Assembly: GCF_000296695.1 (NCBI RefSeq)
Contig: NZ_BAFK01000008.1
Location: 1 to 64,000, forward strand
DNA length: 64,000 bases
Origin: Rheinheimera nanhaiensis E407-8
GTDB taxonomy: Bacteria; Pseudomonadota; Gammaproteobacteria; Enterobacterales; Alteromonadaceae
Reading direction: 5' to 3'
A model generated the notes under the pieces. That model was not told the origin of the DNA and ran no database searches. It was given only the letters and a program-made list of their open reading frames with translations. How positions within the stretch are numbered: position 1 is the first letter of the stretch; every line of letters begins with the position of its first letter. The translations under genes and the position numbers were made by a program. Shown here in pieces: positions 1-64,000 of the stretch.

Positions 1-770
1 CCGATAACGCAACAGCCACTACCAGCAACACCGAGTGGTTGCCCGGTGTAGGTGCCCCCTATAATTTAACCGACGCTGCCCAGCTGTACGGTGGTGTATA
101 CCGTGCTTTCTCGCCAGCTTCTAATGGTGTGGCACTGGACGGCCTGACCGATCAGCAGTTAGACGGTGAGCGCTCAACCAACTTTGAGCTTGGCCTGCGT
201 GGTAAAGACGGCGCACTAAGCTATGAAGTGGCCGCTTTTGTGATGAACTTCAGCAATCAGGTGGTTACCGGTAACAGCGACCCGGCCTTGTCACAGTCAA
301 ACGCCGGCAAAACCGAGCACCGTGGTATGGAGTTTATGCTGGGTTATCAATTAGGCGGTGGGTTCAGCCTGGACAGTAACGCTACCTGGGTACCTACGTC
401 AGAGTTTAAAACCGGTGATAACGCCGGCAACCGTCTGCCGTATGCACCGAAGTTTATTGCCAACCTGGCACTGACTTACCAGCTGGAGCAATTAACCGCC
501 GCCATTAGCGCGCACCACCGCGGTGAGCAATATGGTGACCCCAGCAACCGTGAAGATATTCCGGCCAATGCCGCCGGCGGTATCTGGGGCGGCTTAATGC
601 CATCGTACACTGTGCTGGATGTCACAGCGCAATACAATCTGGCCGATAACGTCAGCGTATTTGGTGCGGTGAAAAACCTGACCGATAAGCGTTATATCAC
701 TGGCCTGCGTCAGGGTATTTACGTTGGCCCAGAGCGTTCATTCGAGCTGGGCGTGCGTTACCAGTTCTAA
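1..770 (+). CDS. TonB-dependent outer-membrane receptor, C-terminal part (5' end outside window)
   Basis: The reading frame is open from the first bases of the window, so this is the 3' part of a longer gene and the true start is upstream. About 255 residues are visible. They have the alternating aromatic/polar texture of beta-barrel strands, an 'NLTDKRY' motif typical of the last strands of TonB receptors, and a terminal 'RYQF' ending in Phe, the outer-membrane insertion signal. Such receptors import iron chelates, heme, cobalamin or other substrates with energy from TonB-ExbBD. The plug domain is missing, so the substrate cannot be named; the style resembles FecA/COG4772 receptors like the next gene. 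A strong terminator follows 14 bp after the stop, so it is transcriptionally separate from the next receptor. Confidence 0.88.
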   Translation, partial: DNATATTSNTEWLPGVGAPYNLTDAAQLYGGVYRAFSPASNGVALDGLTDQQLDGERSTNFELGLRGKDGALSYEVAAFVMNFSNQVVTGNSDPALSQSNAGKTEHRGMEFMLGYQLGGGFSLDSNATWVPTSEFKTGDNAGNRLPYAPKFIANLALTYQLEQLTAAISAHHRGEQYGDPSNREDIPANAAGGIWGGLMPSYTVLDVTAQYNLADNVSVFGAVKNLTDKRYITGLRQGIYVGPERSFELGVRYQF

Positions 771-784
771 TGTAGCTTCACACT

Positions 785-820
785 AAAATGGGGTCAGTGT
801 TCTCTGACCCCATTTTTTTT
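785..820 (+). terminator. Rho-independent terminator after the partial TonB receptor
   Basis: A perfect inverted repeat AAAATGGGGTCAG / CTGACCCCATTTT (785-797 and 804-816) has a 6-nt loop and runs into a T-tract ending at 820. It lies just after the receptor stop codon. Confidence 0.9.
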
Positions 821-949
821 GCCGCTACAACAGCTTCAATCCCCGGCAGAGTAGTACTAACAGTACTCGTGATATAAATAAGACGGATTCGTATTATTTG
901 CTATGCTGTAATGGCTCACATGAGCGTGAATACCGACAAAGGAGTGTGT

Positions 950-3070
950 ATGCAAAGCTTGTCATTTAGTCTGTTAACTGTGGCTTTATTACCGGCTCTG
1001 ACGGTGCAGGCAGAGACGGACATCAGCACTATTGAACGCATTAGCATTTTAGGCTCACAGCAGGCAGCTGCTACGGTGCCTGGCTCAGCCAGCTATATTT
1101 CACAGCAGGAACTGGAACAGTTCAGTTATACCGATATATCGCGGGTGCTGGCCACTACGCCGGGCGTCTATGTGCAGGAAGAAGATGGTTACGGCCTGCG
1201 ACCGAATATTGGCATGCGCGGCACCGGTACTGGCCGTAATGACAAGATTACCGTAATGGAAGATGGTGTGCTGATTGCGCCAGCGCCTTATGTTGCACCT
1301 GCAGCCTATTATTTCCCTACCACCGGCCGGCTGGAAGCCGTAGAGATTATTAAAGGTTCGTCTTCGGTAAAATACGGCCCCCGCAGTACCGGCGGCGTGG
1401 TAAATCTGGTATCGCGCAGCATTCCGCAGACAGCATTGGCCGGGCGAGTGGACGGTGCGCTGGGCGAAGATGGCTTTCGTAAACTGCATGGTTTTGTTGG
1501 CGGCGAGCGTAACAAATTGGGCGCTGTGATAGAAGGTTATCACTACGGTGCTGATGGTTTTAAAAACTTGCCCAACGGCGCCGACACCGGCTTTGAAAAA
1601 ACCGATCTGTTGACCAAAATTGCTGGCCGCTTTGGCGCTGCTGACGCACACAAACTGCAGCTGAAGTTAAGCTATGCCGATGAAACTTCGAATGAAACCT
1701 ACGCCGGCTTAACCGATGCCGATTATCAGGCAGCGCCTTATCGTCGTTATGCGGCCTCGCAACACGATGTAATGAACACCGAGCACAACGGCTATCAGTT
1801 AAGTTATCAGTACGATTTGGCCAACGGAGCTCAATTGAGCACCACCGCTTACTACAATGATTTCAGCCGCAACTGGTATAAAGCCAATCAGGTGGGGCTG
1901 ACAAATTTGCAGGCCTATTCTGCGTTTGAGGCCAACCCTACGGCAGAAGGCATCAATGTCAGCGTTCGCGCTAACAACCGCAACTATAAAGGCAGTGGCA
2001 TCCAATCTGAATTTGCGTTGCCATTGGGGGCGCATCAGCTGAGCTTTGGTGGGCGTTTGCATCAGGATGAAGAAGACCGCTTTCAGTGGGATGATATTTA
2101 TCTGCTGCAGCAGGACCTGAGCATGACGCTAACCAGCGCCGGCGTACCGGGGACCCAGGATAACCGTACAGCGTCGGCCGATGCATTAGCGTTGTACGTG
2201 CATGACGAGTGGGCTATCGATAAGCTGGTGCTCAGTGGCGGCCTGCGCTATGAAGCTATCGATACCGAAGCGGAAAACTGGAACCGTGCGCCGGATCGCA
2301 ATGGTGCGTCCACTGTGCGTAAAGCCAGCAGCTCTATAGTGTTGCCTTCGATTGGTATGACCTATCGCCTGAATGACACTGTGGTGCTGCTGGCTGGTGT
2401 ACAAAAAGGTTTCTCACCGGCAGCGCCGGCCAACGCCGAGCAGGAAGAGGAAGAAAGCCTGAACGCCGAGCTGGGTGTGCGCTATCAGCAAGGTAGCCGC
2501 CGCGCAGAAGTGGTGTTATTCAGCTCGCATTACGACAATATGCACGGTAACTGTCGGGCCAGTACCGGCTGTAACCCGGACAACATCGGTGATCAGTATA
2601 ATTTTGGTGAGGTACTGGTCAATGGCGTGGAGTTCAGCAGCTATCATCAGTATCAGCATCAGCACTACCTGATACCGATAAAATTGAGCTACACCTTCAC
2701 CGATAGCGAGTTTCAGTCAAATTTTGACAGTGATATTTTCGGCTCGGTCGAACATGGCGATAAGATGCCCTATGTACCGCAGCATCAGGCCAGCCTGGAA
2801 ACCGGTATGGTGGCAGAGCATTATTCTGTGCTGGCGCGGCTAAGCTATGTCTCATCGTCACATGCTAGCCTGGACGATGTCGGCTTAGACGCTATTGACA
2901 GCCGTGTTATGCTGGATTTGTCCGCTAAGTACCACCTGACCCCTAATCAGCAGCTGTATATGAATGTCGACAACTTGCTGGATAAGGCCTATATCGCTAA
3001 CCGGGCTAATGGTGGTATCCAACCGGGTAAACCCCGTACCTTGTCAGTAGGGTATCGGTTAGACTTCTAA
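950..3070 (+). CDS. TonB-dependent receptor, FecA-like
   Basis: A 706-residue outer-membrane receptor. I chose ATG 950 because AAAGGAG (938-944) sits just upstream and the resulting N-terminus is a clean signal peptide cleaved near 'LTVQA'; a frame-compatible start at 911 has no such support. The plug domain follows (roughly residues 25-155) with 'PNIGMRGTGTGRNDKI', 'VMEDGVLIAP' and 'VEIIKGSSSVKYGPRSTGG', a pattern typical of the FecA/COG4772 group that takes up ferric dicitrate or other chelates. The barrel runs to a terminal 'YRLDF'. No FecI/FecR regulators are adjacent. The upstream gap (821-949) shows only a weak AT-rich inverted repeat (876-881/894-899) and no convincing Fur box. The family is certain; the exact ligand is unknown. 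Confidence 0.9.
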   Translation: MQSLSFSLLTVALLPALTVQAETDISTIERISILGSQQAAATVPGSASYISQQELEQFSYTDISRVLATTPGVYVQEEDGYGLRPNIGMRGTGTGRNDKITVMEDGVLIAPAPYVAPAAYYFPTTGRLEAVEIIKGSSSVKYGPRSTGGVVNLVSRSIPQTALAGRVDGALGEDGFRKLHGFVGGERNKLGAVIEGYHYGADGFKNLPNGADTGFEKTDLLTKIAGRFGAADAHKLQLKLSYADETSNETYAGLTDADYQAAPYRRYAASQHDVMNTEHNGYQLSYQYDLANGAQLSTTAYYNDFSRNWYKANQVGLTNLQAYSAFEANPTAEGINVSVRANNRNYKGSGIQSEFALPLGAHQLSFGGRLHQDEEDRFQWDDIYLLQQDLSMTLTSAGVPGTQDNRTASADALALYVHDEWAIDKLVLSGGLRYEAIDTEAENWNRAPDRNGASTVRKASSSIVLPSIGMTYRLNDTVVLLAGVQKGFSPAAPANAEQEEEESLNAELGVRYQQGSRRAEVVLFSSHYDNMHGNCRASTGCNPDNIGDQYNFGEVLVNGVEFSSYHQYQHQHYLIPIKLSYTFTDSEFQSNFDSDIFGSVEHGDKMPYVPQHQASLETGMVAEHYSVLARLSYVSSSHASLDDVGLDAIDSRVMLDLSAKYHLTPNQQLYMNVDNLLDKAYIANRANGGIQPGKPRTLSVGYRLDF

Positions 3071-3080
3071 CACAGTTTTA

Positions 3081-3108
3081 TTAAAAAAGCCCGACCGGGC
3101 TTTTTTAA
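3081..3108. terminator. Bidirectional terminator between convergent genes
   Basis: AAAAAAGCCC / GGGCTTTTTT (3083-3092 and 3097-3106) has a 4-nt loop. With the A-tract on one side and the T-tract on the other it can end both the receptor transcript (+) and the oxygenase transcript (-), whose stop codon is at 3112. Confidence 0.88.
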
Positions 3109-3111
3109 TAT

Positions 3112-3816
3112 TCAGCGCTGTGGCGGGCCATAAATTTGTTCGGCCGGGTTAAATAAAATCCAGCTGGTCAAAATATATTTGTCATTCGATACCGGAATGC
3201 AGCCACGGTGGGTGTGGGTAAAGTAGGCCGGCGCTATCACCATGCGGCCGGTTTTTGGCTGAATGCTTTTGTTCTGGTAATAAAACTCTGTCTGGCCGCC
3301 TTCTGCCACATCATTTAAATAGAACATAAACAGCAGCGCCCGGTGCAGCGGTTCAGTGCTGCCTTGCTGCGGGTACACTTCACTGTGCCAGTAACCATAG
3401 TTGCCCACCCCGGCCTGATATTTTTGCGCCTGAATATTGCCCAGCCGAAACAGCACCCGCATAAAATCCAGCGTTTTGGGCTGGCCGAGCTCGGCAAAAT
3501 TATCATGGGTAATGGCAACCGGTTTGCCGGTATCAGGGTGCGCTATGGTTAAGCCGACCGGGCCTATCAAGGCGAAATGGTACTTTTTAAAGTATTCGCA
3601 GGCGTAGTGGGTGGTGGCCTGCCAGATCACTTTTAGCAGTTCCTGATACTCGGCATGCTGATACAGGTAAAGGTCGGTACTGACTTTTTTGCTGGGGTCG
3701 ACTCCACCACCGGTGCGACCCGGCGCTTTGTGCGGGCTTTGTTCAAACACGTTAATCAGCTGTTGGCAAAATTGTTCGCTTAACGCATTATCGTACACTT
3801 CAATAAAATCAGTCAT
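3112..3816 (-). CDS. 2-oxoglutarate/Fe(II)-dependent oxygenase (P4Hc-like)
   Basis: A 234-residue cytoplasmic protein with the double-stranded beta-helix signature of 2OG-Fe(II) oxygenases. A probable metal-binding pair H144 and E146 lies in 'YWHSEVYP' (HxE, a tolerated variant of HxD). The distal His is in 'YFTHTHRG' (H201 or H203). 'GGQTEF' fits the strand leading into the second half of the fold. Family members hydroxylate proteins or small molecules; the substrate here is unknown. It is divergent from the thioesterase gene with only 11 bp between start codons, so the two promoters must lie inside each other's coding sequence or be shared. It ends at a shared bidirectional terminator. Confidence 0.72.
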   Translation of the reverse strand: MTDFIEVYDNALSEQFCQQLINVFEQSPHKAPGRTGGGVDPSKKVSTDLYLYQHAEYQELLKVIWQATTHYACEYFKKYHFALIGPVGLTIAHPDTGKPVAITHDNFAELGQPKTLDFMRVLFRLGNIQAQKYQAGVGNYGYWHSEVYPQQGSTEPLHRALLFMFYLNDVAEGGQTEFYYQNKSIQPKTGRMVIAPAYFTHTHRGCIPVSNDKYILTSWILFNPAEQIYGPPQR

Positions 3817-3827
3817 CGGGATCCCTT

Positions 3828-4223
3828 ATGTGGCAAAAAATTATTACTCCGCGTTTCTCTGACACGGATGCGCTGGGGCATATCAACAATACGGTGTTTG
3901 CCGTCTGGTTTGAAGGCGCCAGACGTGATGTTTTCAAAATTTTTACACCAGAGCTTAATTTACAACAGTGGCCGTTAATTGTCGCCAGCGTAAAACTGGA
4001 TTATCACGCCCAAACCCATTTTCATGCCGATGTTGAGCTGCGCACCTACATCAGCCGTATTGGCAACAGCTCGTTTGATGTCTATCAGGAAGCCTGGCAA
4101 AACGGCGTAAAAACCGTGTCGGGTACCGCCGTGCTGGTGCAATTTGATTACGCCAGCAATAAAGCCGTTGCCCTGAGCAGTGCGCAACAGCAGCAGCTAA
4201 GTGCACATGCCTGCCGGGCATAA
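3828..4223 (+). CDS. Acyl-CoA thioesterase, 4HBT/YbgC type
   Basis: A 131-residue hotdog-fold protein. The N-terminal 'FSDTDALGHINN' is the hallmark of the 4-hydroxybenzoyl-CoA thioesterase/YbgC family, in which the Asp of DTDALGH acts on the thioester; 'FEGARRDVF' follows on the long central helix. The length matches single-domain YbgC-type enzymes. The physiological acyl-CoA is not predictable. It lies alone between the divergent oxygenase and the gamma-glutamyltransferase, with about 95 bp to the latter. No tol-pal genes are nearby, so it is probably not the tol-linked ybgC itself. Confidence 0.82.
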   Translation: MWQKIITPRFSDTDALGHINNTVFAVWFEGARRDVFKIFTPELNLQQWPLIVASVKLDYHAQTHFHADVELRTYISRIGNSSFDVYQEAWQNGVKTVSGTAVLVQFDYASNKAVALSSAQQQQLSAHACRA

Positions 4224-4317
4224 ACGTCGCATGCTGCCTTGGTCTGGTCGTAAACTGCTGGTATGGTAAGGCGCAGCTGGTTAAGGTTTAGCCACAACAA
4301 AAAATAGAGAGTCTGTT

Positions 4318-6042
4318 ATGAAACGTCTGTTACTTGGCTTAGGGGTAGGGTTTTCACTGGCGCTGAGCAGTGGTGCGCACAGTTATGATCGTATTACCGG
4401 CGAGCGCTTTGCCAGCCGCTCAGAGGTGATAGCGCAGCAGGCGATGGCCGCCACCAGCCAGCCGCTGGCGACCCAGATTGCGCTGCAAATTATGCAGCAA
4501 GGCGGTAACGCGATAGATGCAGCTATTGCCGCTAACGCAGCGTTGGGCCTGATGGAGCCCACTGGTAATGGTATTGGTGGCGACTTGTATGCCATCGTCT
4601 GGGATGCAAAGTCGCAAAAGCTGCACGGGCTAAATGCGTCTGGCCGCTCACCGCTAAGCTTAAGTTATGACATGCTGGCACACGAGTTACAAAAGCTGGG
4701 CCGCACCGATTTGCCGCCACATGGCATGTTGCCAATCAGCGTGCCCGGCGCGGTGGATGGCTGGTTTGAACTGCATAAAAAGTTTGGCCGCCTGCCAATG
4801 GCCGATATTCTTCAGCCCGCTATCAGCTACGCCGACAACGGTTTCCCGGTCAGTGAGTTAATTGCCTATTACTGGGATCGCAGTGTACCAGTACTCAGCC
4901 CGCAGCCGGGCGACTTTGTCGGCACTTTTACCCTCAACGGCAAGGCACCGGCCAAAGGCCAGCTATTTAAAAACCCGGCACTGGCTAATACCTACAAAGC
5001 GCTGGCAAAAGGTGGCCGCGATGCGTTTTACAAAGGAGAGATAGCCGTAGCGATAGACCGTTTTATGCGCGCCAATGGCGGCTATTTGCGCTTTGCTGAC
5101 TTTGCTAACCACCGCTCAGATTGGGTAGAGCCATTGGGTGTCGATTACAAAGGCTATACGCTGTGGGAACTGCCACCCAATGGTCAGGGCATAGCGGCGC
5201 TACAAATGCTGCAAATTCTGAAAAACTTTGATTTAAAAGCCGCCGGCTTTAACAGCGCAGAAAGCCTGCACCTGATGGTAGAAGCGAAAAAACTGGCGTT
5301 TGAAGATCGGGCGAAGTTTTATGCCGACAGTGACTTTGCCAAGCAGCCAATTGCGGGTTTAATCTCCGAAGCCTATGGCCGCGAGCGTGCCAAACTGATC
5401 GGTGATAAAGCCGCCAAACGGGTTGATGCCGGTAACCCGCACCTGTACGAGGGTGATACTATCTATATGACCACCGCCGATAAAGACGGCAACATGGTCT
5501 CCCTTATTCAAAGTAACTACCGCGGCATGGGCTCCGGCGTCGTGGTGCCGGGGCTGGGTTTTGTGTTTCAGGACCGTGGCCAGCTGTTCTCAATGGATAA
5601 AAAACACGCCAATGTCTACGCGCCCGGCAAGCGGCCCTTTAATACCATTATCCCGGCCTTTATTACCAAAGATGGCAAGCCGCTAATCAGCTACGGCGTA
5701 ATGGGTGGCGCTATGCAGCCGCAAGGCCATGTGCAGGTGCTGGTGAATATGGTCGACTACGGCATGAACCTGCAGGAAGCCGGTGACGCGGCGCGCTGGC
5801 AGCATTTAGGCAGCACAGAGCCGACCGATGGCAGCGACATGTATCTGCAAAACGGCGGTTATATTGAAGTTGAGCGCGGTGTGCCTTATGACACCGTGCG
5901 CGAGCTGATGAAAAAAGGCCATGACGTGCGCTACGGTTTAGGCGGCTATGGCGGTTATCAGGCCATTATGCGCGACCATGCCAACGGCGTTTGGGTTGGC
6001 GCATCTGAGTCGCGTAAAGACGGCCAGGCGGCGGGCTATTAA
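4318..6042 (+). CDS. Gamma-glutamyltransferase family protein
   Basis: A 574-residue exported Ntn-hydrolase with a signal peptide ending near 'SSGAHS'. The large-subunit motif 'GGNAIDAAIAANAALGL' and 'GNGIGGDLYAI' are characteristic of GGT. The expected self-cleavage site and nucleophile is Thr381 in 'GDTIYMTTADKDGN', giving a small subunit of about 194 residues. The family cleaves or transfers gamma-glutamyl groups (glutathione and relatives) in the periplasm. The usual small-subunit 'PGGS' region instead reads 'GVMGGAMQPQGH', as in the subgroup that includes YwrD-like and cephalosporin-acylase-like members, so classical glutathione hydrolysis should not be assumed. Its last 4 bp overlap the convergent thioesterase gene. 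Confidence 0.88.
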   Translation: MKRLLLGLGVGFSLALSSGAHSYDRITGERFASRSEVIAQQAMAATSQPLATQIALQIMQQGGNAIDAAIAANAALGLMEPTGNGIGGDLYAIVWDAKSQKLHGLNASGRSPLSLSYDMLAHELQKLGRTDLPPHGMLPISVPGAVDGWFELHKKFGRLPMADILQPAISYADNGFPVSELIAYYWDRSVPVLSPQPGDFVGTFTLNGKAPAKGQLFKNPALANTYKALAKGGRDAFYKGEIAVAIDRFMRANGGYLRFADFANHRSDWVEPLGVDYKGYTLWELPPNGQGIAALQMLQILKNFDLKAAGFNSAESLHLMVEAKKLAFEDRAKFYADSDFAKQPIAGLISEAYGRERAKLIGDKAAKRVDAGNPHLYEGDTIYMTTADKDGNMVSLIQSNYRGMGSGVVVPGLGFVFQDRGQLFSMDKKHANVYAPGKRPFNTIIPAFITKDGKPLISYGVMGGAMQPQGHVQVLVNMVDYGMNLQEAGDAARWQHLGSTEPTDGSDMYLQNGGYIEVERGVPYDTVRELMKKGHDVRYGLGGYGGYQAIMRDHANGVWVGASESRKDGQAAGY

Positions 6043-6590
6043 GCCAGTTGCACCTGTACCTGATAATCGGCGGTGATTTGCGCGATGGCTTGCTGCATAT
6101 CGCCGTCAAAGTCGGCGCATAGCTCGGCGTAACTGTGGCGTAGTTTTAAGCGCTGGGTGGTTTTCACAAAGCGCAGCACTTCTTCTTTGCTGGTTAAAAT
6201 CAGCCGTGGTACCCGGGCGTTGTTGCCCGCTGCGTCTTTGGCAATCATGGTAAAGTACGAGGAATTACAGTGCTTTACCTTACCGGTTTGAATGTTTTGC
6301 GCTTCTACCCGAATGCCTACCACCATCGAGCTGTTACCAACAAAGATAACCGAGGCTTTTAAGGTGACCAGCTCGCCGACTTCAATCGGGTTGAGAAAAT
6401 CGACCCGGTCGACTGAGGCGGTAACGCAGTATTTACCGCTGAATTTAGAACCACTGGCAAAGGCGATTTGGTCCATCAGTGACAACAAATAGCCACCGTG
6501 AATTTTACCGCTGAAATTAGAGTGCGATGGCAGCATCAGCTGCGATAGGGTGACCCGTGAGCTGCTGCTTTTTTTGTACAGTTCTGACAT
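6039..6590 (-). CDS. Acyl-CoA thioesterase, hotdog fold (YciA/ACOT-like)
   Basis: A 183-residue hotdog protein. 'NFSGKIHGGYLLSLMDQIAF' has the layout of the active-site helix in YciA/ACOT-type acyl-CoA thioesterases, and 'SVDRVDFLNPIEVGELV' is the conserved second strand region. A C-terminal extension of about 40 residues follows the domain. It probably hydrolyses medium or long acyl-CoAs in the cytoplasm. The 3' end overlaps ggt by 4 bp in convergent orientation. It may be co-transcribed from the glr operon upstream, since the 42 bp gap to the DUF2288 gene shows no clear terminator. Confidence 0.83.
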   Translation of the reverse strand: MSELYKKSSSSRVTLSQLMLPSHSNFSGKIHGGYLLSLMDQIAFASGSKFSGKYCVTASVDRVDFLNPIEVGELVTLKASVIFVGNSSMVVGIRVEAQNIQTGKVKHCNSSYFTMIAKDAAGNNARVPRLILTSKEEVLRFVKTTQRLKLRHSYAELCADFDGDMQQAIAQITADYQVQVQLA

Positions 6591-6632
6591 AGGCTGTGTT
6601 GTTTTTCGGCTGCGTTGTGCCAGTGTAGCAGC

Positions 6633-6989
6633 TTAATTAAGCTGCTGCGTCAGTGGTTTGTCCTGTACCAGCACCCAGGGGGATATCACCACCGCCCACA
6701 GCTCGGCTTGCTGCTGATACCACTGCTGTGCTTGCTGTTCACTGGTGCGGCTAACACTGCCGGCGGCCAGCCAGTCGGCGACGCGGGTTTTATCATCACG
6801 GCTAAAGGCAAAGGCCACGTCAACCAGATCCAGCTCTGGCGCGACGCTGATAACGCTGCCAGCGGCATAAAACTTTTGCAGTTCCAGCCAGCTGATACGG
6901 GCGGTTTCGCTGATAATTTTCGCTTTAATCAGCTCGGGGTTGTGCTCATCGTCAATTAAATGCGCATCGGGTGGGGTAATGGCGGTCAT
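6633..6989 (-). CDS. DUF2288 family protein
   Basis: A 118-residue cytoplasmic protein. 'IKAKIISETARISWLELQKF' followed by 'VAPELDLVDVA' and a short 'DDKTRVADWL' helix is the pattern I associate with DUF2288; its function is unknown. It starts 2 bp after the glrR stop, so it is almost certainly translated from the same message as glrK-qseG-glrR. In enterobacteria glnB occupies the place downstream of glrR, so the partner here is different. Confidence 0.75.
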   Translation of the reverse strand: MTAITPPDAHLIDDEHNPELIKAKIISETARISWLELQKFYAAGSVISVAPELDLVDVAFAFSRDDKTRVADWLAAGSVSRTSEQQAQQWYQQQAELWAVVISPWVLVQDKPLTQQLN

Positions 6990-6991
6990 GC

Positions 6992-8341
6992 TTATTCAGC
7001 CTCGTCTTGCTGCTCGGTCACTTGTGCCGCGCTTAGTTCATGTTTTTTCAGTAGTTTATAAAAATCGGTGCGGTTGCGCCCGGCCAGCTCGGCGGCGCGG
7101 GTGACGTTGCCTTCGGTCATTTGCAGCACCCGGATAAGGTATTGGCGTTCAAACTGATCGCGCGCTTCAGTCAGGGTGGGCCAGTAGCTGCTGTTTTGCG
7201 ACAGCGCCTGTTCGACCTGCGCGGCACCAATCACCGGGCTGTGGGTTAACGCCACGCATTGCTCCACCACATTAACCAGCTGACGTACGTTGCCCGGCCA
7301 TTTGGCGGTGGCCAGCAGCTGCATGGCATCGTCAGAAAAACGGGTCACATCAACCTGATGGCGCTCGACACTTTGTTGCAGTACATGGCGTGCCAGCAGT
7401 GGTATATCTTCCGGCCGCTGCTCTAAGGTTGGCAATTGCAGGTTCACTACGTTCAGCCGGTAGTATAAATCTTCACGGAAGCTGCCATCCTGCATCGCCT
7501 GCTGTAAGTCGCGGTGGGTGGCCGACAGCACCCGTACATTGATCGGGATGGTTTTGCTGCTGCCGACCGGGCGGATTTGCCGCTCCTGCAAAGCGCGCAG
7601 CAGTTTTACCTGTAAGGCGACCGGCATATCGCCAATTTCATCTAAAAACAGCGTGCCGCCGTCAGCTTCGCGAAACAGGCCGCCATGCTCGGTGACGGCG
7701 CCGGTAAAGGCGCCCTTGGTGTGGCCAAACAGCTCAGACTCAAGCAGATGTTCGGGCAGGGCGCCGCAGTTAATGGCAACAAAGGGTTTGCCGGCCCGTG
7801 GGCTGGCTTTATGAATGGCGCGCGCCAGCAGCTCTTTACCGGTACCGCTGGCACCGGTTATCAGCACGCTGACATCGCGCTGCGCTACCCGGTAACTTTG
7901 CTCCAGCAGTTCGGCCATCAGCGGCGAGCGGGTGATAATTTCTTCCCGCCATTCGGCTTGCTCCGGCACCGATTGATGCACGGCATTTTGCAGAATGTCG
8001 CGCAGCTCGGCAGTATTAAGCGGTTTGGTTAAAAAGCCAAATACACCGCGCTGGGTGGCGGCTACTGCCTCGGGGATAGAGCCGTGCGCTGTCATCAGCA
8101 CCACCGGCAAACCAGGGTAACGTTTGGCAATTTCATCAAACAGGCTCATGCCATCCAGCCCCGGCATGCGCAGGTCACTTAGCACTACATCTACGCTGTT
8201 TTTCGCCAACAGTGGCAGCGCTGCCTCGGCGCTGTCAGCGCTGATCACCTGATAGCCTTCCCCTTCCAGGCGCAGGGTCAGTAAGCGCAACAAGCTGGGA
8301 TCATCATCTACCAGTAATAAACGCGGTTTAGGGCTGGCCAT
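6992..8341 (-). CDS. glrR: Sigma-54-dependent response regulator GlrR (QseF)
   Basis: A 449-residue NtrC-type activator. The receiver domain (about 5-120) has acidic residues at 'VDDD' and the phospho-acceptor D56 in 'VLSDLRMPG'. The AAA+ domain has Walker A 'GASGTGKE' and the sigma-54-contacting loop 'GAFTGA'. The Fis-type helix-turn-helix is C-terminal ('GNVTRAAELAGRNRTDFYKL'). Order and overlaps with a HAMP kinase and a small lipoprotein reproduce the E. coli glrK-qseG-glrR operon, which is the main reason for the name. In E. coli GlrR activates the glmY sRNA promoter with sigma-54. Here a candidate target lies directly upstream of the operon (see the promoter at 10834-10850). It overlaps the lipoprotein gene by 14 bp. 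Confidence 0.9.
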   Translation of the reverse strand: MASPKPRLLLVDDDPSLLRLLTLRLEGEGYQVISADSAEAALPLLAKNSVDVVLSDLRMPGLDGMSLFDEIAKRYPGLPVVLMTAHGSIPEAVAATQRGVFGFLTKPLNTAELRDILQNAVHQSVPEQAEWREEIITRSPLMAELLEQSYRVAQRDVSVLITGASGTGKELLARAIHKASPRAGKPFVAINCGALPEHLLESELFGHTKGAFTGAVTEHGGLFREADGGTLFLDEIGDMPVALQVKLLRALQERQIRPVGSSKTIPINVRVLSATHRDLQQAMQDGSFREDLYYRLNVVNLQLPTLEQRPEDIPLLARHVLQQSVERHQVDVTRFSDDAMQLLATAKWPGNVRQLVNVVEQCVALTHSPVIGAAQVEQALSQNSSYWPTLTEARDQFERQYLIRVLQMTEGNVTRAAELAGRNRTDFYKLLKKHELSAAQVTEQQDEAE

Positions 8342-8933
8342 TGTTATCCTCTTGCACCACGGCGGGTTGGTTTAGCTGGGCTTCAATTTGGGTCAGGGCA
8401 TCAATTTTCTTTTGCAGCTCTTTATTAATTTTTTGCAGCCGCTCGACGTTATCATGCTGCTGGGCGTTAAGCCGGGTCAGGGCACTAACGGCCGATTCCG
8501 CCTCTAACAGCTTTTGGTTAAAGGCCAGATCCCAGCTTAGCAATGCTGCCAGCGGCGCCGGCAAGGTGGCCAACTGCTCAGCCGATTGCATTTGCAGCCT
8601 CAGCCTGGTCAGGTAGGGTGTGTCGGGGTGTAACTGCAAGATAGTGCGTTTTAGCTGCCACACCTCGTCCTGCTCGGTACTGGCATTTAACAGCTCACGC
8701 TCTTCGTTAATGCGGTTTAGCATGCTGGCGCGGTAATTCACCCAGGCTTGCAGGGTAGCGGCATCGTCGCTGATCGCCAGGGGGGTTGCCACCGGCTCTG
8801 GCTCAGGCAGCTGCACCGGCTGTGGCTCGGCTTCGAGTGGCTCCACCGGTTGTGGTGTTACCGGCTCGGGTGGTGGCGGTAACTGGCAGCCTGTTAACAG
8901 CAGCAGACTGGCAAGCAACAGGGACGTTTTCAT
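8328..8933 (-). CDS. qseG: Outer-membrane lipoprotein QseG-like
   Basis: A 201-residue lipoprotein. The signal peptide ends in lipobox 'LLTGC' (Cys16) and is followed by a Pro/Glu-rich linker (about 17-55) and a helical, coiled-coil-prone C-terminal half rich in Leu, Gln and Lys. In E. coli QseG (YfhG) is the outer-membrane lipoprotein encoded between kinase and regulator and is reported to interact with the kinase. Sequence conservation in this family is low, so the name rests mainly on position: it overlaps glrK by 4 bp and glrR by 14 bp. Confidence 0.78.
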   Translation of the reverse strand: MKTSLLLASLLLLTGCQLPPPPEPVTPQPVEPLEAEPQPVQLPEPEPVATPLAISDDAATLQAWVNYRASMLNRINEERELLNASTEQDEVWQLKRTILQLHPDTPYLTRLRLQMQSAEQLATLPAPLAALLSWDLAFNQKLLEAESAVSALTRLNAQQHDNVERLQKINKELQKKIDALTQIEAQLNQPAVVQEDNNGQP

Positions 8934-10348
8934 GCGGGTTTTTCCTCTAACAATGGTAGCCGAACCCGGATACAGACATCGGCGTAAATCACATCAACTA
9001 TATCAGCATGGCCGCCCAATAAGCGGGCGCAATCGGCAACAATAGACAGCCCCAGCCCCGAGCCTTGCACCGAGTCAAACCTGGGTGTGGTACCGCGCTG
9101 AAACGGCTCAAACAGTTTTTCCCGCAGCGCAGTGGGAATAGGGTTGCCATTATTGGCCACATCTAACACCAGCTGGTGTTCCTGCTGATACAACTTCACC
9201 CACACCGGGCTGCCCTGGCTACCATAAGCCTGGGCATTGTTAATCAGGTTATCCAGTATGCGGCGAAACAGGGTGGCGTCTGTGTATATGGTGCTTAAGC
9301 TGCAGCTAAGTTCAATACTCTGGCCGCGCTGTTGCAGCGACAGCGCATGGTCGTTAAAGCAGTCGGTAAACAGTTGCTGCGGCGAGTGCCAGGCGGGCTC
9401 GGGCTTGGCCTGTTGCAGCAGCCGGTTGTAATCCAGTAGTTGTTCGGTCAGGACGCTTAAGCGGTCGGCACTGCCATTTAGCAGGCCAACCACTTCCAGT
9501 TGTTGGGCGTTAAGCGGGCCAACCAGTTGTTCGCTCAGTAGCGAGCAGCCCTCACGGATACTCGACAGCGGCGTTTTTAGCTCATGCGAGGCGTGGCGCA
9601 GTAAAATCAGCCGCAGCGCTTCCAGTTGTTGTAAGCGTGAGCTAAGCCAGCGTAATTGCTCGCCCAGTTCAGTCAGCTCGCGCGGGCCGGTCAGTTTTTC
9701 ATCCGGAAACTGATGTTGTTGGCCAATGGCGCGGATCATTTTATCCAGTTTGCGCACCGGCGCGGTAATGCGGCCCGATGCCCACAGCACCAGCAACAGT
9801 GTCAGCAGCACCAGTGCCACCGTTTGCCAGGCCAGCTGTTGCTGGCTTGCTACGACAAAGCGTTGCTGCTGCTGCAGGTTTTGCTCCAGCAATAACCATA
9901 TTTGCTGCGTCAGTTGTTGTTGCTGCAAGCGGAACTGCTGAATCACCGGCTCCAGCTCGCTGCTGCTAAGCGCATTGAAATTATCCAGCAGCAAGGCCAG
10001 CTGATACTGTTGCTGCTGGCACAGCTGTGGCTGACCGACATTGTCGCATACCTGTTGTAACAAGGTGCCATAGCTGTCCAGGTGGGTGCGTGCTACCCGG
10101 GCCAGCGCATCGGTTTTCACCACTGCATGCTGGCGCACGGCGCGCTCGATATCGACCACCAGGTTCTGCATATTTTCGGCCCGGCGTACACTGGCCACCG
10201 AGGTTTCCGCCTCGGCCACGGCGTTCTGGCTGACGCCACTCAGTGCTTTATGGCTTTGCCATAGCAGTACTGCTACCGGAATAAGGGCGAGAAAAAAGCT
10301 CAGTAGTACCAGCTGGCGCAGGGACGCCGTTTGCAATGAAAAGCGCAT
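8930..10348 (-). CDS. glrK: Sensor histidine kinase GlrK (QseE)
   Basis: A 472-residue inner-membrane kinase. TM1 is at about 12-32, followed by a helical, Gln-rich periplasmic segment of about 140 residues. TM2 is 'VALVLLTLLLVLWASG', then a HAMP linker, then a HisKA box 'LRHASHELKTPLSSI' with the phospho-acceptor His. The HATPase domain shows N box 'RILDNLINNA' and G boxes 'DVANNGNP' and 'GSGLGLSIV'. It would phosphorylate GlrR. It is first in the operon with qseG and glrR. The promoter must lie in the 75 bp between its start and the terminator of the preceding small gene. Confidence 0.88.
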   Translation of the reverse strand: MRFSLQTASLRQLVLLSFFLALIPVAVLLWQSHKALSGVSQNAVAEAETSVASVRRAENMQNLVVDIERAVRQHAVVKTDALARVARTHLDSYGTLLQQVCDNVGQPQLCQQQQYQLALLLDNFNALSSSELEPVIQQFRLQQQQLTQQIWLLLEQNLQQQQRFVVASQQQLAWQTVALVLLTLLLVLWASGRITAPVRKLDKMIRAIGQQHQFPDEKLTGPRELTELGEQLRWLSSRLQQLEALRLILLRHASHELKTPLSSIREGCSLLSEQLVGPLNAQQLEVVGLLNGSADRLSVLTEQLLDYNRLLQQAKPEPAWHSPQQLFTDCFNDHALSLQQRGQSIELSCSLSTIYTDATLFRRILDNLINNAQAYGSQGSPVWVKLYQQEHQLVLDVANNGNPIPTALREKLFEPFQRGTTPRFDSVQGSGLGLSIVADCARLLGGHADIVDVIYADVCIRVRLPLLEEKPA

Positions 10349-10390
10349 AGTTTGATGTCTTAATGCTAAGGCCTGTAAGCATACCTTATT

Positions 10391-10434
10391 TTAGCGGCAA
10401 AAAAAAAAGCCATTAGCGGCACAAAAAAAAGGCC
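10391..10434. repeat. Tandem 22-bp repeat with A-tracts upstream of glrK
   Basis: Two adjacent copies of TTAGCGGCAMAAAAAAAAR-like sequence start at 10391 and 10413. Each ends in a run of A on the plus strand, that is T-tracts in the direction of the minus-strand genes. The second copy supplies the T-tract of the terminator at 10423-10450. It is probably a local duplication in the glrK upstream region. Confidence 0.6.
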
Positions 10435-10450
10435 AGTGGGGTGCTGGCCT
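10423..10450 (-). terminator. Terminator of the small membrane-protein gene
   Basis: Read on the minus strand, AGGCCAG / CTGGCCT (10430-10436 and 10444-10450) forms a 7-bp stem with a 7-nt loop followed by eight T. It separates the small gene from glrK. Confidence 0.82.
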
Positions 10451-10500
10451 GACAAAAATTCAGCACTGAGGCTGAACTCATGGGATGGGGGCGTAGCGGC

Positions 10501-10701
10501 TTAAGCCGCTTTCGCCAGATAAGCTGGGGTGTAAACCGCCTGTGGCTGCGGCTGCACCAGTTCAGGCTGTGCTGTGGCCAATTGTGCCTGCTCCCACGCC
10601 AGCACGCTGTCGTTATGCAGGTTTACCCGGCGCAGCATCGTAATGACTACGGCAACATTAGCCAGTAAAAACAGTACGGTACCTAATAAGAACAAATCCA
10701 T
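10501..10701 (-). CDS. Small single-pass membrane protein (66 aa), candidate sigma-54/GlrR target
   Basis: I recognise no family. ATG at 10701 is preceded at 5-nt distance by a consensus GGAGG (10711-10707); the frame-compatible GTG at 10707 overlaps that site and is unlikely. The protein has one hydrophobic helix at about residues 3-22 ('LFLLGTVLFLLANVAVVI'), then 'MLRRVNL' as a positive stop, then a polar Gln/Pro/Ala-rich tail, suggesting an N-out or hairpin-free anchor with a cytoplasmic tail. The gene has its own terminator, a roughly 120-nt leader with a long hairpin, and a sigma-54-type promoter, so it is a discrete unit directly upstream of glrK-qseG-glrR. Real expression is likely; the function is unknown. 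Confidence 0.7.
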   Translation of the reverse strand: MDLFLLGTVLFLLANVAVVITMLRRVNLHNDSVLAWEQAQLATAQPELVQPQPQAVYTPAYLAKAA

Positions 10702-10756
10702 AACCACCTCCGTTAGGTGCAGCCGTTACGTCGTTGGCTGCGTTAACACGGTTTGA

Positions 10757-10810
10757 AGGAGAATGTGGCAAAGGCAATATGAGTGTTGCTTGCGCTTGCG
10801 ACATTCTCCT
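10757..10810 (-). repeat. Long inverted repeat in the leader of the small membrane-protein gene
   Basis: AGGAGAATGTGGCAA (10757-10771) and TTGCGACATTCTCCT (10796-10810) are complementary at 14 of 15 positions with a 24-nt spacer. If transcription starts near 10823 this is a hairpin in the 5' leader about 55 nt before the start codon. There is no T-tract, so it is not a simple terminator. Confidence 0.75.
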
Positions 10811-10833
10811 GTAACGTCGCGTGCTTTAACTAA

Positions 10834-10850
10834 TACAAACAGCGTGCCAA
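10834..10850 (-). promoter_or_regulatory. Sigma-54 (RpoN) -24/-12 promoter
   Basis: The minus strand reads TTGGCACGCTGTTTGTA. Against the consensus TGGCACG-N4-TTGCW it matches at every fixed position except TTGT for TTGC. The GG and GT dinucleotides have the required 10-nt spacing. The predicted start is near 10823, about 120 nt before the small protein's ATG. The neighbouring operon encodes a sigma-54 activator (GlrR). Confidence 0.7.
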
Positions 10851-10924
10851 GGTTGAAAGGTGATTTTTATTTGTTTAAAAACAATGGTTTAGATTGGCTC
10901 TAAGCGGTGTTGCTAGCAGGGGAG

Positions 10925-10960
10925 GCTATTAACTGTTGCTAAATGGCGACAGTTAATAGC
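10925..10960 (-). promoter_or_regulatory. Probable activator-binding palindrome (GlrR-like upstream site)
   Basis: A perfect 12-bp inverted repeat GCTATTAACTGT / ACAGTTAATAGC (10925-10936 and 10949-10960) is centred about 120 bp upstream of the start predicted for the sigma-54 promoter. Inside it, TGTT-N10-GACA (10934-10951) matches the E. coli GlrR site TGTC-N10-GACA at 7 of 8 bases. The rest of 10851-11039 is AT-rich intergenic sequence containing another short repeat, GACAC/GTGTC (11013-11017 and 11026-11030), and no gene. The palindrome could instead be a structure in the 3' end of the adenosine deaminase message. Confidence 0.55.
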
Positions 10961-11039
10961 ACTTAATTTGAGTACTGTTATAAATCAATAACTTAAGCTG
11001 TATGCTTTTTGCGACACTATTTTATGTGTCTGATTTTAT

Positions 11040-12266
11040 TTAAATAAATCCATAGCGCTGCGCTACGCGATCAAAATATTCCAGACACTGCTTGGCGTAC
11101 TCGCGCTTTTCCACATAGCTGCCAGGGAAAAAGCTCTTTTTAAAGCCATAGGCCACTATGTCTTTTAAGCGCTTTAGCGGTATATCAAAGTTATCCAGTG
11201 CCAGTTGATACTCGCGGCTGACAGTGGTGTTAGACACCAGGCGGTTGTCGGTACAAATGACAGTGGCCATGCGGTTATCCAGCATGGCTTTAAATTTATG
11301 CTGCTTAATATCGCTAATCGCCGGGTTGGTTTGCAGGTTACTGGTTAAGCACACTTCTATCGCTATGCGCTTATCGGCAATATAGGAGGCCAGGTTGCGG
11401 ATATAGGCGGCTTTATCGGTAATATCCGGATCGGTAATCATCTGTGGGATAAACATCGAGTAGCCGTGGCCAATACGGTCGGCATAGCATTCGGTAATGG
11501 CTTCAAACACGCTTTCGGCGCCATAGGCTTCGCCGGCGTGCAGGGTTTTTAGCAAAAAATGCTGGTGGGCATACTCGTACACTTCTTTAAATTTGCTGGC
11601 CGGGTAGCCGCTTTCCTGGCCAGCCAGATCCAGCCCGACAATAGGTACGCCTTCTTCATCACGCAGCCGCACACTGGCGCGCACCAGCTCCATTGCTGCC
11701 AGTTTAATCACATCCATCGGGGCAAAATCGCGCATCAGCTGAAACAGGTTGGTGTAATAGGGCGAGAAGCCTTTATCGCCAAACATCCGCATGGCGCAGT
11801 TAATAATGCCGTAAGCAAAGGGGGGTTTGTGGCCACTAAGTACCACCTCGCTGCGGTTGTATTCGCTCATTGCCCGCTTTAGGCCGTTATTTACCGCATG
11901 CATTACGCGGTCAAAATCGATGCCGTTAGCTAAATCAATCAATAACTGCGGCGCAAAGCGCACTTCTATATAGTTAACGCCTTCAAGCTGGTTATCAATG
12001 GCCAGCTCGTAGGCCGCGCGCTCCAGGTTTTCCATATCGCGCAGCACAGCGCAGGTGTACTGAAAGCAGTGCAGGTACTCGCCCAGGTTGTTGTATTTTT
12101 CTTTAAACACCCGCTGTTTAAGGCCTTCCACACTATCAGCTGGCAGTTTAGTGCCGGTGCGTTTGGCCATTTCAAGTAAACTGTCCAGCCGCAGGCTGCC
12201 ATCCAGATGCAGGTGCAGATCAGATTTGGGCATCTCTTTAATAAATTCAGCAGAATAACGTGGCAT
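11040..12266 (-). CDS. add: Adenosine deaminase
   Basis: 408 residues. I chose ATG 12266 because AAGGAG lies 7 nt upstream and the metal-binding motif then sits near the N-terminus as expected; the frame stays open further upstream but with no ribosome site. Family motifs: 'SDLHLHLDGSL' (zinc-binding HxH), 'HAGEAYG' with the catalytic-region His/Glu, 'DRIGHG', 'EVCLTSNLQTN' and the Asp-containing 'VICTDNRLVSNT'. It converts adenosine (or deoxyadenosine) to inosine in purine salvage. It is about 75 residues longer than E. coli Add, mainly through insertions before the HAGE motif. It stands alone. Confidence 0.88.
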   Translation of the reverse strand: MPRYSAEFIKEMPKSDLHLHLDGSLRLDSLLEMAKRTGTKLPADSVEGLKQRVFKEKYNNLGEYLHCFQYTCAVLRDMENLERAAYELAIDNQLEGVNYIEVRFAPQLLIDLANGIDFDRVMHAVNNGLKRAMSEYNRSEVVLSGHKPPFAYGIINCAMRMFGDKGFSPYYTNLFQLMRDFAPMDVIKLAAMELVRASVRLRDEEGVPIVGLDLAGQESGYPASKFKEVYEYAHQHFLLKTLHAGEAYGAESVFEAITECYADRIGHGYSMFIPQMITDPDITDKAAYIRNLASYIADKRIAIEVCLTSNLQTNPAISDIKQHKFKAMLDNRMATVICTDNRLVSNTTVSREYQLALDNFDIPLKRLKDIVAYGFKKSFFPGSYVEKREYAKQCLEYFDRVAQRYGFI

Positions 12267-12407
12267 AACGGCTCCTTTACTCAGTTGGCTATAAGTGTAC
12301 CGCAGTTTTAGCGCTTTTCGTCGGCAAAACACGCCGGCAGTGCCGTTAAACGGTTGCCGCTGGCGAAAAACTGGCTTACAACAGCAACATAACAACAGGG
12401 AAACCAG

Positions 12408-12482
12408 ATGAAATTAGTGCTATCTGTACTGGCGCTGGCCGGCCGCCAAACGCCGTGGCATAGTAGTGCGCCGGGGTTTTAG
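12408..12482 (+). CDS. Possible 24-residue leader or remnant ORF followed by a terminator
   Basis: ATG 12408 opens a 24-codon frame beginning 'MKLVLSVLALAG', like the start of a lipoprotein signal peptide, then 'RQTPWHSSAPGF' and stop. It is on the strand opposite to add, starts about 140 bp from the add start codon, and is followed directly by a plus-strand terminator (12497-12536). It could be a small expressed peptide, a short RNA, or the stump of a deleted lipoprotein gene (the lipobox Cys would fall where Arg now is). Low confidence as a real gene. Confidence 0.3.
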   Translation: MKLVLSVLALAGRQTPWHSSAPGF

Positions 12483-12496
12483 TTTTTGTAACACAG

Positions 12497-12536
12497 TGCA
12501 GGCAGCAGGAAATTTGCTGCCTGCATTCACTTTTTC
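12497..12536 (+). terminator. Terminator-like hairpin between add and the heme receptor
   Basis: A perfect 11-bp stem TGCAGGCAGCA / TGCTGCCTGCA (12497-12507 and 12515-12525) has a 7-nt loop, with TTTTTCT starting 5 nt after it on the plus strand. There is no T-tract on the minus strand. It would stop a plus-strand transcript coming from the add upstream region; it could also act as a 3' end structure for the receptor gene on the minus strand. Confidence 0.6.
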
Positions 12537-12542
12537 TCAGCG

Positions 12543-14762
12543 TTAAAAGCGATAACTTAGGCTGGCGGTGATATTGCGCCCCGGCTGGGTGAACTGGCCC
12601 AGGTTTTCTGCCACGGAGCGCCCGCGCACCTCAGATGCCGACCAGATCTTGCGGTCAGTCAGGTTAAATATCCCCAGATTTAAACGCCAGTCGGCGGCCA
12701 GGTTCAGGTGGCCCAGCAGATCCAGGCTAACATAACCGGGTGCCGCAAAAGGCTGAGTGGCATTCGCCTCAGCGGGCCGGGCTACCGTAGCGCGCTTTAC
12801 TGCTGTGGTGATCAGCTCCAGTGACCAGTTATCATCCGGTAAGCCGTAACCTACCCCAACCACGGCCTGTGGCGGCATGATGGAGTCCAGTGGTTGGCCA
12901 GTGCTGCTATCTTTGCTATCCAGCCAGCTTAGCGCGGTAGTGACGCGCAGGCTGTTAAGTAAAGCGTGCTGTTGCAGTGGGTACCAGTTAATGCGGGCAT
13001 CCGCGCCGCGTATCGTGACCTTATCCAGGTTACGGGCCTGAAACTCCAGCAAGCCGGTAGCCGGGTTAAAGCCTTTAACTGCCAGCGACTCAATAAAGTT
13101 GTCGTAGCGGTTGTGGTAAAGGCTTAACTCCCAGTCCAGGCTGTCCAGCCGGGCGCGAATGCCCAGCTCCCAGCTTTTTACCCGTTCAGGCGCCAAATTG
13201 GCATTAGGTAGCGAGGTGTAACCGCCGGCAAAATTGGTAAAACCAACGTTGATATCGTCAAAGGGCGGGATGCGAAAGCCTTCAGCAAACTGGCTCCATA
13301 AGGTGTACTGCGAATTAAGCCGGTATAGCGCGCCTAATTTGGCCGACACTTCGCTGTCGGAATAAGACTGGGTTTCAACACCGGGGTTGGCGCTGCTAAA
13401 CAGCGCGTCGGCTTTGGGCGACAGGTTAAATTTATCATAGCGCAGGCCGGGTGACAGTGTCAGTTTGCCGTCCAGCAGACGCATTTCGTCCTGCACAAAT
13501 AAGGCCACTTCGCGCGCGGCTGAGCGTGGAAAGTCGCGGGTCGGGAATACGCTGCCCTCAGGCAGCACGTCGCCGTTATCCGCACGGCGGGTGGCCCCAT
13601 CGCGCAGCGAATTGCTGTCCGTTAGCTGCAGCTCTGAGCCATAAATCAGGTAATGGTTGGCAAAAGCTTTGTCGAATTGCAGGCTGGCACCGCGCGCACG
13701 CTGGCTAAACTCGCTATGGCGGCTGCGTAGCATGTCAATCGGGGCCGGGGCTTGCTGGCTTGGTGCGCCAAAGCGCTGCTCAAAGCTGTCTTGTTCGGTG
13801 TCTGACTGCTGCCAGTAAAGCCGTGTCAGCAGTTTATCAAAGGCGGCCAGCTCACCGTTAAACTGGTAATTGAATTGTAGCCGGCTGCGCTGGCGCTGGT
13901 CATCGCCCTGGCTGGCGTCAATTCTGACACCGCGCACCAGCGTGCCAACCTGCGACAGCAGCTCGGTTTTACTGTCGCCCTGCAAGTGATCGGCGATAAA
14001 GCTGAATTGCTGTGTCGCAGAGGGGCTGTAAATTAACTTTGCCTGGCCACTTTGGCTGCGCTGACGCTGCGGCTCGGCCATCAGACGCTCACTGCCGGTT
14101 TCTGGGCCATGGTCAAAATAGCTTTCGGTTTCACTACCCTGCCGGCGGCTGGCACTGAGTAACCACTGCCAGTTGCCCTGTACTGCAGCAAGTTGGCCGC
14201 TTAGCCAGCCTTCGTCGGCAGCGCTGGCGTAGCCCAGTTTCACTTTGCCGGCTAAGGACTCGCCGGTGGCGACCATGTCTTTCGGTGCTTTGCTGCTAAA
14301 AGCGACTACACCGCCAATAGCATCACTGCCATACAGGGTTGAGGCCGGGCCACGAATGATCTCTACCGACTGCAGCAAATCGATATCGATAAAGTCACGC
14401 CGTGCTGATAATGCCGGGCCAAAGCTAAACTCATCAGCCAGCGGCACACCGTCCAGCAGCATTAATACTCTGTCACCGTTAATGCCGCGAATATTAAAGC
14501 CGGCTAAGCCAAAGCGACCACCACCTTCCACGCTGACGCCGGGCTCGTAGCGTACCAGATCGCGGATATCGGTCATCAGCTGCTGCTGCATGGTGTCGCT
14601 GTCGATAAAGCTGACGTAGGACGCTATTTCGTTAATGTCGCGTTCGCTGCGGCTGGCCGTCACACTGATGTGCTCTATCGCTTCTTCGGCCGAGACTACT
14701 GGCAGCATGGCGTTGCTTAACGATACGGCTGTCAGGCAGAGCCAGGGAATACGCTTGATCAT
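12543..14762 (-). CDS. TonB-dependent heme/hemoglobin receptor
   Basis: A 739-residue outer-membrane receptor with a signal peptide ending near 'VVSAEE'. The plug domain has 'EHISVTASRSERDINEI', 'FNIRGINGDRVLMLLDGVPL' and 'VEIIRGPASTLYGSDAIGGVV', as in the hemoglobin/transferrin/lactoferrin receptor family. In the barrel, 'FRIPPFDD' and 'LPNANLAPE' correspond to the FRAP/NPNL segment with which heme receptors bind their ligand. It ends in 'SLSYRF'. It is divergent from hmuTUV-hugZ with a Fur box between, so the whole locus forms a heme-iron acquisition system. AAGAGG lies 5 nt before ATG 14762. Confidence 0.88.
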   Translation of the reverse strand: MIKRIPWLCLTAVSLSNAMLPVVSAEEAIEHISVTASRSERDINEIASYVSFIDSDTMQQQLMTDIRDLVRYEPGVSVEGGGRFGLAGFNIRGINGDRVLMLLDGVPLADEFSFGPALSARRDFIDIDLLQSVEIIRGPASTLYGSDAIGGVVAFSSKAPKDMVATGESLAGKVKLGYASAADEGWLSGQLAAVQGNWQWLLSASRRQGSETESYFDHGPETGSERLMAEPQRQRSQSGQAKLIYSPSATQQFSFIADHLQGDSKTELLSQVGTLVRGVRIDASQGDDQRQRSRLQFNYQFNGELAAFDKLLTRLYWQQSDTEQDSFEQRFGAPSQQAPAPIDMLRSRHSEFSQRARGASLQFDKAFANHYLIYGSELQLTDSNSLRDGATRRADNGDVLPEGSVFPTRDFPRSAAREVALFVQDEMRLLDGKLTLSPGLRYDKFNLSPKADALFSSANPGVETQSYSDSEVSAKLGALYRLNSQYTLWSQFAEGFRIPPFDDINVGFTNFAGGYTSLPNANLAPERVKSWELGIRARLDSLDWELSLYHNRYDNFIESLAVKGFNPATGLLEFQARNLDKVTIRGADARINWYPLQQHALLNSLRVTTALSWLDSKDSSTGQPLDSIMPPQAVVGVGYGLPDDNWSLELITTAVKRATVARPAEANATQPFAAPGYVSLDLLGHLNLAADWRLNLGIFNLTDRKIWSASEVRGRSVAENLGQFTQPGRNITASLSYRF

Positions 14763-14805
14763 TTTTACCTCTTGAACATGGCTGGGTTATTTGCGAGAAT
14801 CGGAT

Positions 14806-14824
14806 CCTAATGATAATTATTCGT
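14806..14824. promoter_or_regulatory. Fur box between heme receptor and hmuTUV
   Basis: A 19-bp site centred on TAATGATAATTATT matches the Fur consensus GATAATGATAATCATTATC at 13 of 19 positions, including the whole TAATGATAAT core. It lies in the 85-bp divergent gap, so it can control both transcripts. Confidence 0.72.
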
Positions 14825-14847
14825 ATTTGCAATAACGAGGTGGAGAA

Positions 14848-15690
14848 ATGTATCGTTACACCCAGCTGCTGTGTCTTGCTGTCGTGTTGCTTTTCGTGGT
14901 GCGCCCTGCTGGCGCAGCGCCAGAGCGTATTGTTGCCGCCGGTGGCAGCGTCACTGAGGTGTTGTTTGCCTTGGGCCTGGGTGAGCAGCTGGTCGCGGTT
15001 GATACCTCCAGTGTGTATCCGCAAGCCGCCACCCGCCTGCCGAAAATTGGCTATTACCGCCAGCTAAGCCCGGAGGGGGTACTGGCGCAGCAGCCTACCG
15101 TGCTGGTGGGCCACAGCCAGATGGGGCCGGCAGAGGTGTTAGCGCAAATTGCCGCGATGGGGATAGAAGTAGTGAATGTGCCACATGGCTATCAAACGGA
15201 CAGCCTGTATCAGTTAATTACCACCCTGGCCCAGCGCTTTAACCGCCAGCAGCAAGGGGCCAGCTTAGTGGCCGAGATTCGTCAGCAGCTAAGCCAATTA
15301 GAAGGGCAGCACGTAACGCCAGTGGCCATGGCATTTCTGGTGTCGGTAGGCGAGCGCGGTTTAATGGCTGCAGGCAGCAATACTATGCCAGACGCCTTGT
15401 TTGACAGCGCCGGTATCACCAATGCATTTGGCGCAGTAGCGGGCTATCAGCCGGTGTCGGTCGAGGCGCTGATGGCTGGCGCACCGACGCACTTGCTGGT
15501 GCCGGCTCACGCTGCTGCGGGCCAGAGCGCGGCGCAGTTGTGTCAGTTGCCGGCGTTACGGTTTTGGGCGCAGCAACAGGGGTGTCAGCTGAGTATTGTC
15601 GACCCACTGATTTTTATGGGACTGAGCCCGCGCTTACCGCAGGCGGTTGCCCAGTTACAGCAGTTGGCGAAGGGAAAGGCGGATGAGTGA
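14848..15690 (+). CDS. hmuT: Periplasmic heme-binding protein of heme ABC transporter
   Basis: 280 residues with a signal peptide ending 'RPAGAA'. It then shows the class III binding-protein pattern seen in HmuT/HutB: 'RIVAAGGSVTEVLFALGLGEQLVAVDTSSVYP', described here by its key elements 'GGSVTEVLFALG' and 'VAVDTSS', then 'LPKIGYYRQLSPEGVLA' and 'GHSQMGPAEVL'. It collects heme delivered by the outer-membrane receptor and hands it to HmuUV. It is first gene of a tight operon, overlapping hmuU by 8 bp, and lies just downstream of the Fur box. Confidence 0.87.
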   Translation: MYRYTQLLCLAVVLLFVVRPAGAAPERIVAAGGSVTEVLFALGLGEQLVAVDTSSVYPQAATRLPKIGYYRQLSPEGVLAQQPTVLVGHSQMGPAEVLAQIAAMGIEVVNVPHGYQTDSLYQLITTLAQRFNRQQQGASLVAEIRQQLSQLEGQHVTPVAMAFLVSVGERGLMAAGSNTMPDALFDSAGITNAFGAVAGYQPVSVEALMAGAPTHLLVPAHAAAGQSAAQLCQLPALRFWAQQQGCQLSIVDPLIFMGLSPRLPQAVAQLQQLAKGKADE

Positions 15691-16810
15691 GCTGTCATCA
15701 CGCTCTTTTGTTGCAACAGCTGAGCCGGGCGGCCCGGTGTTGCCGTTGCCGGCGCAGTTACAGGCCGCTCTGGCGCAGAAAAGCCGCCAACAGCGGCGCA
15801 CCTTGCTGACACTGGCATTGCTGGTAGTGCTGTTAATGCTGCTGTCATTAACGCAGGGCGCTATGCCGATTGATGCAGCAGAGGTTGTTACCAGCTTGCT
15901 GGGCGGCGTGAACGGCGGGCCCGGCAATTTTGCCCAGCAGGTGATCTGGGATATTCGCCTGCCCAGAGTCGTGCTGACGGCCATTACCGGTGCCGGCCTG
16001 GCCGTGTGTGGTGCGGTAATGCAGGGTATTTGTCGTAACCCGCTGGCCGACCCCGGCCTGATTGGCGTCTCTTCCGGAGCGGCCTTGTTTGCCGCTTTGG
16101 TGATGGTGTTTGATCTCAGCTGGTTTTTGCCAGCGCCGCTGCAGCCGGTACTGCTTTCGCTGGCGGCCTTTGTTGGTGCTTTACTGATAAGCCTGCTGGT
16201 GTTCCGGCTGGCGCACACGGCACTGGGGCTAAACACCTTATTGCTGATTCTGGCCGGAGTGGCGATTAATGCTTTGGTGGGCACCATTATGGGCTTACTG
16301 GCTTTTATTGCTGACGACGGCACTCTGCGGTTAATTACCTTCTGGAGTATGGGCAGCTATGCCGGCAGTAACTGGGCGCAGGTGATGCTGGTGGCTCTGG
16401 GTGTCAGCGCGCCGCTGTTGCTGCTATGGCGTTATCGCACTGCGCTTACCCTGATGCTGGGGGGCGAGCAGGACGCCCAGTATCTGGGAGTAGAGGTACA
16501 ACAGATTAAACGGCTTAGCTTATTGTGTGTGGCACTGCTAACCGCCGTCAGTGTTTGCTTTACCGGTATTGTTGGTTTTGTCGGCCTGGTGACACCGCAT
16601 ATTTGCCGTTTGCTGACTGGGCCAGACTTGCGCAGCTTGATCCCCCTTAGCGCGCTGGCCGGTGCCTTACTGGTAACGGGCGCTGATACCTTAGCCCGTA
16701 TTGTGATTATGCCGGCCGAATTGCCGGTTGGTCTGGTTACCTCCATGCTGGGCGTGCCGTTTTTCCTCTACTTGCTGTTGCAGTACCGCCGTGGGGCACG
16801 CCATGTTTAA
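15683..16810 (+). CDS. hmuU: Heme ABC transporter permease (FecCD family)
   Basis: 375 residues. ATG 15683 is preferred because an AAGGGAAAGG stretch precedes it; an in-frame ATG at 15647 lies deep inside hmuT. After a short polar N-terminus there are about ten membrane helices. FecCD signatures include 'DIRLPRVVLTAITGAGLAVCG', abbreviated here to 'RLPRV' and 'AGLAVCGAVMQ', then 'NPLADPGLIGVSSGA' and 'GFVGLVTPHI'. It forms the inner-membrane channel with HmuV and overlaps hmuV by 8 bp, implying translational coupling. Confidence 0.88.
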   Translation: MSELSSRSFVATAEPGGPVLPLPAQLQAALAQKSRQQRRTLLTLALLVVLLMLLSLTQGAMPIDAAEVVTSLLGGVNGGPGNFAQQVIWDIRLPRVVLTAITGAGLAVCGAVMQGICRNPLADPGLIGVSSGAALFAALVMVFDLSWFLPAPLQPVLLSLAAFVGALLISLLVFRLAHTALGLNTLLLILAGVAINALVGTIMGLLAFIADDGTLRLITFWSMGSYAGSNWAQVMLVALGVSAPLLLLWRYRTALTLMLGGEQDAQYLGVEVQQIKRLSLLCVALLTAVSVCFTGIVGFVGLVTPHICRLLTGPDLRSLIPLSALAGALLVTGADTLARIVIMPAELPVGLVTSMLGVPFFLYLLLQYRRGARHV

Positions 16811-17573
16811 GTTAACCAATGTCAGTGTTGGCAGCGGCGCCAGCCAGCGTTTGCGTGAGCTGAGTTTAACCATCCGCCAGGGCAGTTTAACCGCAGTGCT
16901 GGGTGCCAATGGTGCCGGCAAAAGCAGCTTGCTTAGCCTGCTGGCGGGTGAGCTGCAACCCTCAGTGGGTGAAGTCCTGTTTAAACAACAACCGTTGGCG
17001 CACTGGTCTGCGCCACAGCTGGCAACTCAGCGCGCCTTCATGCTGCAGCAACAGCGGCCGGTGTTTGACTTTCTGGTGCTGGATTACCTGCTGCTGGCAC
17101 GCCATGCCTGGCTGGAAAGCCAAGTGCAAAGCCTGACGCATGCCAGCCATCTTATTCAGCGCCTGGCACTGCAGCCGCTGTTGGATAAGCCCATTACCCG
17201 TTTATCGGGTGGGGAGTGGCAGCGCGTACAGTTTGCCCGTGCCTGGTTACAGCTGGTGGCACCAGAGGGGGTAGGCCATGCCATGTTGTTACTGGATGAA
17301 CCCACTGCTGCACTGGATATTTATCAGCAGCGCCAGTTTTACCAGGCGCTGCAAAGTTTCGTCGCCGCCGGTGGTACCGCCCTGGTGGTGCTGCACGACG
17401 TCAATCAGGCCGCCCGTGTGGCGGATCAGTTTATTTTGCTGCAACAAGGCCAGTTGCTGGCGGCCGGTGATGCCGCACACTGCTTTACCCAAACCAACCT
17501 ATGCCGCTGTTATCAGGTTGCAGGCCAGCTGCAACATGATGCGAGTAGCGGTAGACGTTATTTTCACTATTAA
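16803..17573 (+). CDS. hmuV: Heme ABC transporter ATP-binding protein
   Basis: 256 residues from ATG 16803, which overlaps the hmuU stop; the frame is open further upstream but only inside hmuU. Walker A is 'GANGAGKSS', the Q-loop region is around 'RAFMLQQQRPV', the signature motif is 'LSGGEWQRV' and Walker B is 'LLLDEPTAALD', with switch His in 'VVLHDVNQA'. It powers heme import with HmuU. The gene order hmuT-U-V is conserved in many proteobacteria. Confidence 0.9.
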   Translation: MFKLTNVSVGSGASQRLRELSLTIRQGSLTAVLGANGAGKSSLLSLLAGELQPSVGEVLFKQQPLAHWSAPQLATQRAFMLQQQRPVFDFLVLDYLLLARHAWLESQVQSLTHASHLIQRLALQPLLDKPITRLSGGEWQRVQFARAWLQLVAPEGVGHAMLLLDEPTAALDIYQQRQFYQALQSFVAAGGTALVVLHDVNQAARVADQFILLQQGQLLAAGDAAHCFTQTNLCRCYQVAGQLQHDASSGRRYFHY

Positions 17574-17594
17574 CTGTTTTAGCCCGGAGTTCTT

Positions 17595-18341
17595 ATGCAA
17601 GCCGACAACCTACAACAACATATTTTTAATGCCCGCGCCCTGCTACGCCAGCAGCACAGCGGCGTATTATCCACCCAGAGTTTATCGTTAAAGGGCTACC
17701 CTTTTGGCTCGGTAACGCCCTACTGGATGACAGAGCAGGGCAGTGTGGTGCTGTATGCGTCTGATATTGCCCAGCACAGTCGTAATATGCAGGCCGATGC
17801 CAAAGTCAGTTTATGTGTGTTTGACAGCGCGCAGGATGACAGCCAGGCCAATGCCCGGGTGACCGTGCTGGGTGAGGCTGAGCTATTGGGTAAAAACTGC
17901 GACGAGGCGCAGGCCTACTTTCAGTTGTATCCGCAGGCTGAAGCCTATAAACAGGCACACGATTTTCAGTTTTACCGCATTACGCCAAGCCGGGTGCGCT
18001 ATATCGGTGGTTTTGGCGAAATATACTGGTTTAAAGCACAAGACTGGCACTACCCGACACCGGCCTGGCAGGCGCAGGCCGGTGGCATGATTGACCATAT
18101 GCATGCAGACCACGCCGATGCTTTGGCCTTAATACTTAACCTGCAACATCAGCAGTCTGCCGCTGCCGGCGAGGTACAGATGTTAAATGTGCTGGCAGAG
18201 GGTTTTCATGTGCGCTACAGCGGCAAAGCCTTTTTTATCCGCTTTGCCAGCGCTTGTCTGGCGGCCACCAGTGTGCGCCCGGCGATGGTGGCGCTAACCC
18301 AGGCGGCCCGGCAGCAGCTGCAGCCGGCTTCGGTGGCGTAA
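17595..18341 (+). CDS. hugZ: HugZ/HutZ-family heme utilisation protein
   Basis: 248 residues. The N-terminal part is a pyridoxamine-phosphate-oxidase-like split barrel ('GVLSTQSLSLKGYPFGSV'), and a DUF2470 tail has 'MIDHMHADHADAL' and 'FHVRYSGKAFFIRF'. HugZ/HutZ proteins bind heme and degrade or deliver it in the cytoplasm. GGAG lies 5 nt before ATG 17595, and the gap to hmuV is only 21 bp, so it is the fourth gene of the heme operon and probably iron-repressed through the same Fur box. Confidence 0.82.
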   Translation: MQADNLQQHIFNARALLRQQHSGVLSTQSLSLKGYPFGSVTPYWMTEQGSVVLYASDIAQHSRNMQADAKVSLCVFDSAQDDSQANARVTVLGEAELLGKNCDEAQAYFQLYPQAEAYKQAHDFQFYRITPSRVRYIGGFGEIYWFKAQDWHYPTPAWQAQAGGMIDHMHADHADALALILNLQHQQSAAAGEVQMLNVLAEGFHVRYSGKAFFIRFASACLAATSVRPAMVALTQAARQQLQPASVA

Positions 18342-18456
18342 TGCATTACATCGCTGCGTTAAGGCAGTGAGCTATAATCTGTGTTGCGTCAGGTTGTTGT
18401 TTCAACTAGGCTTTAGAACACCATTTTGTCAAAATAATAAATATAGGACGCCGTAA

Positions 18457-18834
18457 ATGAAAAAAGCCTCTGTTGTTTTAACGGCCTGTGCCGCGTTAAT
18501 GTTCACCTGCTGTCAGGTATCCGCAGGCCTTTATGGCTCTGATGAGGTGGTCGCCCAGCAGCAACACCGGTACAGCCAGCAGCAAGTATTAGCCTTGGTG
18601 GACAATGCTGAAGTGCAGCAAAAGCTTATTGAGCTGGGCGTTAATGCCGATGATGCCAAGCAGCGCATTGCGGCCATGACTACCGCTGAGCTCGACGCAT
18701 TAAACACTCAGCTGAACGAGATGCCGGCAGGTGGTATTGTGGGCACTATCGTTACCGTGTTGGTGGTAATAGCGGTACTGGATGTACTGGGCATCACTGA
18801 TGTGTATCCGTTTATCCGCCCGATCAACTCTTAA
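18457..18834 (+). CDS. PA2779-family small exported protein
   Basis: 125 residues: a signal peptide of about 24 residues, a helical middle ('LVDNAEVQQKLIELGVNADDAKQRIAAM' in outline) and one hydrophobic helix near 92-112. This is the PA2779-type arrangement. Its function is not known. A TATAAT hexamer at 18373-18378 in the 115-bp gap is a candidate -10, although no good -35 is seen. The next gene begins 3 bp after its stop and is the usual partner (PA2778 type). Confidence 0.72.
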   Translation: MKKASVVLTACAALMFTCCQVSAGLYGSDEVVAQQQHRYSQQQVLALVDNAEVQQKLIELGVNADDAKQRIAAMTTAELDALNTQLNEMPAGGIVGTIVTVLVVIAVLDVLGITDVYPFIRPINS

Positions 18835-18837
18835 CAG

Positions 18838-19818
18838 GTGTTAGCTTTACTGCGCCAGACCAGCCTGCGGGCTGGTTTGCTATTTGTGCTGGCGCTGTTA
18901 ACGGCTTGCCAGACACCGCCACAAACCCGGCAGTTACACAGTGCGCCGCCTGATATTGCCCGCCAGCATCTTATTGCGCAGGTACCGTTTTATCCGCAAC
19001 AAGACTACTTTTGTGGCCCGACAACGCTGGCTGAAGTGGCCGGCTTTTATGGCCTGAACACCAGCCCTGAAGCCATAGCCCCTAACACCTTTATTCCCGG
19101 CCGTCAGGGTAGCTTACAAATTGAAATGGCCGCCGCCACCCGGCAATTGGGCATGCTGGCCTATGTGCAGCCGCGCGCCACTATGGTGCAGCTGCTCAGC
19201 CTGGTGGCCGAAGATATACCGCTTATAGTACTGCAAAACAACAGCATTGCCTGGTGGCCGCAGTGGCATTATGCGGTGGTGATTGGCTACGACCTTGAAG
19301 CAGGCGAGGTAATTTTACACACCGGGGTAACGCCCAACCACCGGCTTAATTTTGCTACCTTTGAGCGCACCTGGCAGCGTGGTAACTACTGGCTGCTGGC
19401 CATGTTGCCGCCAGACAAAATCAGTGCGCAGCTTGACGCTTTTTTATACACCAAAGCCAGTCAGGATTTGCTCAGCACCGGCCAGACAGCCGCAGGCCTG
19501 AGTGCGCTTAACACCGCAACACAGCAGTGGCCAGAGTACTGGCTGCCGTATTTTTTACTCGGTAACCATTATTTTTCGGCGCAGCCGAAACAGGCCGCCA
19601 ACTGGTTTAAGCAAGGCCTTAGCGCAGCACAGCAACAAGTCGCGTATTTAAATAACTATGCGCTGCTGTTAAGCAGCCTGGCCTGCCATGAGCAAGCCCG
19701 CAACCTGATTAACCAGGCACTGCAGCTGGCGCCAGAGGATGCTAACCTGCGTGATAGCCAGCAACAAATTCAGCAGGCACAGCAAAATACGCAGAGCGGC
19801 GCGCAGTGTCAGTTATAG
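18838..19818 (+). CDS. PA2778-family C39-like cysteine peptidase with TPR tail
   Basis: 326 residues with a GTG start 3 nt after the preceding stop; there is no clear Shine-Dalgarno, so translational coupling is likely. The lipoprotein-type signal 'LALLTACQ' is followed by a papain/C39-like domain: 'YFCGPTTLAEVAGFYG' with the nucleophile Cys and 'WHYAVVIGYD' with the catalytic His. The C-terminal 100 residues form TPR-like helices. It is an exported peptidase of unknown substrate, conserved as a pair with PA2779. Confidence 0.75.
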   Translation: MLALLRQTSLRAGLLFVLALLTACQTPPQTRQLHSAPPDIARQHLIAQVPFYPQQDYFCGPTTLAEVAGFYGLNTSPEAIAPNTFIPGRQGSLQIEMAAATRQLGMLAYVQPRATMVQLLSLVAEDIPLIVLQNNSIAWWPQWHYAVVIGYDLEAGEVILHTGVTPNHRLNFATFERTWQRGNYWLLAMLPPDKISAQLDAFLYTKASQDLLSTGQTAAGLSALNTATQQWPEYWLPYFLLGNHYFSAQPKQAANWFKQGLSAAQQQVAYLNNYALLLSSLACHEQARNLINQALQLAPEDANLRDSQQQIQQAQQNTQSGAQCQL

Positions 19819-19893
19819 CCTCGCCAGATTGGCGCAACCAGACATTATCTGCTAGGCTAAATCAGTCTGAATAAAATCTTTTTAAAGGCTGCT

Positions 19894-20112
19894 ATGCAAA
19901 CCGAAACGATTACCTACTTAAAAGAGCATGCCAACACGTTGGAGCTGCGTGAAGAGCTATTAATAACCAAAAATGGTAAACCGGCTTTTGTGGTGCAGTC
20001 TTATCAGGATTATCAGTTTCAGCAAGATACGCTGGCGCTGCTTAAAATGCTGAAGTTGTCAGAAAAGTCATTGCAAGGGGCTGAGTTAAGTCTGGAACAA
20101 GCGTTTGAGTAG
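19894..20112 (+). CDS. Phd/YefM-type antitoxin
   Basis: 72 residues. An N-terminal Phd/YefM fold is suggested by 'TYLKEHANTLE', 'LLITKNGKPAFVVQSYQDY' and a helical acidic C-terminus for toxin binding. ATG 19894 lies after 'TTTTTAAAGG'. It overlaps the next ORF by 8 bp, as in type II toxin-antitoxin operons, and would repress its own promoter in the 75-bp gap upstream. Confidence 0.8.
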   Translation: MQTETITYLKEHANTLELREELLITKNGKPAFVVQSYQDYQFQQDTLALLKMLKLSEKSLQGAELSLEQAFE

Positions 20113-20449
20113 CTCTTACATTGTTGTCGCTTCACCGCTGTTTAAATTATCACAGCAACGCCTCAAGGCATTTCTAACCGAAAAGTATTCCTGTGTTTTA
20201 GCGCAGAATACCTTGGCTAACATTAAGCAACGTATTAAACAAGATCTGACCAGCCATCCTACCTTGGCACCTATCAGTGAGCGTTTGCTGGCACTGGGTG
20301 TCGCCGACTACCGCCAGTGGCAGGTTGACCAACATAACGTGGTGTTTTACCGGCTGGATGAAGCAAACAAACGTATCGAGTTATTGTTACTGATGGATAG
20401 CAGGCAGAACCTGCAAAAGCTGTTGTTTGAGCTGATGTTGCTTGCCTGA
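20105..20449 (+). CDS. RelE/ParE-family toxin
   Basis: 114 residues from TTG 20105, inside the last codons of the antitoxin; no ATG is available near the start. The fold pattern (helical N-terminus, then 'YRQWQVDQHNVVFYRLDE' and 'ELLLLMDSRQN' strands) fits the RelE/ParE superfamily, of the type that pairs with Phd/YefM antitoxins. It could be an mRNA interferase or a gyrase inhibitor; I cannot tell which. The rare start codon may keep the toxin level low. Confidence 0.68.
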   Translation: MSSSYIVVASPLFKLSQQRLKAFLTEKYSCVLAQNTLANIKQRIKQDLTSHPTLAPISERLLALGVADYRQWQVDQHNVVFYRLDEANKRIELLLLMDSRQNLQKLLFELMLLA

Positions 20450-20475
20450 TTGCTATTCACATTTGGATCTGACCC

Positions 20476-20991
20476 TCAGTGCTCCAGGCTATCTGGTTTC
20501 GGCAGGTGGATAATATGCTTGCGAAAGTTCAACACAGTGCCATTTAACGCATTGGTTACCACAAACGCGATGGGCAAGCTGGGCTCTACATCCAGCACCA
20601 CTTCGGCCTGAAAGCCCCGTTGGCGCAGGAAATTGGCGGCGTTATTGGCACTTTGCACCGGGTCTGCCACCACCAGGCCAATACTGGCACTGGCATTACC
20701 CACCTTTTGCAACACTTCTGGTGTTGGCTGGTTGATAATGGTGCCGTCCCACATAATAGAGCGCAGGACACCGTCACTATTAGCCTGAAAACGTTCTGTG
20801 ATGCCATGTTGCGTCAGCAGGTCTACCACTGCGGCTTTGGCTTCGACAGAGGGGGTAGAAAAAATACGCGATCCTGGATCAGGAAACGGCAAAGGATTAC
20901 GTTGCATTACCAGACTACAAGTCCAGCTTAACAGTAGTAAAAACAACATGATAAAGATGGATAGCATCCACTTTGGAATATACATAAACAC
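20476..20991 (-). CDS. Hypothetical membrane-anchored protein
   Basis: 171 residues and no family recognised. One hydrophobic helix at about 8-26 ('MLSIFIMLFLLLLSWTCSLV' region) anchors a soluble domain with alternating strands and helices ('ASIGLVVADPVQSANNAANFLRQ'). The start could be ATG 20991 or ATG 20985. It is convergent with the toxin gene (26 bp) and upstream of nothing on its own strand except the tRNA. Confidence 0.6.
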   Translation of the reverse strand: MFMYIPKWMLSIFIMLFLLLLSWTCSLVMQRNPLPFPDPGSRIFSTPSVEAKAAVVDLLTQHGITERFQANSDGVLRSIMWDGTIINQPTPEVLQKVGNASASIGLVVADPVQSANNAANFLRQRGFQAEVVLDVEPSLPIAFVVTNALNGTVLNFRKHIIHLPKPDSLEH

Positions 20992-21113
20992 CTCTGCATC
21001 ATTAGCAATCAGTGCTCAAAATTTGGTTTATTGCTGTTAGCTATAGCTGACAATAAAGCGTTTCGCCAAATATTGTCGATTCCGCGTCGCTGTTCTGTAT
21101 TGGAAAGAATAAA

Positions 21114-21200
21114 TGGTGCCCGGGGCCGGACTTGAACCGGCACGGGGTTTCCCCCGAGGGATTTTAAATCCCTTGTGTCTACCGATTTCACCACCCGGGC
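21114..21200 (-). tRNA. tRNA-Leu (UAA)
   Basis: Read on the minus strand the 87-nt gene begins GCCCGGG and ends CCCGGGC-A-CCA, with the CCA encoded. The anticodon stem AGGGA/TCCCT encloses loop TTTAAAA, giving anticodon TAA. The long variable arm TCGGGGGAAACCCCGT and the T arm GTTCAAGTC identify it as a leucine tRNA. It reads UUA and UUG, common leucine codons in this window. Confidence 0.95.
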
Positions 21201-21409
21201 AGAGTCGTTCGTGCGATTGCACTTGGTAAGACGGCGCGCATCTTATGTAACCTGCTGCCATTATGCAAGCAATTTTCGTCTGGCGTGCTGTGGTTAACGA
21301 TAAATACCCGTTTTAGTTACTTATATTTCAACACCTTATTTGATCTTGCTGCTAGGCTTAAGCTAGCCTTAAGTTGAAAAATAACAGCAGTAAACGCGAC
21401 GGAGCCGCT

Positions 21410-23344
21410 ATGCAGAAGCTAAAACTACGCACGGTTTTTATTGCCTTTGTTACCCTGGCACTGACCCTGCTTACCCTAATCTCTACCCTGATTAACATTA
21501 ACCAGTTCTCCGGCCTGTACTACGGCCAGACCGAGCGGGAATATTTACCCAACAGTGTCGGCCGTATCGCCGAGCAGGTGCGCTCAGAGCTGATGCATCC
21601 TATTATCTTGTCGGAAAACCTGGCAGCGAACAGCTTACTGCATAACTGGATGCAGCAAGGTGAAACCGCGGCGGCTAACCATCAGCAGGTAATGGCCTAT
21701 TTTAAGCAGCTGCAACAGGATGCCGGCGCCGCCACCTTGTTTTGGGTGTCGGATTTCAGCAAAACTTACTACACACAAGCCGGGGTGTTTAAAACCATCT
21801 CAGCCAGCGAGCCGCGCGATAGCTGGTTTTTTAACTTTTTAAACAGCCGTGATAAGCGCGAACTGTCGCTGGATGCCGACGAGCGCAGCGGCAAGTTAAC
21901 CTTGTTTGTCAATGTAGCGGCCAATATTGCCGGTAAGCGCGCTGCCGTGGCCGGGTTGGGTTACGATGTATCCGCCATTGCCAGTCTGGTGTCGGAGTAT
22001 AAGCTGGGCCAAAACGGCTTTTTATTTCTGGTTGATGCCAATGGCATGATTACCGTGCACCGCGAGCTGAACCTGGTGCGGCAAAATATTAACCAGCAAA
22101 CGCAATACCAAAGCATAGCGGCCCTGTTAAAGCAGCACAGCACCGGCTTTAGCCTGAGCCAGGGCGAGTTAAATGGCGAAACGGTTTATATTGGCCTGCA
22201 GGATATCCGCGATACCGGCCTGAAACTGGTGGCAGTATTGCCGGCGCAGGAGATCAGCAGCGCCATTAACAGCGTGATTTCATTCTCGGTCATTGCCAGC
22301 CTGATGCTAACGGCGCTGTGTATTGTGTTGACGGTCATGTTTGCCAAATCACTGAGCAACTCGATTTATCAGGTTGGTGAAAATCTGTTGCAAATGTCGG
22401 GTGACGGCGGCGATTTAACCAAGCGGCTGGATGACAGCCATGATAACGAGCTGGGCCATCTGGCCAAGGGCTTTAACGCCATTATTGGCAAGATCCGCGA
22501 GCTGGTGGCCGAAATTCAGCACACCGAAACTGCGATTAAAACCGGTATTGAGCAGCTGGCGCAGCTGGCGAACGACACCTTTAGCTCGACCGAGCTGCAG
22601 CGGGCTCAGACCGATCAGGTGGCGACAGCCATTACCGAAATGGGCCAGACCATCTCTGAGGTGTCGGGTATTGCCCATCGTACCGCGCAAGACACCGAAG
22701 CGGCGGTGCAGGACACCCACAGCACCAATGACAATATGGCGCTGACATCGCGCACTATGCAGCAGCTTAACAGCGTAATGGGCGACATTGAAAAAACCAT
22801 AGTCGATTTTGCCAACCAGGCCTCGCAAATTAATTCGGTGGTCGAAGTCATTAACGCCATTTCTGAGCAAACCAACTTGCTGGCATTAAACGCTGCCATC
22901 GAAGCGGCGCGCGCCGGCGAGCAGGGCCGCGGCTTTGCCGTGGTGGCCGACGAAGTGCGCAATTTAGCCCGGCGCACCCAGGAGTCGACACTGGAAATAC
23001 GCGACCAGATCAGCCAGCTGCAGCAAACCGCGCAGCAATCTACTGCGGCTATTCAGCAGGGCACAGCCAGTAGCCAGCAAGTGGCCGACCACACCGAGCA
23101 ATCGGCGGCGGCCCTGTTAAGCATTAAACAGAAATTTGAGGCAATCAGTGCCGGTAACCATCAGGTAGCGGCCGCCACGGAGGAGCAGGGCACAGTGGTA
23201 GAGCATATTAACCAGTCGGCGCATTTAATCTCCGACAGCGCCGCCAGTATTCACCAGAATGCGCAACAACAACTGGAAGCCATCAGTCTGCTGCAACAGC
23301 GCGCCGAGCAGTTGCGGGCGCTGGTTACTCAATTTAAGGTGTAA
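21410..23344 (+). CDS. Methyl-accepting chemotaxis protein
   Basis: 644 residues from ATG 21410 (GGAG 6-9 nt upstream); an in-frame TTG at 21374 is less likely. TM1 is at about 8-30, followed by a periplasmic dCache-like ligand domain of about 250 residues ending near '[10 protein letters not shown]', TM2 at about 285-312, a HAMP domain, and a coiled-coil signalling domain whose hairpin tip has the invariant '[20 protein letters not shown]' and '[13 protein letters not shown]'. It relays an unknown chemical signal to CheA/CheW. No CheR-binding pentapeptide is visible at the C-terminus. The next gene is 3 bp away. Confidence 0.9.
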
Positions 23345-23347
23345 GCG

Positions 23348-24070
23348 ATGAAAAGATACTATTTACCAGCCACTTTGGCGTTAGCCACACTGCCGCTGCA
23401 GGCTGAAATACTGTGGCAGGATGTTAGCCTGACCTATCTTAATGGCAGCAACTACCGGGTCGATGGCCCGGACAAGCAGGTGCTGACCTTTGAACATGTC
23501 GCTGGCACCAGTTGGGGCGACAGTTTCTTCTTTCTAGATCATTTGCGTGGCGACAATGGCAGCCGTAGTAATTATGCCGAGTGGTCACCCCGTATCAGCC
23601 TGAGTAAATTCAGCCAGCAACCACTGCAATATGGCGTGATCAAAGATGTACTGTTAACCAGCACGGTGGAGATGTCGTCGCTGCAAACCAATTTTTTATA
23701 TGGCGTAGCAACCGATTTAGCCATACCGGGTTTTAGTTATCTGAAATTAAATTTTTACCGGCGCAATAATGACGGTGTGGCCGATAACTGGCAGCTTACC
23801 ACCACCTGGGCAGTGCCGTTTGCGCTGGGCGGGCAGCAGTTTCTGTTTGATGGCTTTTTGGATTGGAGCAGTGCCACTGTCGATCAAAGCGCCAGTATGA
23901 ATATGACGTCGCAGCTGAAATGGGCGCTGCACCCGCTGTTTAAGCTGAAAAATAAACTCTATGTCGGCGTGGAATATGTGTATTGGCGCAATAAATACGG
24001 TATTGCCGACAGTCCGCAGTTTCGCACCCATGAGTCGAATGTGAACTTGCTGGTAAAAGCGCATTTTTAA
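23348..24070 (+). CDS. Tsx-like/DUF5020 outer-membrane protein
   Basis: 240 residues with a signal peptide ending 'LPLQAE'. The body has amphipathic strands and aromatic girdles ('ILWQDVSLTYLNGSNYRV', 'WGDSFFFLDHL', 'YWRNKYG') and ends in 'VKAHF', as in the Tsx/OmpK nucleoside-channel superfamily (DUF5020 group). It probably forms a small 12-strand pore for nucleosides or similar solutes. It starts 3 bp after the chemoreceptor stop, so the two are co-transcribed; the pore may admit the ligand that the receptor senses (inference). Confidence 0.75.
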   Translation: MKRYYLPATLALATLPLQAEILWQDVSLTYLNGSNYRVDGPDKQVLTFEHVAGTSWGDSFFFLDHLRGDNGSRSNYAEWSPRISLSKFSQQPLQYGVIKDVLLTSTVEMSSLQTNFLYGVATDLAIPGFSYLKLNFYRRNNDGVADNWQLTTTWAVPFALGGQQFLFDGFLDWSSATVDQSASMNMTSQLKWALHPLFKLKNKLYVGVEYVYWRNKYGIADSPQFRTHESNVNLLVKAHF

Positions 24071-24089
24071 GTTTTAGCCATCTATACTG

Positions 24090-24118
24090 TTGCAGTTAAA
24101 AAATAACCATGCTATTAC
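24090..24118 (+). promoter_or_regulatory. Candidate promoter of the leu operon
   Basis: TTGCAG (24090-24095) and TATTAC (24113-24118) are separated by 17 bp, a fair sigma-70 match. It lies 42 bp upstream of the leader peptide ATG. Confidence 0.45.
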
Positions 24119-24159
24119 TATTGGCGTTTTGCTAACCAAAGTGACTAACAGAGCAATCA

Positions 24160-24237
24160 ATGCATTTTAACCGTCGCGTTTCTACCATTAGCCTCCTCGT
24201 GCTCCTCACCGGCGCGCGGGGTGTCGCTTATTGGTAA
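24160..24237 (+). CDS. leuL: leu operon leader peptide
   Basis: A 25-codon leader whose core reads Leu-Leu-Val-Leu-Leu. All four leucines are encoded by CTC (24193-24198 and 24202-24207), a codon that is rare in the neighbouring genes, where CTG and TTA dominate. It lies between the promoter and an intrinsic terminator in front of leuA, the classic arrangement for ribosome-mediated attenuation by charged tRNA-Leu. Its sequence is unlike E. coli LeuL, but the logic is the same. Confidence 0.85.
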   Translation: MHFNRRVSTISLLVLLTGARGVAYW

Positions 24238-24290
24238 AAACGTAACGAAACCAATATTGCAAAACCCCGTGCCACTGGCCGGGGTTTTTT
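24217..24290 (+). promoter_or_regulatory. leu attenuator (antiterminator/terminator switch)
   Basis: The terminator stem ACCCCG / CGGGGT (24264-24269 and 24280-24285) is followed by a T-run to 24290. A second CGGGGT lies inside the leader frame (24217-24222), about 10 nt after the last CTC codon, and can pair with the same ACCCCG. A ribosome stalled on CTC leaves 24217-24222 free to form the antiterminator; a ribosome that reaches the stop covers it and lets the terminator form. Confidence 0.83.
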
Positions 24291-24348
24291 GCATTTTAAG
24301 CCCCGCCCAAAGTTGCCACCGACCGACTAACGGAACAGGACAGACAAG

Positions 24349-27016
<2,668 letters not shown>

Positions 27017-27017
<1 letters not shown>

Positions 27018-28447
27018 TGGCCCCTAATTATTCAGCCAAAACCTTATATCAGAAAATTTACGCCAGCCATGTGGTGGGGAAATTAAACCCCAGCACCGAT
27101 TTGTTGTACGTTGACCGGCACTTAATTCATGAGGTCACCTCACCGCAGGCGTTTTCCGGTTTAAAACTGGCGGGCCGTAAAGTACGCCGGCCCGATTTAA
27201 CCTTTGCCACCATGGATCATAACGTTTCAACGCAGCGCCGCAGTTTAGACGCCGCCGGTGACACCTCGCGCAAACAGTTGGAGGCGTTAGCGGCCAATTG
27301 CGCCGAAAACCGCATTCCGCTGCTGGATTTAACCCACCCCGATCAGGGCATAGTGCATGTGATTGGCCCGGAGCAGGGCTTAACCCAGCCGGGCATGATT
27401 ATCGTCTGTGGCGACTCGCACACCTCGACCCACGGTGCTTTCGGCGCGCTGGCCTTTGGTATTGGTACCTCAGAGGTTGAGCACGTGCTGGCGACACAAA
27501 CGCTGCCGCAGCAGCAGGCGAAAACGTTAAAAGTAGAGATAAATGGCGAATTAAGCGCCCATGTGACGCCAAAAGATGTGATTTTGGCGGTAATTGGCAA
27601 GTTAGGTACTGCCGGCGGCAATGGTTATGTGGCGGAGTTTTGCGGCAGTGCCATCCGCGCTATGAGCATGGAAGGGCGGATGACGCTGTGCAATATGAGC
27701 ATTGAAATGGGTGCCAAAGCCGGCCTGATAGCGCCGGACCAAACCACCTTTGATTACATTAAAGGCAAGGCGCATGCGCCAAAAGCGGAGCATTGGGATG
27801 CGGCCGTGGCCTACTGGCAAAGCCTGTATTCGGATGCCGATGCGGTGTTTGATCAGGTAGTAGAAATTGATGCCGCTGCTATTACGCCGCAAATTACCTG
27901 GGGCACTAACCCGGAGCAGGTGATCGCTGTCGATCAGAGCGTACCCTCACCGGATAGCTTTACTGATGCCAGCAAACGTGATGCAGCAGAAAGAGCGCTG
28001 GCTTATATGGGGCTGCAGCCGGGGCAAAAGCTGACCGACTGTAAAGTCGATGTGGTGTTTATTGGTAGCTGCACCAATAGCCGGATTGAAGACTTACGCG
28101 CCGCCGCCGCTGTGGTGCAGGGGAAAAAAGTCGCTGCCGGCGTGCGCGCTTTAGTGGTGCCAGGCTCGGGCGTGGTAAAACGTCAGGCCGAAGCAGAAGG
28201 CTTAGCCGGCATTTTTAAAGACGCCGGTTTTGAGTGGCGTGAACCGGGCTGCAGCATGTGTTTAGGCATGAATGATGACCGCGTTGAGGCTGGCCAGCGC
28301 TGCGCTTCTACCTCAAACCGCAACTTTGAAGGCCGCCAGGGCCGCGGTGCCCGCACGCATCTGGTGAGCCCGGCGATGGCAGCCGCCGCCGCTATCGCCG
28401 GTAAGTTTGTTAATATCGCCGCGACAACAGAGGGAGAGAAAGCATGA
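27017..28447 (+). CDS. leuC: 3-isopropylmalate dehydratase large subunit
   Basis: 476 residues, aconitase family. Motifs are 'KIYASHVV', '[20 protein letters not shown]', and the cluster-ligand cysteines in '[13 protein letters not shown]' and 'GCSMCLGMN'. It carries the 4Fe-4S cluster that isomerises 2- to 3-isopropylmalate together with LeuD. It overlaps leuB by 1 bp and leuD by 4 bp. Confidence 0.95.
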
Positions 28448-29046
28448 GCCAGATTTTTGCACAGGGCTTAGTCTGCCCGCTGGATAAAAACAACGTCGAT
28501 ACCGACCAGATCATCCCAAAGCAGTTTTTAACCAGCGTCAGCCGCGATGGTTTTGCACAGGCGATGTTTTACGACTGGCGTTATTTAGCCGATGGCAAGC
28601 CAAACCCGGATTTTGTCGTGAATAAACCCGAATATCAGGGCGCCAGTATTTTGCTGACACGGGAGAACTTTGGCTGTGGCTCCAGCCGCGAACACGCGCC
28701 CTGGGCCATTAAGCAGTATGGCTTTAATGTGATTATCGCGGAAAGCTTTGCCGATATTTTCTTTAATAACAGTGTCAATAACGCCATGTTGTTAATTCAG
28801 TTAAGCAAAACCAATATCGAGCTGCTGTTTAACCGCTGCGCCCAGGGCCCACAGCAGTGGCAAATTGACTTACAAAGCCAGGAGATACTGTTTGGCAATA
28901 ACGCGGCAATGGGCTTTAATATCGACGCCGATATTAAACAGCGGCTGTTATCCGGGCTGGATTTTATCGGCAGCAGCGAGCAGCTAAACCCGCAAATTGC
29001 CGACTACGAGCAAAGCCGCAAAGCCAGCCAACCCTGGTTGGGATAA
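28444..29046 (+). CDS. leuD: 3-isopropylmalate dehydratase small subunit
   Basis: 200 residues with the swivel-domain motifs '[16 protein letters not shown]' and '[19 protein letters not shown]'. It pairs with LeuC. It is last gene of leuABCD and is followed by a strong terminator at 29092-29130. Downstream the sequence becomes AT-richer and of cassette type, so leuD marks the left border of the accessory region. Confidence 0.95.
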
Positions 29047-29091
29047 CATTAAAGCTTTCTCAGCTGCGATCTAACGAGCTGACAATTAACG

Positions 29092-29130
29092 AAAACACCT
29101 CAGCGGCATACCTGCCCTGAGGTGTTTTTT
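29092..29130 (+). terminator. Terminator of the leuABCD operon
   Basis: AAAACACCTCAG / CTGAGGTGTTTT (29092-29103 and 29117-29128) is a perfect 12-bp stem followed by further T. Confidence 0.92.
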
Positions 29131-29333
29131 ATCCTACTATTCGCGTTGGCGACCTGCTATACATTAGGGACTTAAGGCAGAGGACTTTGGAAATATAACG
29201 CATGCTTGTTTTTCCAAATCGTGAAAATAGAAGTTGAAGATTTGTGTTTATTTTTCAATGGATTATAAGTTTCCGTCCCCCATGCGGGAATTAATGAGGT
29301 AAGCATGTTCAAGAATAAAATGTTAGAGAACCG

Positions 29334-29846
29334 ATGTTGAAATATCATATTCCAAGTGAACTTCCATTCGGCTTTCTAAAATCTATTGATATTGAATCTG
29401 TGGAAAAAGTTGGAATATCAGCAATTAGTGATGGTAAAAAGTTGCATTGCTATAACAATGTAATGCGATACTTGGAATCGAACCAGGGAGAAATTCAACT
29501 GGGTTGGGTGTTCTCACAGTTAGGCAAGATTGTTTTTAAGCTAAATGCCCATGCGGTCGTAAAACTGCCGAATGGCTCACTTTTATGTGTCACACCACCT
29601 GAGCATGATGTGACGGAAATTAATTTTGCACCTGATGATTCTATTGCTTCATTGATTAGAAACAACAAGTTACCAGTGCGAATATATTCTCTTGTAGAGG
29701 ATAAGACCGTTAATGACTATGTAAAACTAGAAAGTCTTGAAAGTGAAATGAGATTGGACGGTAATCTATTGGCGATAGCCTACATTTTGGATCAAAAGCA
29801 CAAGATGTCGAATAGCTTAATTGAGGTTTATAACAAGTATCTGTAG
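29334..29846 (+). CDS. Cassette 1 ORF: hypothetical protein
   Basis: 170 residues and no family recognised. The gene has AT-rich codon use unlike leuD. The protein looks soluble and cytoplasmic, with 'LPFGFLKSIDIESVEKVG' near the start, strands in the middle ('VVKLPNGSLLCVTPPEHD') and a helical C-terminus ('YILDQKHKM'). ATG 29334 comes 6 bp after a possible GTTAGAG cassette junction and has little Shine-Dalgarno support (AGAGAACCG). It is followed by an attC-like site. Confidence 0.6.
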   Translation: MLKYHIPSELPFGFLKSIDIESVEKVGISAISDGKKLHCYNNVMRYLESNQGEIQLGWVFSQLGKIVFKLNAHAVVKLPNGSLLCVTPPEHDVTEINFAPDDSIASLIRNNKLPVRIYSLVEDKTVNDYVKLESLESEMRLDGNLLAIAYILDQKHKMSNSLIEVYNKYL

Positions 29847-29851
29847 GGCTG

Positions 29852-29930
29852 TTCTTACAAGCGCCATTAAAAACGCCGCTTCGCGGCTCGACTATCAACA
29901 AGTTGCTCGCGTTTGTGGCGGGCGTTAGAC
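29852..29930 (+). repeat. attC-like recombination site 1
   Basis: The left part is TTCTTACAAGCGCCA and the right part TGGCGGGCGTTAGAC. The arms pair imperfectly around inner AAACGC/GCGTTT (29870-29875 and 29909-29914). The right core GTTAGAC (29924-29930) is canonical; the left core is degenerate (TTCTTAC). About 79 bp. Confidence 0.65.
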
Positions 29931-29944
29931 AAAAGGAGCAGCCG

Positions 29945-30283
29945 ATGGTTTCCGTTACAAGAATTCAAGCAGGCCAATATGCTGTAAGTGATGGTCGTTT
30001 CATCATCAAAGAGGGTTCAAGTTGGTATGTTGTCGCTGCAGAAGGAAAAGCTGATTTAGGGCCACTACCTTCTCTAGCCGCAGCGAAAGAATATGTTAGT
30101 ACTGGCTCAACCCCGCTAGGGCAACATAATACTGGTTCAGCATACGGGCGAAGTCAGAGTAAAAAGGAATTCAATGCCTATCTGGCGTCGGAAGCGCAAA
30201 AAGGTAACTATGGCCCAGTTGTCTTATGGATGCTTTTAGTGGGGGCAGTATGCTTATTCTTTTATTTAGTCCGTGGTTACTAA
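29945..30283 (+). CDS. Cassette 2 ORF: small tail-anchored protein
   Basis: 112 residues from ATG 29945, supported by AAAAGGAG (29933-29940); an upstream in-frame ATG would lie in the attC site. The N-terminal 60 residues look like a small beta-rich domain ('YAVSDGRFIIKEGSSWYVV'). A polar linker follows, then one C-terminal membrane helix ('PVVLWMLLVGAVCLFFYLV'). No family recognised. The cassette starts at the GTTAGAC core and its attC opens with the complementary GTCTAAC. Confidence 0.68.
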   Translation: MVSVTRIQAGQYAVSDGRFIIKEGSSWYVVAAEGKADLGPLPSLAAAKEYVSTGSTPLGQHNTGSAYGRSQSKKEFNAYLASEAQKGNYGPVVLWMLLVGAVCLFFYLVRGY

Positions 30284-30313
30284 AATCATGATTTTAAATA
30301 AGACATTCTCGTT

Positions 30314-30404
30314 GTCTAACAATCAAATTTTATCGTCAGAAAAAAGCGCTTGCTGCGATGTCAGTCTGCTTCGCGGATTTCCGCGCTGAATTTGGGCGTT
30401 ATGC
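30314..30404 (+). repeat. attC-like recombination site 2
   Basis: The left core is GTCTAAC (30314-30320) followed by AATCAAATT; the right arm AATTTGGGCG leads into right core GTTATGC (30398-30404). CAAATT/AATTTG pair across the site, and an inner GCGCTT..CGCGG region can fold. 91 bp. Confidence 0.78.
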
Positions 30405-30423
30405 CCCTATAGGGAAATGAGCA

Positions 30424-31395
30424 ATGAATGAAGAATGGAAAAAAGCAGTAATTCACTTAGAGTGCGCGACCGATAGCGAACATTTCTATGACCGAATTAA
30501 GAGAATGGATGAGCTACGGAAAAAACTCGATAGCGGCGAAATATCGCAAGAAGAGTTCGGGCAAGAAATTTCAGGAAGGAGTCGAGATTTAAGATTTCAT
30601 GGTACAGCTTTATTCATTTCTCACAATCAAAGGCGATATCTACTAACAGCTAGACACGTTCTATTTGATGAACATTCGGCAAAGAGAGAGTTAGAAGAAG
30701 AGATACAGAGAGCCGAGGGATGGCCGGAGCATTCAAGAGGACATATTCTATCTTCTGCCAATGAAAGGGCGCTTAATAATATCTTTAACATCGTCTTTAG
30801 AGTTCCCTCCCTCGATGAAGTGATGTCAGGAAGTGATTCGGGCCGTCGAGAGTTTTTGATGAATCTGGGTGCTGGTGCATCGTTTACCGTGCCATACACA
30901 TTTTCTTCTCCCGATTTGGATTTGGCTCTTGTTTCACTGGATCAGCGTGATGAACGGTTTGCCGATGAGCTGATTGCTTTGGGGTATAGTCCAATTCCTT
31001 CAGACCTAATTGAAGATGGCCCTTCTTCCGAAGGTGCAGAAGTGTTTACAGTAGGCTTTCCTAGCGCGACAGCTCTATTAGGGCAAATTAGCCAACACCC
31101 CGCATCAGCACACTGGTCTTCGAGCCATTTATCATTACCCGTCTTTTCATGGGGCAAAGTATCTATGTTGCATGCTCAATTACCGTTTTATTGGTGTGAT
31201 ATGAGCATATATCCAGGAAACAGTGGTGGTCCTGTAATCGAGAATGGAAGGTTGGTTGGCGTAGTAAGTGCCCAGGCGACACTACCAATTGATGATGCTC
31301 CAAATGTAAGAACTAGAATTCCATTTGGTAAGATAATCAAAACATGCTTTGTCAAAGAGCTTCTTGAAACACAAGAAGCCAAAGATCAGAGGTAA
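30424..31395 (+). CDS. Cassette 3 ORF: trypsin-like serine protease
   Basis: 323 residues. A helical, charged N-terminus of about 50 residues precedes an S1/HtrA-like double barrel. The catalytic triad is readable: H78 in 'LLTARHVLFD', probably D166 in 'PDLDLALVSL', and S267 in 'YPGNSGGPVI'. 'LVGVVSAQATL' follows as in trypsin-like folds. There is no signal peptide, so it is probably cytoplasmic, as for proteases acting in stress or defence settings. ATG 30424 follows GGGAAATGAGCA and sits about 20 bp after the cassette junction. A protease this large is an unusual cassette cargo. Confidence 0.8.
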   Translation: MNEEWKKAVIHLECATDSEHFYDRIKRMDELRKKLDSGEISQEEFGQEISGRSRDLRFHGTALFISHNQRRYLLTARHVLFDEHSAKRELEEEIQRAEGWPEHSRGHILSSANERALNNIFNIVFRVPSLDEVMSGSDSGRREFLMNLGAGASFTVPYTFSSPDLDLALVSLDQRDERFADELIALGYSPIPSDLIEDGPSSEGAEVFTVGFPSATALLGQISQHPASAHWSSSHLSLPVFSWGKVSMLHAQLPFYWCDMSIYPGNSGGPVIENGRLVGVVSAQATLPIDDAPNVRTRIPFGKIIKTCFVKELLETQEAKDQR

Positions 31396-31397
31396 AG

Positions 31398-31466
31398 GCA
31401 TAACAATCGGCTGCTAGGGACTGCATTACGCTGCGCTCCATGCAGCCCCAGAGCCGGGTGTTAGAG
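31398..31466 (+). repeat. attC-like recombination site 3
   Basis: Left core GCATAAC (31398-31404) then AATCGGCT; right arm AGCCGGGT and right core GTTAGAG (31460-31466). The inner stem GGGACTGCAT / ATGCAGCCCC pairs well around TACGCTGCGCTCC. At 69 bp it is the best-formed site of the set. Confidence 0.85.
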
Positions 31467-31473
31467 TTCACAA

Positions 31474-31863
31474 ATGTTTTCAACCGTAATTCGCTATACA
31501 TACACTGAATACAAGTCGATAGTAGAGGCGGTTATGTTGCATGAGCTGGGCTACCCTGCAGTTACAAAGTGGCACTTTAAGTTTTTTTCGCATCCGATTT
31601 GCTTTTGTATTTTCATGTTTAAATCAATAACTGAGGGTACTTGCCAGTTTGTTTTTACCGAAGATGGCTTCGAGCGTAAATCAAAATCAGGAAGTATTCA
31701 GATGCAATGGTCAGGCATTGGCAAGGTTGTTGATATAGAAGATGCGTTTCTACTTGTTGGTGCGATTGACGGTATAGCGCCTTTACCAAAGCGATGCTTG
31801 TCGCAAGAGCAAATTAGCCTTATAAAAAGTTGGGCGGGGAGTAAATTAGTAAGTGAACTCTAA
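31474..31863 (+). CDS. Cassette 4 ORF: YcxB-like protein
   Basis: 129 residues. The C-terminal half ('CQFVFTEDGFERKSKSG', 'MQWSGIGKVVDIEDAFLLVG', 'PLPKRCLSQEQISLIKSW') follows the YcxB-like domain pattern of strand, W-x-x-I, strand, P-K-R-x-F/L, helix. The N-terminal part contains a hydrophobic stretch around 35-50 that may be a membrane segment. Function unknown. The stop TAA (31861-31863) overlaps the left core of the next attC, as is common in cassettes. Confidence 0.65.
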   Translation: MFSTVIRYTYTEYKSIVEAVMLHELGYPAVTKWHFKFFSHPICFCIFMFKSITEGTCQFVFTEDGFERKSKSGSIQMQWSGIGKVVDIEDAFLLVGAIDGIAPLPKRCLSQEQISLIKSWAGSKLVSEL

Positions 31864-31940
31864 CAAATTGCTTAATTTCGTTCCGGCCACAAACGGCGTG
31901 GCCTCCACTGGACTGCCCACGCTGCGCTGCGGAGCTGTCG
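31858..31940 (+). repeat. Truncated attC-like site 4
   Basis: The left core CTCTAAC (31858-31864) and left arm AAATTGC are good and complement the GTTAGAG that opens this cassette. An inner GGCCAC/GTGGCC hairpin follows, but no matching right arm or GTTRRRY appears before the acetyltransferase ATG at 31941. The right half is missing or has decayed. Confidence 0.6.
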
Positions 31941-32417
31941 ATGCCAGTAGAAATTCGCCAACTTACGTCAAATGACATCGGTCTGATGAAGGCTTTGTCG
32001 ACTTGCTTCGGCGAAGCGTTTAACGACATGCCCACCTATACTAAAAAACGCCCAAGTGCAGACTATCTGAAAGCTTTGCTCTGCGGTGACTCCTTTATAG
32101 CGCTGGTTGCGCTGGAAGGCATAGATGTTGTCGGTGGACTTGCCGCCTACGAGCTGAAAAAGTTCGAGCAAGAGCGCAGTGAGATCTATATATACGACCT
32201 TGCCGTAGCATCAAAATACCGGAGAACGGGAATAGCGACGGCATTGATTGAGAAGCTAAAAACCGTGGCGGCTGATCGGGGCGCCTATGTCATTTTTGTT
32301 CAGGCTGATACCGGCGAAGAAGACAAGCCGGCCATTGCGCTGTATAGCAAACTTGGGTTACGTGAAGAGGTTCTGCACTTTGATATTCCGGTGCAGTCCG
32401 GTGATAACCCGGCATAA
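31941..32417 (+). CDS. AAC(3)-I family aminoglycoside 3-N-acetyltransferase
   Basis: 158 residues, GNAT fold. It strongly resembles the integron-borne AAC(3)-I (gentamicin/fortimicin) enzymes: 'KKFEQERSEIYIYDLAV', the acetyl-CoA loop 'RRTGIATALIEKLK', 'GAYVIFVQAD', 'AIALYSKLGLREEVLHFDI'. These enzymes acetylate the 3-amino group of aminoglycosides such as gentamicin and sisomicin. GGAG lies 6 nt before ATG 31941, within the decayed end of attC 4. The stop codon lies in GCATAAC (32412-32418), possibly the left core of a fifth, decayed attC. Whether it confers resistance here cannot be read from sequence. Confidence 0.85.
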   Translation: MPVEIRQLTSNDIGLMKALSTCFGEAFNDMPTYTKKRPSADYLKALLCGDSFIALVALEGIDVVGGLAAYELKKFEQERSEIYIYDLAVASKYRRTGIATALIEKLKTVAADRGAYVIFVQADTGEEDKPAIALYSKLGLREEVLHFDIPVQSGDNPA

Positions 32418-32524
32418 CCCGCCCGCTGTTGTTTTGCCATGCCGGCACCGCTTGTAGCAACATGGCAATATGCTGCCTGCTTTGTATACTTAATGCCTGT
32501 TTATCGAAGCAACGGGGAATACCT

Positions 32525-32911
32525 ATGTTAAGCAAACATTTAGTGAAGTCTGTAATCAGCGCATTTTTGCTGACTTTGTTATGGCTGCCGGATGCCAACG
32601 CCCATCATGGTTGGGATTGGACTGAAAAGCAGCAAACTGAGATGACGGGTACTATTACCGAGGTCTATATTGGCCCGCCGCACCCGCGGTTGATGATTGA
32701 AACCGATACCGGCCGCTGGCAGGTCGATTTGGGTAATCCGCGCCAAACGCTGGCAGCGGGTTTTGTCGAAGGTGAAGCCAAAGCCGGCGATACGGTGCTG
32801 ATCCGTGGCCATCGCTCGGCCAATAAAGATGAGCGCATTATTAAAGCGGTGCGCGCTACTATCAATAATAAACAATACACCTTTTACCCGCAGTTGCTGC
32901 AACAGGATTAG
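32525..32911 (+). CDS. DUF6152-like exported protein
   Basis: 128 residues from ATG 32525 (GGGGAA 8 nt upstream). The signal peptide ends 'LPDANA', and mature 'HHGWDWTEKQQTEMTGTIT' leads an OB-fold-like strand pattern ('VYIGPPHPRLMIETDTG', 'GDTVLIRGHRS'). This matches DUF6152, small periplasmic proteins usually encoded next to a DUF6644 membrane protein, as here. The function is not established. It marks the return to chromosome-like composition after the cassette region. Confidence 0.72.
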   Translation: MLSKHLVKSVISAFLLTLLWLPDANAHHGWDWTEKQQTEMTGTITEVYIGPPHPRLMIETDTGRWQVDLGNPRQTLAAGFVEGEAKAGDTVLIRGHRSANKDERIIKAVRATINNKQYTFYPQLLQQD

Positions 32912-32917
32912 GCGGCA

Positions 32918-33394
32918 GTGTTTGAGGCTTTATTACTAAGCCTGGCCGAGTCTGCTGTCGCCTCGGCACTACGTCAGTCAGTTATCGGTTACCCGCTGCT
33001 ATCTGCAGTGCATATTCTGGGCCTGGCATTGCTGGTTGGCAGCATTGTTACACTGGACTTGCGCCTGTTAAATATCATTAAACGCAGCCGCCTTAGCGAG
33101 CTGGCATCTTTGCTCAGCCGGGTGGCGGCGGGCGGGCTGATGCTGGCAGTACTTAGTGGCTTGCTGTTATTTAGCGTACAGCCGGCACATTATCTGGCCA
33201 ACAATGCTTTTTTGTTAAAGCTGGCACTTATTAGTCTGGCGCTGCTTAATGCGGCTGTGGTGCATAGTTTGACGGCCTGGCGTGCTTTGTTGGCCGGGCA
33301 GCCAGCTACCTTGTTGCTAAAAGTAACCGCCGGTATCTCAATGATGCTATGGCTTGCTATTCTGACGAGTGGCCGCTGGATAGCCTTTGTTTAG
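32918..33394 (+). CDS. DUF6644-like membrane protein
   Basis: 158 residues from GTG 32918, 6 bp after the DUF6152 stop. Four hydrophobic helices are readable: about 22-45 ('YPLLSAVHILGLALLVGSIV'), 65-88, 96-115 and 135-155. The His in the first helix and overall layout match DUF6644. It is probably a partner of the preceding periplasmic protein; the function is unknown. Confidence 0.7.
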   Translation: MFEALLLSLAESAVASALRQSVIGYPLLSAVHILGLALLVGSIVTLDLRLLNIIKRSRLSELASLLSRVAAGGLMLAVLSGLLLFSVQPAHYLANNAFLLKLALISLALLNAAVVHSLTAWRALLAGQPATLLLKVTAGISMMLWLAILTSGRWIAFV

Positions 33395-33431
33395 CCTTGG
33401 CCGCTGCTATTTGCCTGTTAGGGTAAAAAGC

Positions 33432-33454
33432 AAAAAGGCCAGCATTAACTGGCC
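33432..33454 (-). terminator. Terminator of the YdgA-like gene
   Basis: On the minus strand GGCCAG / CTGGCC (33437-33442 and 33449-33454) with a 6-nt loop is followed by TTTTT. It lies about 25 bp after the stop at 33479. Confidence 0.75.
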
Positions 33455-33478
33455 CTTGGGGTAAACACAGGTTGTTGC

Positions 33479-34429
33479 TTAGTTTGCCTGCAGTGTTATG
33501 TTGGCAAACTTAATCATCGCTTCCGGGCTAACCATATGCTCGGCCAGCTCGCCGCTTTGTGCTTTGGCAAACTGCAGCGGCTCGCTAAAGCCAAAGCTTA
33601 ACGTCAGCTTTTCTGGCTTGCTGACAAAATCGGTCAGGCTTTGCTTCATCTCGGCGGGCACTTGCGGCAGGGCGGCGATATTCGCCAGCGCCAGGCCTTG
33701 CACAGTGGCGAAATCCGGTGTTTGCTGCTGCTCGGCGGTCATCGCCAGCGTACGCTCAATAAAACCTTTGTTTTCAATAACAATGCTGCCATTGCTAAGG
33801 GCGCCGGTTAGCAGTTTGGCCATCATTTGCTCAACATAGGCATCACTGCTGGTCAGTTCCTGTTGCTGCTCGGCGCTTAGGGCGCTGAAGTCTTTGGCGT
33901 ATTGCCAAAATTGCTGCATTTGCGCCAGGGTAAAGTTGTAGCTTAGGCTAAATTCGTCATTAATACGGGTTTGCTGGCTAAACAGCAGCTGGCCGTCGTC
34001 CTGGTACTGGTAGCTGTAGTCGCCATGCAGGGCCAGGCTTTGCAAAAAGGCGCTGCTGTGCGGCGGTAACATTTGCAGCACCGCCGGTGCGGCTTTGGCG
34101 CCTACCATCTGCATGCTGCCTTTGTCGGCTAAGCCATTAGGCTTTAAGCCCTGGGCGGTGATCAGGTCGACAGTCACCACAGTACCCAGCTCACCAAGAT
34201 CAACCGTCAGGCCGCTGATGCTGTAGCTGGAGGTCAGTACATTAGCCGAAATATCGCCGTAGCTCAGGCTAATCTCTGGCATTTCGCCAGCACCGGCCAA
34301 ATCGCGGTAGCTCTGGTTGGCTTGCTCAAATTGTTGCTTAATGGCGTTTTCAGCCTGCATATTGGCGAACAATACGCCACCGCCGGCCGCGGCGGCTACC
34401 ACGATAAGCGCGATCACTGACTTCTTCAT
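33479..34429 (-). CDS. DUF945/YdgA-like exported protein (tentative)
   Basis: 316 residues with an N-terminal signal anchor ('VIALIVVAAAAGGGVLF'). The pattern after it, 'EISLSYGDISANVLTSSYSISGLTV', followed by many short amphipathic strands and helices, resembles the YdgA/DUF945 group of periplasmic, membrane-anchored proteins. The similarity is in style rather than a firm motif. It is transcribed alone and ends at its own terminator. Confidence 0.5.
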   Translation of the reverse strand: MKKSVIALIVVAAAAGGGVLFANMQAENAIKQQFEQANQSYRDLAGAGEMPEISLSYGDISANVLTSSYSISGLTVDLGELGTVVTVDLITAQGLKPNGLADKGSMQMVGAKAAPAVLQMLPPHSSAFLQSLALHGDYSYQYQDDGQLLFSQQTRINDEFSLSYNFTLAQMQQFWQYAKDFSALSAEQQQELTSSDAYVEQMMAKLLTGALSNGSIVIENKGFIERTLAMTAEQQQTPDFATVQGLALANIAALPQVPAEMKQSLTDFVSKPEKLTLSFGFSEPLQFAKAQSGELAEHMVSPEAMIKFANITLQAN

Positions 34430-34591
34430 GTTGTTCCTTCAAGATAGTTTGTTAATAAAACGGCAAAATGTTAACACAGCACGGCTTGGCGCGGATAGTA
34501 ACAATATCGGCTTTTTTCTCGCTGCAGCGCCTATTTACGCTGGCGGTAAAGCCTGCTACTTTGGCCGCCTGAGCATGGCAGGGCAGCAGGT

Positions 34592-35224
34592 ATGGAAAGC
34601 TACTTTCACTGGTTCGATTTACTCGGTATAGCGGTATTTGCCATCTCTGGCACCCTGGCAGCCTGGCGTAACCAGATGGATGGCTTTGGCGTGATCGTGC
34701 TGGCCAGTGTTACCGCCATTGGTGGTGGCACGCTGCGCGATTTAATCCTTAATGCGCCGGTGATCTGGATCAACAACAACAGCTACTTTTACGCTATTTT
34801 TATCGCCGCTATCGGCACCATTTTGCTGGTGCGTAACCGCTTAACCATACCGCACAACACCTTGCAATTTTTCGATGCGTTGGGGCTGGCGTTTTTTGTC
34901 ATTATGGGCACGCAAAAAGCGCTGGATTACGGTACCTCGACCATGGTGGCAATATTGCTGGGCACCATGAGTGGCGTCTGTGGCGGCATGATCCGCGATG
35001 TGTTGTGCCGTGAAGTGCCGATGGTGTTTCGCGGCGAGCTGTACGCGGTAACCTGTATCTTTGGTGGCGTGGTCTATACCGGCCTGCTGGCGCTGGGTGT
35101 TAGCCAGTTACCGGCCATGCTAGCTGGCATGGTCGCCCTGCTGTTACTGCGTTTAGCGGCGATTAAATGGCAACTGACGATACCGGTATTTAGCAAACAC
35201 CACAACGAGCTGAACGAGCCTTAA
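34592..35224 (+). CDS. TRIC-type cation channel family protein (UPF0126/YicG)
   Basis: 210 residues and seven predicted membrane helices arranged as an inverted repeat. Each half carries a glycine-rich 'GGGTLRDLIL' / 'CGGMIRDVLC' motif, diagnostic of UPF0126, the prokaryotic trimeric intracellular cation channels. It is inner-membrane and may conduct K+ or glycine. The last 35 bp overlap the convergent PepSY gene. Confidence 0.88.
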   Translation: MESYFHWFDLLGIAVFAISGTLAAWRNQMDGFGVIVLASVTAIGGGTLRDLILNAPVIWINNNSYFYAIFIAAIGTILLVRNRLTIPHNTLQFFDALGLAFFVIMGTQKALDYGTSTMVAILLGTMSGVCGGMIRDVLCREVPMVFRGELYAVTCIFGGVVYTGLLALGVSQLPAMLAGMVALLLLRLAAIKWQLTIPVFSKHHNELNEP

Positions 35225-36263
35225 GCCGGCGCCAGCTAAACAGCAGGCCCAGAACAAATAACGCCAGGCTAAGCACGCCGGTTAGCAGCAACGCCAGCTG
35301 GTACAAAGTGCCGCCCACTGCGGCGATATGCAGCGGGTAAAAGCTATTGCGCAGCCGTTCGGCCGTTGCCAGCTCTGCCGCTGCTACAGCGTATAACAGG
35401 CTGTTATCCCGCGGATTAAGCTGCAACACGCCACGACCATTCGGATGCCACTCGTTGCCAGCCTTAGCCCGAAAGCTAATCGGCTCGCTGTCGTGTTGCC
35501 GCAAGCTAACCAGCCGTAGTGCCTGTGTTGGCCAGTGCTGCCGGGCACTTTGCAAGGCTGCTGTCCAGTTAGTGGCGCTAAGCGGTACCGGCGCAATGCT
35601 GCGCACCGGCTTTGGCGCCGGTGCCGCCGGCGGAAACAGGGCGTGCAGTACACTTTGTGTTTGCTGGCTAAACACCATCATAGCGCCGGTGGCACTGGTT
35701 AACAGCAGTAATGGTAATAACAGTAGCGCCAACACACTGTGGTATTGGCGCAGGCTACGCAGACTGTTGTCGGGTTTTGGCAGACGAAATAAGCGGCGGC
35801 TAAAGCGGCGCGGCCACCATTGCCACAGGCCGCTGAGTAATAACACCAGGCTCAGCAGACCGATAAAGCCGTTGGCGGTATGGCCTGTTGCGCCGCCAAG
35901 CAAATGCAGATGAAAGTCGTACAGCCAATCCAGCCAGTCGCTATGCACCTGGCGGCTTAACAGCAACTGATGCTGTTCATTGTAATAGTGGCGCTGGTTA
36001 TCGAATGTGACGGCCTCCAGCCAGAGCGCATCGGCCGCAGGAAATTTCACATAACGAAACTCTGGGTTTTGCTGTAATTGGTTTAACAGCGGCCCCCAAT
36101 GGCTGATCTCCGCCACAGCCTGAACCTGCTGCAATTGCGGGTATTGCCAGCGCAGTAGCGGGTTTTTATACAGTAACACCGCGCCGCTAACGCACAGCGA
36201 TACCAGCCAGATGCCAAGCAGCCAGCTGAGGTAGCGATGCAGCCGTGACGCGGTGAAGCTCAT
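35190..36263 (-). CDS. PepSY-associated membrane protein
   Basis: 357 residues with the four-helix layout of the PepSY-TM/PiuB family. TM1 is at about 10-32 ('RYLSWLLGIWLVSLCVSGAVLLY' region), with central helices around 'GFIGLLSLVLLLSGLWQWWPRRF' and 'LLLLPLLLLTSATGAMMVF', and a last helix near the C-terminus. His in 'LYDFHLHLLGG' and 'YHSVLALL' are potential metal or heme ligands. Such proteins are often next to siderophore receptors and are implicated in iron reduction or release. It starts 1 bp after the receptor stop, so it is in the same operon. Confidence 0.82.
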   Translation of the reverse strand: MSFTASRLHRYLSWLLGIWLVSLCVSGAVLLYKNPLLRWQYPQLQQVQAVAEISHWGPLLNQLQQNPEFRYVKFPAADALWLEAVTFDNQRHYYNEQHQLLLSRQVHSDWLDWLYDFHLHLLGGATGHTANGFIGLLSLVLLLSGLWQWWPRRFSRRLFRLPKPDNSLRSLRQYHSVLALLLLPLLLLTSATGAMMVFSQQTQSVLHALFPPAAPAPKPVRSIAPVPLSATNWTAALQSARQHWPTQALRLVSLRQHDSEPISFRAKAGNEWHPNGRGVLQLNPRDNSLLYAVAAAELATAERLRNSFYPLHIAAVGGTLYQLALLLTGVLSLALFVLGLLFSWRRLKARSARCGVC

Positions 36264-36264
36264 T

Positions 36265-38352
36265 TTAAAAGCTATGGCTCCAGCTTAAGTTTAGTGTGCG
36301 GCCAATACCGGCAAAGTAACGGCCATTGGCCGGCGTACTTTGCGCATAGTAGGTAAAGTACTGTTTATCGGTCAGATTCTCGATACCCAGCGTCCAGCGA
36401 CCATAAGCACTGTCATAGCTGCTGCTGAAATCCAGCGTGGTATAACCGTCAAACTGCTCACCGGTATTCAGCGTATGACTGAACAGAATATTGGCCTGCA
36501 GGCGACTGCTAAGCTGTGGTAACCACAATTGCTGCCAGTACAGGTTTAACCGTTCCGGTGCGATATTTACACCGCCTAAGTCGGTTTCGGTTCGGCCATC
36601 ACCATCATTATCAAACTGACCATGGGTACGGGCATAGCTAAAACCGATCTGGCTATCCGTGCCGAAGTAATACTGGCCTTCGGCTTCAATGCCATCAATT
36701 TCGGTTTTCTCCCGCATTACACTGTAAATGCCATCGGCATCGGCTTGCAAACGCATGCCCAAGTCGGAATCAGAGCGGTAGGCACTGGCACGCAGTTGCC
36801 AGTTATCAAAGCTGAATTCAATGCCCAGTTCCAGATTGTCCGACAGCACCGGCTGCAGCGTTAGAAAGCTGTCGACTGATAAGCCCGGCGTGCTGATATC
36901 ACGCAATACCCGGCCCACATCCGGCATACTAAAGCCTTCGCTGTAGCTGACATACAGCCGCACCTCAGGGTGAAATTGCCATACTACGCCGGCGTTGCTC
37001 AGCAGCTCGTTAAAATCCGGTTCACCACCTTCGACAAAGGTGCTGTCGTAAGCCGCCAGCGTAGTAAAATCGTCTACCTTCAGCTTACCGTATTCGTAGC
37101 GGCCACCCAGGCTAAAGGTAAAGTTCTGCAATGCGCTGTAACGTAGCTGGGCAAAAGGTGCCAGATTGGTAAACTCAGCTTGCGGCACCCAGTTACGGCC
37201 ACTCAGTGCCAGTTCCTGATAGGTTTCATCCTGCAGCCAGTCGGCTCCGGTACTTAAATCCAAGCCGCTCAGGGCCAGATTAGGTTTAAACCAGGTTAAG
37301 CGGCTGCCATACTTGGTCGATTTATTCTGCGACTGATCGTAGAAGTTTTCGCCCAATGCCGGATCCTGAAACACAGCAAAACGGCCACCGCCGTATAGCG
37401 CGGCAAAGTCCTGTAAAAACAGCTGCCAGCTTAAACTGCCGCCCAACACCGCCTGATGCTGGTAGTCCAGCGTGGCGGTAGTCACCTTATTTTGCGGTGC
37501 CATACCTTCAGTGTCGCCGCGTTCAGATGTGGCCGGCGTGCCCGTGGTCACGTTGCCCGGGATCTGCACATAGTTGCCGTTACCGCGTAATTTAAAGTGG
37601 TTTACCATCAGCTGCAGGCTTTCATGCCCGCTCAGTTGCTGGCGCGCTTTAACAAACACATCGATACTGCGCGAGTCCATCGTATCGCCCTGAGTGCCAT
37701 CGACACCGATAAGATCGCCATTGCCATCGCGGTACATGCCGGTATCGCTGGCCGAAACGCCGGCCACCACAGCAAAGCCCTGTTGCTGATAGCTATGCAG
37801 ATAGCTGGCTTTATAGCTTTGGCTGTCGCTGCCGCCGGCGGTAGGTGTGGTAAAGCCGGCGCTAAGCTGATGGCGGTTTTCCGCGGCCGACTTGGTGACA
37901 ATGTTAATAATGCCGCCGCTGGCACCCATACCCTGAATCGCATTAGCACCGCGGATCACTTCAATGCGCTCTATCATCGCCGGGTCTATGGTTTTGCCAT
38001 CACGCGAGCCGTTACGCAGCGGGTTAGACTGCGGTACGCCGTCAATCATATACAGCGGTTCACGGCCACGCAGTGTTTCACCGGCCGAGGTCAGCTTTTG
38101 CCGGCTGGGAGAAAACCCCGGTAACAGGTTACCCAAAATGGCCGAAATGTCCTGAGTAAAGGCCAGTTGGCTGGCAATTTGCTCCTGCGTAATCACGGTA
38201 ATGGTGGCCGGCACTGTGCTGACCGGCGCACTGCTGCGCGTAGCATTAACCTGAATATGCTCAATGGCATCATCGTTGGCCTGTAACAGTGGGCTGCAAA
38301 CTAACCATGCTAAAGCGAGGCGTGATGGGGTAAAGCGGGGCAGTACAGACAT
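36265..38352 (-). CDS. TonB-dependent receptor, IutA-like siderophore receptor
   Basis: 695 residues from ATG 38352 (AAAGG upstream); an in-frame TTG 6 bp earlier is not needed. The signal peptide ends near 'SPLLQAND'. The plug motifs 'ETLRGREPLYMIDGVPQS', 'IDPAMIERIEVIRGANAI' and 'MGASGGIINIVTKSA' are closest in style to hydroxamate-type receptors of the IutA/FoxA group. The barrel ends in 'LSWSHSF'. It is followed by a PepSY membrane protein, and the promoter region holds a Fur-like site, so it is very likely iron-repressed. Confidence 0.85.
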   Translation of the reverse strand: MSVLPRFTPSRLALAWLVCSPLLQANDDAIEHIQVNATRSSAPVSTVPATITVITQEQIASQLAFTQDISAILGNLLPGFSPSRQKLTSAGETLRGREPLYMIDGVPQSNPLRNGSRDGKTIDPAMIERIEVIRGANAIQGMGASGGIINIVTKSAAENRHQLSAGFTTPTAGGSDSQSYKASYLHSYQQQGFAVVAGVSASDTGMYRDGNGDLIGVDGTQGDTMDSRSIDVFVKARQQLSGHESLQLMVNHFKLRGNGNYVQIPGNVTTGTPATSERGDTEGMAPQNKVTTATLDYQHQAVLGGSLSWQLFLQDFAALYGGGRFAVFQDPALGENFYDQSQNKSTKYGSRLTWFKPNLALSGLDLSTGADWLQDETYQELALSGRNWVPQAEFTNLAPFAQLRYSALQNFTFSLGGRYEYGKLKVDDFTTLAAYDSTFVEGGEPDFNELLSNAGVVWQFHPEVRLYVSYSEGFSMPDVGRVLRDISTPGLSVDSFLTLQPVLSDNLELGIEFSFDNWQLRASAYRSDSDLGMRLQADADGIYSVMREKTEIDGIEAEGQYYFGTDSQIGFSYARTHGQFDNDGDGRTETDLGGVNIAPERLNLYWQQLWLPQLSSRLQANILFSHTLNTGEQFDGYTTLDFSSSYDSAYGRWTLGIENLTDKQYFTYYAQSTPANGRYFAGIGRTLNLSWSHSF

Positions 38353-38375
38353 AACCAACCTTTATAAGTGTGAAA

Positions 38376-38394
38376 TATAATGAGAATGGTTCGC
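38376..38394. promoter_or_regulatory. Fur-like site upstream of the IutA-like receptor
   Basis: The TAATGAGAAT core with flanks matches the 19-bp Fur consensus at 13 positions. It lies 24-42 bp upstream of ATG 38352 on the receptor's side, where a repressor would block the promoter. Confidence 0.5.
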
Positions 38395-38581
38395 GTTTAT
38401 AATGCTGTTGTTAACAAATGTCAAGTGCTCAGGGCTATCACAGCCTGCTGAGCTAGCGCAAAATAAGGAACTTTTTTCGCTGCTTGAATTCTTAGCAAGC
38501 GGCCTTATATACAACAGGCTTTGCACTAACACACTGTTTTTACGGGAATGTCCCCGGCAACCAAAGAGGAAGGTAAAAACA

Positions 38582-38656
38582 ATGTTTCAGCGTATCCAGC
38601 CCCGCTGCGTGGCGATGCCGCCACCTGATTTTTCGCACCTATCTAACCAAAACTAA
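38582..38656 (+). CDS. Possible 24-residue peptide ahead of the ABC exporter operon
   Basis: ATG 38582 is preceded by an AAGAGGAAGG ribosome-site-like run and opens a 24-codon frame, with Arg, Cys and Pro residues ('RCVAMPPPDF') and ending 'SNQN'. It stops 21 bp before the ABC ATPase start. It could be a small translated leader or peptide, or chance. The rest of 38395-38581 shows no gene or clear promoter. Confidence 0.25.
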   Translation: MFQRIQPRCVAMPPPDFSHLSNQN

Positions 38657-38677
38657 CCATGCTGCGGAGAATTAATC

Positions 38678-39616
38678 ATGCTACAGGTATCCCATTTAAC
38701 GCGTCGTTATGGCGCTATGCTGGCGGTGAATAACGTCAGCTTTACTATCAAACCCGGTGAAATTGTCGGCCTGTTGGGCCACAACGGTGCCGGTAAAACC
38801 ACCATTATGAAAATGCTGACCGGCTATTTAGACGCCGATAGCGGCAGCATTAGCTTAAACGGTGCTGACATGGCGGTGGACCGCGCGGCGATACAGGCGC
38901 AAATTGGCTACTTGCCGGAAAGCCTGCCACTGTACCCGGATATGACAGTGGCCGACTATCTGGATTACGCTGCCACGTTAAAGGGCTTAAGCGGCAGCGC
39001 GAAAACCGCAGCCATCCGTTACGCCATCGCTGCCACCGACATTGCCGCTAAACTGCTGGCGCCGATTGCGACCTTATCGCGCGGTTTTAAACAGCGGGTT
39101 GGTGTGGCGCAGGCGATACTCAGCCGGCCGAAATTGCTGATCTTAGATGAGCCGACCAATGGCCTGGATCCGGCGCAAACCGAAGCGATGCGTAATTTAA
39201 TCCGTCAGTTGGCCAAAGACGCCACCGTGATTTTATCGACCCACATTATGCAGGAAGTGGATGCGCTTTGTAGCCAGGTGCTAATGCTGCGCGCCGGTGA
39301 ACTGGTGCTCGATAGCAGCTTAAGCACGCTGCGCCAAAGCAATAGCGTGCAACTGCACAGTACTATTAGCTTGTCCGCATTGCGCGAGGCTTTGGCGCCG
39401 GCTGTTGCCGGCCTGGAGATCAGCCAGCTTGCCGATGGCCAGTATCGCTTAACACTTAACGATACTCAGCACGATCTGAAAGCAGTGTGCCAGGCGACAG
39501 CACAAGCGGTGTTTCACGCCAACGCCAGCTTAAGCCAGCTGTTTATCGAGCAGCGCGATCTGGAAACGGTGTTCCGCCAGTTAAACAGCAACACGGAGGT
39601 GCAAGATGCAGCCTGA
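38678..39616 (+). CDS. ABC transporter ATP-binding protein (GldA-like)
   Basis: 312 residues. Walker A is 'GHNGAGKTT', the signature region reads 'LSRGFKQRVGVAQA' (SRG in place of SGG, as in many ABC-2 exporters), and Walker B is 'LLILDEPTNGLDP' with His in 'STHIMQE'. A roughly 90-residue C-terminal domain follows the ATPase. With the next gene it forms an ABC-2 exporter of the Gld type. It overlaps the permease gene by 11 bp. The substrate is unknown; in Bacteroidetes the related GldAFG is tied to gliding, but here that role should not be assumed. Confidence 0.85.
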   Translation: MLQVSHLTRRYGAMLAVNNVSFTIKPGEIVGLLGHNGAGKTTIMKMLTGYLDADSGSISLNGADMAVDRAAIQAQIGYLPESLPLYPDMTVADYLDYAATLKGLSGSAKTAAIRYAIAATDIAAKLLAPIATLSRGFKQRVGVAQAILSRPKLLILDEPTNGLDPAQTEAMRNLIRQLAKDATVILSTHIMQEVDALCSQVLMLRAGELVLDSSLSTLRQSNSVQLHSTISLSALREALAPAVAGLEISQLADGQYRLTLNDTQHDLKAVCQATAQAVFHANASLSQLFIEQRDLETVFRQLNSNTEVQDAA

Positions 39617-42494
39617 TAACACCCAACACGCCCGCACCATGCTGTGGCGTATCGCGCAAAAAGAAATCAGCCTGTTTTTCGCCTCACCGGTCAGTTACCT
39701 GTTTTTAGGTGGCTTTTTGGCGGTGGTGCTGTTTATGTTTTTCTGGGGCGAAGCGTTTTTTGCCCGCAATATTGCCGATGTGCGGCCGCTGTTTAATGCG
39801 ATGCCGCTGCTGCTGATTTTCCTTGCCAGCAGCTTAACCATGCGGCAGTGGAGTGAAGAGCGCCGAAGCGGCACCCTGGAGCATGTGCTGACCCAAAGCA
39901 CGCCGCTGTGGCAGTTTGTGCTGGGTAAATTTATTGGCTGTAGCCTGCTGCTGTTACTGGCGCTGCTGTTGACCTTACCACTGCCCTTTACCGTATCTAT
40001 GCTGGGTGAGCTGGACTGGGGCCCGGTGTGGGCCGGTTATCTGGCGACCTTGCTGCTGGGTATGCTGTATCTGGCGATAGGCCTTTACGCCTCGGCGCGC
40101 AGCGACAACCCGATAGTGGCGCTGTTGCTGGCGGTGCTGCTGTGTGGCGTATTTTACTTAGTGGGCAGCAATGTGATTACCAGTTTGTTTGGCCAGAATA
40201 TCAGCCAGTGGTTAAGCTTAGTGTCGACCTCAGGCCGCTTTGATGCCATTAGCCGCGGCATGCTGGATGCGCGTGATTTACTGTATTTTGTCAGCTTAAC
40301 CCTGGTGTTTTTAACACTGAACTGCTGGGCGCTGGAGCGCGGCCGCTGGAGTGAGCAGCGCAGTAACACGGCCAAACGCTGGCAGTGGGCGGCCAGCCTG
40401 ATGATCGTCAATGCGCTGGCGCTGAATTTATGGCTGGGGCAGTTATCCGCGCTGCGCTTTGACAGCACCGCCGGCCAACAATTTACCTTGTCAGAGGCCA
40501 GCAAACAGCAGCTGGCACAATTACAGGAGCCGTTGCTGCTGCGCGGTTATTTCAGCAGTAAAACCCACCCGCTGCTGGCGCCCTTAGTGCCGCAACTGAG
40601 TGATTTATTGCGCGAATACGAAATTGCCGGCAAAGGCCGTATTAAGCTGGAACTGGTTGACCCGTTAAGCTCTGCTGAGGCAGAAAAGCAGGCCAATCAG
40701 GAGTTTGGTATCGAGCCGGTGCCGTTTCAGGTGGCCGACCGCTATCAGTCGTCGATTGTCAGCAGTTACTTTAATGTGCTGGTGCAATACGGCAGCGAAT
40801 ATAAAGTGCTGGGCTTTCGCGATCTGATTGAAGTGAAATCAGGCGGCGAGGCCGAGCTTAACGTGCAGCTGCGCAACCCGGAGCTGGATATTACCCGTAC
40901 TATCCGTAGCGTGATGCAGGGCTACCAGGCCGGTGGTGAGCTCTTTGCGGCGGTAAATAAACCCCTTACTTTTACCGCCTACTTGTCAGATAGCAGCAAG
41001 TTGCCCGCGCAGTTGCAGCAGTTCGCTGCTGATATCAACAGCGTGCTGGATAAACTGGCAAATGAGGCTGGCGATAAACTACAGCGCCAGACGCTGGATC
41101 CGGATGCCAACGGCGGCGAGCTGGCACAGCAGTTGGCCAACGACTACGGCATCAGCCCGCTGGTGACCGGTTTACTGGACCCTAACCCGTTTTACTTCCA
41201 TTTACTGCTCGGGGATGGTGAGCAGCTGGTGCAAATTCCGCTGGACGATTTCTCGGCCGACAGCTTTGAGCGTAACTTCAGCGCGGCAGTAAAACGCTTT
41301 GCCAGTGGTTATCGCAAAACCGTGGCCTTAGTGGCACCGGCGGCCAACCCTTACGGTGGCGGTGTCAGCTTTAGCCAGTTGCAGCAGTACCTTGGCGATG
41401 AGCTAAATGTGAAAACCGAAGATCTGAGCGATGGCAGCGTTGCCAGCGATGCCGACATTCTGCTGCTGGCCGCGCCGGATAAGCTGGATGACAAGGCACT
41501 GTTTGCCGTTGATCAGTTTTTAATGCAGGGCGGCACCGTATTGCTGGCCAGCTCGCCATACAGTGCTGACTTTAGCGGCCGTAGCCTGAACCTGAAAACA
41601 GTGCAATCGGGCCTGGCTGACTGGCTGGCGCATCATGGCATCAACCAGCAAAACACCTTAGTGCTGGATAAACAAAGTGCCGCCCTGCCACTGCCGGTGA
41701 CGCGCGATCTGGGCGGCTTTCGCGTGCAGGAAGTGCGGATGCTGGATTACCCCTACTTTATCGATGTGCGCCAGAGCGGCTTAAATACTGAGCATCCGGC
41801 CACCGCCGGCCTGCAGCAACTGACGCTGAGCTGGGCATCGCCGCTAAGTATTGATAGCGGGAAAAACAGCGCGCGTAAGGTCACAGAGCTTATTCACAGC
41901 TCCGGCCGTGCCTGGCTGTCAGACAGTACGCAAGTGCTGCCGCCGCTGGATCACTATGGCGAGCTGAGTTTTACACCAGAAGGCGAGCTGCAGTCTTATC
42001 TGCTGGGCGCTGTGGTAGAGGGCGAATTTAGCTCCTACTTTGCCGGTAAAGACTCGCCGCTGTTAGCGGCTGCTAATGAGGCGGCGGCTGATGACGCAAA
42101 CGAAGATGCTGCCGCTGACGAGCCAACGCTCAATGTCTCGTCGGTACTCAGCCGTTCGCCTTCGTCAGCGCGCTTAATTGTGCTCAGTTCAAACGACTTT
42201 ATCAGCGACACCGCGCTGCAGCTCAGCGGTGCCGCCAATGGTGTGCAGGACATAGCCGCGCTGCAGCTGATTGCCAATACGCTGGACTGGGCGCTGGATG
42301 ATGCGGCGCTGACCAGTATCCGCGCCCGCGGCCAGTTTAACCGCACGCTAATGCCAATGGATGAGGGCAGCCAGCAGTTCTGGGAATACCTGAACTATGG
42401 CCTGGCCTTGCTGCTGCTGGCGGGGCTGATTGTGCTGCAGCGCAGCCTGCAAAAACGGCGCCAGCTGGCCTGGCTGAAACAACTGGCAGACTAA
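39606..42494 (+). CDS. Fused ABC-2 permease (GldF-like) and GldG-like auxiliary protein
   Basis: 962 residues. Residues 1-260 hold six membrane helices of an ABC-2 permease ('ISLFFASPVSYLFLGGF', 'LTMRQWSEERRSGTLEHVLT'). A single helix leads into a large extracytoplasmic GldG/ABC_transp_aux domain (about 270-890, 'FTLSEASKQQLAQLQEPLLL', 'TRTIRSVMQGYQAGG'-type segments). A final helix near 935 precedes a basic tail. In Bacteroidetes GldF and GldG are separate; here they are one polypeptide, as in many proteobacteria. A low-complexity Ala/Asp/Glu stretch lies around 820-835. Confidence 0.82.
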   Translation: MQPDNTQHARTMLWRIAQKEISLFFASPVSYLFLGGFLAVVLFMFFWGEAFFARNIADVRPLFNAMPLLLIFLASSLTMRQWSEERRSGTLEHVLTQSTPLWQFVLGKFIGCSLLLLLALLLTLPLPFTVSMLGELDWGPVWAGYLATLLLGMLYLAIGLYASARSDNPIVALLLAVLLCGVFYLVGSNVITSLFGQNISQWLSLVSTSGRFDAISRGMLDARDLLYFVSLTLVFLTLNCWALERGRWSEQRSNTAKRWQWAASLMIVNALALNLWLGQLSALRFDSTAGQQFTLSEASKQQLAQLQEPLLLRGYFSSKTHPLLAPLVPQLSDLLREYEIAGKGRIKLELVDPLSSAEAEKQANQEFGIEPVPFQVADRYQSSIVSSYFNVLVQYGSEYKVLGFRDLIEVKSGGEAELNVQLRNPELDITRTIRSVMQGYQAGGELFAAVNKPLTFTAYLSDSSKLPAQLQQFAADINSVLDKLANEAGDKLQRQTLDPDANGGELAQQLANDYGISPLVTGLLDPNPFYFHLLLGDGEQLVQIPLDDFSADSFERNFSAAVKRFASGYRKTVALVAPAANPYGGGVSFSQLQQYLGDELNVKTEDLSDGSVASDADILLLAAPDKLDDKALFAVDQFLMQGGTVLLASSPYSADFSGRSLNLKTVQSGLADWLAHHGINQQNTLVLDKQSAALPLPVTRDLGGFRVQEVRMLDYPYFIDVRQSGLNTEHPATAGLQQLTLSWASPLSIDSGKNSARKVTELIHSSGRAWLSDSTQVLPPLDHYGELSFTPEGELQSYLLGAVVEGEFSSYFAGKDSPLLAAANEAAADDANEDAAADEPTLNVSSVLSRSPSSARLIVLSSNDFISDTALQLSGAANGVQDIAALQLIANTLDWALDDAALTSIRARGQFNRTLMPMDEGSQQFWEYLNYGLALLLLAGLIVLQRSLQKRRQLAWLKQLAD

Positions 42495-42506
42495 ACAGGA
42501 GGCGAT

Positions 42507-43445
42507 ATGACACCTTTAATGCGTAATTTAACTGTGCTGCTTATCGCCCAGTTGCTGTTGGCACTGTGGCTGGTTAGCAGCAGTCATGATGACATTGTGA
42601 CGGAGCCACTATTGCCACAGCTGTCGGCCGCCGACCGCCTGGAGCTTAGCAGTAAGGATGGCATGCTGACGCTGACGAAACAGGGTGATAACTGGCAGCT
42701 AACGGGCGGCCTGCCGGTCAGCCACAGCAAGCTGGATAACCTGCTGCGTGAGTTAACGGCGCTGAAAACCGGCTGGCCGGTAGCGCAAAGTGCTGAGGCG
42801 CAAAGCCGCTTTAGTGTGGCTGAGGATAAGTTTGAGCAAAAGCTGGTGCTAAAACAGGGCGACAACGTGCTGCACACGCTGTATCTGGGTGATAGCCCGG
42901 CGTTTCGTCAGCTGTATGTCCGCACCGATGACGACGAGGCTATCTACAAAGCAGCGCTTAACCGCTTTGAGCTCAGCGTGGACGAGAGCGCCTGGCTGGA
43001 TAAGCAGTTACTGCGCTTGCCGGTGGTCGAGCGCATCGCCCAGGGCGACAACAGCTTAAGCCGGCAGGGCGAGACCTGGCAGCTAACGCTTAATGGCGAA
43101 AGCCACAGTGCGGATAGCGCAGCAGCCCGTGCGCTGGTGGCGAAGCTCAGCTCATTATCTGTGCTGAAGCGGGCGGATAAAGCGCCGCTTAGCAGCGATA
43201 TTACTGAGCTTAAGGTGCGCAGCAGTGCCCGCGATTATCAGTATCAGCTGGTCAAGCAGGACGATATGGCGCTTATCCGCCGTAACGATATCAACCACTG
43301 GTTTGAACTTAGCCAAAGCCAGTTTGAGCAGCTGCAGGCTATCGACTGGCTGGCGTTGCAGCGCTCAGATGAGCAGCAGGGTAACCAGCCCGGCGAAGTG
43401 GCCGCCAGTGAAGACACAGGGCAGCCAGCCGCCAGCGGCGATTAG
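42507..43445 (+). CDS. DUF4340 domain protein
   Basis: 312 residues with an N-terminal signal anchor ('VLLIAQLLLALWLVSS') and then the DUF4340 pattern: 'LTLTKQGDNWQLTGGLPVS', 'LLRELTALKTGWPVAQS' and 'LYLGDSPAFRQLYVRT'. It ends in an acidic, Gly/Ser-rich tail. It is the third gene of the exporter operon (12 bp after the permease) and a common companion of GldG-like proteins. It is probably an envelope accessory of the transporter. A terminator follows. Confidence 0.78.
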   Translation: MTPLMRNLTVLLIAQLLLALWLVSSSHDDIVTEPLLPQLSAADRLELSSKDGMLTLTKQGDNWQLTGGLPVSHSKLDNLLRELTALKTGWPVAQSAEAQSRFSVAEDKFEQKLVLKQGDNVLHTLYLGDSPAFRQLYVRTDDDEAIYKAALNRFELSVDESAWLDKQLLRLPVVERIAQGDNSLSRQGETWQLTLNGESHSADSAAARALVAKLSSLSVLKRADKAPLSSDITELKVRSSARDYQYQLVKQDDMALIRRNDINHWFELSQSQFEQLQAIDWLALQRSDEQQGNQPGEVAASEDTGQPAASGD

Positions 43446-43468
43446 TTGCGAGTCTTATTCTCGCTGCT

Positions 43469-43500
43469 CACAGGCCGCTGCTGCGGCCTGTGTTATTTTA
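43469..43500 (+). terminator. Terminator of the ABC exporter operon
   Basis: CACAGGCCGC / GCGGCCTGTG (43469-43478 and 43483-43492) is a perfect 10-bp stem with a 4-nt loop, followed by TTATTTTA. Confidence 0.8.
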
Positions 43501-43550
43501 ACGCGTAATCGGCTAAGCTTCGCCTCCTGAGCTAAGCGGTCAGGCGGATT

Positions 43551-44177
43551 ATGACGCAGTACAGTATCCTTGCGGCCCCGGCAGAGCACCTGCTGCTGGA
43601 GAAAAACAGCGAGTTTCTTACCTTTTTACACCCCATCGACAGCCGCGACAACGCCATGGCCTGGGTGGCGCATTACCGTGCGCGCTACGCCGATGCCAAC
43701 CATGTCTGCTGGGCTTATATCATCGGCAATACCCGCCAGCCACAAACCCAGGCTTTTAGTGATGATGGCGAGCCAGGCGGCACGGCCGGTAAACCTATGC
43801 TGCATGTACTCACCGAGCGCGAGCTGGGTAACTGCCTGGCGGTGGTGGTGCGTTATTTTGGCGGCGTTAAACTGGGCGCCGGTGGTTTAGTGCGGGCCTA
43901 TTCCAATGCGGTATCGCAGGCGGCGGGCAAAGCCCGGCTGCGTCTGATCAGCCCCAGTGTCGAGCTGACTATAGTTGTCAGTTTCGCCTTTGAAGCACGC
44001 TTACGGCAGTTACTGCAGCAATACAACGCAGTGCTGGATAATGTTAGTTACAGCGACAAGGTAAGGCTAAGCATCAGCCTGCCACAGGATGCTGAGCCGG
44101 CACTGCGCGAACAACTTATTAATGAAACTGCCGGCGCAGCGCTGATTAGTACGGCCGACTCGCACGCTGGCGTTTAG
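43551..44177 (+). CDS. yigZ: YigZ/IMPACT family protein
   Basis: 208 residues. The N-terminal IMPACT domain has 'FLTFLHPIDSRDNAMAWV', 'FSDDGEPGGTAGKPML' and 'VVVRYFGGVKLGAGGLVRAY', a motif set specific to YigZ/YvyE. A ferredoxin-like DUF1949 domain follows (about 140-200). The cellular role is not settled in bacteria. It is monocistronic, between the exporter and the SMC operon. Confidence 0.9.
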   Translation: MTQYSILAAPAEHLLLEKNSEFLTFLHPIDSRDNAMAWVAHYRARYADANHVCWAYIIGNTRQPQTQAFSDDGEPGGTAGKPMLHVLTERELGNCLAVVVRYFGGVKLGAGGLVRAYSNAVSQAAGKARLRLISPSVELTIVVSFAFEARLRQLLQQYNAVLDNVSYSDKVRLSISLPQDAEPALREQLINETAGAALISTADSHAGV

Positions 44178-44234
44178 CGCCAAACCGTGGATAATAGCCT
44201 TTTTATTGCAGCAAGCAGGAACGCTTAACCGCGC

Positions 44235-45482
44235 ATGATATCCCCGCGTAAAATTTTAAAATGCCTGGATGAACACTGGCAGGTGCTGGAAGCTTTAATT
44301 GGCCGCAGTAACCTGGGCAGTTTCAGCTTTCAGGATGTGCAGGCGCTGATAAAGCGCTTTAACCCGGCGTACAGCAGTGAGCAAATATACAAAGAAGCGC
44401 AGCGCCTGCTACAGGCTGAGGTGTTTATTCCGCTGGCCAAATCCAGCCAGCTGGAACTGAACCGCGCCGTGCTGGAATTTGCCGAATATCTGCTGCAGGA
44501 GCATAACCTGGGTATGGCCGAGGATATTCAAAGCCGTATTCATGAGCTAAACCGGCTGGCGCGTAAACTGGAGCTGGCGGCTAAAGGCCGTGATGCCAGC
44601 GAGCTAAAGCGCTTTATCTGGCAGATGGACGAGCGCATCCGCGAGGTGGTAAAGCATTTTGGCAAAAACGAAACCGCCATTTTAAACCTGGTTGATAAGG
44701 CCAAGGCCGATGAGCGCAATTTATCCTTAGCGCGCCGTTATAGCGCGGTAATGGAAGCCTTTGATGATTACATTGAGCCGATGCTGCAGCTGATTGATAT
44801 CAAAGGCCCGTTTCAGGCCACCATTGCCAGTTTAGAGGCGCTGCTTAGCAAGCAAATCAGCGCGTTGGACATCAGCGGCGGGCTAAGCCATGAAAAAGAG
44901 CTGTTGCTGCAGCTGCGCACCCGCTTGCTGGATATGAACCAGATTGGCCGTGAAAGCCTAAGCCGTAGCGCCGATGCGTTAATGCCGCTGCGCGAAGAGC
45001 TGCGTAAAAACACCTTGTTAGCGCGTAACGCCAGTGCCGTGCTGGGCTTAATGCGCAAAAAAGGCATTGATCTCACGCTAAGCCAGCTGCCGGTGGTAAT
45101 CGCCTCGGATTCACAGCGTTTCTCGCTGGGCAGTGCTAATCAGCTGACCAGCTATATGGCCGAACTTGCCAACTACCAGCAAGCTGAATACCAGCTGCCG
45201 ACCCAACAAGACGAGCGCGTGGCACCGAACTTACAGCTGCCCGATTACGACAGCGTGCTAAGCAGAGCGCGCACTAGCGGCGCTATTACTAACCTGGCGC
45301 GCTGGCTGGACGATAACTACCCGAATTTAGCCTTAGATGAACTGCTGTATCTGTATCAGGCATTAAGCCGCGAAGAGGGGCTGGCACTTGAACATCGCAG
45401 CCACGCCATTGAACTGACATTACAGCAGCATAAGTTAACCCTTTACCCGTTTGCGCAGGAGGCTAAGGCCGATGCAACTTGA
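44235..45482 (+). CDS. MksF-like kleisin subunit of an SMC complex
   Basis: 415 residues, mostly helical. The N-terminal 75 residues look like a winged-helix region ('ILKCLDEHWQVLEALI', 'FSFQDVQALIKRFNP'), followed by long helices and a second wing-like C-terminus ('LDELLYLYQALSREEGLA'). The length, position before a roughly 200-residue protein and an SMC-like ATPase, and overlapping reading frames match MksF of MksBEF condensins (JetA in Wadjet). Kleisins bridge the SMC heads. The assignment rests on operon structure more than on sequence motifs. It overlaps the next gene by 11 bp. Confidence 0.62.
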   Translation: MISPRKILKCLDEHWQVLEALIGRSNLGSFSFQDVQALIKRFNPAYSSEQIYKEAQRLLQAEVFIPLAKSSQLELNRAVLEFAEYLLQEHNLGMAEDIQSRIHELNRLARKLELAAKGRDASELKRFIWQMDERIREVVKHFGKNETAILNLVDKAKADERNLSLARRYSAVMEAFDDYIEPMLQLIDIKGPFQATIASLEALLSKQISALDISGGLSHEKELLLQLRTRLLDMNQIGRESLSRSADALMPLREELRKNTLLARNASAVLGLMRKKGIDLTLSQLPVVIASDSQRFSLGSANQLTSYMAELANYQQAEYQLPTQQDERVAPNLQLPDYDSVLSRARTSGAITNLARWLDDNYPNLALDELLYLYQALSREEGLALEHRSHAIELTLQQHKLTLYPFAQEAKADAT

Positions 45483-46062
45483 TTTAACCGTGCTGACACA
45501 GCTGGCCGAGATCTATAAAAAACTCAGTGCCGGCTACCATATCAGCGAGCAGGATGTCGCACTGTGGCAAGAGCTGGACGCGCAGGAAGACGCCTACAGT
45601 GCACTGTTTTCCGGCCTGGGAAATACGCTAAAGCGTGATAGCCGGGGCTTTTTCTATTTTGATGTTGATGATGCCAGCGCCAATATGGGCAAAATTTCCC
45701 GTTTGTTTGCGCTGACCATTTATGCGCTGGTGGAATATTTTGCCGATCAGGGTCGCGATCCGCTACAAGCGCTGTTTGATACCGAATTGGACCACGAGGT
45801 GTTCGCGGCCATAGTGCAAAAACAATATCACCTGTTTGAACAGCTGGATATCTTTAGCGCCACCGATGTAAAACGCGAAGTGGCCAACCGGATGCTGCGC
45901 TTAGGTTTAGCGCGGCAAAGTGGCGACAATATTAAGCTGCTCTCACCGGTGCACCGTTACTTAGATGCCTTATTGCAGCTGGACGATGGCGTAGCGCCGG
46001 CCTCCAGCGATACAGTGTTATTGGTTGATACCCCGGCTACTGAGGAGATAAGCGATGTCTGA
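45472..46062 (+). CDS. MksE-like kite subunit of an SMC complex
   Basis: 196 residues from ATG 45472, with AGGAGG (about 10 nt upstream) inside the preceding gene. It is a helical protein with tandem winged-helix character: 'HISEQDVALWQELDAQEDAY', 'RGFFYFDVDD', then 'REVANRMLRLGLARQSGDNIKLL' as a recognisable wing. It fits MksE (JetB/DUF4194-like kite) in size and place. It overlaps the SMC gene by 8 bp, so the three are translated together and presumably at fixed ratio. Confidence 0.62.
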   Translation: MQLDLTVLTQLAEIYKKLSAGYHISEQDVALWQELDAQEDAYSALFSGLGNTLKRDSRGFFYFDVDDASANMGKISRLFALTIYALVEYFADQGRDPLQALFDTELDHEVFAAIVQKQYHLFEQLDIFSATDVKREVANRMLRLGLARQSGDNIKLLSPVHRYLDALLQLDDGVAPASSDTVLLVDTPATEEISDV

Positions 46063-48886
46063 GCAGCTGTATGGCCTGACTAAACTGGCGCTGTTAAATA
46101 CCGCCGGTTATGCCAAATGCGTCATTCCACTTGATCATGCCGCCTCGATATGTGCGCCGAATAATACCGGTAAAAGCTCGGTGATTAATGCGCTGCAGTT
46201 CCCGCTGATTAACGATTTACGTTTAACCGAGTGGGACGGCCACGACTTAGATGAAACACGTAAGTTTTACTTTGGCTCGGATCAAAGCTATATCCTGCTG
46301 GAAGCCAATCTGCCCGATGGCAAAGTAGTCATTGGCGTGGCGGGTCTGGGTAAAATTGCCGGCTACAAGTACCAGTATTTTTGCTATCAGGGCGCACTGG
46401 AGTTAGACCACTTTATCGCCGGCAACAGCATAGTGAAATACAACAAGCTCGACCATGTGCTGCGCGAGAAGGGCCTGGATCCGATAGAGCTGAAACCGTC
46501 CGAGCTGAACGCCATGCTCACCGGCGGTGCCACACCGTACGATAGTCGCATTAATCTGCGCATGATCCCGCTGAATAATGTCTCGGATGCGCCGGTGTAT
46601 AAAGATATTTTCCGTCGTATTCTGAATCTGCATAAGCTGACCGCGCAGGACGTGAAACGCTTATTACTGCCGGTATTTGCCCGCCATTTGGGTGACCCTA
46701 AAGTCGACTTTTACGCCGTTTGGCATGGTGCCTTTGAAAAGGTTAACCGCGACCGGCGCGAGCTAAAAGCACTGGAAAGCCAGCAAGAAGGCGTGACCGC
46801 ACTGGAGCATATGCTGGATGCGCGCGCAGTATACAAAGGTAAACTGGCCGCCTTTGCGCCTAAGCTCGATATCGCGTTAAACGACTATCAGCAGCACTTT
46901 GACGACCAAACCAGCGAGCTTAGCGTACAGCTGGAAGATTTACTCAGCGAAAAGCAGCAGTTAGAAGAGCGCCAGCGTTTATTTGTCGGCCAGATTAAAG
47001 ACTTGGGCAACCGTCAGCTTGAGCTTAGCCAGTGGTTTAACCAATACGATGCGCTGCATAGCCGCTTTGAACTCGCCAGCAGCGAGCAGCTGGCGACTAA
47101 CCTAGGTAATATCCGTAGTGACTACGAGCGCTTAAGCCACAGTTTACAGGGCGCCAGTAACGTTAATCTGGCCACTTTGCAGCACCAGCTAAGCCAAACG
47201 CAGAAACAGCATAAAAGCGCCAAACTGCAGCTGAAAAACCTCGAATACAACCTGTATTCAAGGCTGCGTGAAGATTTAAGCCTGCCGGAAGTACAGCACA
47301 TCACTAAGCTGTTAAACCCGGATCTGTTATCGCTATCTACCGCTAAAGGCGGCGAAGTCGAGATCACTGACGACAGTGCCTTTAGCAACCTGCTGGAGCA
47401 ACTGGCCGATTGTATTAAAGGCGGCAAAGCACATTTGCCGGGTGCCGTTATCGATTTAGCGCCACTGCACAGTGCGCCGGATATGACCAGCGCCGAAGAT
47501 AAGCTGCAAATTAAGCAACAAATAGATGCTTTAGAGCAAAGCCTGCATACACTGACGCAGCAGATTGAAGTAGCAGCCGATTTAGCCGGAAAAACCCGCG
47601 AAAAAGAGCGGCTGTATCAGGATATGTTACAAGCCGAGCAGGATGTAAAAGACTTCAGCCGTTACCAGCAAATGCAGCAGCTGCTGGATGATCAGCAGCA
47701 GTTACAGGCGGCGCTGGAAGAGGAAGAAGCCAGCGTACAAGGTCAGCTGGATGAGGTGCAGCATAAGCTGGCTAATCAGTCTGATCGGCGCAATTTGCTC
47801 AATAACAAACTGGAGCAGTTAAAGCGGCAAAAAGAGCGCATCGATCAGGAAAAACGCGAACGGCGCGACCACGAGCTGGAGCTGTACAGCGGCCGTGTTA
47901 CGCCTTATATGATTGATATAGTGCTGGATTTTGACAACTTAGCTGACAGTATCCGCAGTTTTAACAAAGACTGTCAGGAGCTGCGCCTAACTGAGATGAA
48001 TATCGCTAACACCTATCAGTTTATCTACAACGCCGGCATCACCAAGTTTGAAACCGAAAGTGATACTGAGCTGAAGTACCAGAAACTGATAGAGGCCTTC
48101 CATCATCTGGATAAAGAGCGCGAGGCGATAGAGCGCCGGGCCCGGGTAGCGCTGACCGAAGTGGCATCAACCTTAAAAGGTCTGCGTAACGACTTAAACC
48201 GGCTGCACCGCGAGCTGAACAGCTTTAACCGTGGTATCTGGCGCCAGCAAATCTCTAACTTAAAAGACTTTAAGATAGAGATAGTCGATCGCAAGTTGTT
48301 GGTCGGTCATATCGATACCATTTTAAGCACTTCAGAAGCCTACGAGCAGGGCGATACCTTTGATTTGCTGGCCGGTAATACCATGGCCGAGCGCGATATT
48401 AATGCCGCTCGTGATTATTTAGTGCAGGCAGCCAGTGAGAAAGGCGGCCTAACGCTGTCGGACTTATTCGATATCCGCTTTAAAGTGGTCAACCGCGCCG
48501 GTGAAGAAGAGTACTTCGACAAGATAGACTCGGCCGGCTCTAACGGTACCCGTATTACCATTAAGCTGCTGTGCGGCATGTTGTTTATCCGCCAGCTGCT
48601 GGCCGAGCGCGAGCGCGGTAAATACCGTATCCCGATTTATATCGACGAAGCGGCAGATATCGACCCGCATAACCAGCAGGCTATTATTGAAACTGCACTC
48701 AGCTTTGGCTTTGTGCCGATTTTCGCGTCGGTGAAACCGCAAACCAGCTGCCGTTATATCGTGCCTATCCGTACCGTCGCCGGCGGCGCACAAAACTGGG
48801 TCGATGAAAAAGACTGGATAATCTGCCAGCCGCTGCAGCAGGAACTGCAGCCGGACTCCGCAGAAACCGAAGCTGAACCAGCCTAA
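46055..48886 (+). CDS. MksB-like SMC ATPase
   Basis: 943 residues with the SMC plan. Walker A 'APNNTGKSS' is at 34-42; long Gln/Glu/Leu-rich coiled coils run at about 230-460 and 480-790; the signature region 'GSNGTRITIKLL' is near 827-840; Walker B 'IPIYIDEA' has Asp864 and Glu865. It is shorter than MukB (about 1490 residues) and close to Pseudomonas-type MksB. With MksF- and MksE-like partners it should form a DNA-loop-extruding condensin for chromosome organisation or foreign-DNA control. No JetD/MksG nuclease gene follows; the next gene is a membrane protein on the other strand. Confidence 0.75.
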   Translation: MSEQLYGLTKLALLNTAGYAKCVIPLDHAASICAPNNTGKSSVINALQFPLINDLRLTEWDGHDLDETRKFYFGSDQSYILLEANLPDGKVVIGVAGLGKIAGYKYQYFCYQGALELDHFIAGNSIVKYNKLDHVLREKGLDPIELKPSELNAMLTGGATPYDSRINLRMIPLNNVSDAPVYKDIFRRILNLHKLTAQDVKRLLLPVFARHLGDPKVDFYAVWHGAFEKVNRDRRELKALESQQEGVTALEHMLDARAVYKGKLAAFAPKLDIALNDYQQHFDDQTSELSVQLEDLLSEKQQLEERQRLFVGQIKDLGNRQLELSQWFNQYDALHSRFELASSEQLATNLGNIRSDYERLSHSLQGASNVNLATLQHQLSQTQKQHKSAKLQLKNLEYNLYSRLREDLSLPEVQHITKLLNPDLLSLSTAKGGEVEITDDSAFSNLLEQLADCIKGGKAHLPGAVIDLAPLHSAPDMTSAEDKLQIKQQIDALEQSLHTLTQQIEVAADLAGKTREKERLYQDMLQAEQDVKDFSRYQQMQQLLDDQQQLQAALEEEEASVQGQLDEVQHKLANQSDRRNLLNNKLEQLKRQKERIDQEKRERRDHELELYSGRVTPYMIDIVLDFDNLADSIRSFNKDCQELRLTEMNIANTYQFIYNAGITKFETESDTELKYQKLIEAFHHLDKEREAIERRARVALTEVASTLKGLRNDLNRLHRELNSFNRGIWRQQISNLKDFKIEIVDRKLLVGHIDTILSTSEAYEQGDTFDLLAGNTMAERDINAARDYLVQAASEKGGLTLSDLFDIRFKVVNRAGEEEYFDKIDSAGSNGTRITIKLLCGMLFIRQLLAERERGKYRIPIYIDEAADIDPHNQQAIIETALSFGFVPIFASVKPQTSCRYIVPIRTVAGGAQNWVDEKDWIICQPLQQELQPDSAETEAEPA

Positions 48887-48887
48887 A

Positions 48888-48916
48888 AGAACGCCGCGAA
48901 AGCGGCGTTTTCTTTA
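48888..48916. terminator. Bidirectional terminator after the SMC operon
   Basis: AACGCCGC-GAAA-GCGGCGTT (48890-48909) is a perfect 8-bp stem with a GNRA tetraloop. T-rich sequence follows on both strands, so it can serve the SMC operon and the convergent membrane-protein gene. Confidence 0.9.
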
Positions 48917-48927
48917 TATGTGATGTA

Positions 48928-49605
48928 TCAGGCTTTCGTGGCGCGCAGTAGGCTAATGCCTAGCCAGATAAACCAGATTAACTGGGTAATGCCAAACGCA
49001 TCTTTCAGATAAGGCAGGCTATGCATAACGGTTAGTATACCCAGTGCACCCACTACCAGCCCCAGCACGTGTAATCCTTTACCTAAACGGTGTTGTTGTA
49101 AGCCGCTGATGCTTAACAGCAATACCCACAAGCCGCCGGCCAGCTCAATGCCACCCCCTAAGGCTTCGGTCAGCATGTTGCGAGTGTTATAAAGCGCTAT
49201 TGCTTGCTGTGGATCAGTTTCCATTAAGCGAAATACCATCTGCAGGCCAATTAGCGCCACCATACCAGATGCCATCATCAGTACCAGCCAGACATTACCA
49301 AAGCGCTCCGCCAGCGCTGCCACTGCTGATGAGGTGTTAGCGAACACCCGTTGTAACGCCTGTAGCACTATCGCCAGCAGCACACCAAACAACAGGTAGC
49401 CAATACCATAGCCGCTGGCTACCAGCAGATGGTGCTGCTGCACATACTGGATTTTACCAGCAGTATCCAGCCCTTGCGGCATCGACAACATGGCAAAGAA
49501 AATAACCGCGATGGCAACATAGCAAAGTGCCATACCAATAGCAGCAAGGCCTCCGAAGCGTAAAAGTGCTGTGTTGTTTGATATGGGGTTTGTCATCAGT
49601 TGCAT
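48928..49605 (-). CDS. DUF4386-like membrane protein
   Basis: 225 residues and six predicted helices, starting with 'RFGGLAAIGMALCYVAIAVIFFAML' (in outline, about 16-40). The pattern matches the DUF4386 group of uncharacterised inner-membrane proteins. ATG 49605 and ATG 49596 are both possible and neither has a good ribosome site. It is not related to the SMC operon despite being adjacent. Confidence 0.6.
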   Translation of the reverse strand: MQLMTNPISNNTALLRFGGLAAIGMALCYVAIAVIFFAMLSMPQGLDTAGKIQYVQQHHLLVASGYGIGYLLFGVLLAIVLQALQRVFANTSSAVAALAERFGNVWLVLMMASGMVALIGLQMVFRLMETDPQQAIALYNTRNMLTEALGGGIELAGGLWVLLLSISGLQQHRLGKGLHVLGLVVGALGILTVMHSLPYLKDAFGITQLIWFIWLGISLLRATKA

Positions 49606-49669
49606 CTACGGTTTTGAAAATTGGCTATAGCATAGCCTGAAGCGTATGTGTGGGGTATGTCGATTTGTA

Positions 49670-50221
49670 TCAGGGTGTGTTTATCCGCGCCAGCACCGTA
49701 GCCGGTTGTGTCAACGGTAAGGCGAGAATAGCGGCTTCGCCTGAGCGCGGGAAAATACCGGTAAGGGCAGTAAAGTTAACCTGATGGGTAACCAGTACTG
49801 TCGGTTGTGCCGTCTGAGCAATGGCAAATTGCTGCATTAACGCTTGTGTTTGTTTGTCGCCATCGCCACGGCCGGCAAAAAATGAATTAAGCACCGGCAA
49901 AGGCGTGGGTGTTGTCAAATCCATCAGTCGGGCGGTATCCAAACAGCGGCACCACTGGCTGCTATAAACAGTGATTTCACCATTATGCTGCTGGCGCAGC
50001 AGCTTGCCCCAGCGTTTTGCCTGCTGCTGGCCTTCGTTATTTAAATTACGCTGGGTACTGCAATCTTCCAACACAAAACCGGCCGGATCGCCGCTGCCGG
50101 GCGCTAAGGTATGACGCATGAGCAGCAGCGCTTTACCCTCACGCCAGGCCTGCCAGGCGTTATCGGCCTGCGCCGGCAGCGTGACAAACAGCAGTATCAG
50201 TAACACTAAGCAAAGTTTCAT
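49670..50221 (-). CDS. Histidine phosphatase family protein (exported)
   Basis: 183 residues from ATG 50221, giving signal peptide 'LILLFVTLPAQA'. The phosphatase signature is 'LLMRHTLAPGSGD' (RHT with nucleophilic His). 'YSSQWCRCLDTARLM' and the second His in 'VLVTHQVNFTAL' complete the branch-1-like active site. It probably dephosphorylates a small molecule in the periplasm; the substrate is unknown. It is downstream of the acyltransferase gene on the same strand (54 bp). Confidence 0.82.
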   Translation of the reverse strand: MKLCLVLLILLFVTLPAQADNAWQAWREGKALLLMRHTLAPGSGDPAGFVLEDCSTQRNLNNEGQQQAKRWGKLLRQQHNGEITVYSSQWCRCLDTARLMDLTTPTPLPVLNSFFAGRGDGDKQTQALMQQFAIAQTAQPTVLVTHQVNFTALTGIFPRSGEAAILALPLTQPATVLARINTP

Positions 50222-50275
50222 ATCAGCCTGATGCAAACCCGAGTATTGCTTTTACGCAGCAAAGCGGCGATAGGT

Positions 50276-51496
50276 TTAGTGCTTATCCCCCAGAGCTTCC
50301 TGGCGGGGGTTAAATACTGGTAGCGTTACCTTTAAACCAAATAGCCAGCGGCTAAGCCAGAAGCGTTTGATAAGCTCATAACCGGCCCAGCAGCCGGCGC
50401 AGGTCAGCACAATAAGTAATACCGCTTCAATCGCCACCGGTAATGCCAGCGGCTTTAGCCAGACGGCAAATACAATAATCAGGGTTTGGTGCAGCATATA
50501 CCAGGGCAGAATGGCGTTGTTGGCGTAGTGCAACAAGCGGCCGTCTTTATCCAGCGTATTAGTGCGCCGGTTCAGGTAGCGGCCGGCATAGCCGATTAGC
50601 GCCAGGATCCAGCCCCAGTGGTTTAGCGCCAGCACCATGCCAACCAGCAAGCGGCCGCTGACTGACTCGCCAAAGCTGGCCGGGATACTGTCGAACAGGC
50701 CGTTGCGATCGGCAATAATCAGGCTGTAGCAAAGTAGCGCTGTCAGCAGAAACCAGCGCCGCTGCACTATCACTTTTTGCCACCAATTGCCTTGTAGCGC
50801 AAACAGGTAACCGGCAATAAAGACCGCGAAATATTTGGCATGGTTATACCAGTCGTCCACTAAAGCATGGCTGGACGGATAAGCCTGGCGCAGAAAATAC
50901 CAGGCACAGATAAGGCTGGCCATTGCCAGTAGCAGCGCAATACGGCCCGGCAGCGCTTGCAGGCGGCTTGCCAGCGCATTAAGTAACGGTGCAGCAATCA
51001 GCACCAAGATGCTATAGCACCATAGATAGGGCAAAAACCACAGATGGTTCCAGGTTAACAGGCCAATAGGACTGTGATGCTCAACCAGCAAGTCTGTATT
51101 AGGGTTGATATATTGCCACCAGAAATTAAGGTACCCGGGCGCGATCAGCTGTTGTGATAAGGCTTCATAATAAACCTGCGGCACCACCACGATAAACATG
51201 CCGCACAGTAACGGGATCAGTATACGGTTGCTGCGCAGGCTAAACAGCTTGAGCTTAGAGCTGTGTCGCTGCGCCAATGCCAGCGCCATAGCGCTGATAA
51301 AAAACAGTAGCGACATGCGCCACTGGTTAGTCAGGATCATCACATTTTGCAGCACGACACTGGTGGTATCACTTTTAATATGCCAGCCCCAGTCAGCGAC
51401 ATAATACATGCCAATGTGATACAAAATCAGCAGGCCAAAGGCCAGGCTGCGTAGCCAGTCTACATCGTAGCGGCGGGTGTCTGTGGTGGTTGTCAT
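50276..51496 (-). CDS. Acyltransferase 3 family membrane protein
   Basis: 406 residues from ATG 51496, supported by GGAGC 6 nt upstream; an upstream in-frame ATG is unsupported. About ten membrane helices. The N-terminal 'YDVDWLRSLAFGLLILYHIGMYY' region carries the conserved Arg and catalytic His of acyltransferase-3 (OafA/OpgC-type) proteins; 'NHLWFLPYLW' and 'PWYMLHQTLIIV' are also typical. It transfers acyl groups to a glycan or other envelope acceptor, which is not identifiable here. Confidence 0.85.
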   Translation of the reverse strand: MTTTTDTRRYDVDWLRSLAFGLLILYHIGMYYVADWGWHIKSDTTSVVLQNVMILTNQWRMSLLFFISAMALALAQRHSSKLKLFSLRSNRILIPLLCGMFIVVVPQVYYEALSQQLIAPGYLNFWWQYINPNTDLLVEHHSPIGLLTWNHLWFLPYLWCYSILVLIAAPLLNALASRLQALPGRIALLLAMASLICAWYFLRQAYPSSHALVDDWYNHAKYFAVFIAGYLFALQGNWWQKVIVQRRWFLLTALLCYSLIIADRNGLFDSIPASFGESVSGRLLVGMVLALNHWGWILALIGYAGRYLNRRTNTLDKDGRLLHYANNAILPWYMLHQTLIIVFAVWLKPLALPVAIEAVLLIVLTCAGCWAGYELIKRFWLSRWLFGLKVTLPVFNPRQEALGDKH

Positions 51497-51601
51497 GTTA
51501 AAGCTCCGTGGTTGCAGTTGCGTTATAGTGCCCGCCTGCACTAGCATGCAACACAGACAAATGGCGCAGCGGCGGGCTTTAGGGATAACAGGTGGCTGAG
51601 A

Positions 51602-52495
51602 GTGACAAGCGGTAAGACAAAAAGTGTGTTTGAACGGTTTGACCGGCGGCCAGTGTTATACAGCTACCTGTTGCTGATGCTGTATTTTTTTATTAATGCC
51701 GCCATAAACGCCAGTTCGGTCTGGATGGAACACAGCCGCGATCCGGCCAACAGCTTATCGCTGTGGGAGCCAATAGTGTGGGAATACAGCAGTGCTATCA
51801 GCACTTTGTTGCTTTGCCCGTTGCTGTTTTACTGGTTTAACCGTTACCCGTTGCAACTGACGAATGTAAAACGGCAATTGCTGGCACACCTGCTTGGTAC
51901 TCTGGTGTTCTCAGTGCTGCATGTCAGTATCATGGTGGCGCTGCGCGAGCTGGTGTATTACTGGCAAGGTGGCAACTATCAGTTTGGCCCACTGTTGCGC
52001 GAGTTTTTCTACGAATATCGTAAAGATGCCTGGGGCTACATTTGGTTTTTACTGAGTTATCAGTTGATCATGTTTGGCTACAGCCGGCTAAAAGGTGAGG
52101 CGCATCAGCTTGATTTAGCTGAAGATACTGCAGAAGCCAGCGCTTTGCAGAAAAGCCCGAAAGCACCGGAGCATTTTCTGGTAAAGAAACTCGACAAAGA
52201 GTTTTTGATCCGCACTGATGAGATTGAATGGCTGGAAGCCAGTGGCAATTACGTTAACCTGCACAGCAAAGGCCGAATTTATCCGCTTAGGGCCACGCTG
52301 AGCAGCACCCTGGACTTGCTAAGCAGTAAAGGTTTTAGCCGGATACATCGTAGCCTGGCGGTTAACCATAATGCTATTGACAGTATTAGCTACGATAGCA
52401 GTGGTGATGGCGATATTTTGCTCAAATGTGGTAAGCAACTGGCGCTGTCACGGCGTTATAAAGAGGCATTCAGAGCAACGTTGCAGCCAGACTAA
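51602..52495 (+). CDS. Membrane-bound LytTR-type transcription regulator
   Basis: 297 residues from GTG 51602. Four membrane helices occupy about 18-160 ('YSYLLLMLYFFINAAINAS', 'LLLCPLLFYWF', 'HLLGTLVFSVLHVSIMV', 'WGYIWFLLSYQLIMFGY'). The C-terminal 100 residues are a LytTR DNA-binding domain ('IRTDEIEWLEASGNYVNLH', 'FSRIHRSLAVNHNAI', 'LSRRYKEAF'). It has no kinase or receiver domain, so it is probably a one-component regulator that senses at the membrane. It is divergent from the acyltransferase and convergent with the repeat protein, both plausible targets. Confidence 0.85.
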   Translation: MTSGKTKSVFERFDRRPVLYSYLLLMLYFFINAAINASSVWMEHSRDPANSLSLWEPIVWEYSSAISTLLLCPLLFYWFNRYPLQLTNVKRQLLAHLLGTLVFSVLHVSIMVALRELVYYWQGGNYQFGPLLREFFYEYRKDAWGYIWFLLSYQLIMFGYSRLKGEAHQLDLAEDTAEASALQKSPKAPEHFLVKKLDKEFLIRTDEIEWLEASGNYVNLHSKGRIYPLRATLSSTLDLLSSKGFSRIHRSLAVNHNAIDSISYDSSGDGDILLKCGKQLALSRRYKEAFRATLQPD

Positions 52496-52513
52496 GTAAA
52501 GTTGTCTGGCTGC
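52483..52513. repeat. Inverted repeat between convergent genes
   Basis: GCAGCCAGAC / GTCTGGCTGC (52483-52492 and 52504-52513) is a perfect 10-bp stem spanning the LytTR stop codon. It has no T-tract on either strand; it may still block convergent transcription. Confidence 0.5.
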
Positions 52514-52523
52514 GGCTGGCGGC

Positions 52524-53180
52524 TTAACGGCCGTCGTTAATGTCGTACACCACTTTGTCCTGCATGGCGGGGTTATTGATCTGCAGCTCAACGTCCTGTT
52601 GCAGAATTATACGGCCTTCTACTACTGCATCGGCAGCGATATACAGTGTTGGTTTGTTGGTATTCGTCCAGCCGAAAAAGGTTTTTTTCTTGCCGCGTGG
52701 CTTATACACCAGATCACCTTTTACCACCGTATTACCGGTCAGTTTAATATCGCCATTTACGGTACTGACATCTTTCGCCACTTCGCTGTGGTCCAACACG
52801 ATGTCGCCGTTAACACTGTCGACATGGCCGGCAATCACAGCATGAGTGCCCGGCAGAATTTTACCGTTTACGGTTTCCAGGTTGCCGGCCACCTTCAGGC
52901 CGCTGCCACTTTCAATACTGCCATTTACGGTAGAGGCACTGTTAACACTAACGTTGTCACGCAGGTCAATACTGCCATTTACTACTGACACATCCCCGGC
53001 ACTGCTGTTACTGGCCATTTGCACGCTGCCATTTACCAGCGATATGTCGCCGTAGTGCTGGTTGCTGCCGACGACGGCAGAGCCCATTACCTTGTCAATG
53101 TTGGTCTGAGCCGCCAGCTGAGTGCTGGCAACGAGGGATGCCACGATCAGAGTGGTGGCGGCTAATGTAATTAAACGCAT
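52524..53180 (-). CDS. Exported repeat protein with VNG motifs (probable beta-solenoid)
   Basis: 218 residues with a signal peptide ending 'STQLAAQ'. Six 'VNG' motifs (VNGSV, VNGSI twice, VNGKI, VNGDI twice) recur about every 17-22 residues between residues 48 and 150. Each is followed by short Gly/Asp/Val strands, as in a right-handed beta-helix or bactofilin-like stack. A basic segment 'KPRGKKK' precedes the C-terminal strand region. The corresponding DNA shows a degenerate repeated CCATTTAC element. No enzyme signature; possibly an envelope scaffold. Confidence 0.6.
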   Translation of the reverse strand: MRLITLAATTLIVASLVASTQLAAQTNIDKVMGSAVVGSNQHYGDISLVNGSVQMASNSSAGDVSVVNGSIDLRDNVSVNSASTVNGSIESGSGLKVAGNLETVNGKILPGTHAVIAGHVDSVNGDIVLDHSEVAKDVSTVNGDIKLTGNTVVKGDLVYKPRGKKKTFFGWTNTNKPTLYIAADAVVEGRIILQQDVELQINNPAMQDKVVYDINDGR

Positions 53181-53448
53181 GATGAAGTCCTTGTTGTATT
53201 TGAGTTAAACGCTATCGGTCAACTATCAGCAAGCTGCTTGCCAATTTTATCATGCTGATAAATAACGTTATTTTTATTCTGGCGTTGCTTGGCATGTGCG
53301 ATTTTCACGAAAAGGTGGCGAAAACCGCTAACGTTGGTGGGAATGCATTGCATTAGCAAAGGGTAATTTGCCGCAAAAGTGTGCATTAGGTGTACGTATC
53401 CGGTATCTTGGGCTAAAAATAATAAAAGCCTTTAAGGTACCTGTGGTT

Positions 53449-55509
53449 ATGCGTTTTTGGTTATCCCTGTGTTGTCAGCTGTACCTCACCCTGTTGTTGC
53501 TACCGGCCTTGCCAGTGTTGGCAGCATTACCGGTTGACGCCCAGCTGGAGCAAGCACTGGATAAGTATATTCTGCTGTCGATAGACGATGTTGCCGCTGC
53601 CGAGCAGCAATTGCTTGAGCTGGAGCAGCAACATGCGCATAACCCCGCTATTGCCAGCCGGGTGCGGCTGCTCAGTTATCTGGTTAACTACCAGTTTTAC
53701 CAACAGGATCCCGAGCGGCTGGAGCAGCGCCTTAGCCAGTTACTGGCCCAGGCCGAGCTGACAGAAGATGCCGATACGCTGGCAGAAATCTACGCCACTG
53801 AGCTGGAGATCCGGCTGTATCAGACTAAGTTAAATGAGGCTTTTCTTAATATTGACCGGGCGACCCAAGCCGTTAGCCGCGCGCTGACACCACGGGTACG
53901 TTACTACGCCAATAACGTCCTGGGCCGGTTGTATAAAGCCGATCAGCAATTTGAAAAAGCGCTGCAACATTTTATCGACGCGCTGGATGCGGTAAGCGAA
54001 ACCGATGATGCTTTCACATTGCGCCGGCGGGCCTTTTTAAACTACAACATAGCCCATGTGCACACTGAGCTGAGAAACTGGACACAGGCCCGCACTCTGA
54101 CCGAGCAAAATATCGCCGAGGCGAAAAAGTATGGCCATGATGGCTTTTTACCGGAGCTGTATTTGCTGCTGGGCTATATCGTCGGCTCAGAAAAAGATTA
54201 TCCGCGTGCGGTGCAAATTAATCAGCAAGGCCTGGCAGCGGCAAATGCGGTGGGGCATGACAGCACTGCACTTATTTTCGAGAATAACCTCGGTGCCACC
54301 TATATCCAGATGGCGCAGTATGCTGAGGCCAAAACCATCTTACAGCAGGCACTTAAGCGGGCAGAGCAGCTACAAGACGAGCACAGCAAGCAGTTAATCT
54401 TGCAAAATCTGGGCTTTATCCGTGTGATGCAAGGTGAGCATGACGAGGGCATAGCGCAGATGGAAAGCACTATGCGCTATTTAAGCCAGCATTCTGCCAA
54501 AACGGAATATGAACCCTATTATGAATGGCTGGCCAAGGCGTATGCTGCAGCCGGACGTTATAAAGAGCAAGCCGACACCTTGTTGGAGCAAATGGCCTTG
54601 CAGGAGGATATCCGCAAAGCCGACAGCGAAAGCCGGCTGGCCGCACTGCACGACAGGTATGACTCTAAAGCCAAAGCGCAGCAGATCACTATACTGGAGC
54701 AGGAAAACGCGCTGCATGCCCAGTTGCTGGAAAACCAGCGGTTGCATCAACAACTCGTTTGGTTAGTTGCCATTATTGTTGCCTTTGCCGCTGTTATGGT
54801 ATTCCAGCTATACCGTAAGGTGCGCCGCTCTAATAAAAAGCTTCACGAAACCAATAAGCTGCTGGCGTATCAGTCACAACGCGATGTACTCACCGGGCTG
54901 TATAACCGCCGTGCACTGCAGGAGTATTTACAAAAGCGGGCGTTAAAGCGGCGCGATGGCGATATTGTCAGCAGTAGCATTACCGGCTTTTTATTGCTGG
55001 ATATCGACTTCTTTAAAAAGGTAAACGACAGCTATGGCCATGCTGCCGGCGATGCTGTGCTACAAAGTGTGGCGCAGCGGCTGCAAGATAGCTGTCGCGA
55101 CAAAGATATGGTGGTGCGTTGGGGCGGTGAAGAAATGTTGCTGGTATTGGATAATATCGACCCGGCCCATGTTGGCAGCTTTGTACAACGGGTGTTAAAT
55201 ATTATTGGTGAACAGCCGGTGACCTTTGACAACCAACAGATCGCAGTAACAGTTAGTGGTGGTTTTATTCACTTGCCGTTTGCCGGTATCAGCGAGGCTG
55301 AGCTGGACTGGGAAAAGGTACTGCAAATTGCCGATATGGCGCTGTATTTAAGTAAAACTAACGGCCGCAACCAGGTGTGTATGCTCGAGGGGCTAAATGC
55401 CCGCTTTAGCGAGGTAGAGTCGCAGCTTTACAGCGATCTGGCCGGCGCTATCCGTGCTGGACAGGTGCAGGTGGCAACGATAAATGGGCCGGGTGGTAAT
55501 GTTAGCTAA
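53449..55509 (+). CDS. Exported TPR - diguanylate cyclase (GGDEF) protein
   Basis: 686 residues from ATG 53449 (AAGG upstream), which gives a signal peptide ending 'PVLAALP'. The frame is open further upstream without support. TPR-like helices fill about 30-400 (for example 'NNLGATYIQMAQYAEAKTIL'), then a coiled coil, one membrane helix ('LVWLVAIIVAFAAVMVFQLY', about 445-465) and a cytoplasmic GGDEF domain ('RDVLTGLYNRRAL', 'LLDIDFFKKVNDSYGHAAGD'). The active-site loop reads RWGGEEM, with Met where Phe is usual; GGEE itself is intact, so cyclase activity is likely. Confidence 0.85.
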   Translation: MRFWLSLCCQLYLTLLLLPALPVLAALPVDAQLEQALDKYILLSIDDVAAAEQQLLELEQQHAHNPAIASRVRLLSYLVNYQFYQQDPERLEQRLSQLLAQAELTEDADTLAEIYATELEIRLYQTKLNEAFLNIDRATQAVSRALTPRVRYYANNVLGRLYKADQQFEKALQHFIDALDAVSETDDAFTLRRRAFLNYNIAHVHTELRNWTQARTLTEQNIAEAKKYGHDGFLPELYLLLGYIVGSEKDYPRAVQINQQGLAAANAVGHDSTALIFENNLGATYIQMAQYAEAKTILQQALKRAEQLQDEHSKQLILQNLGFIRVMQGEHDEGIAQMESTMRYLSQHSAKTEYEPYYEWLAKAYAAAGRYKEQADTLLEQMALQEDIRKADSESRLAALHDRYDSKAKAQQITILEQENALHAQLLENQRLHQQLVWLVAIIVAFAAVMVFQLYRKVRRSNKKLHETNKLLAYQSQRDVLTGLYNRRALQEYLQKRALKRRDGDIVSSSITGFLLLDIDFFKKVNDSYGHAAGDAVLQSVAQRLQDSCRDKDMVVRWGGEEMLLVLDNIDPAHVGSFVQRVLNIIGEQPVTFDNQQIAVTVSGGFIHLPFAGISEAELDWEKVLQIADMALYLSKTNGRNQVCMLEGLNARFSEVESQLYSDLAGAIRAGQVQVATINGPGGNVS

Positions 55510-55512
55510 CCG

Positions 55513-55684
55513 TTTTACTGACTAACCACCAACCCATACCCGGTTGGCTTATAGCCCAAACTCCACTCGCGCTTGCCGCTGACAAAAGGATTATCGTGGC
55601 CCATATGCTGGCTTATGCGCTGGTCAAGCTCGAGCTCTAGCGATGTCTCCGGGTCTTGCTTATGTCAGGCAATAAACAACTTTT
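55513..55684 (-). pseudogene. Endonuclease I 3'-end remnant 1
   Basis: About 170 bp matching the 3' end of the intact endonuclease I gene at 57924 onward, in the same orientation, with no insertions or deletions and about 19 differences by hand count. The frame is kept to the same stop codon (55515-55517), ending '...GYGLVVSQ', but one Trp codon is TGA (complement of 55665-55667). Similarity begins exactly at the stop codon and ends near 55684. There is no 5' part, so it cannot be a functional gene. Confidence 0.9.
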
Positions 55685-55726
55685 GACCACGATATTTAGC
55701 TAATTGCAAACATCTTATCAGACTTG

Positions 55727-56506
55727 TTAGCCATTTTTATTCAATGGTGATGGCGGTGGTGGTGGTGGCAATATATGTTGATGACTCGTAAAATGTACTT
55801 CTTTTAAGTGCCGGCATAAGCCGTCGAAGTCAGGAAATAAGGTCATATCATTGATTCCCATAGAATTTAGCTCTCGCATTACAACATTTCGGTTAATAGC
55901 TGACATATCATAACGCCACAAAAATGTACGATTTCTCTCAGTACCTTTCTGCATAATAAAGTTTTCAATATCAACCACATTAGTCGAAGTTGTTACCCCC
56001 ATTTGCCTTGCCATTCTTTGGTTCCCTGTCGCATATGGAACAAAGTTACTGACAAACTGTTCAACTCCAAGAAAGTTCGTTTCAGAGCCGAAAGCTTCGT
56101 TCCAACCCTCAATATCGAAAATATACACTGTAACTTTATCTGTCACATTGGGACTTAACGGCGCGTTTTTAAAAGCAAAATATGCAGCTATATAGCCAGA
56201 TAGAGTCCAATCAAGTAAAGGTGTAGGAAAGCCATGATGTTGCAGTTTCCCCAAGAATGCACCATATTCAGCGTTATTTTGAAAATTGATTGGAGCCTCA
56301 AAGGCAGCAACTTGATAATTTACGTCATTTATGATGGTGCTAAAGTAAGTTTCGAGAGATATGCCTTTGAGCTTGGCGCTGCGCTGAAAAGTGGTTTCTA
56401 GCTTCCACCTGCTATCGCTCTGACCTCGAAAATAGTACTTTTTGTTGTTTCGTGTTGCGTCTGCGACCCAACTTTTATAGGTATCCCAGCTTTGTTCCAT
56501 TCTCAT
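55727..56506 (-). CDS. FRG domain protein
   Basis: 259 residues. The FRG domain (named for its Phe/Tyr-Arg-Gly motif) is shown by 'YYFRGQSDSRWKLETTFQR' near the N-terminus and 'TPLLDWTLSGYIAAYFAFK' in the middle. FRG proteins are of unknown activity and recur in variable genomic islands, some with defence genes. The C-terminus is a His/Pro run ('HQHILPPPPPPSP') encoded by a short GGT-like repeat. AT-rich codon use differs from the flanking chromosome. It is the only gene between remnants 1 and 2 and reads toward remnant 1. Confidence 0.82.
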   Translation of the reverse strand: MRMEQSWDTYKSWVADATRNNKKYYFRGQSDSRWKLETTFQRSAKLKGISLETYFSTIINDVNYQVAAFEAPINFQNNAEYGAFLGKLQHHGFPTPLLDWTLSGYIAAYFAFKNAPLSPNVTDKVTVYIFDIEGWNEAFGSETNFLGVEQFVSNFVPYATGNQRMARQMGVTTSTNVVDIENFIMQKGTERNRTFLWRYDMSAINRNVVMRELNSMGINDMTLFPDFDGLCRHLKEVHFTSHQHILPPPPPPSPLNKNG

Positions 56507-56669
56507 TCCCTAACCGTCAAGTTGAACATGCTAACCGAACATTCCGAATGATCATAAATCGGAAGTGTCGCATAAACGATTTTGCAAGTTCCAGAATTGC
56601 TCTTAGTCTAGGCGGTTAGTTGTTTGTAAATCAAGCGGCCTAATTATTAGGCAAACTGTGGCTTGTGTT

Positions 56670-56765
56670 TTATTGGCTTAGTGTTAATCCATACCCGGTT
56701 TTCTTATACCCCAAATTTCTCTCGCGCGTGCCGCTGACAAATGGATTATCGTGGCCCATATGCTT
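56670..56765 (-). pseudogene. Endonuclease I 3'-end remnant 2
   Basis: About 96 bp again matching the last codons of endonuclease I, same orientation, more diverged than remnant 1. Read on the minus strand it stays in frame from 'MGHDNPFVSG' through 'NLGYKKTGYGL' to a stop codon at 56670-56672. So it derives from a related but different endonuclease gene. Apart from this remnant, the 400-bp gap 56507-56908 is AT-rich and holds no gene; TACAAT at 56871-56876 could be a -10 for the next gene. Confidence 0.85.
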
Positions 56766-56908
56766 AACAAATGGATTTACCGCGAGCATTGGTATTTAAC
56801 GCTGGAAGTCTTTTTCTCGACAATGAATCATAAAATTAAACTTATTACTTTCAAATATTATCAATTAATTTACAATGCTCTCTCTTCTAGCTTTATCGGA
56901 CTTTTAAA

Positions 56909-57421
56909 ATGGATTTGATTAAGGAATGTGGTGTACTTTGCGATGACCCGGCATTTATCTCTTTACTCAACAGGGCTAGAGGCCAAGTAGGCAGTGAAGT
57001 TCGTGCTGCTAATAACCGTGGTGCAAACAATAAACCAGCAGTAGGACATGATGCTATCAGGGCTAATGCACCTCTTGGGTTGGTGATTAGAAAAGATAAA
57101 GATCTGAGTTACAAATACAGTCGCGTTGGTACTAATGCAACTGCCGGGCGGGAATGTAATGGTACTAATGGGTTGGTATGTAATTTTGTTAATATCAGTG
57201 AGGATAATACTGCTGTCGCGGTATTAGTTGGAGTCCCTCCCCGAGTCAGGCTTGAGAGTTTTAGCTCAGAACATTTTCGGGCAGTTTATAAGAAACTGGC
57301 TCGTGAAACTGAACGGCCTGTGTTTGTGATGGGCACTGGCACGAATGCCATCGGCATTATTTATGTGACTGATGGCAATACTTTTACACGTGTCGATATG
57401 ACTCTTAAAGCTAAGAGGTAG
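56909..57421 (+). CDS. Hypothetical protein in endonuclease-bounded module B
   Basis: 170 residues, not recognised. It looks soluble, with no signal peptide. An Asn/Ala-rich segment near 30-45 ('RAANNRGANNKPAVG') is followed by 'IRANAPLGLVIRKDKD' and a more regular alpha/beta C-terminal half ('AVAVLVGVPPRV', 'FVMGTGTNAIGIIYV'). No clear ribosome site precedes ATG 56909. It is followed after 2 bp by a lipoprotein gene, so the two form a small operon. Confidence 0.6.
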   Translation: MDLIKECGVLCDDPAFISLLNRARGQVGSEVRAANNRGANNKPAVGHDAIRANAPLGLVIRKDKDLSYKYSRVGTNATAGRECNGTNGLVCNFVNISEDNTAVAVLVGVPPRVRLESFSSEHFRAVYKKLARETERPVFVMGTGTNAIGIIYVTDGNTFTRVDMTLKAKR

Positions 57422-57423
57422 TA

Positions 57424-57873
57424 ATGAAAATTCATAAGTACTCATTTGCTTTGCTGCTGTCAGCCTTCGTTTTTGGCTGCCACGCTACACCCAAAGAAGC
57501 GTACACCTACGATGCGGTAACTACAGTGGTTAATCTTATCGCTACACCTGAGCGCTACTTCAATAAGAAGATTGAAGTAGACGGAGTGTTTATTGGTTTT
57601 CACCAGGACCGGCTGTATTTAAGTTCTGAGCATGCTGAAAATATGATTTCATTGTTATCAATCAGTGTGTTGGATGATACGGAAACCGAAGAGGGCAGTT
57701 TGACTATGTCACCTTGTAGCGGTGAATGGGTAAAGTTGTGGGCTACCTTTATTCCGGCACAGCAGCCTGGTATCAGCACAGAGCAAGGCCGCTTAGTAGT
57801 TGACAGGGCGATGCTGCATAAAGACGGTAAAACTTGCTGGAAGAGAACGGAAAAGTCTCGTTTTGTAAATTAA
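57424..57873 (+). CDS. Hypothetical lipoprotein in module B
   Basis: 149 residues. The signal peptide ends in a lipobox-like 'AFVFGCHA' (Cys19). The mature part has an OB-like strand pattern ('KKIEVDGVFIGFHQDRLYLS', 'GEWVKLWATFIP', 'GRLVVDRAML'). No family recognised. It overlaps nothing and starts 2 bp after the preceding stop. It is convergent with the intact endonuclease gene (50 bp). Confidence 0.65.
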   Translation: MKIHKYSFALLLSAFVFGCHATPKEAYTYDAVTTVVNLIATPERYFNKKIEVDGVFIGFHQDRLYLSSEHAENMISLLSISVLDDTETEEGSLTMSPCSGEWVKLWATFIPAQQPGISTEQGRLVVDRAMLHKDGKTCWKRTEKSRFVN

Positions 57874-57923
57874 CCAACCCCATTTTTAGCGCCGGCGGTC
57901 AGCAGTAGCTTCCGCCAGGTAAT

Positions 57924-58664
57924 TTACTGACTTACCACCAACCCATACCCGGTTGGTTTATAGCCCAAATTCCACTCGCGCTTGCCGCTAACAAAAGGGT
58001 TGTCGTGGCCCATATGTTGGTTAATGCGCTGGTTTAACTCGCGCTCTTGCGGTGTTGCCGGGTCTTGCTTATGCCAGGCGATAAACAACTGCTGCTGGGC
58101 GCGCGACAGGTTAAGGTTGTACTTGTCGGCCATATAAAAGTAAATGCGCGCGATATCACCGCGCACATTGGGCGCGGGTTCGAACACCTTTTGCTTAAAA
58201 TCGACTTTCACCGGGCAGGCACCGTGTTTGGCTTCGGTAGCCGGTAATACACCAAACCGGAAGTTGCTGCGATCGCCATTTACCTCGCCAATAGCGGGAA
58301 CCAGGTTGTATAAATCGGCTTCCATCAGGCGGAACACCTCGTCGGTTTTCACGCAGTTTTTGCGCCCGCCTTGTTGCCAGCACTGGCGCTGATGGCCAAA
58401 GTGATGCGCTGGCATCACATGCTCCCATTCGATACGGCTGGCGCGCGGGCCGTTTTTACGTACCTGATAGCCACAGCCGGCTAAATCCGGTATGCCCTTA
58501 CTGCCTTGCCAGCGAATATCGCAGTCGCAATAAAAGCTTTTCGCTTCAGGGGCGTGAATACGCTGCGCCAGCTTTTTTGCCTGGTCAAAATTGGTCGGCG
58601 CCGCCTGGCTGGCACTGGATAACAGCAGCAATAAGCTGCTAACAACAATAAAAAAATACTGCAT
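57924..58664 (-). CDS. endA: Endonuclease I family nuclease
   Basis: 246 residues with a signal peptide ending 'SSASQAA'. This is a periplasmic/secreted DNase of the EndA/Vvn type: beta-beta-alpha metal nuclease motif 'RIEWEHVMPAHHFG' (E81, H82, with H87/H88), 'DLYNLVPAIGEVNGDRSNF' with the metal Asn, and several Cys for disulfides ('YCDCDI', 'GCGYQV'). It is the only complete copy; two truncated copies of its 3' end lie downstream of its stop (55513-55684 and 56670-56765). Confidence 0.92.
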   Translation of the reverse strand: MQYFFIVVSSLLLLLSSASQAAPTNFDQAKKLAQRIHAPEAKSFYCDCDIRWQGSKGIPDLAGCGYQVRKNGPRASRIEWEHVMPAHHFGHQRQCWQQGGRKNCVKTDEVFRLMEADLYNLVPAIGEVNGDRSNFRFGVLPATEAKHGACPVKVDFKQKVFEPAPNVRGDIARIYFYMADKYNLNLSRAQQQLFIAWHKQDPATPQERELNQRINQHMGHDNPFVSGKREWNLGYKPTGYGLVVSQ

Positions 58665-58731
58665 TCACTACCACTTACTTCAGTGACTTATTCCGGCTTA
58701 GCTTATTGTATTTGGCTTAACGACAGCTGAT

Positions 58732-59232
58732 TTAATGCGTTTTACCGGCAATGTGCTCAATATCTTGCTGCAGCTGTTTACGCAGGCCAAGTTTAAAGCC
58801 CAGCTCGGCGATAATAAACAGTGGCCCGACAAAAAGACCAATCAGATCATCAACAAAGGCGGGCTTTTTACCCTCGTAGTAATGGCCGATAAACTGTAGC
58901 ACCCAACCTACAACAAACAGGGCTACGCCGCTGCCCAGCCAGACGGCGGTTGGCTGCGTCGCCAGATAGCCGGCGATAGCAAAGCAGCTGCCGCTAAACA
59001 GCAGCATTATCAGGCCAAAGCGTACGTCGAGCCGAAAATAAAACAGCGCAGAGGCAACAAACAATATCAGCGCCGGGGTAATGGCTACGCCACCAAGAGT
59101 GAACAGCGGCCACCACAACAAGCCAAAGAGGGCAATGACAATCAGTGGAATGCCGGCATAGTGGGTGAGGATATTGCGCTCATCACGATGGTACTTGGCA
59201 TATTGGCTTAGGTGTTCGGTCAGGTTTTTCAT
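58732..59232 (-). CDS. DUF962/Mpo1-like membrane protein
   Basis: 166 residues from ATG 59232 (GGAG 8 nt upstream), beginning 'MKNLTEHLSQYAKYHRDERN'. The 'YHRDxRN..THYAGIPLI' segment and a later 'FIGHYYEGKKPAF' are the hallmark of the Mpo1-like/DUF962 family, Fe-dependent dioxygenases in yeast that shorten 2-hydroxy fatty acids. His in both motifs are the presumed metal ligands. Four membrane helices. The bacterial role is unproven. Confidence 0.85.
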   Translation of the reverse strand: MKNLTEHLSQYAKYHRDERNILTHYAGIPLIVIALFGLLWWPLFTLGGVAITPALILFVASALFYFRLDVRFGLIMLLFSGSCFAIAGYLATQPTAVWLGSGVALFVVGWVLQFIGHYYEGKKPAFVDDLIGLFVGPLFIIAELGFKLGLRKQLQQDIEHIAGKTH

Positions 59233-59488
59233 CGCTTCGTCTCCGGCAAAAACCACAGTAGGCTTAGCCTAAAGCCGCTGTCTGGCGTGGTCAATGAGAC
59301 ACTTTGTTCCTGTTGTAGCAAAACTGTAAAGTTGGCGTATATGAGCAATAAATATACAACGCCAAGGCGTAGGGTAAAGGGGTGTTAACGGAGCTTGATG
59401 TCACTAACACTTAGTGGTGCCGGCATGGCCGCACCGCTGCCCGCTCACGGATGACTTGCATAAACCAAACACAATAAAGGATAGACCA

Positions 59489-60913
59489 ATGCAAGTAATC
59501 AGTACCGTAATCAGGCGTCAGCTGCTTAAGCTGATGCTGGTGTTAACCCCGGCAGTGCTTAGCAGTACCGCCAGTGCCGATGCCATTTTACATGCCTTTG
59601 ACTGGCACTATGACGAAGTGGCGGCCAAGGCCAGTGAGATTAAAAACCTTGGTTATAAAGCTGTGCTGGTGGCGCCACCGCTAAAATCAAACGCCGGTAA
59701 CTGCGCCTGGTGGCAGCGTTACCAGCCGCAGGATATTCGTGTTATCGACCACTGTAAAGGCAACAAGCAGTCTTTTGTGAATATGATCAATGCGTTAAAT
59801 GACGCCAACCCGGCACGTAAGGTAGACGTTTACGCCGATATCGTGCTGAACCATATGGCGAACGAGCGAAGTGGCGCCACCGACTTTCCCGGCCAGGCGG
59901 CGCTTAACAGCTATGGCAGTAACAGCAGCTACTGGAACAACCAGCGCTTGTTTGGCAATTTAACCCAGGGCCTCTTCAGCCCGTGGGACTTTAACCCGGC
60001 CAACTGTATCAGCAATTACAACGATGTATGGCAGGTACAAAATTACCGGCTGTGCGGCGGTAGCGGTGACACCGGTTTGCCTGATTTAAACCCCAACAGT
60101 TGGGTGGTACAGCAACAGCGTGCCTATTTAAGCGCGTTAAAAGCACTGGGGGTTAAAGGCTTTCGGGTAGATGCCGCCAAACATATGACCATCTGGCATA
60201 TCAATGAAATCTTCACCAGCAGCATTAAAGACGGCATGTACGTGTTTGGTGAAATTATTACCAGCGGCGGTGCCGGTAATAACGAATACGACAGCTTTTT
60301 AGCGCCCTATTTAAGCTACACCGATCATAAAGCCTATGATTTTCCGCTGTTTAGCAGTATCCGTTCAGCCTTTGGCTTTGGCGGCAGTTTAAGCCAGCTG
60401 GTTAACCCGGCCTCTTATGGCCAGGCGCTGCAAAACAGCCGGGCGGTCACCTTTACCGTCACCCACGATATTCCGACCAATGATGGCTTTCGTTACCTGA
60501 TCATGGATCCGACCGACGAATACCTGGCCTATGCCTATGTGATGGGGCGTGATGGTGGTAAGCCGCTGATTTTCAGCGACAGCACCGGCACCGACAATGG
60601 CCGCTGGGTGAACGCCTACAAAGCCAGCCACATCAGTAAAATGCTGAACTTCCATAACCGCATGCAGGGCCAGGGCATGGAAATGCTGGCCTGGAATGAC
60701 TGCGCTATCTTGTTCCGCCGCGGTCAGGAAGGTGTAGTAGGCATTAACAAATGTGGCAGCACCCAAAGCTTTAATGTTAATACCAACGGCCGTTTCTACT
60801 GGTACCGCAATTACCGCGATGTATTAAGCGGTGGCAATCTGGTGTATATCAGTGGCAGCAGCTACAACTTCAGCCTGCCGGCACGGCAGGCCAGAATGTG
60901 GTATGCCGACTAA
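59489..60913 (+). CDS. Secreted alpha-amylase (GH13)
   Basis: 474 residues from ATG 59489 (AAAGGA upstream), giving signal peptide '...SSTASA' before mature 'DAILHAFDWHYDEV'. GH13 motifs: 'DIVLNHMANE' (region I), nucleophile D228 in 'GFRVDAAKHM', acid/base E255 in 'YVFGEIITSG', and D327 in 'FTVTHDIPTND'. There is a C-terminal beta-domain but no obvious starch-binding module. The enzyme would cut internal alpha-1,4 bonds of starch or glycogen outside the cell. It is convergent with the helicase gene, 9 bp apart. The roughly 250-bp upstream gap shows no clear regulator site. Confidence 0.9.
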   Translation: MQVISTVIRRQLLKLMLVLTPAVLSSTASADAILHAFDWHYDEVAAKASEIKNLGYKAVLVAPPLKSNAGNCAWWQRYQPQDIRVIDHCKGNKQSFVNMINALNDANPARKVDVYADIVLNHMANERSGATDFPGQAALNSYGSNSSYWNNQRLFGNLTQGLFSPWDFNPANCISNYNDVWQVQNYRLCGGSGDTGLPDLNPNSWVVQQQRAYLSALKALGVKGFRVDAAKHMTIWHINEIFTSSIKDGMYVFGEIITSGGAGNNEYDSFLAPYLSYTDHKAYDFPLFSSIRSAFGFGGSLSQLVNPASYGQALQNSRAVTFTVTHDIPTNDGFRYLIMDPTDEYLAYAYVMGRDGGKPLIFSDSTGTDNGRWVNAYKASHISKMLNFHNRMQGQGMEMLAWNDCAILFRRGQEGVVGINKCGSTQSFNVNTNGRFYWYRNYRDVLSGGNLVYISGSSYNFSLPARQARMWYAD

Positions 60914-60922
60914 CCGCGCTGC

Positions 60923-63900
60923 TTAATCAGCACTAAACAGCGCCAGTAAATCGTCACTGCTGCCTTGCCACGGCTGGCCCTTGCCACCGGCAAACAGCTG
61001 GTCGGCCAGCTGGCGCTTATGTTGCTGCAACAGTTGCACTTTTTGCTCTACCGTATTGCTGGCAATCAGCTTGTAAACAAACACCTTTTTTTGCTGGCCA
61101 ATACGGTGGGCGCGGTCAGTGGCTTGCGCTTCGGCTGCCGGGTTCCACCAGGGATCGTAATGAATAACCGTATCAGCGGCGGTCAGGTTTAAGCCGGTGC
61201 CGCCGGCTTTTAAGCTAATCAGAAACACCCGGGTGTCGCCGTTTTGAAAGGCATCAATTTGTGTCTGGCGCTGCTTGGTCTGGCCGGTGAGTTTGCTGTA
61301 ATCAATGCCCAGTGCGTTTAGCTCGTCGGCAATCAGCGTCAGCATGCTGGCAAACTGGCTGAAAATAATAATGCTGCGGCCTTCTTCTAACATCTCCGGC
61401 AGGGTGTCGCGCAGCCACTGCAGTTTGGCATTACTTTGCACCGAGCGGGCATGTTCGACCGGCACTAAGCGCGCATCGCAGCAGGCCTGGCGCAGTTTTA
61501 ACAGCGCATCTAAAAACTGAATTTGGCTGGCGGCCACACCTTTTTGCACAAACAGTTCGCGTACCTTGGTCTCCATTACCAGGCGGATGCTTTCATACAA
61601 ATTGCGCTGATCGCTTTCCAGCTCCAGCAGCTGCACAATTTCGGTTTTCTCCGGCAGTTCGCTGGCCACCTGTGCTTTGGTGCGGCGCAGCATAAAGGGC
61701 GCTATGCGGGCTTTTAACGCATGGGCGCGCTCGGCATCGCCGTGTTTCTCAATAGGTTTGCGGTATACCTGGTTAAAGTGGGCGTCGTTGCCTAACAGGC
61801 CCGGCAGGACAAAATCGAAAATCGATTTAAGCTCGCCTAAATGGTTTTCCAGTGGCGTGCCCGATAGTGCCAGCTTAAAATCGGCTTTTAGCAGGCGTAC
61901 CGCTTTAGCCGCCAGGCTGCCGGCGTTTTTAATATGCTGGGCTTCATCCAGAATCACTGCCGCCAGTGGCTGCTGCTGATAATACTTGTGGTCACGCACC
62001 ACCAGCGGATAGCTGGTGACGATGACGTCGTAATCGGCCAGTTGGTTAAACAGCCCCTGACGTTTATTGCCATGCACCTGCAGCACGCGCAGCTGTGGCG
62101 TAAAGCGGGCGGCCTCGGCCAGCCAGTTACCGAGTAAACTGGTGGGGCAAACGATTAACGCCGGCTGGCGTAGCTCGCCGCGTTGTTTGAGTGTCAGCAG
62201 TAAACTCAAGGTTTGCAGCGTTTTGCCCAGCCCCATGTCGTCGGCCAGAATGCCGCCTAAGCCAAATTCGCGCAAAAAGCTCAGCCAGCTTAAGCCCTGC
62301 AGCTGATAATCGCGTAGCTGCGCCTGTAAGCCGTCCGGCACCGGGCAGGGGCTAATGCCGTTAAAGTTGTGCAACAAGCGGCTGAGCCGGGTAACCCGCT
62401 GGGCATTTAAAAAGCGGATATCTTTACTGCCCTCGGCCGGCAGCAGCGCCGCTTTAAACGCGGGCAACTCCAGGCTGAATTGCGGCTTGTTCGGGTTTAA
62501 CAGCTCAATAATGGTATCGATAAAGGGCTGGATCAGCGCCGGTGACAGCGCCAGCTTGCCCTGCGGCAGTGATAACCAAATCGGTTTGCCGGCATCAGGC
62601 AGGCCATACTGGCGCAGCCACTGGCTTATCAGCGGCAGCAGTGGCACCTGGGTGCCGTCGATATCCACCTGAATGGCCAGCGCAAAGCCACCGGCGCTCT
62701 GATCCTGCACCTGCAGATACGGGTCGCCGGTTAAAATATCCAGTTTAAAGTCGTCGTCGCGGGCAATGTGCCAGCCTTGCTGCGCCAGCATCGGCAGGGC
62801 ATCCAGCAGCGGTTGCCATAAAAGTGGATTATCCGGGCCTTCGCCGACGCCAAAGGCGCTGTGTTCGGTATAGGGAGCCGGTAACGCCGGCAATTGCACC
62901 AGCTCCAGCGCCAGCAGTTGTTCCAGCGCGGCGGTTTCGGCCGGGCGGTCGCGCTTAATAAACACGCTTTGGTTGTTGTCGTTAAGCTCGGCCTGTGCCT
63001 GCATCAGGTTTAATGGCAGCAGGTAGTTGCCGTACTGAAACTGCAGCAGGGCGGTGGGCTCGCTGCGGCCGCGGGCTTTATGCGGCAGCATTTTTAACTG
63101 CAGCACCGGTTTGGCGGCGGTGTTAACTTGCTTCAGGCCAGCCACTTTAGGCACCGGCAGGCTGGCCTGGCTAAACAGTTGCTGTAGCCGGCTGACGGTA
63201 CCCGCCAGGTTAGACACCGGCACCGGCGGCATCGTATTTAACAGTTTTAACTGGCTGCTGCTCAGGGTAGTGTCCAGCTCGCCCAACTGGTAATAGCTGG
63301 TGTCGAGGTAACAGGGCGGATCGGTGTATACCAGTTCAAATTCGCGCTCGGCGTCATCCAGTTGCCAGCATAGTTGCTGGCCGGCGGCGCCGTCTTGCCA
63401 GTAAAACTGCAGTGACCGTTTCGGGCCCATAGACAGCGGGTGGCGGGCTTCGGAAAAAAAGCAGCGGCCGCTTTGCAGCAGCTGTTGTAATAACTGATAA
63501 CCCCAGTCGCCTTCCAGCAGCGGCAAATCGCGCAGGCTTTGCGCGCGGAAATAACTTAAAAGCCGGTAATCCTGCTCATCAATCCAGTGCGGCATTACCG
63601 GGCTGACTAAATCATACTTACCAATAGCCACACCTTTGGTATAACCGCCTTTTTTACTGGCTTTCACCCGGCGCGGGCTAAGCTGCAGGCCGGCCTGGCC
63701 GTAAGACAGCAGATATAGCACGACGTCTTTTTCTTCCGGCTGGGGGCTTAAGGCTTGCTCGGCCTGGCTAAACCATTGGTTTAACTGGCGCAGCGGCTGC
63801 TGTTCTAATTGCAGTTTTTGTTGCTGATAATCACGCTGCAGCCGCAGCAACACCGCCAGCACGTGCTTACAGTTGGCGCCCACCGGGCAGGTACAGCGGT

Positions 63901-64000
63901 TTTGCAGCTGCACGCCGTCGCCAGAGCGCTTTAACTGAATAAACTGGCGGTACGGTGTAAAGGCGGCGCCCCACACCTGGGCGCTGATTTCGGATAAATC
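60923..64000 (-). CDS. SWIM zinc-finger SNF2-family helicase, N-terminus outside window
   Basis: More than 1020 residues visible; the frame is still open at base 64000, so the start lies beyond the window. The N-terminal visible part holds a SWIM-type zinc motif 'CTCPVGANCKH'. The C-terminal half is a SNF2/Swi2 ATPase: 'LADDMGLGKTLQTL' (motif I), 'VILDEAQHIKN' (II), 'LSGTPLENHLGEL' (III), 'IIIFSQFASML' (IV), 'LKAGGTGLNLTAADTVIHYD' (V) and 'ATDRAHRIGQ' (VI). A central beta-rich region of about 400 residues separates the two. It is probably a DNA translocase that remodels protein-DNA complexes; the exact role is unknown. Confidence 0.9.
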   Translation of the reverse strand, partial: DLSEISAQVWGAAFTPYRQFIQLKRSGDGVQLQNRCTCPVGANCKHVLAVLLRLQRDYQQQKLQLEQQPLRQLNQWFSQAEQALSPQPEEKDVVLYLLSYGQAGLQLSPRRVKASKKGGYTKGVAIGKYDLVSPVMPHWIDEQDYRLLSYFRAQSLRDLPLLEGDWGYQLLQQLLQSGRCFFSEARHPLSMGPKRSLQFYWQDGAAGQQLCWQLDDAEREFELVYTDPPCYLDTSYYQLGELDTTLSSSQLKLLNTMPPVPVSNLAGTVSRLQQLFSQASLPVPKVAGLKQVNTAAKPVLQLKMLPHKARGRSEPTALLQFQYGNYLLPLNLMQAQAELNDNNQSVFIKRDRPAETAALEQLLALELVQLPALPAPYTEHSAFGVGEGPDNPLLWQPLLDALPMLAQQGWHIARDDDFKLDILTGDPYLQVQDQSAGGFALAIQVDIDGTQVPLLPLISQWLRQYGLPDAGKPIWLSLPQGKLALSPALIQPFIDTIIELLNPNKPQFSLELPAFKAALLPAEGSKDIRFLNAQRVTRLSRLLHNFNGISPCPVPDGLQAQLRDYQLQGLSWLSFLREFGLGGILADDMGLGKTLQTLSLLLTLKQRGELRQPALIVCPTSLLGNWLAEAARFTPQLRVLQVHGNKRQGLFNQLADYDVIVTSYPLVVRDHKYYQQQPLAAVILDEAQHIKNAGSLAAKAVRLLKADFKLALSGTPLENHLGELKSIFDFVLPGLLGNDAHFNQVYRKPIEKHGDAERAHALKARIAPFMLRRTKAQVASELPEKTEIVQLLELESDQRNLYESIRLVMETKVRELFVQKGVAASQIQFLDALLKLRQACCDARLVPVEHARSVQSNAKLQWLRDTLPEMLEEGRSIIIFSQFASMLTLIADELNALGIDYSKLTGQTKQRQTQIDAFQNGDTRVFLISLKAGGTGLNLTAADTVIHYDPWWNPAAEAQATDRAHRIGQQKKVFVYKLIASNTVEQKVQLLQQHKRQLADQLFAGGKGQPWQGSSDDLLALFSAD

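Follow-up and report, generated by a model that had tools for sequence, protein, structure and literature searches.

Sequential displacement of modules is known from Vibrio cholerae, where T6SS effector-immunity modules are displaced one after another (Kirchberger et al. 2017, PMC5361080). The part of that paper considered here also cites rhs C-terminal displacement, and proposes a homology-facilitated illegitimate mechanism for the displacement of modules. The endonuclease I (endA) locus of Rheinheimera nanhaiensis E407-8, which lies in the 64,000-nucleotide stretch analysed here (the window), resembles the Vibrio system in that a new module appears to enter at the homologous side, the older 3′ end is shifted outward, and arrays are built stepwise. 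In Vibrio the material moved outward includes the 3′ end of an earlier effector gene, and the displaced gene is the effector of the cargo itself. At the present locus the anchor would be a host gene of ordinary function, as with endA and others, which stays intact and is followed by different cargo in different relatives. The original prediction did not recognise the pattern as a described system; the Vibrio modules provide a published parallel in geometry.

In Escherichia coli conjugation, partial duplications of 109–950 bp are reported in 14 sequenced clones and attributed to shortened molecules, probably made circular again, that entered by a single crossover (PMC3240628). The same source, as far as considered, states that homology-facilitated illegitimate recombination (HFIR) usually deletes recipient DNA and does not duplicate it. 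Partial duplication of a homologous segment, with foreign DNA between the copies, is common to both cases. In contrast to that laboratory plasmid system, the copies in Rheinheimera are natural, mostly divergent, and about 40–256 bp long. Integrons offer a further comparison, as delta-attI-type cassettes are described (PMC12901181, part considered), and the leader of one module at the endA locus is related to the attI of the genus and thereby resembles an integron attI platform. However, intI is missing from its neighbourhood, the FRG gene behind it is not followed by an intact attC, and dispersed copies occur away from the integron. A limited literature search on orphan attI found no description of dispersed integrase-less attI sites in the portions of the sources covered.

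The order at the locus is endA – B2B1 – R2 – attI – FRG – R1 (Table 1). Two divergent endA 3′ ends lie downstream of the intact endA, each outside a small module. A repeat search places 55514–55681 (reference), 57923–58090 (89%), and 56669–56836 (63% over the full length, with the real match limited to about 56670–56764) in register. Searching the genome's own DNA with endA gives three places, namely endA, 55514–55681 (89%, E 7.6e-57), and 56686–56762 (84%, E 4.1e-17). The prediction of endA 3′-end copies in the same orientation, both reaching the endA stop codon, is therefore borne out. The reading frame of R2 is open to its stop, and that of R1 has one internal stop. Among 55 genes scanned in the window, endA is the only one with a 3′ copy, and endA itself is matched in all 31 genomes of the genus. 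The earlier observation of a copy of about 170 bp at R1 stands, but the flank of the nearest relative is not kept beside it: in L034 a MAPEG gene separates endA from the GGDEF gene, and the R1–GGDEF interval has none.

Table 1. Features of the endA locus and its flanks in the window.
Feature	Position	Strand	Remarks
GGDEF-domain gene, outer flank	53368..55509	+	PF00990 E 7.7e-38; orthologue behind endA-MAPEG in L034
Remnant R1, endA 3′ end copy, ~168 nt	55513..55684	-	89% to endA
attC-like left half, AATGGCTAACAAG	55698..55735	-	Overlaps FRG stop; not an intact attC; resembles left ends of L143 attC
Module A, FRG-domain gene	55727..56506	-	PF08867 E 1.8e-19; PADLOC PDC-S15 E 3.8e-46
attI/Pc-like leader without integrase	56534..56644	-	Promoter-like TTGATT..TAGACT; core GGTTAGC
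Remnant R2, displaced endA 3′ end, ~95 nt	56670..56764	-	Repeat and DNA search; colinear with L044 endA 3′ end and attI
Module B gene 1 (B1), 170 aa	56909..57421	+	No assigned function; match in 6/31 genus genomes
Module B gene 2 (B2), 149 aa, convergent to endA	57424..57873	+	OB-fold-like model; by eye, resembles a secreted protein or lipoprotein
Endonuclease I gene (endA), intact, host of insertions	57924..58664	-	PF04231 E 4e-45
Mpo1-like gene, inner flank	58732..59256	-	PF06127 E 1.4e-19; syntenic in Rheinheimera relatives

Module A contains the FRG gene, which is a candidate defence gene by its match to the PADLOC candidate family PDC-S15. The FRG gene was recognised in the original prediction, but the integron-type leader was overlooked. 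Against a sequence model built from twelve copies, with the window excluded from training, the leader matches at E 1.4e-11 over model positions 9–118 of 122, and a GTTA is found 99 nt after TTGATT. By direct BLAST, the true attI of L143 (beside intI) matches the window leader at only E 0.64. Homology ends at the G/TTA core in 10 of the 11 attI copies whose match reaches that far, and an attI/promoter copy lies near endA in several species. Judged from this similarity, module A is preceded by a copy of the genus's integron attI/promoter that has no integrase, and the FRG gene may have entered by integron recombination. The attC-like half has a fold z of -0.15 to -1.5, compared with -2.9 to -5.5 for array attC. 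A home-made attC detector gave no candidate at the window site; the detector itself was no better than background, and over 17 sites its candidates numbered 11 on the downstream side against 15 in the control taken upstream, which is no excess.

Module B comprises B2 and B1. B1 has a match only in its own genome among 274 genomes of the class, its plasmid and phage searches were without match, and its AF2 model is poor (pLDDT 46). The AF2 model of B2 has a pLDDT of 74.5. Its best PDB match, and the sole one with E below 0.001, is the aspartyl-tRNA synthetase 6od8 (E 6.5e-4); RPA and MCM10 chains are among the weaker matches. No family was found for B2 in Pfam or NCBIfam, and the NCBIfam search with the module genes gave nothing useful.

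Among 22 related endA loci, four (L037, L039, L040, and L041) have one remnant each, so that with the window 5 of 23 loci carry remnants. The cargo in these four is a different gene from that of the window, in agreement with the expectation that cargo behind endA differs between relatives, and their remnants probably represent one shared event. In a chance control, 30-mers from the last 240 nt of endA of each locus were searched on both strands over 6 kb downstream with at most 6 mismatches. Only the window and these four loci gave matches; the other 18 of the 23 loci gave none, of which 17 are really testable (L047 has only 160 bp downstream). Similarity past the endA stop extends about 12 bp in L039. 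L043 lacks an insertion, and its sequence running from endA across the downstream attI is colinear with the L040 remnant and attI (75% over 441 bp); L044 is likewise colinear with R2 and attI of the window (67% over 198 bp). Because L043 and L044 show the pre-insertion arrangement, R2 and the remnants of the relatives, which are the outer copies, can be taken as displaced old ends. R1 may also be an old endA end. The L043/L040 and L044/R2 pairs support the proposal that an insertion brings its own 3′ end, leaves the gene intact, and moves the old end outside.

L036 has B2B1 directly behind endA and no remnant. The endA 3′ end of the window is not unusually similar to that of L036, and a recent direct transfer of B2B1 from the L036 lineage was rejected on this ground. 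The junction of truncated intI and truncated endonuclease I in L160–L163 is a separate element, 98–99% identical in four genomes, and does not belong to the pattern described here.

Mismatches to endA at the first, second, and third codon positions number 3, 5, and 11 in R1 and 4, 3, and 12 in R2. In the remnants of the four relatives they also fall mainly on the third position (L040, for example, with 4, 5, and 17), as they do in the copies at a chemotaxis-receptor gene (1, 1, 6) and at gcvP (0, 1, 7). No third-position excess is found in the copies at HAD-hydrolase (11, 5, 11), CreA (6, 7, 9 and 6, 2, 6), and GH115 (2, 1, 2); the PepSY row was out of frame and left out. Since mismatches concentrate at third codon positions, the divergence of the remnants is best explained by their having been working genes in other lineages and not by local decay. 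The suggestion that the copies diverge like homologues from different strains is thus upheld by the codon-position counts and by the identity comparisons. The remnants range from 80 to 89% identity, and identity along endA switches between relatives in a mosaic-like way. A half-by-half comparison of identity, meant to separate insertion models, had a mixed outcome. The 5′ half is clearly closer in L195, C3a, C3b, and C5 (3′ half of C5 at 50%), the reverse holds in R1 (84% vs 93%) and L039, and the others are roughly even.

The footprint is not limited to endA. Relatives of module B are accompanied by it at two places, behind a PepSY gene (3′-end copy of 256 bp, 93%) and behind one for a HAD hydrolase (107 bp, 97%). 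An unselected scan added seven other genes, so the idea of an endA-specific device does not hold. Similarity of the PepSY copy in L147 runs 64 bp past the stop. Compared with unoccupied L149, the outer copy continues 8 bp past the repeat and the gene's own end 12 bp; compared with unoccupied L150, the values are 15 bp and 0. Which PepSY copy is the old one is undecided. At the HAD site, the copy occurs in L195 only, among four B1–B2 loci. With an automatic criterion, the scan of 1883 Rheinheimera genes found 3′ copies for 8 and 5′ copies for 2 (binomial p 0.11); the six G024 genes on the 3′ side include one whose match, at 1131456, is weak (67%). In other gammaproteobacteria, 888 genes gave 0 and 2 (8/1883 vs 0/888, Fisher p 0.06). 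Copies were excluded if they lay within a different ORF on the same strand, as were matches shorter than 35 bp, and the TonB case (C5) was counted by its longer alignment and not by the automatic criterion. Neither G021:C1, sampled with 312 genes, nor G000:C55, with 258, had a 3′ case. The bias of 3′ over 5′ ends is only suggestive.

Taken together, the locus is fairly likely to be a stack of two or more additive, homology-anchored insertions of relatives' DNA behind endA, next to an orphan integron dock. DNA arriving from related bacteria would have brought part of endA together with the cargo that follows it. Homologous recombination within the gene, presumably RecA-dependent, would then join the donor 3′ end and cargo to the recipient gene. 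The other side would close in such a way that the 3′ end of the recipient was not replaced but left outside the cargo as a truncated remnant. The likeliest vehicle may be a fragment that became circular again inside the cell and entered by a single crossover, or else a linear one whose second side was closed by illegitimate recombination. Repetition could yield the observed order, with the FRG part at the orphan copy of the integron attI/promoter of the genus. Homology on the anchored side is seen in the mosaic-like pattern of endA between species and in remnants that are divergent homologues. The starts at the second junction vary between insertions, at about -168 and -95 in the window, about -221 in L037, L039, and L040, and -202 in L041. 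Against additive insertion stand R1 without an L034-like flank, B2B1 of L036 without a remnant, the unremarkable similarity of the endA 3′ end to that of L036, the HAD copy confined to L195, the copies at HAD-hydrolase, CreA, and GH115 that show no third-position excess, the undecided PepSY comparison, the mixed half-by-half outcome, the small 3′ preference, and the deletion of recipient DNA that is usual in HFIR.

Site-specific integration, in which a tyrosine recombinase inserts small elements, or ones mobilised in trans as CIMEs are, with a replacement 3′ end and the remnants are long attR, is improbable. Elements of the e14/icd type carry a divergent replacement 3′ end and turn the old end into a remnant, and they do so with an integrase and a fixed crossover point. 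The endA case shares the replacement 3′ end with e14/icd, and the position at a gene 3′ end, the intact gene, the tandem accretion, and the start of R1 at GTT also fit such integration. In contrast, the remnants start at differing points, are 80–89% identical, and have no identical cores, and the footprint occurs at unrelated genes. A tblastn search with the genome's two integron integrases (E 1e-3) found none in the 64-kb window or the endA loci L034–L061, and Pfam gave no recombinase on seven ORFs at 53368–60913; to this extent the absence of a recombinase, as predicted, holds.

Local partial tandem duplication of the endA 3′ end with cargo, followed by decay, would account for the direct orientation and adjacency of the copies. 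It is of low probability given the third-position excess and the 80–89% identity, each interval has different cargo, and unoccupied relatives are colinear; a reading of the remnants as decayed tandem duplicates was rejected on the codon-position counts. It is improbable that integron recombination explains everything, with IntI acting in trans on attI/attC and secondary sites in endA to move circles that include the endA 3′ end: the attI leader is present beside R2 and in relatives, 28 of the 31 genomes have an intI scoring above the cut-off of its family, and R1 starts at AAAAG/TTG, a possible secondary core, but the remnant boundary of the 177-aa/L037 type has no GTT (by eye), the FRG gene lacks an intact attC, and an attI match is lacking next to several footprint genes, among them those for the chemotaxis receptor, gcvP, and GH115 on G024:C1.

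A broader reading of additive insertion is tentative and rather unlikely. It holds that the 3′ ends of many ordinary Rheinheimera genes are landing places for accessory modules genome-wide, with 3′ ends preferred, and that they are the mobility handle of recombinase-free cargo, each module bringing a replacement 3′ end and the old end staying outside. If the account of additive insertion given above is right, displaced gene-end remnants would be a fossil record of the addition of small defence and accessory genes without transposases or integrases. Genomes could be scanned for truncated 3′ ends outside cargo, where third-position mismatches would mark such events. Dispersed integrase-less attI docks would then be a second supply route.

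The intact endonuclease I gene (endA) of the window is accompanied by two extra copies of its 3' end, R1 and R2, which bound two small modules. Module B comprises the genes B1 and B2, and module A an FRG-domain gene behind an integrase-less attI/promoter-like leader. The original prediction of such bounding copies is thereby confirmed, and a genome search found no further endA copies besides R1 and R2 in the own genome. The window corresponds to contig 48 of a Rheinheimera genome; among named relatives, R. pleomorphica has the closest endA, with 94% protein identity. The FRG gene matches PDC-S15, a PADLOC candidate defence family.

Features of the endA locus, of related loci and of the 3'-end copies at scanned genes
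Feature	Location	Strand	Description
endA	window 57924-58664	minus	intact Endonuclease_1 gene
B2	window 57424-57873	plus	behind endA 3' end
B1	window 56909-57421	plus	after B2, moving away from endA
R2 remnant	window 56670-56764		after B1; about 80-84% identical to endA
Leader model match	window 56534-56644		E 1.4e-11
FRG-domain gene	window 55727-56506	minus	between R2 and R1
R1 remnant	window 55513-55684		after FRG gene, before GGDEF gene; 89% identical to endA
intI	L143 (G000:C37) 3733-4761		chromosomal integron
attI + promoter	L143 about 3740-3560		followed by array with attC
CTGT-N8-ACAG	L143 about 3776-3761	minus	between intI and attI
B1-B2 array	L196 6088-7482		between HAD-hydrolase gene and uvrD
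B1-B2 array	L197 (G000:C28) 5718-7673		between HAD-hydrolase gene and uvrD
Chemotaxis receptor gene	G024 contig 1		91-bp 3' copy
DUF1993 gene	G024 contig 1		3' copy of 39 bp only
CreA gene	G024 contig 1		two successive 3' copies
gcvP	G024 contig 1		69-bp 3' copy
TonB receptor gene	G024 contig 1		3' copy, 72%
GH115 gene	G024 contig 1		52-bp 3' copy
Iron alcohol dehydrogenase gene	G027 contig 1		97-bp 3' copy

Mismatches to endA at codon positions 1, 2 and 3 number 3, 5 and 11 in R1, and 4, 3 and 12 in R2. This third-position excess disfavours decayed duplicates of endA, and the copies look like homologues instead. The excess recurs in the remnants of four relatives and in the copies of the chemotaxis-receptor, DUF1993 and gcvP genes, is weaker in the TonB copy (19, 13, 32), and is absent from the counts for the HAD, CreA and GH115 copies; the PepSY copy was left out, its row being out of frame. 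Along the window endA, similarity switches between L034 and other species, which suggests recombination inside the gene.

A mismatch-tolerant probe detects endA remnants in five of 23 Rheinheimera/Arsukibacterium loci, namely the window, L037, L039, L040 and L041. The other 18 gave no match; for one of these, L047, the sequence downstream extends for just 160 bp. The L043 (R. lutimaris) segment that runs from the endA 3' end through the stretch downstream to an attI-like leader aligns colinearly with the remnant and leader of L040 (75% over 441 bp); in L040 a new 3' end of endA intervenes, together with a 177-aa gene. L044 (R. maricola) is likewise colinear with R2 and its leader (67% over 198 bp). 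Beyond their remnants, L037 and L041 match sequence of L036 and L035 that lies upstream of the next conserved gene there. Judged by this colinearity, R2 and the four relatives' remnants are the old ends, displaced outward. The four relatives probably reflect one event, because they have both the 177-aa gene and the remnant in common, in DNA that is colinear at about 90% over 1.2 kb. R1 is a putative old end: in L034 a MAPEG gene lies between endA and the GGDEF gene, and in L044 it sits next to GGDEF, but none is present between R1 and GGDEF. The cargo behind endA or a remnant varies, and includes B2B1 (in L036 without a remnant), FRG, the 177-aa gene, HEPN AbiU2 (L040), HEPN LA2681 (L043), and family-less genes.

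In the likely mechanism, a donor fragment carrying the endA 3' part and cargo would recombine within the recipient endA; the donor 3' end would complete the gene, and the recipient's old end would stay beyond the cargo. The partial duplications described after E. coli conjugation in PMC3240628 are close to this pattern: a duplication PCR product in 56 of 60 clones, and duplications of 109-950 bp in 14 sequenced clones, which that study attributes to shortened molecules, probably re-circularised, that integrated by a single crossover. Linear homology-facilitated illegitimate recombination (HFIR) would need special geometry here, because according to the same study deletion usually accompanies it. 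A half-by-half identity comparison of the copies had a mixed outcome. The outward shifting at endA is the same as in the Vibrio T6SS arrays of Kirchberger et al. (PMC5361080), who include an effector-gene 3' end among the shifted parts, propose HFIR, and note strings of orphaned 3' regions at rhs loci.

The stretch before FRG resembles the intI-to-cassette-array region of L143, the chromosomal integron in the own genome. Homology of ten attI copies, including those of the endA loci L043 and L040, stops at query 226-229, the G/TTA core; L149 continues as far as 240, and all other matches break off sooner. The direct match of the window leader to the L143 attI region is weak (53 nt, E 0.64), and the window is tied to the attI family through other leader copies and a sequence-only model of twelve copies, trained with the window left out. 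The model gives 88 matches, the training copies included, in 22 of 31 genus genomes, and 61 cover at least 100 of 122 positions. By hand comparison with the listed integrases above cut-off, three of the 88 adjoin intI, and draft contig ends may hide more. Six genomes have a match within 2 kb downstream of endA. Among 98 sampled family genomes seven match; three belong to this genus, G071 is a clear case outside it, and three are weak. Four of nine genes behind leaders have a Pfam family (TIR, Schlafen-AlbA, NucS, DUF2971). In L146 and L149 an attC-like hairpin directly follows the first gene; this is weak evidence, because the attC detector over 17 sites yields 11 candidates downstream vs 15 in the upstream control. 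Among endA sites only L039 gave a downstream hairpin, a weak one (z -2.7), and behind FRG the attC resemblance comprises the left half only. FRG is thus a plausible candidate for a once-mobile cassette.

Many attI/promoter-like copies per genome precede different genes (G000, G024, G026, G027 and others); G024 has ten, one adjoining intI. One orthologous site, next to the PepSY gene, holds TIR, Schlafen-AlbA or family-less genes as cargo, depending on species. The LexA-box-like CTGT-N8-ACAG motif of L143 is exact in L152 only, and nearly so in L154, among nine integrase-less leader copies. An element 98-99% identical in four species (L160-L163; G014, G008, G015, G011) has truncated genes for intI and endonuclease I arranged head-to-head; genes nearby resemble a two-component system by eye. 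Three genomes of the genus (G022:C21, G023:C5 and G025:C16) each have an integron integrase no more than about 2.2 kb away from a weak endA-like match, the open frame around the match measuring 556-575 aa.

Relatives of B1-B2 are also convergent to two other genes, PepSY_TM and HAD-hydrolase. In L147 (G024) their boundary is a copy of the PepSY_TM 3' end and terminator (256 bp, 93%); L151 (G014) has the same structure with most of the PepSY_TM gene gone. Past the L147 repeat, the outer copy and the gene's own end match L149 for 8 and 12 bp, and L150 for 15 and 0 bp, respectively, so that either copy may be the old one. In L195 (G012), the boundary of B1-B2 is a copy of the HAD-hydrolase 3' part (107 bp, 97%), about the last 45 bp of which differ strongly. 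The same HAD site shows no such 3'-part copy in L194, in L196 or, in the own genome, in L197; B1 is accompanied there by one, two and three B2 genes, respectively, and the arrays with two or three B2 paralogues (L196 and L197) resemble toxin/immunity arrays. The predicted structure of B2 is OB-fold-like.

In an unselected scan covering 1.2 Mb of G024 contig 1, with 967 genes, six genes are followed downstream by truncated copies of their 3' ends, with 0.9-3.9 kb between. An automatic criterion (copy at least 35 bp, at most 20 nt from the gene end, outside any other same-strand ORF) was applied to 1883 Rheinheimera genes (967+312+291+258+55) and 888 genes of other gammaproteobacteria. Downstream 3' copies number 8/1883, including the window endA and a 66.7% match at 1131456, vs 0/888 (Fisher p 0.06); upstream 5' copies number 2/1883 vs 2/888 (binomial p 0.11 for 8 vs 2 in Rheinheimera). 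Wrong-side copies number 0/1883 and 1/888 for 3' ends, and 1/1883 and 0/888 for 5' ends. Both contrasts, 3' over 5' and Rheinheimera over others, are suggestive only. The original prediction, repeated insertions, possibly of DNA circles, that restore endA and push its old end outward, is right in outline and too narrow in scope, as the footprint also lies behind PepSY_TM, HAD and seven scanned genes.
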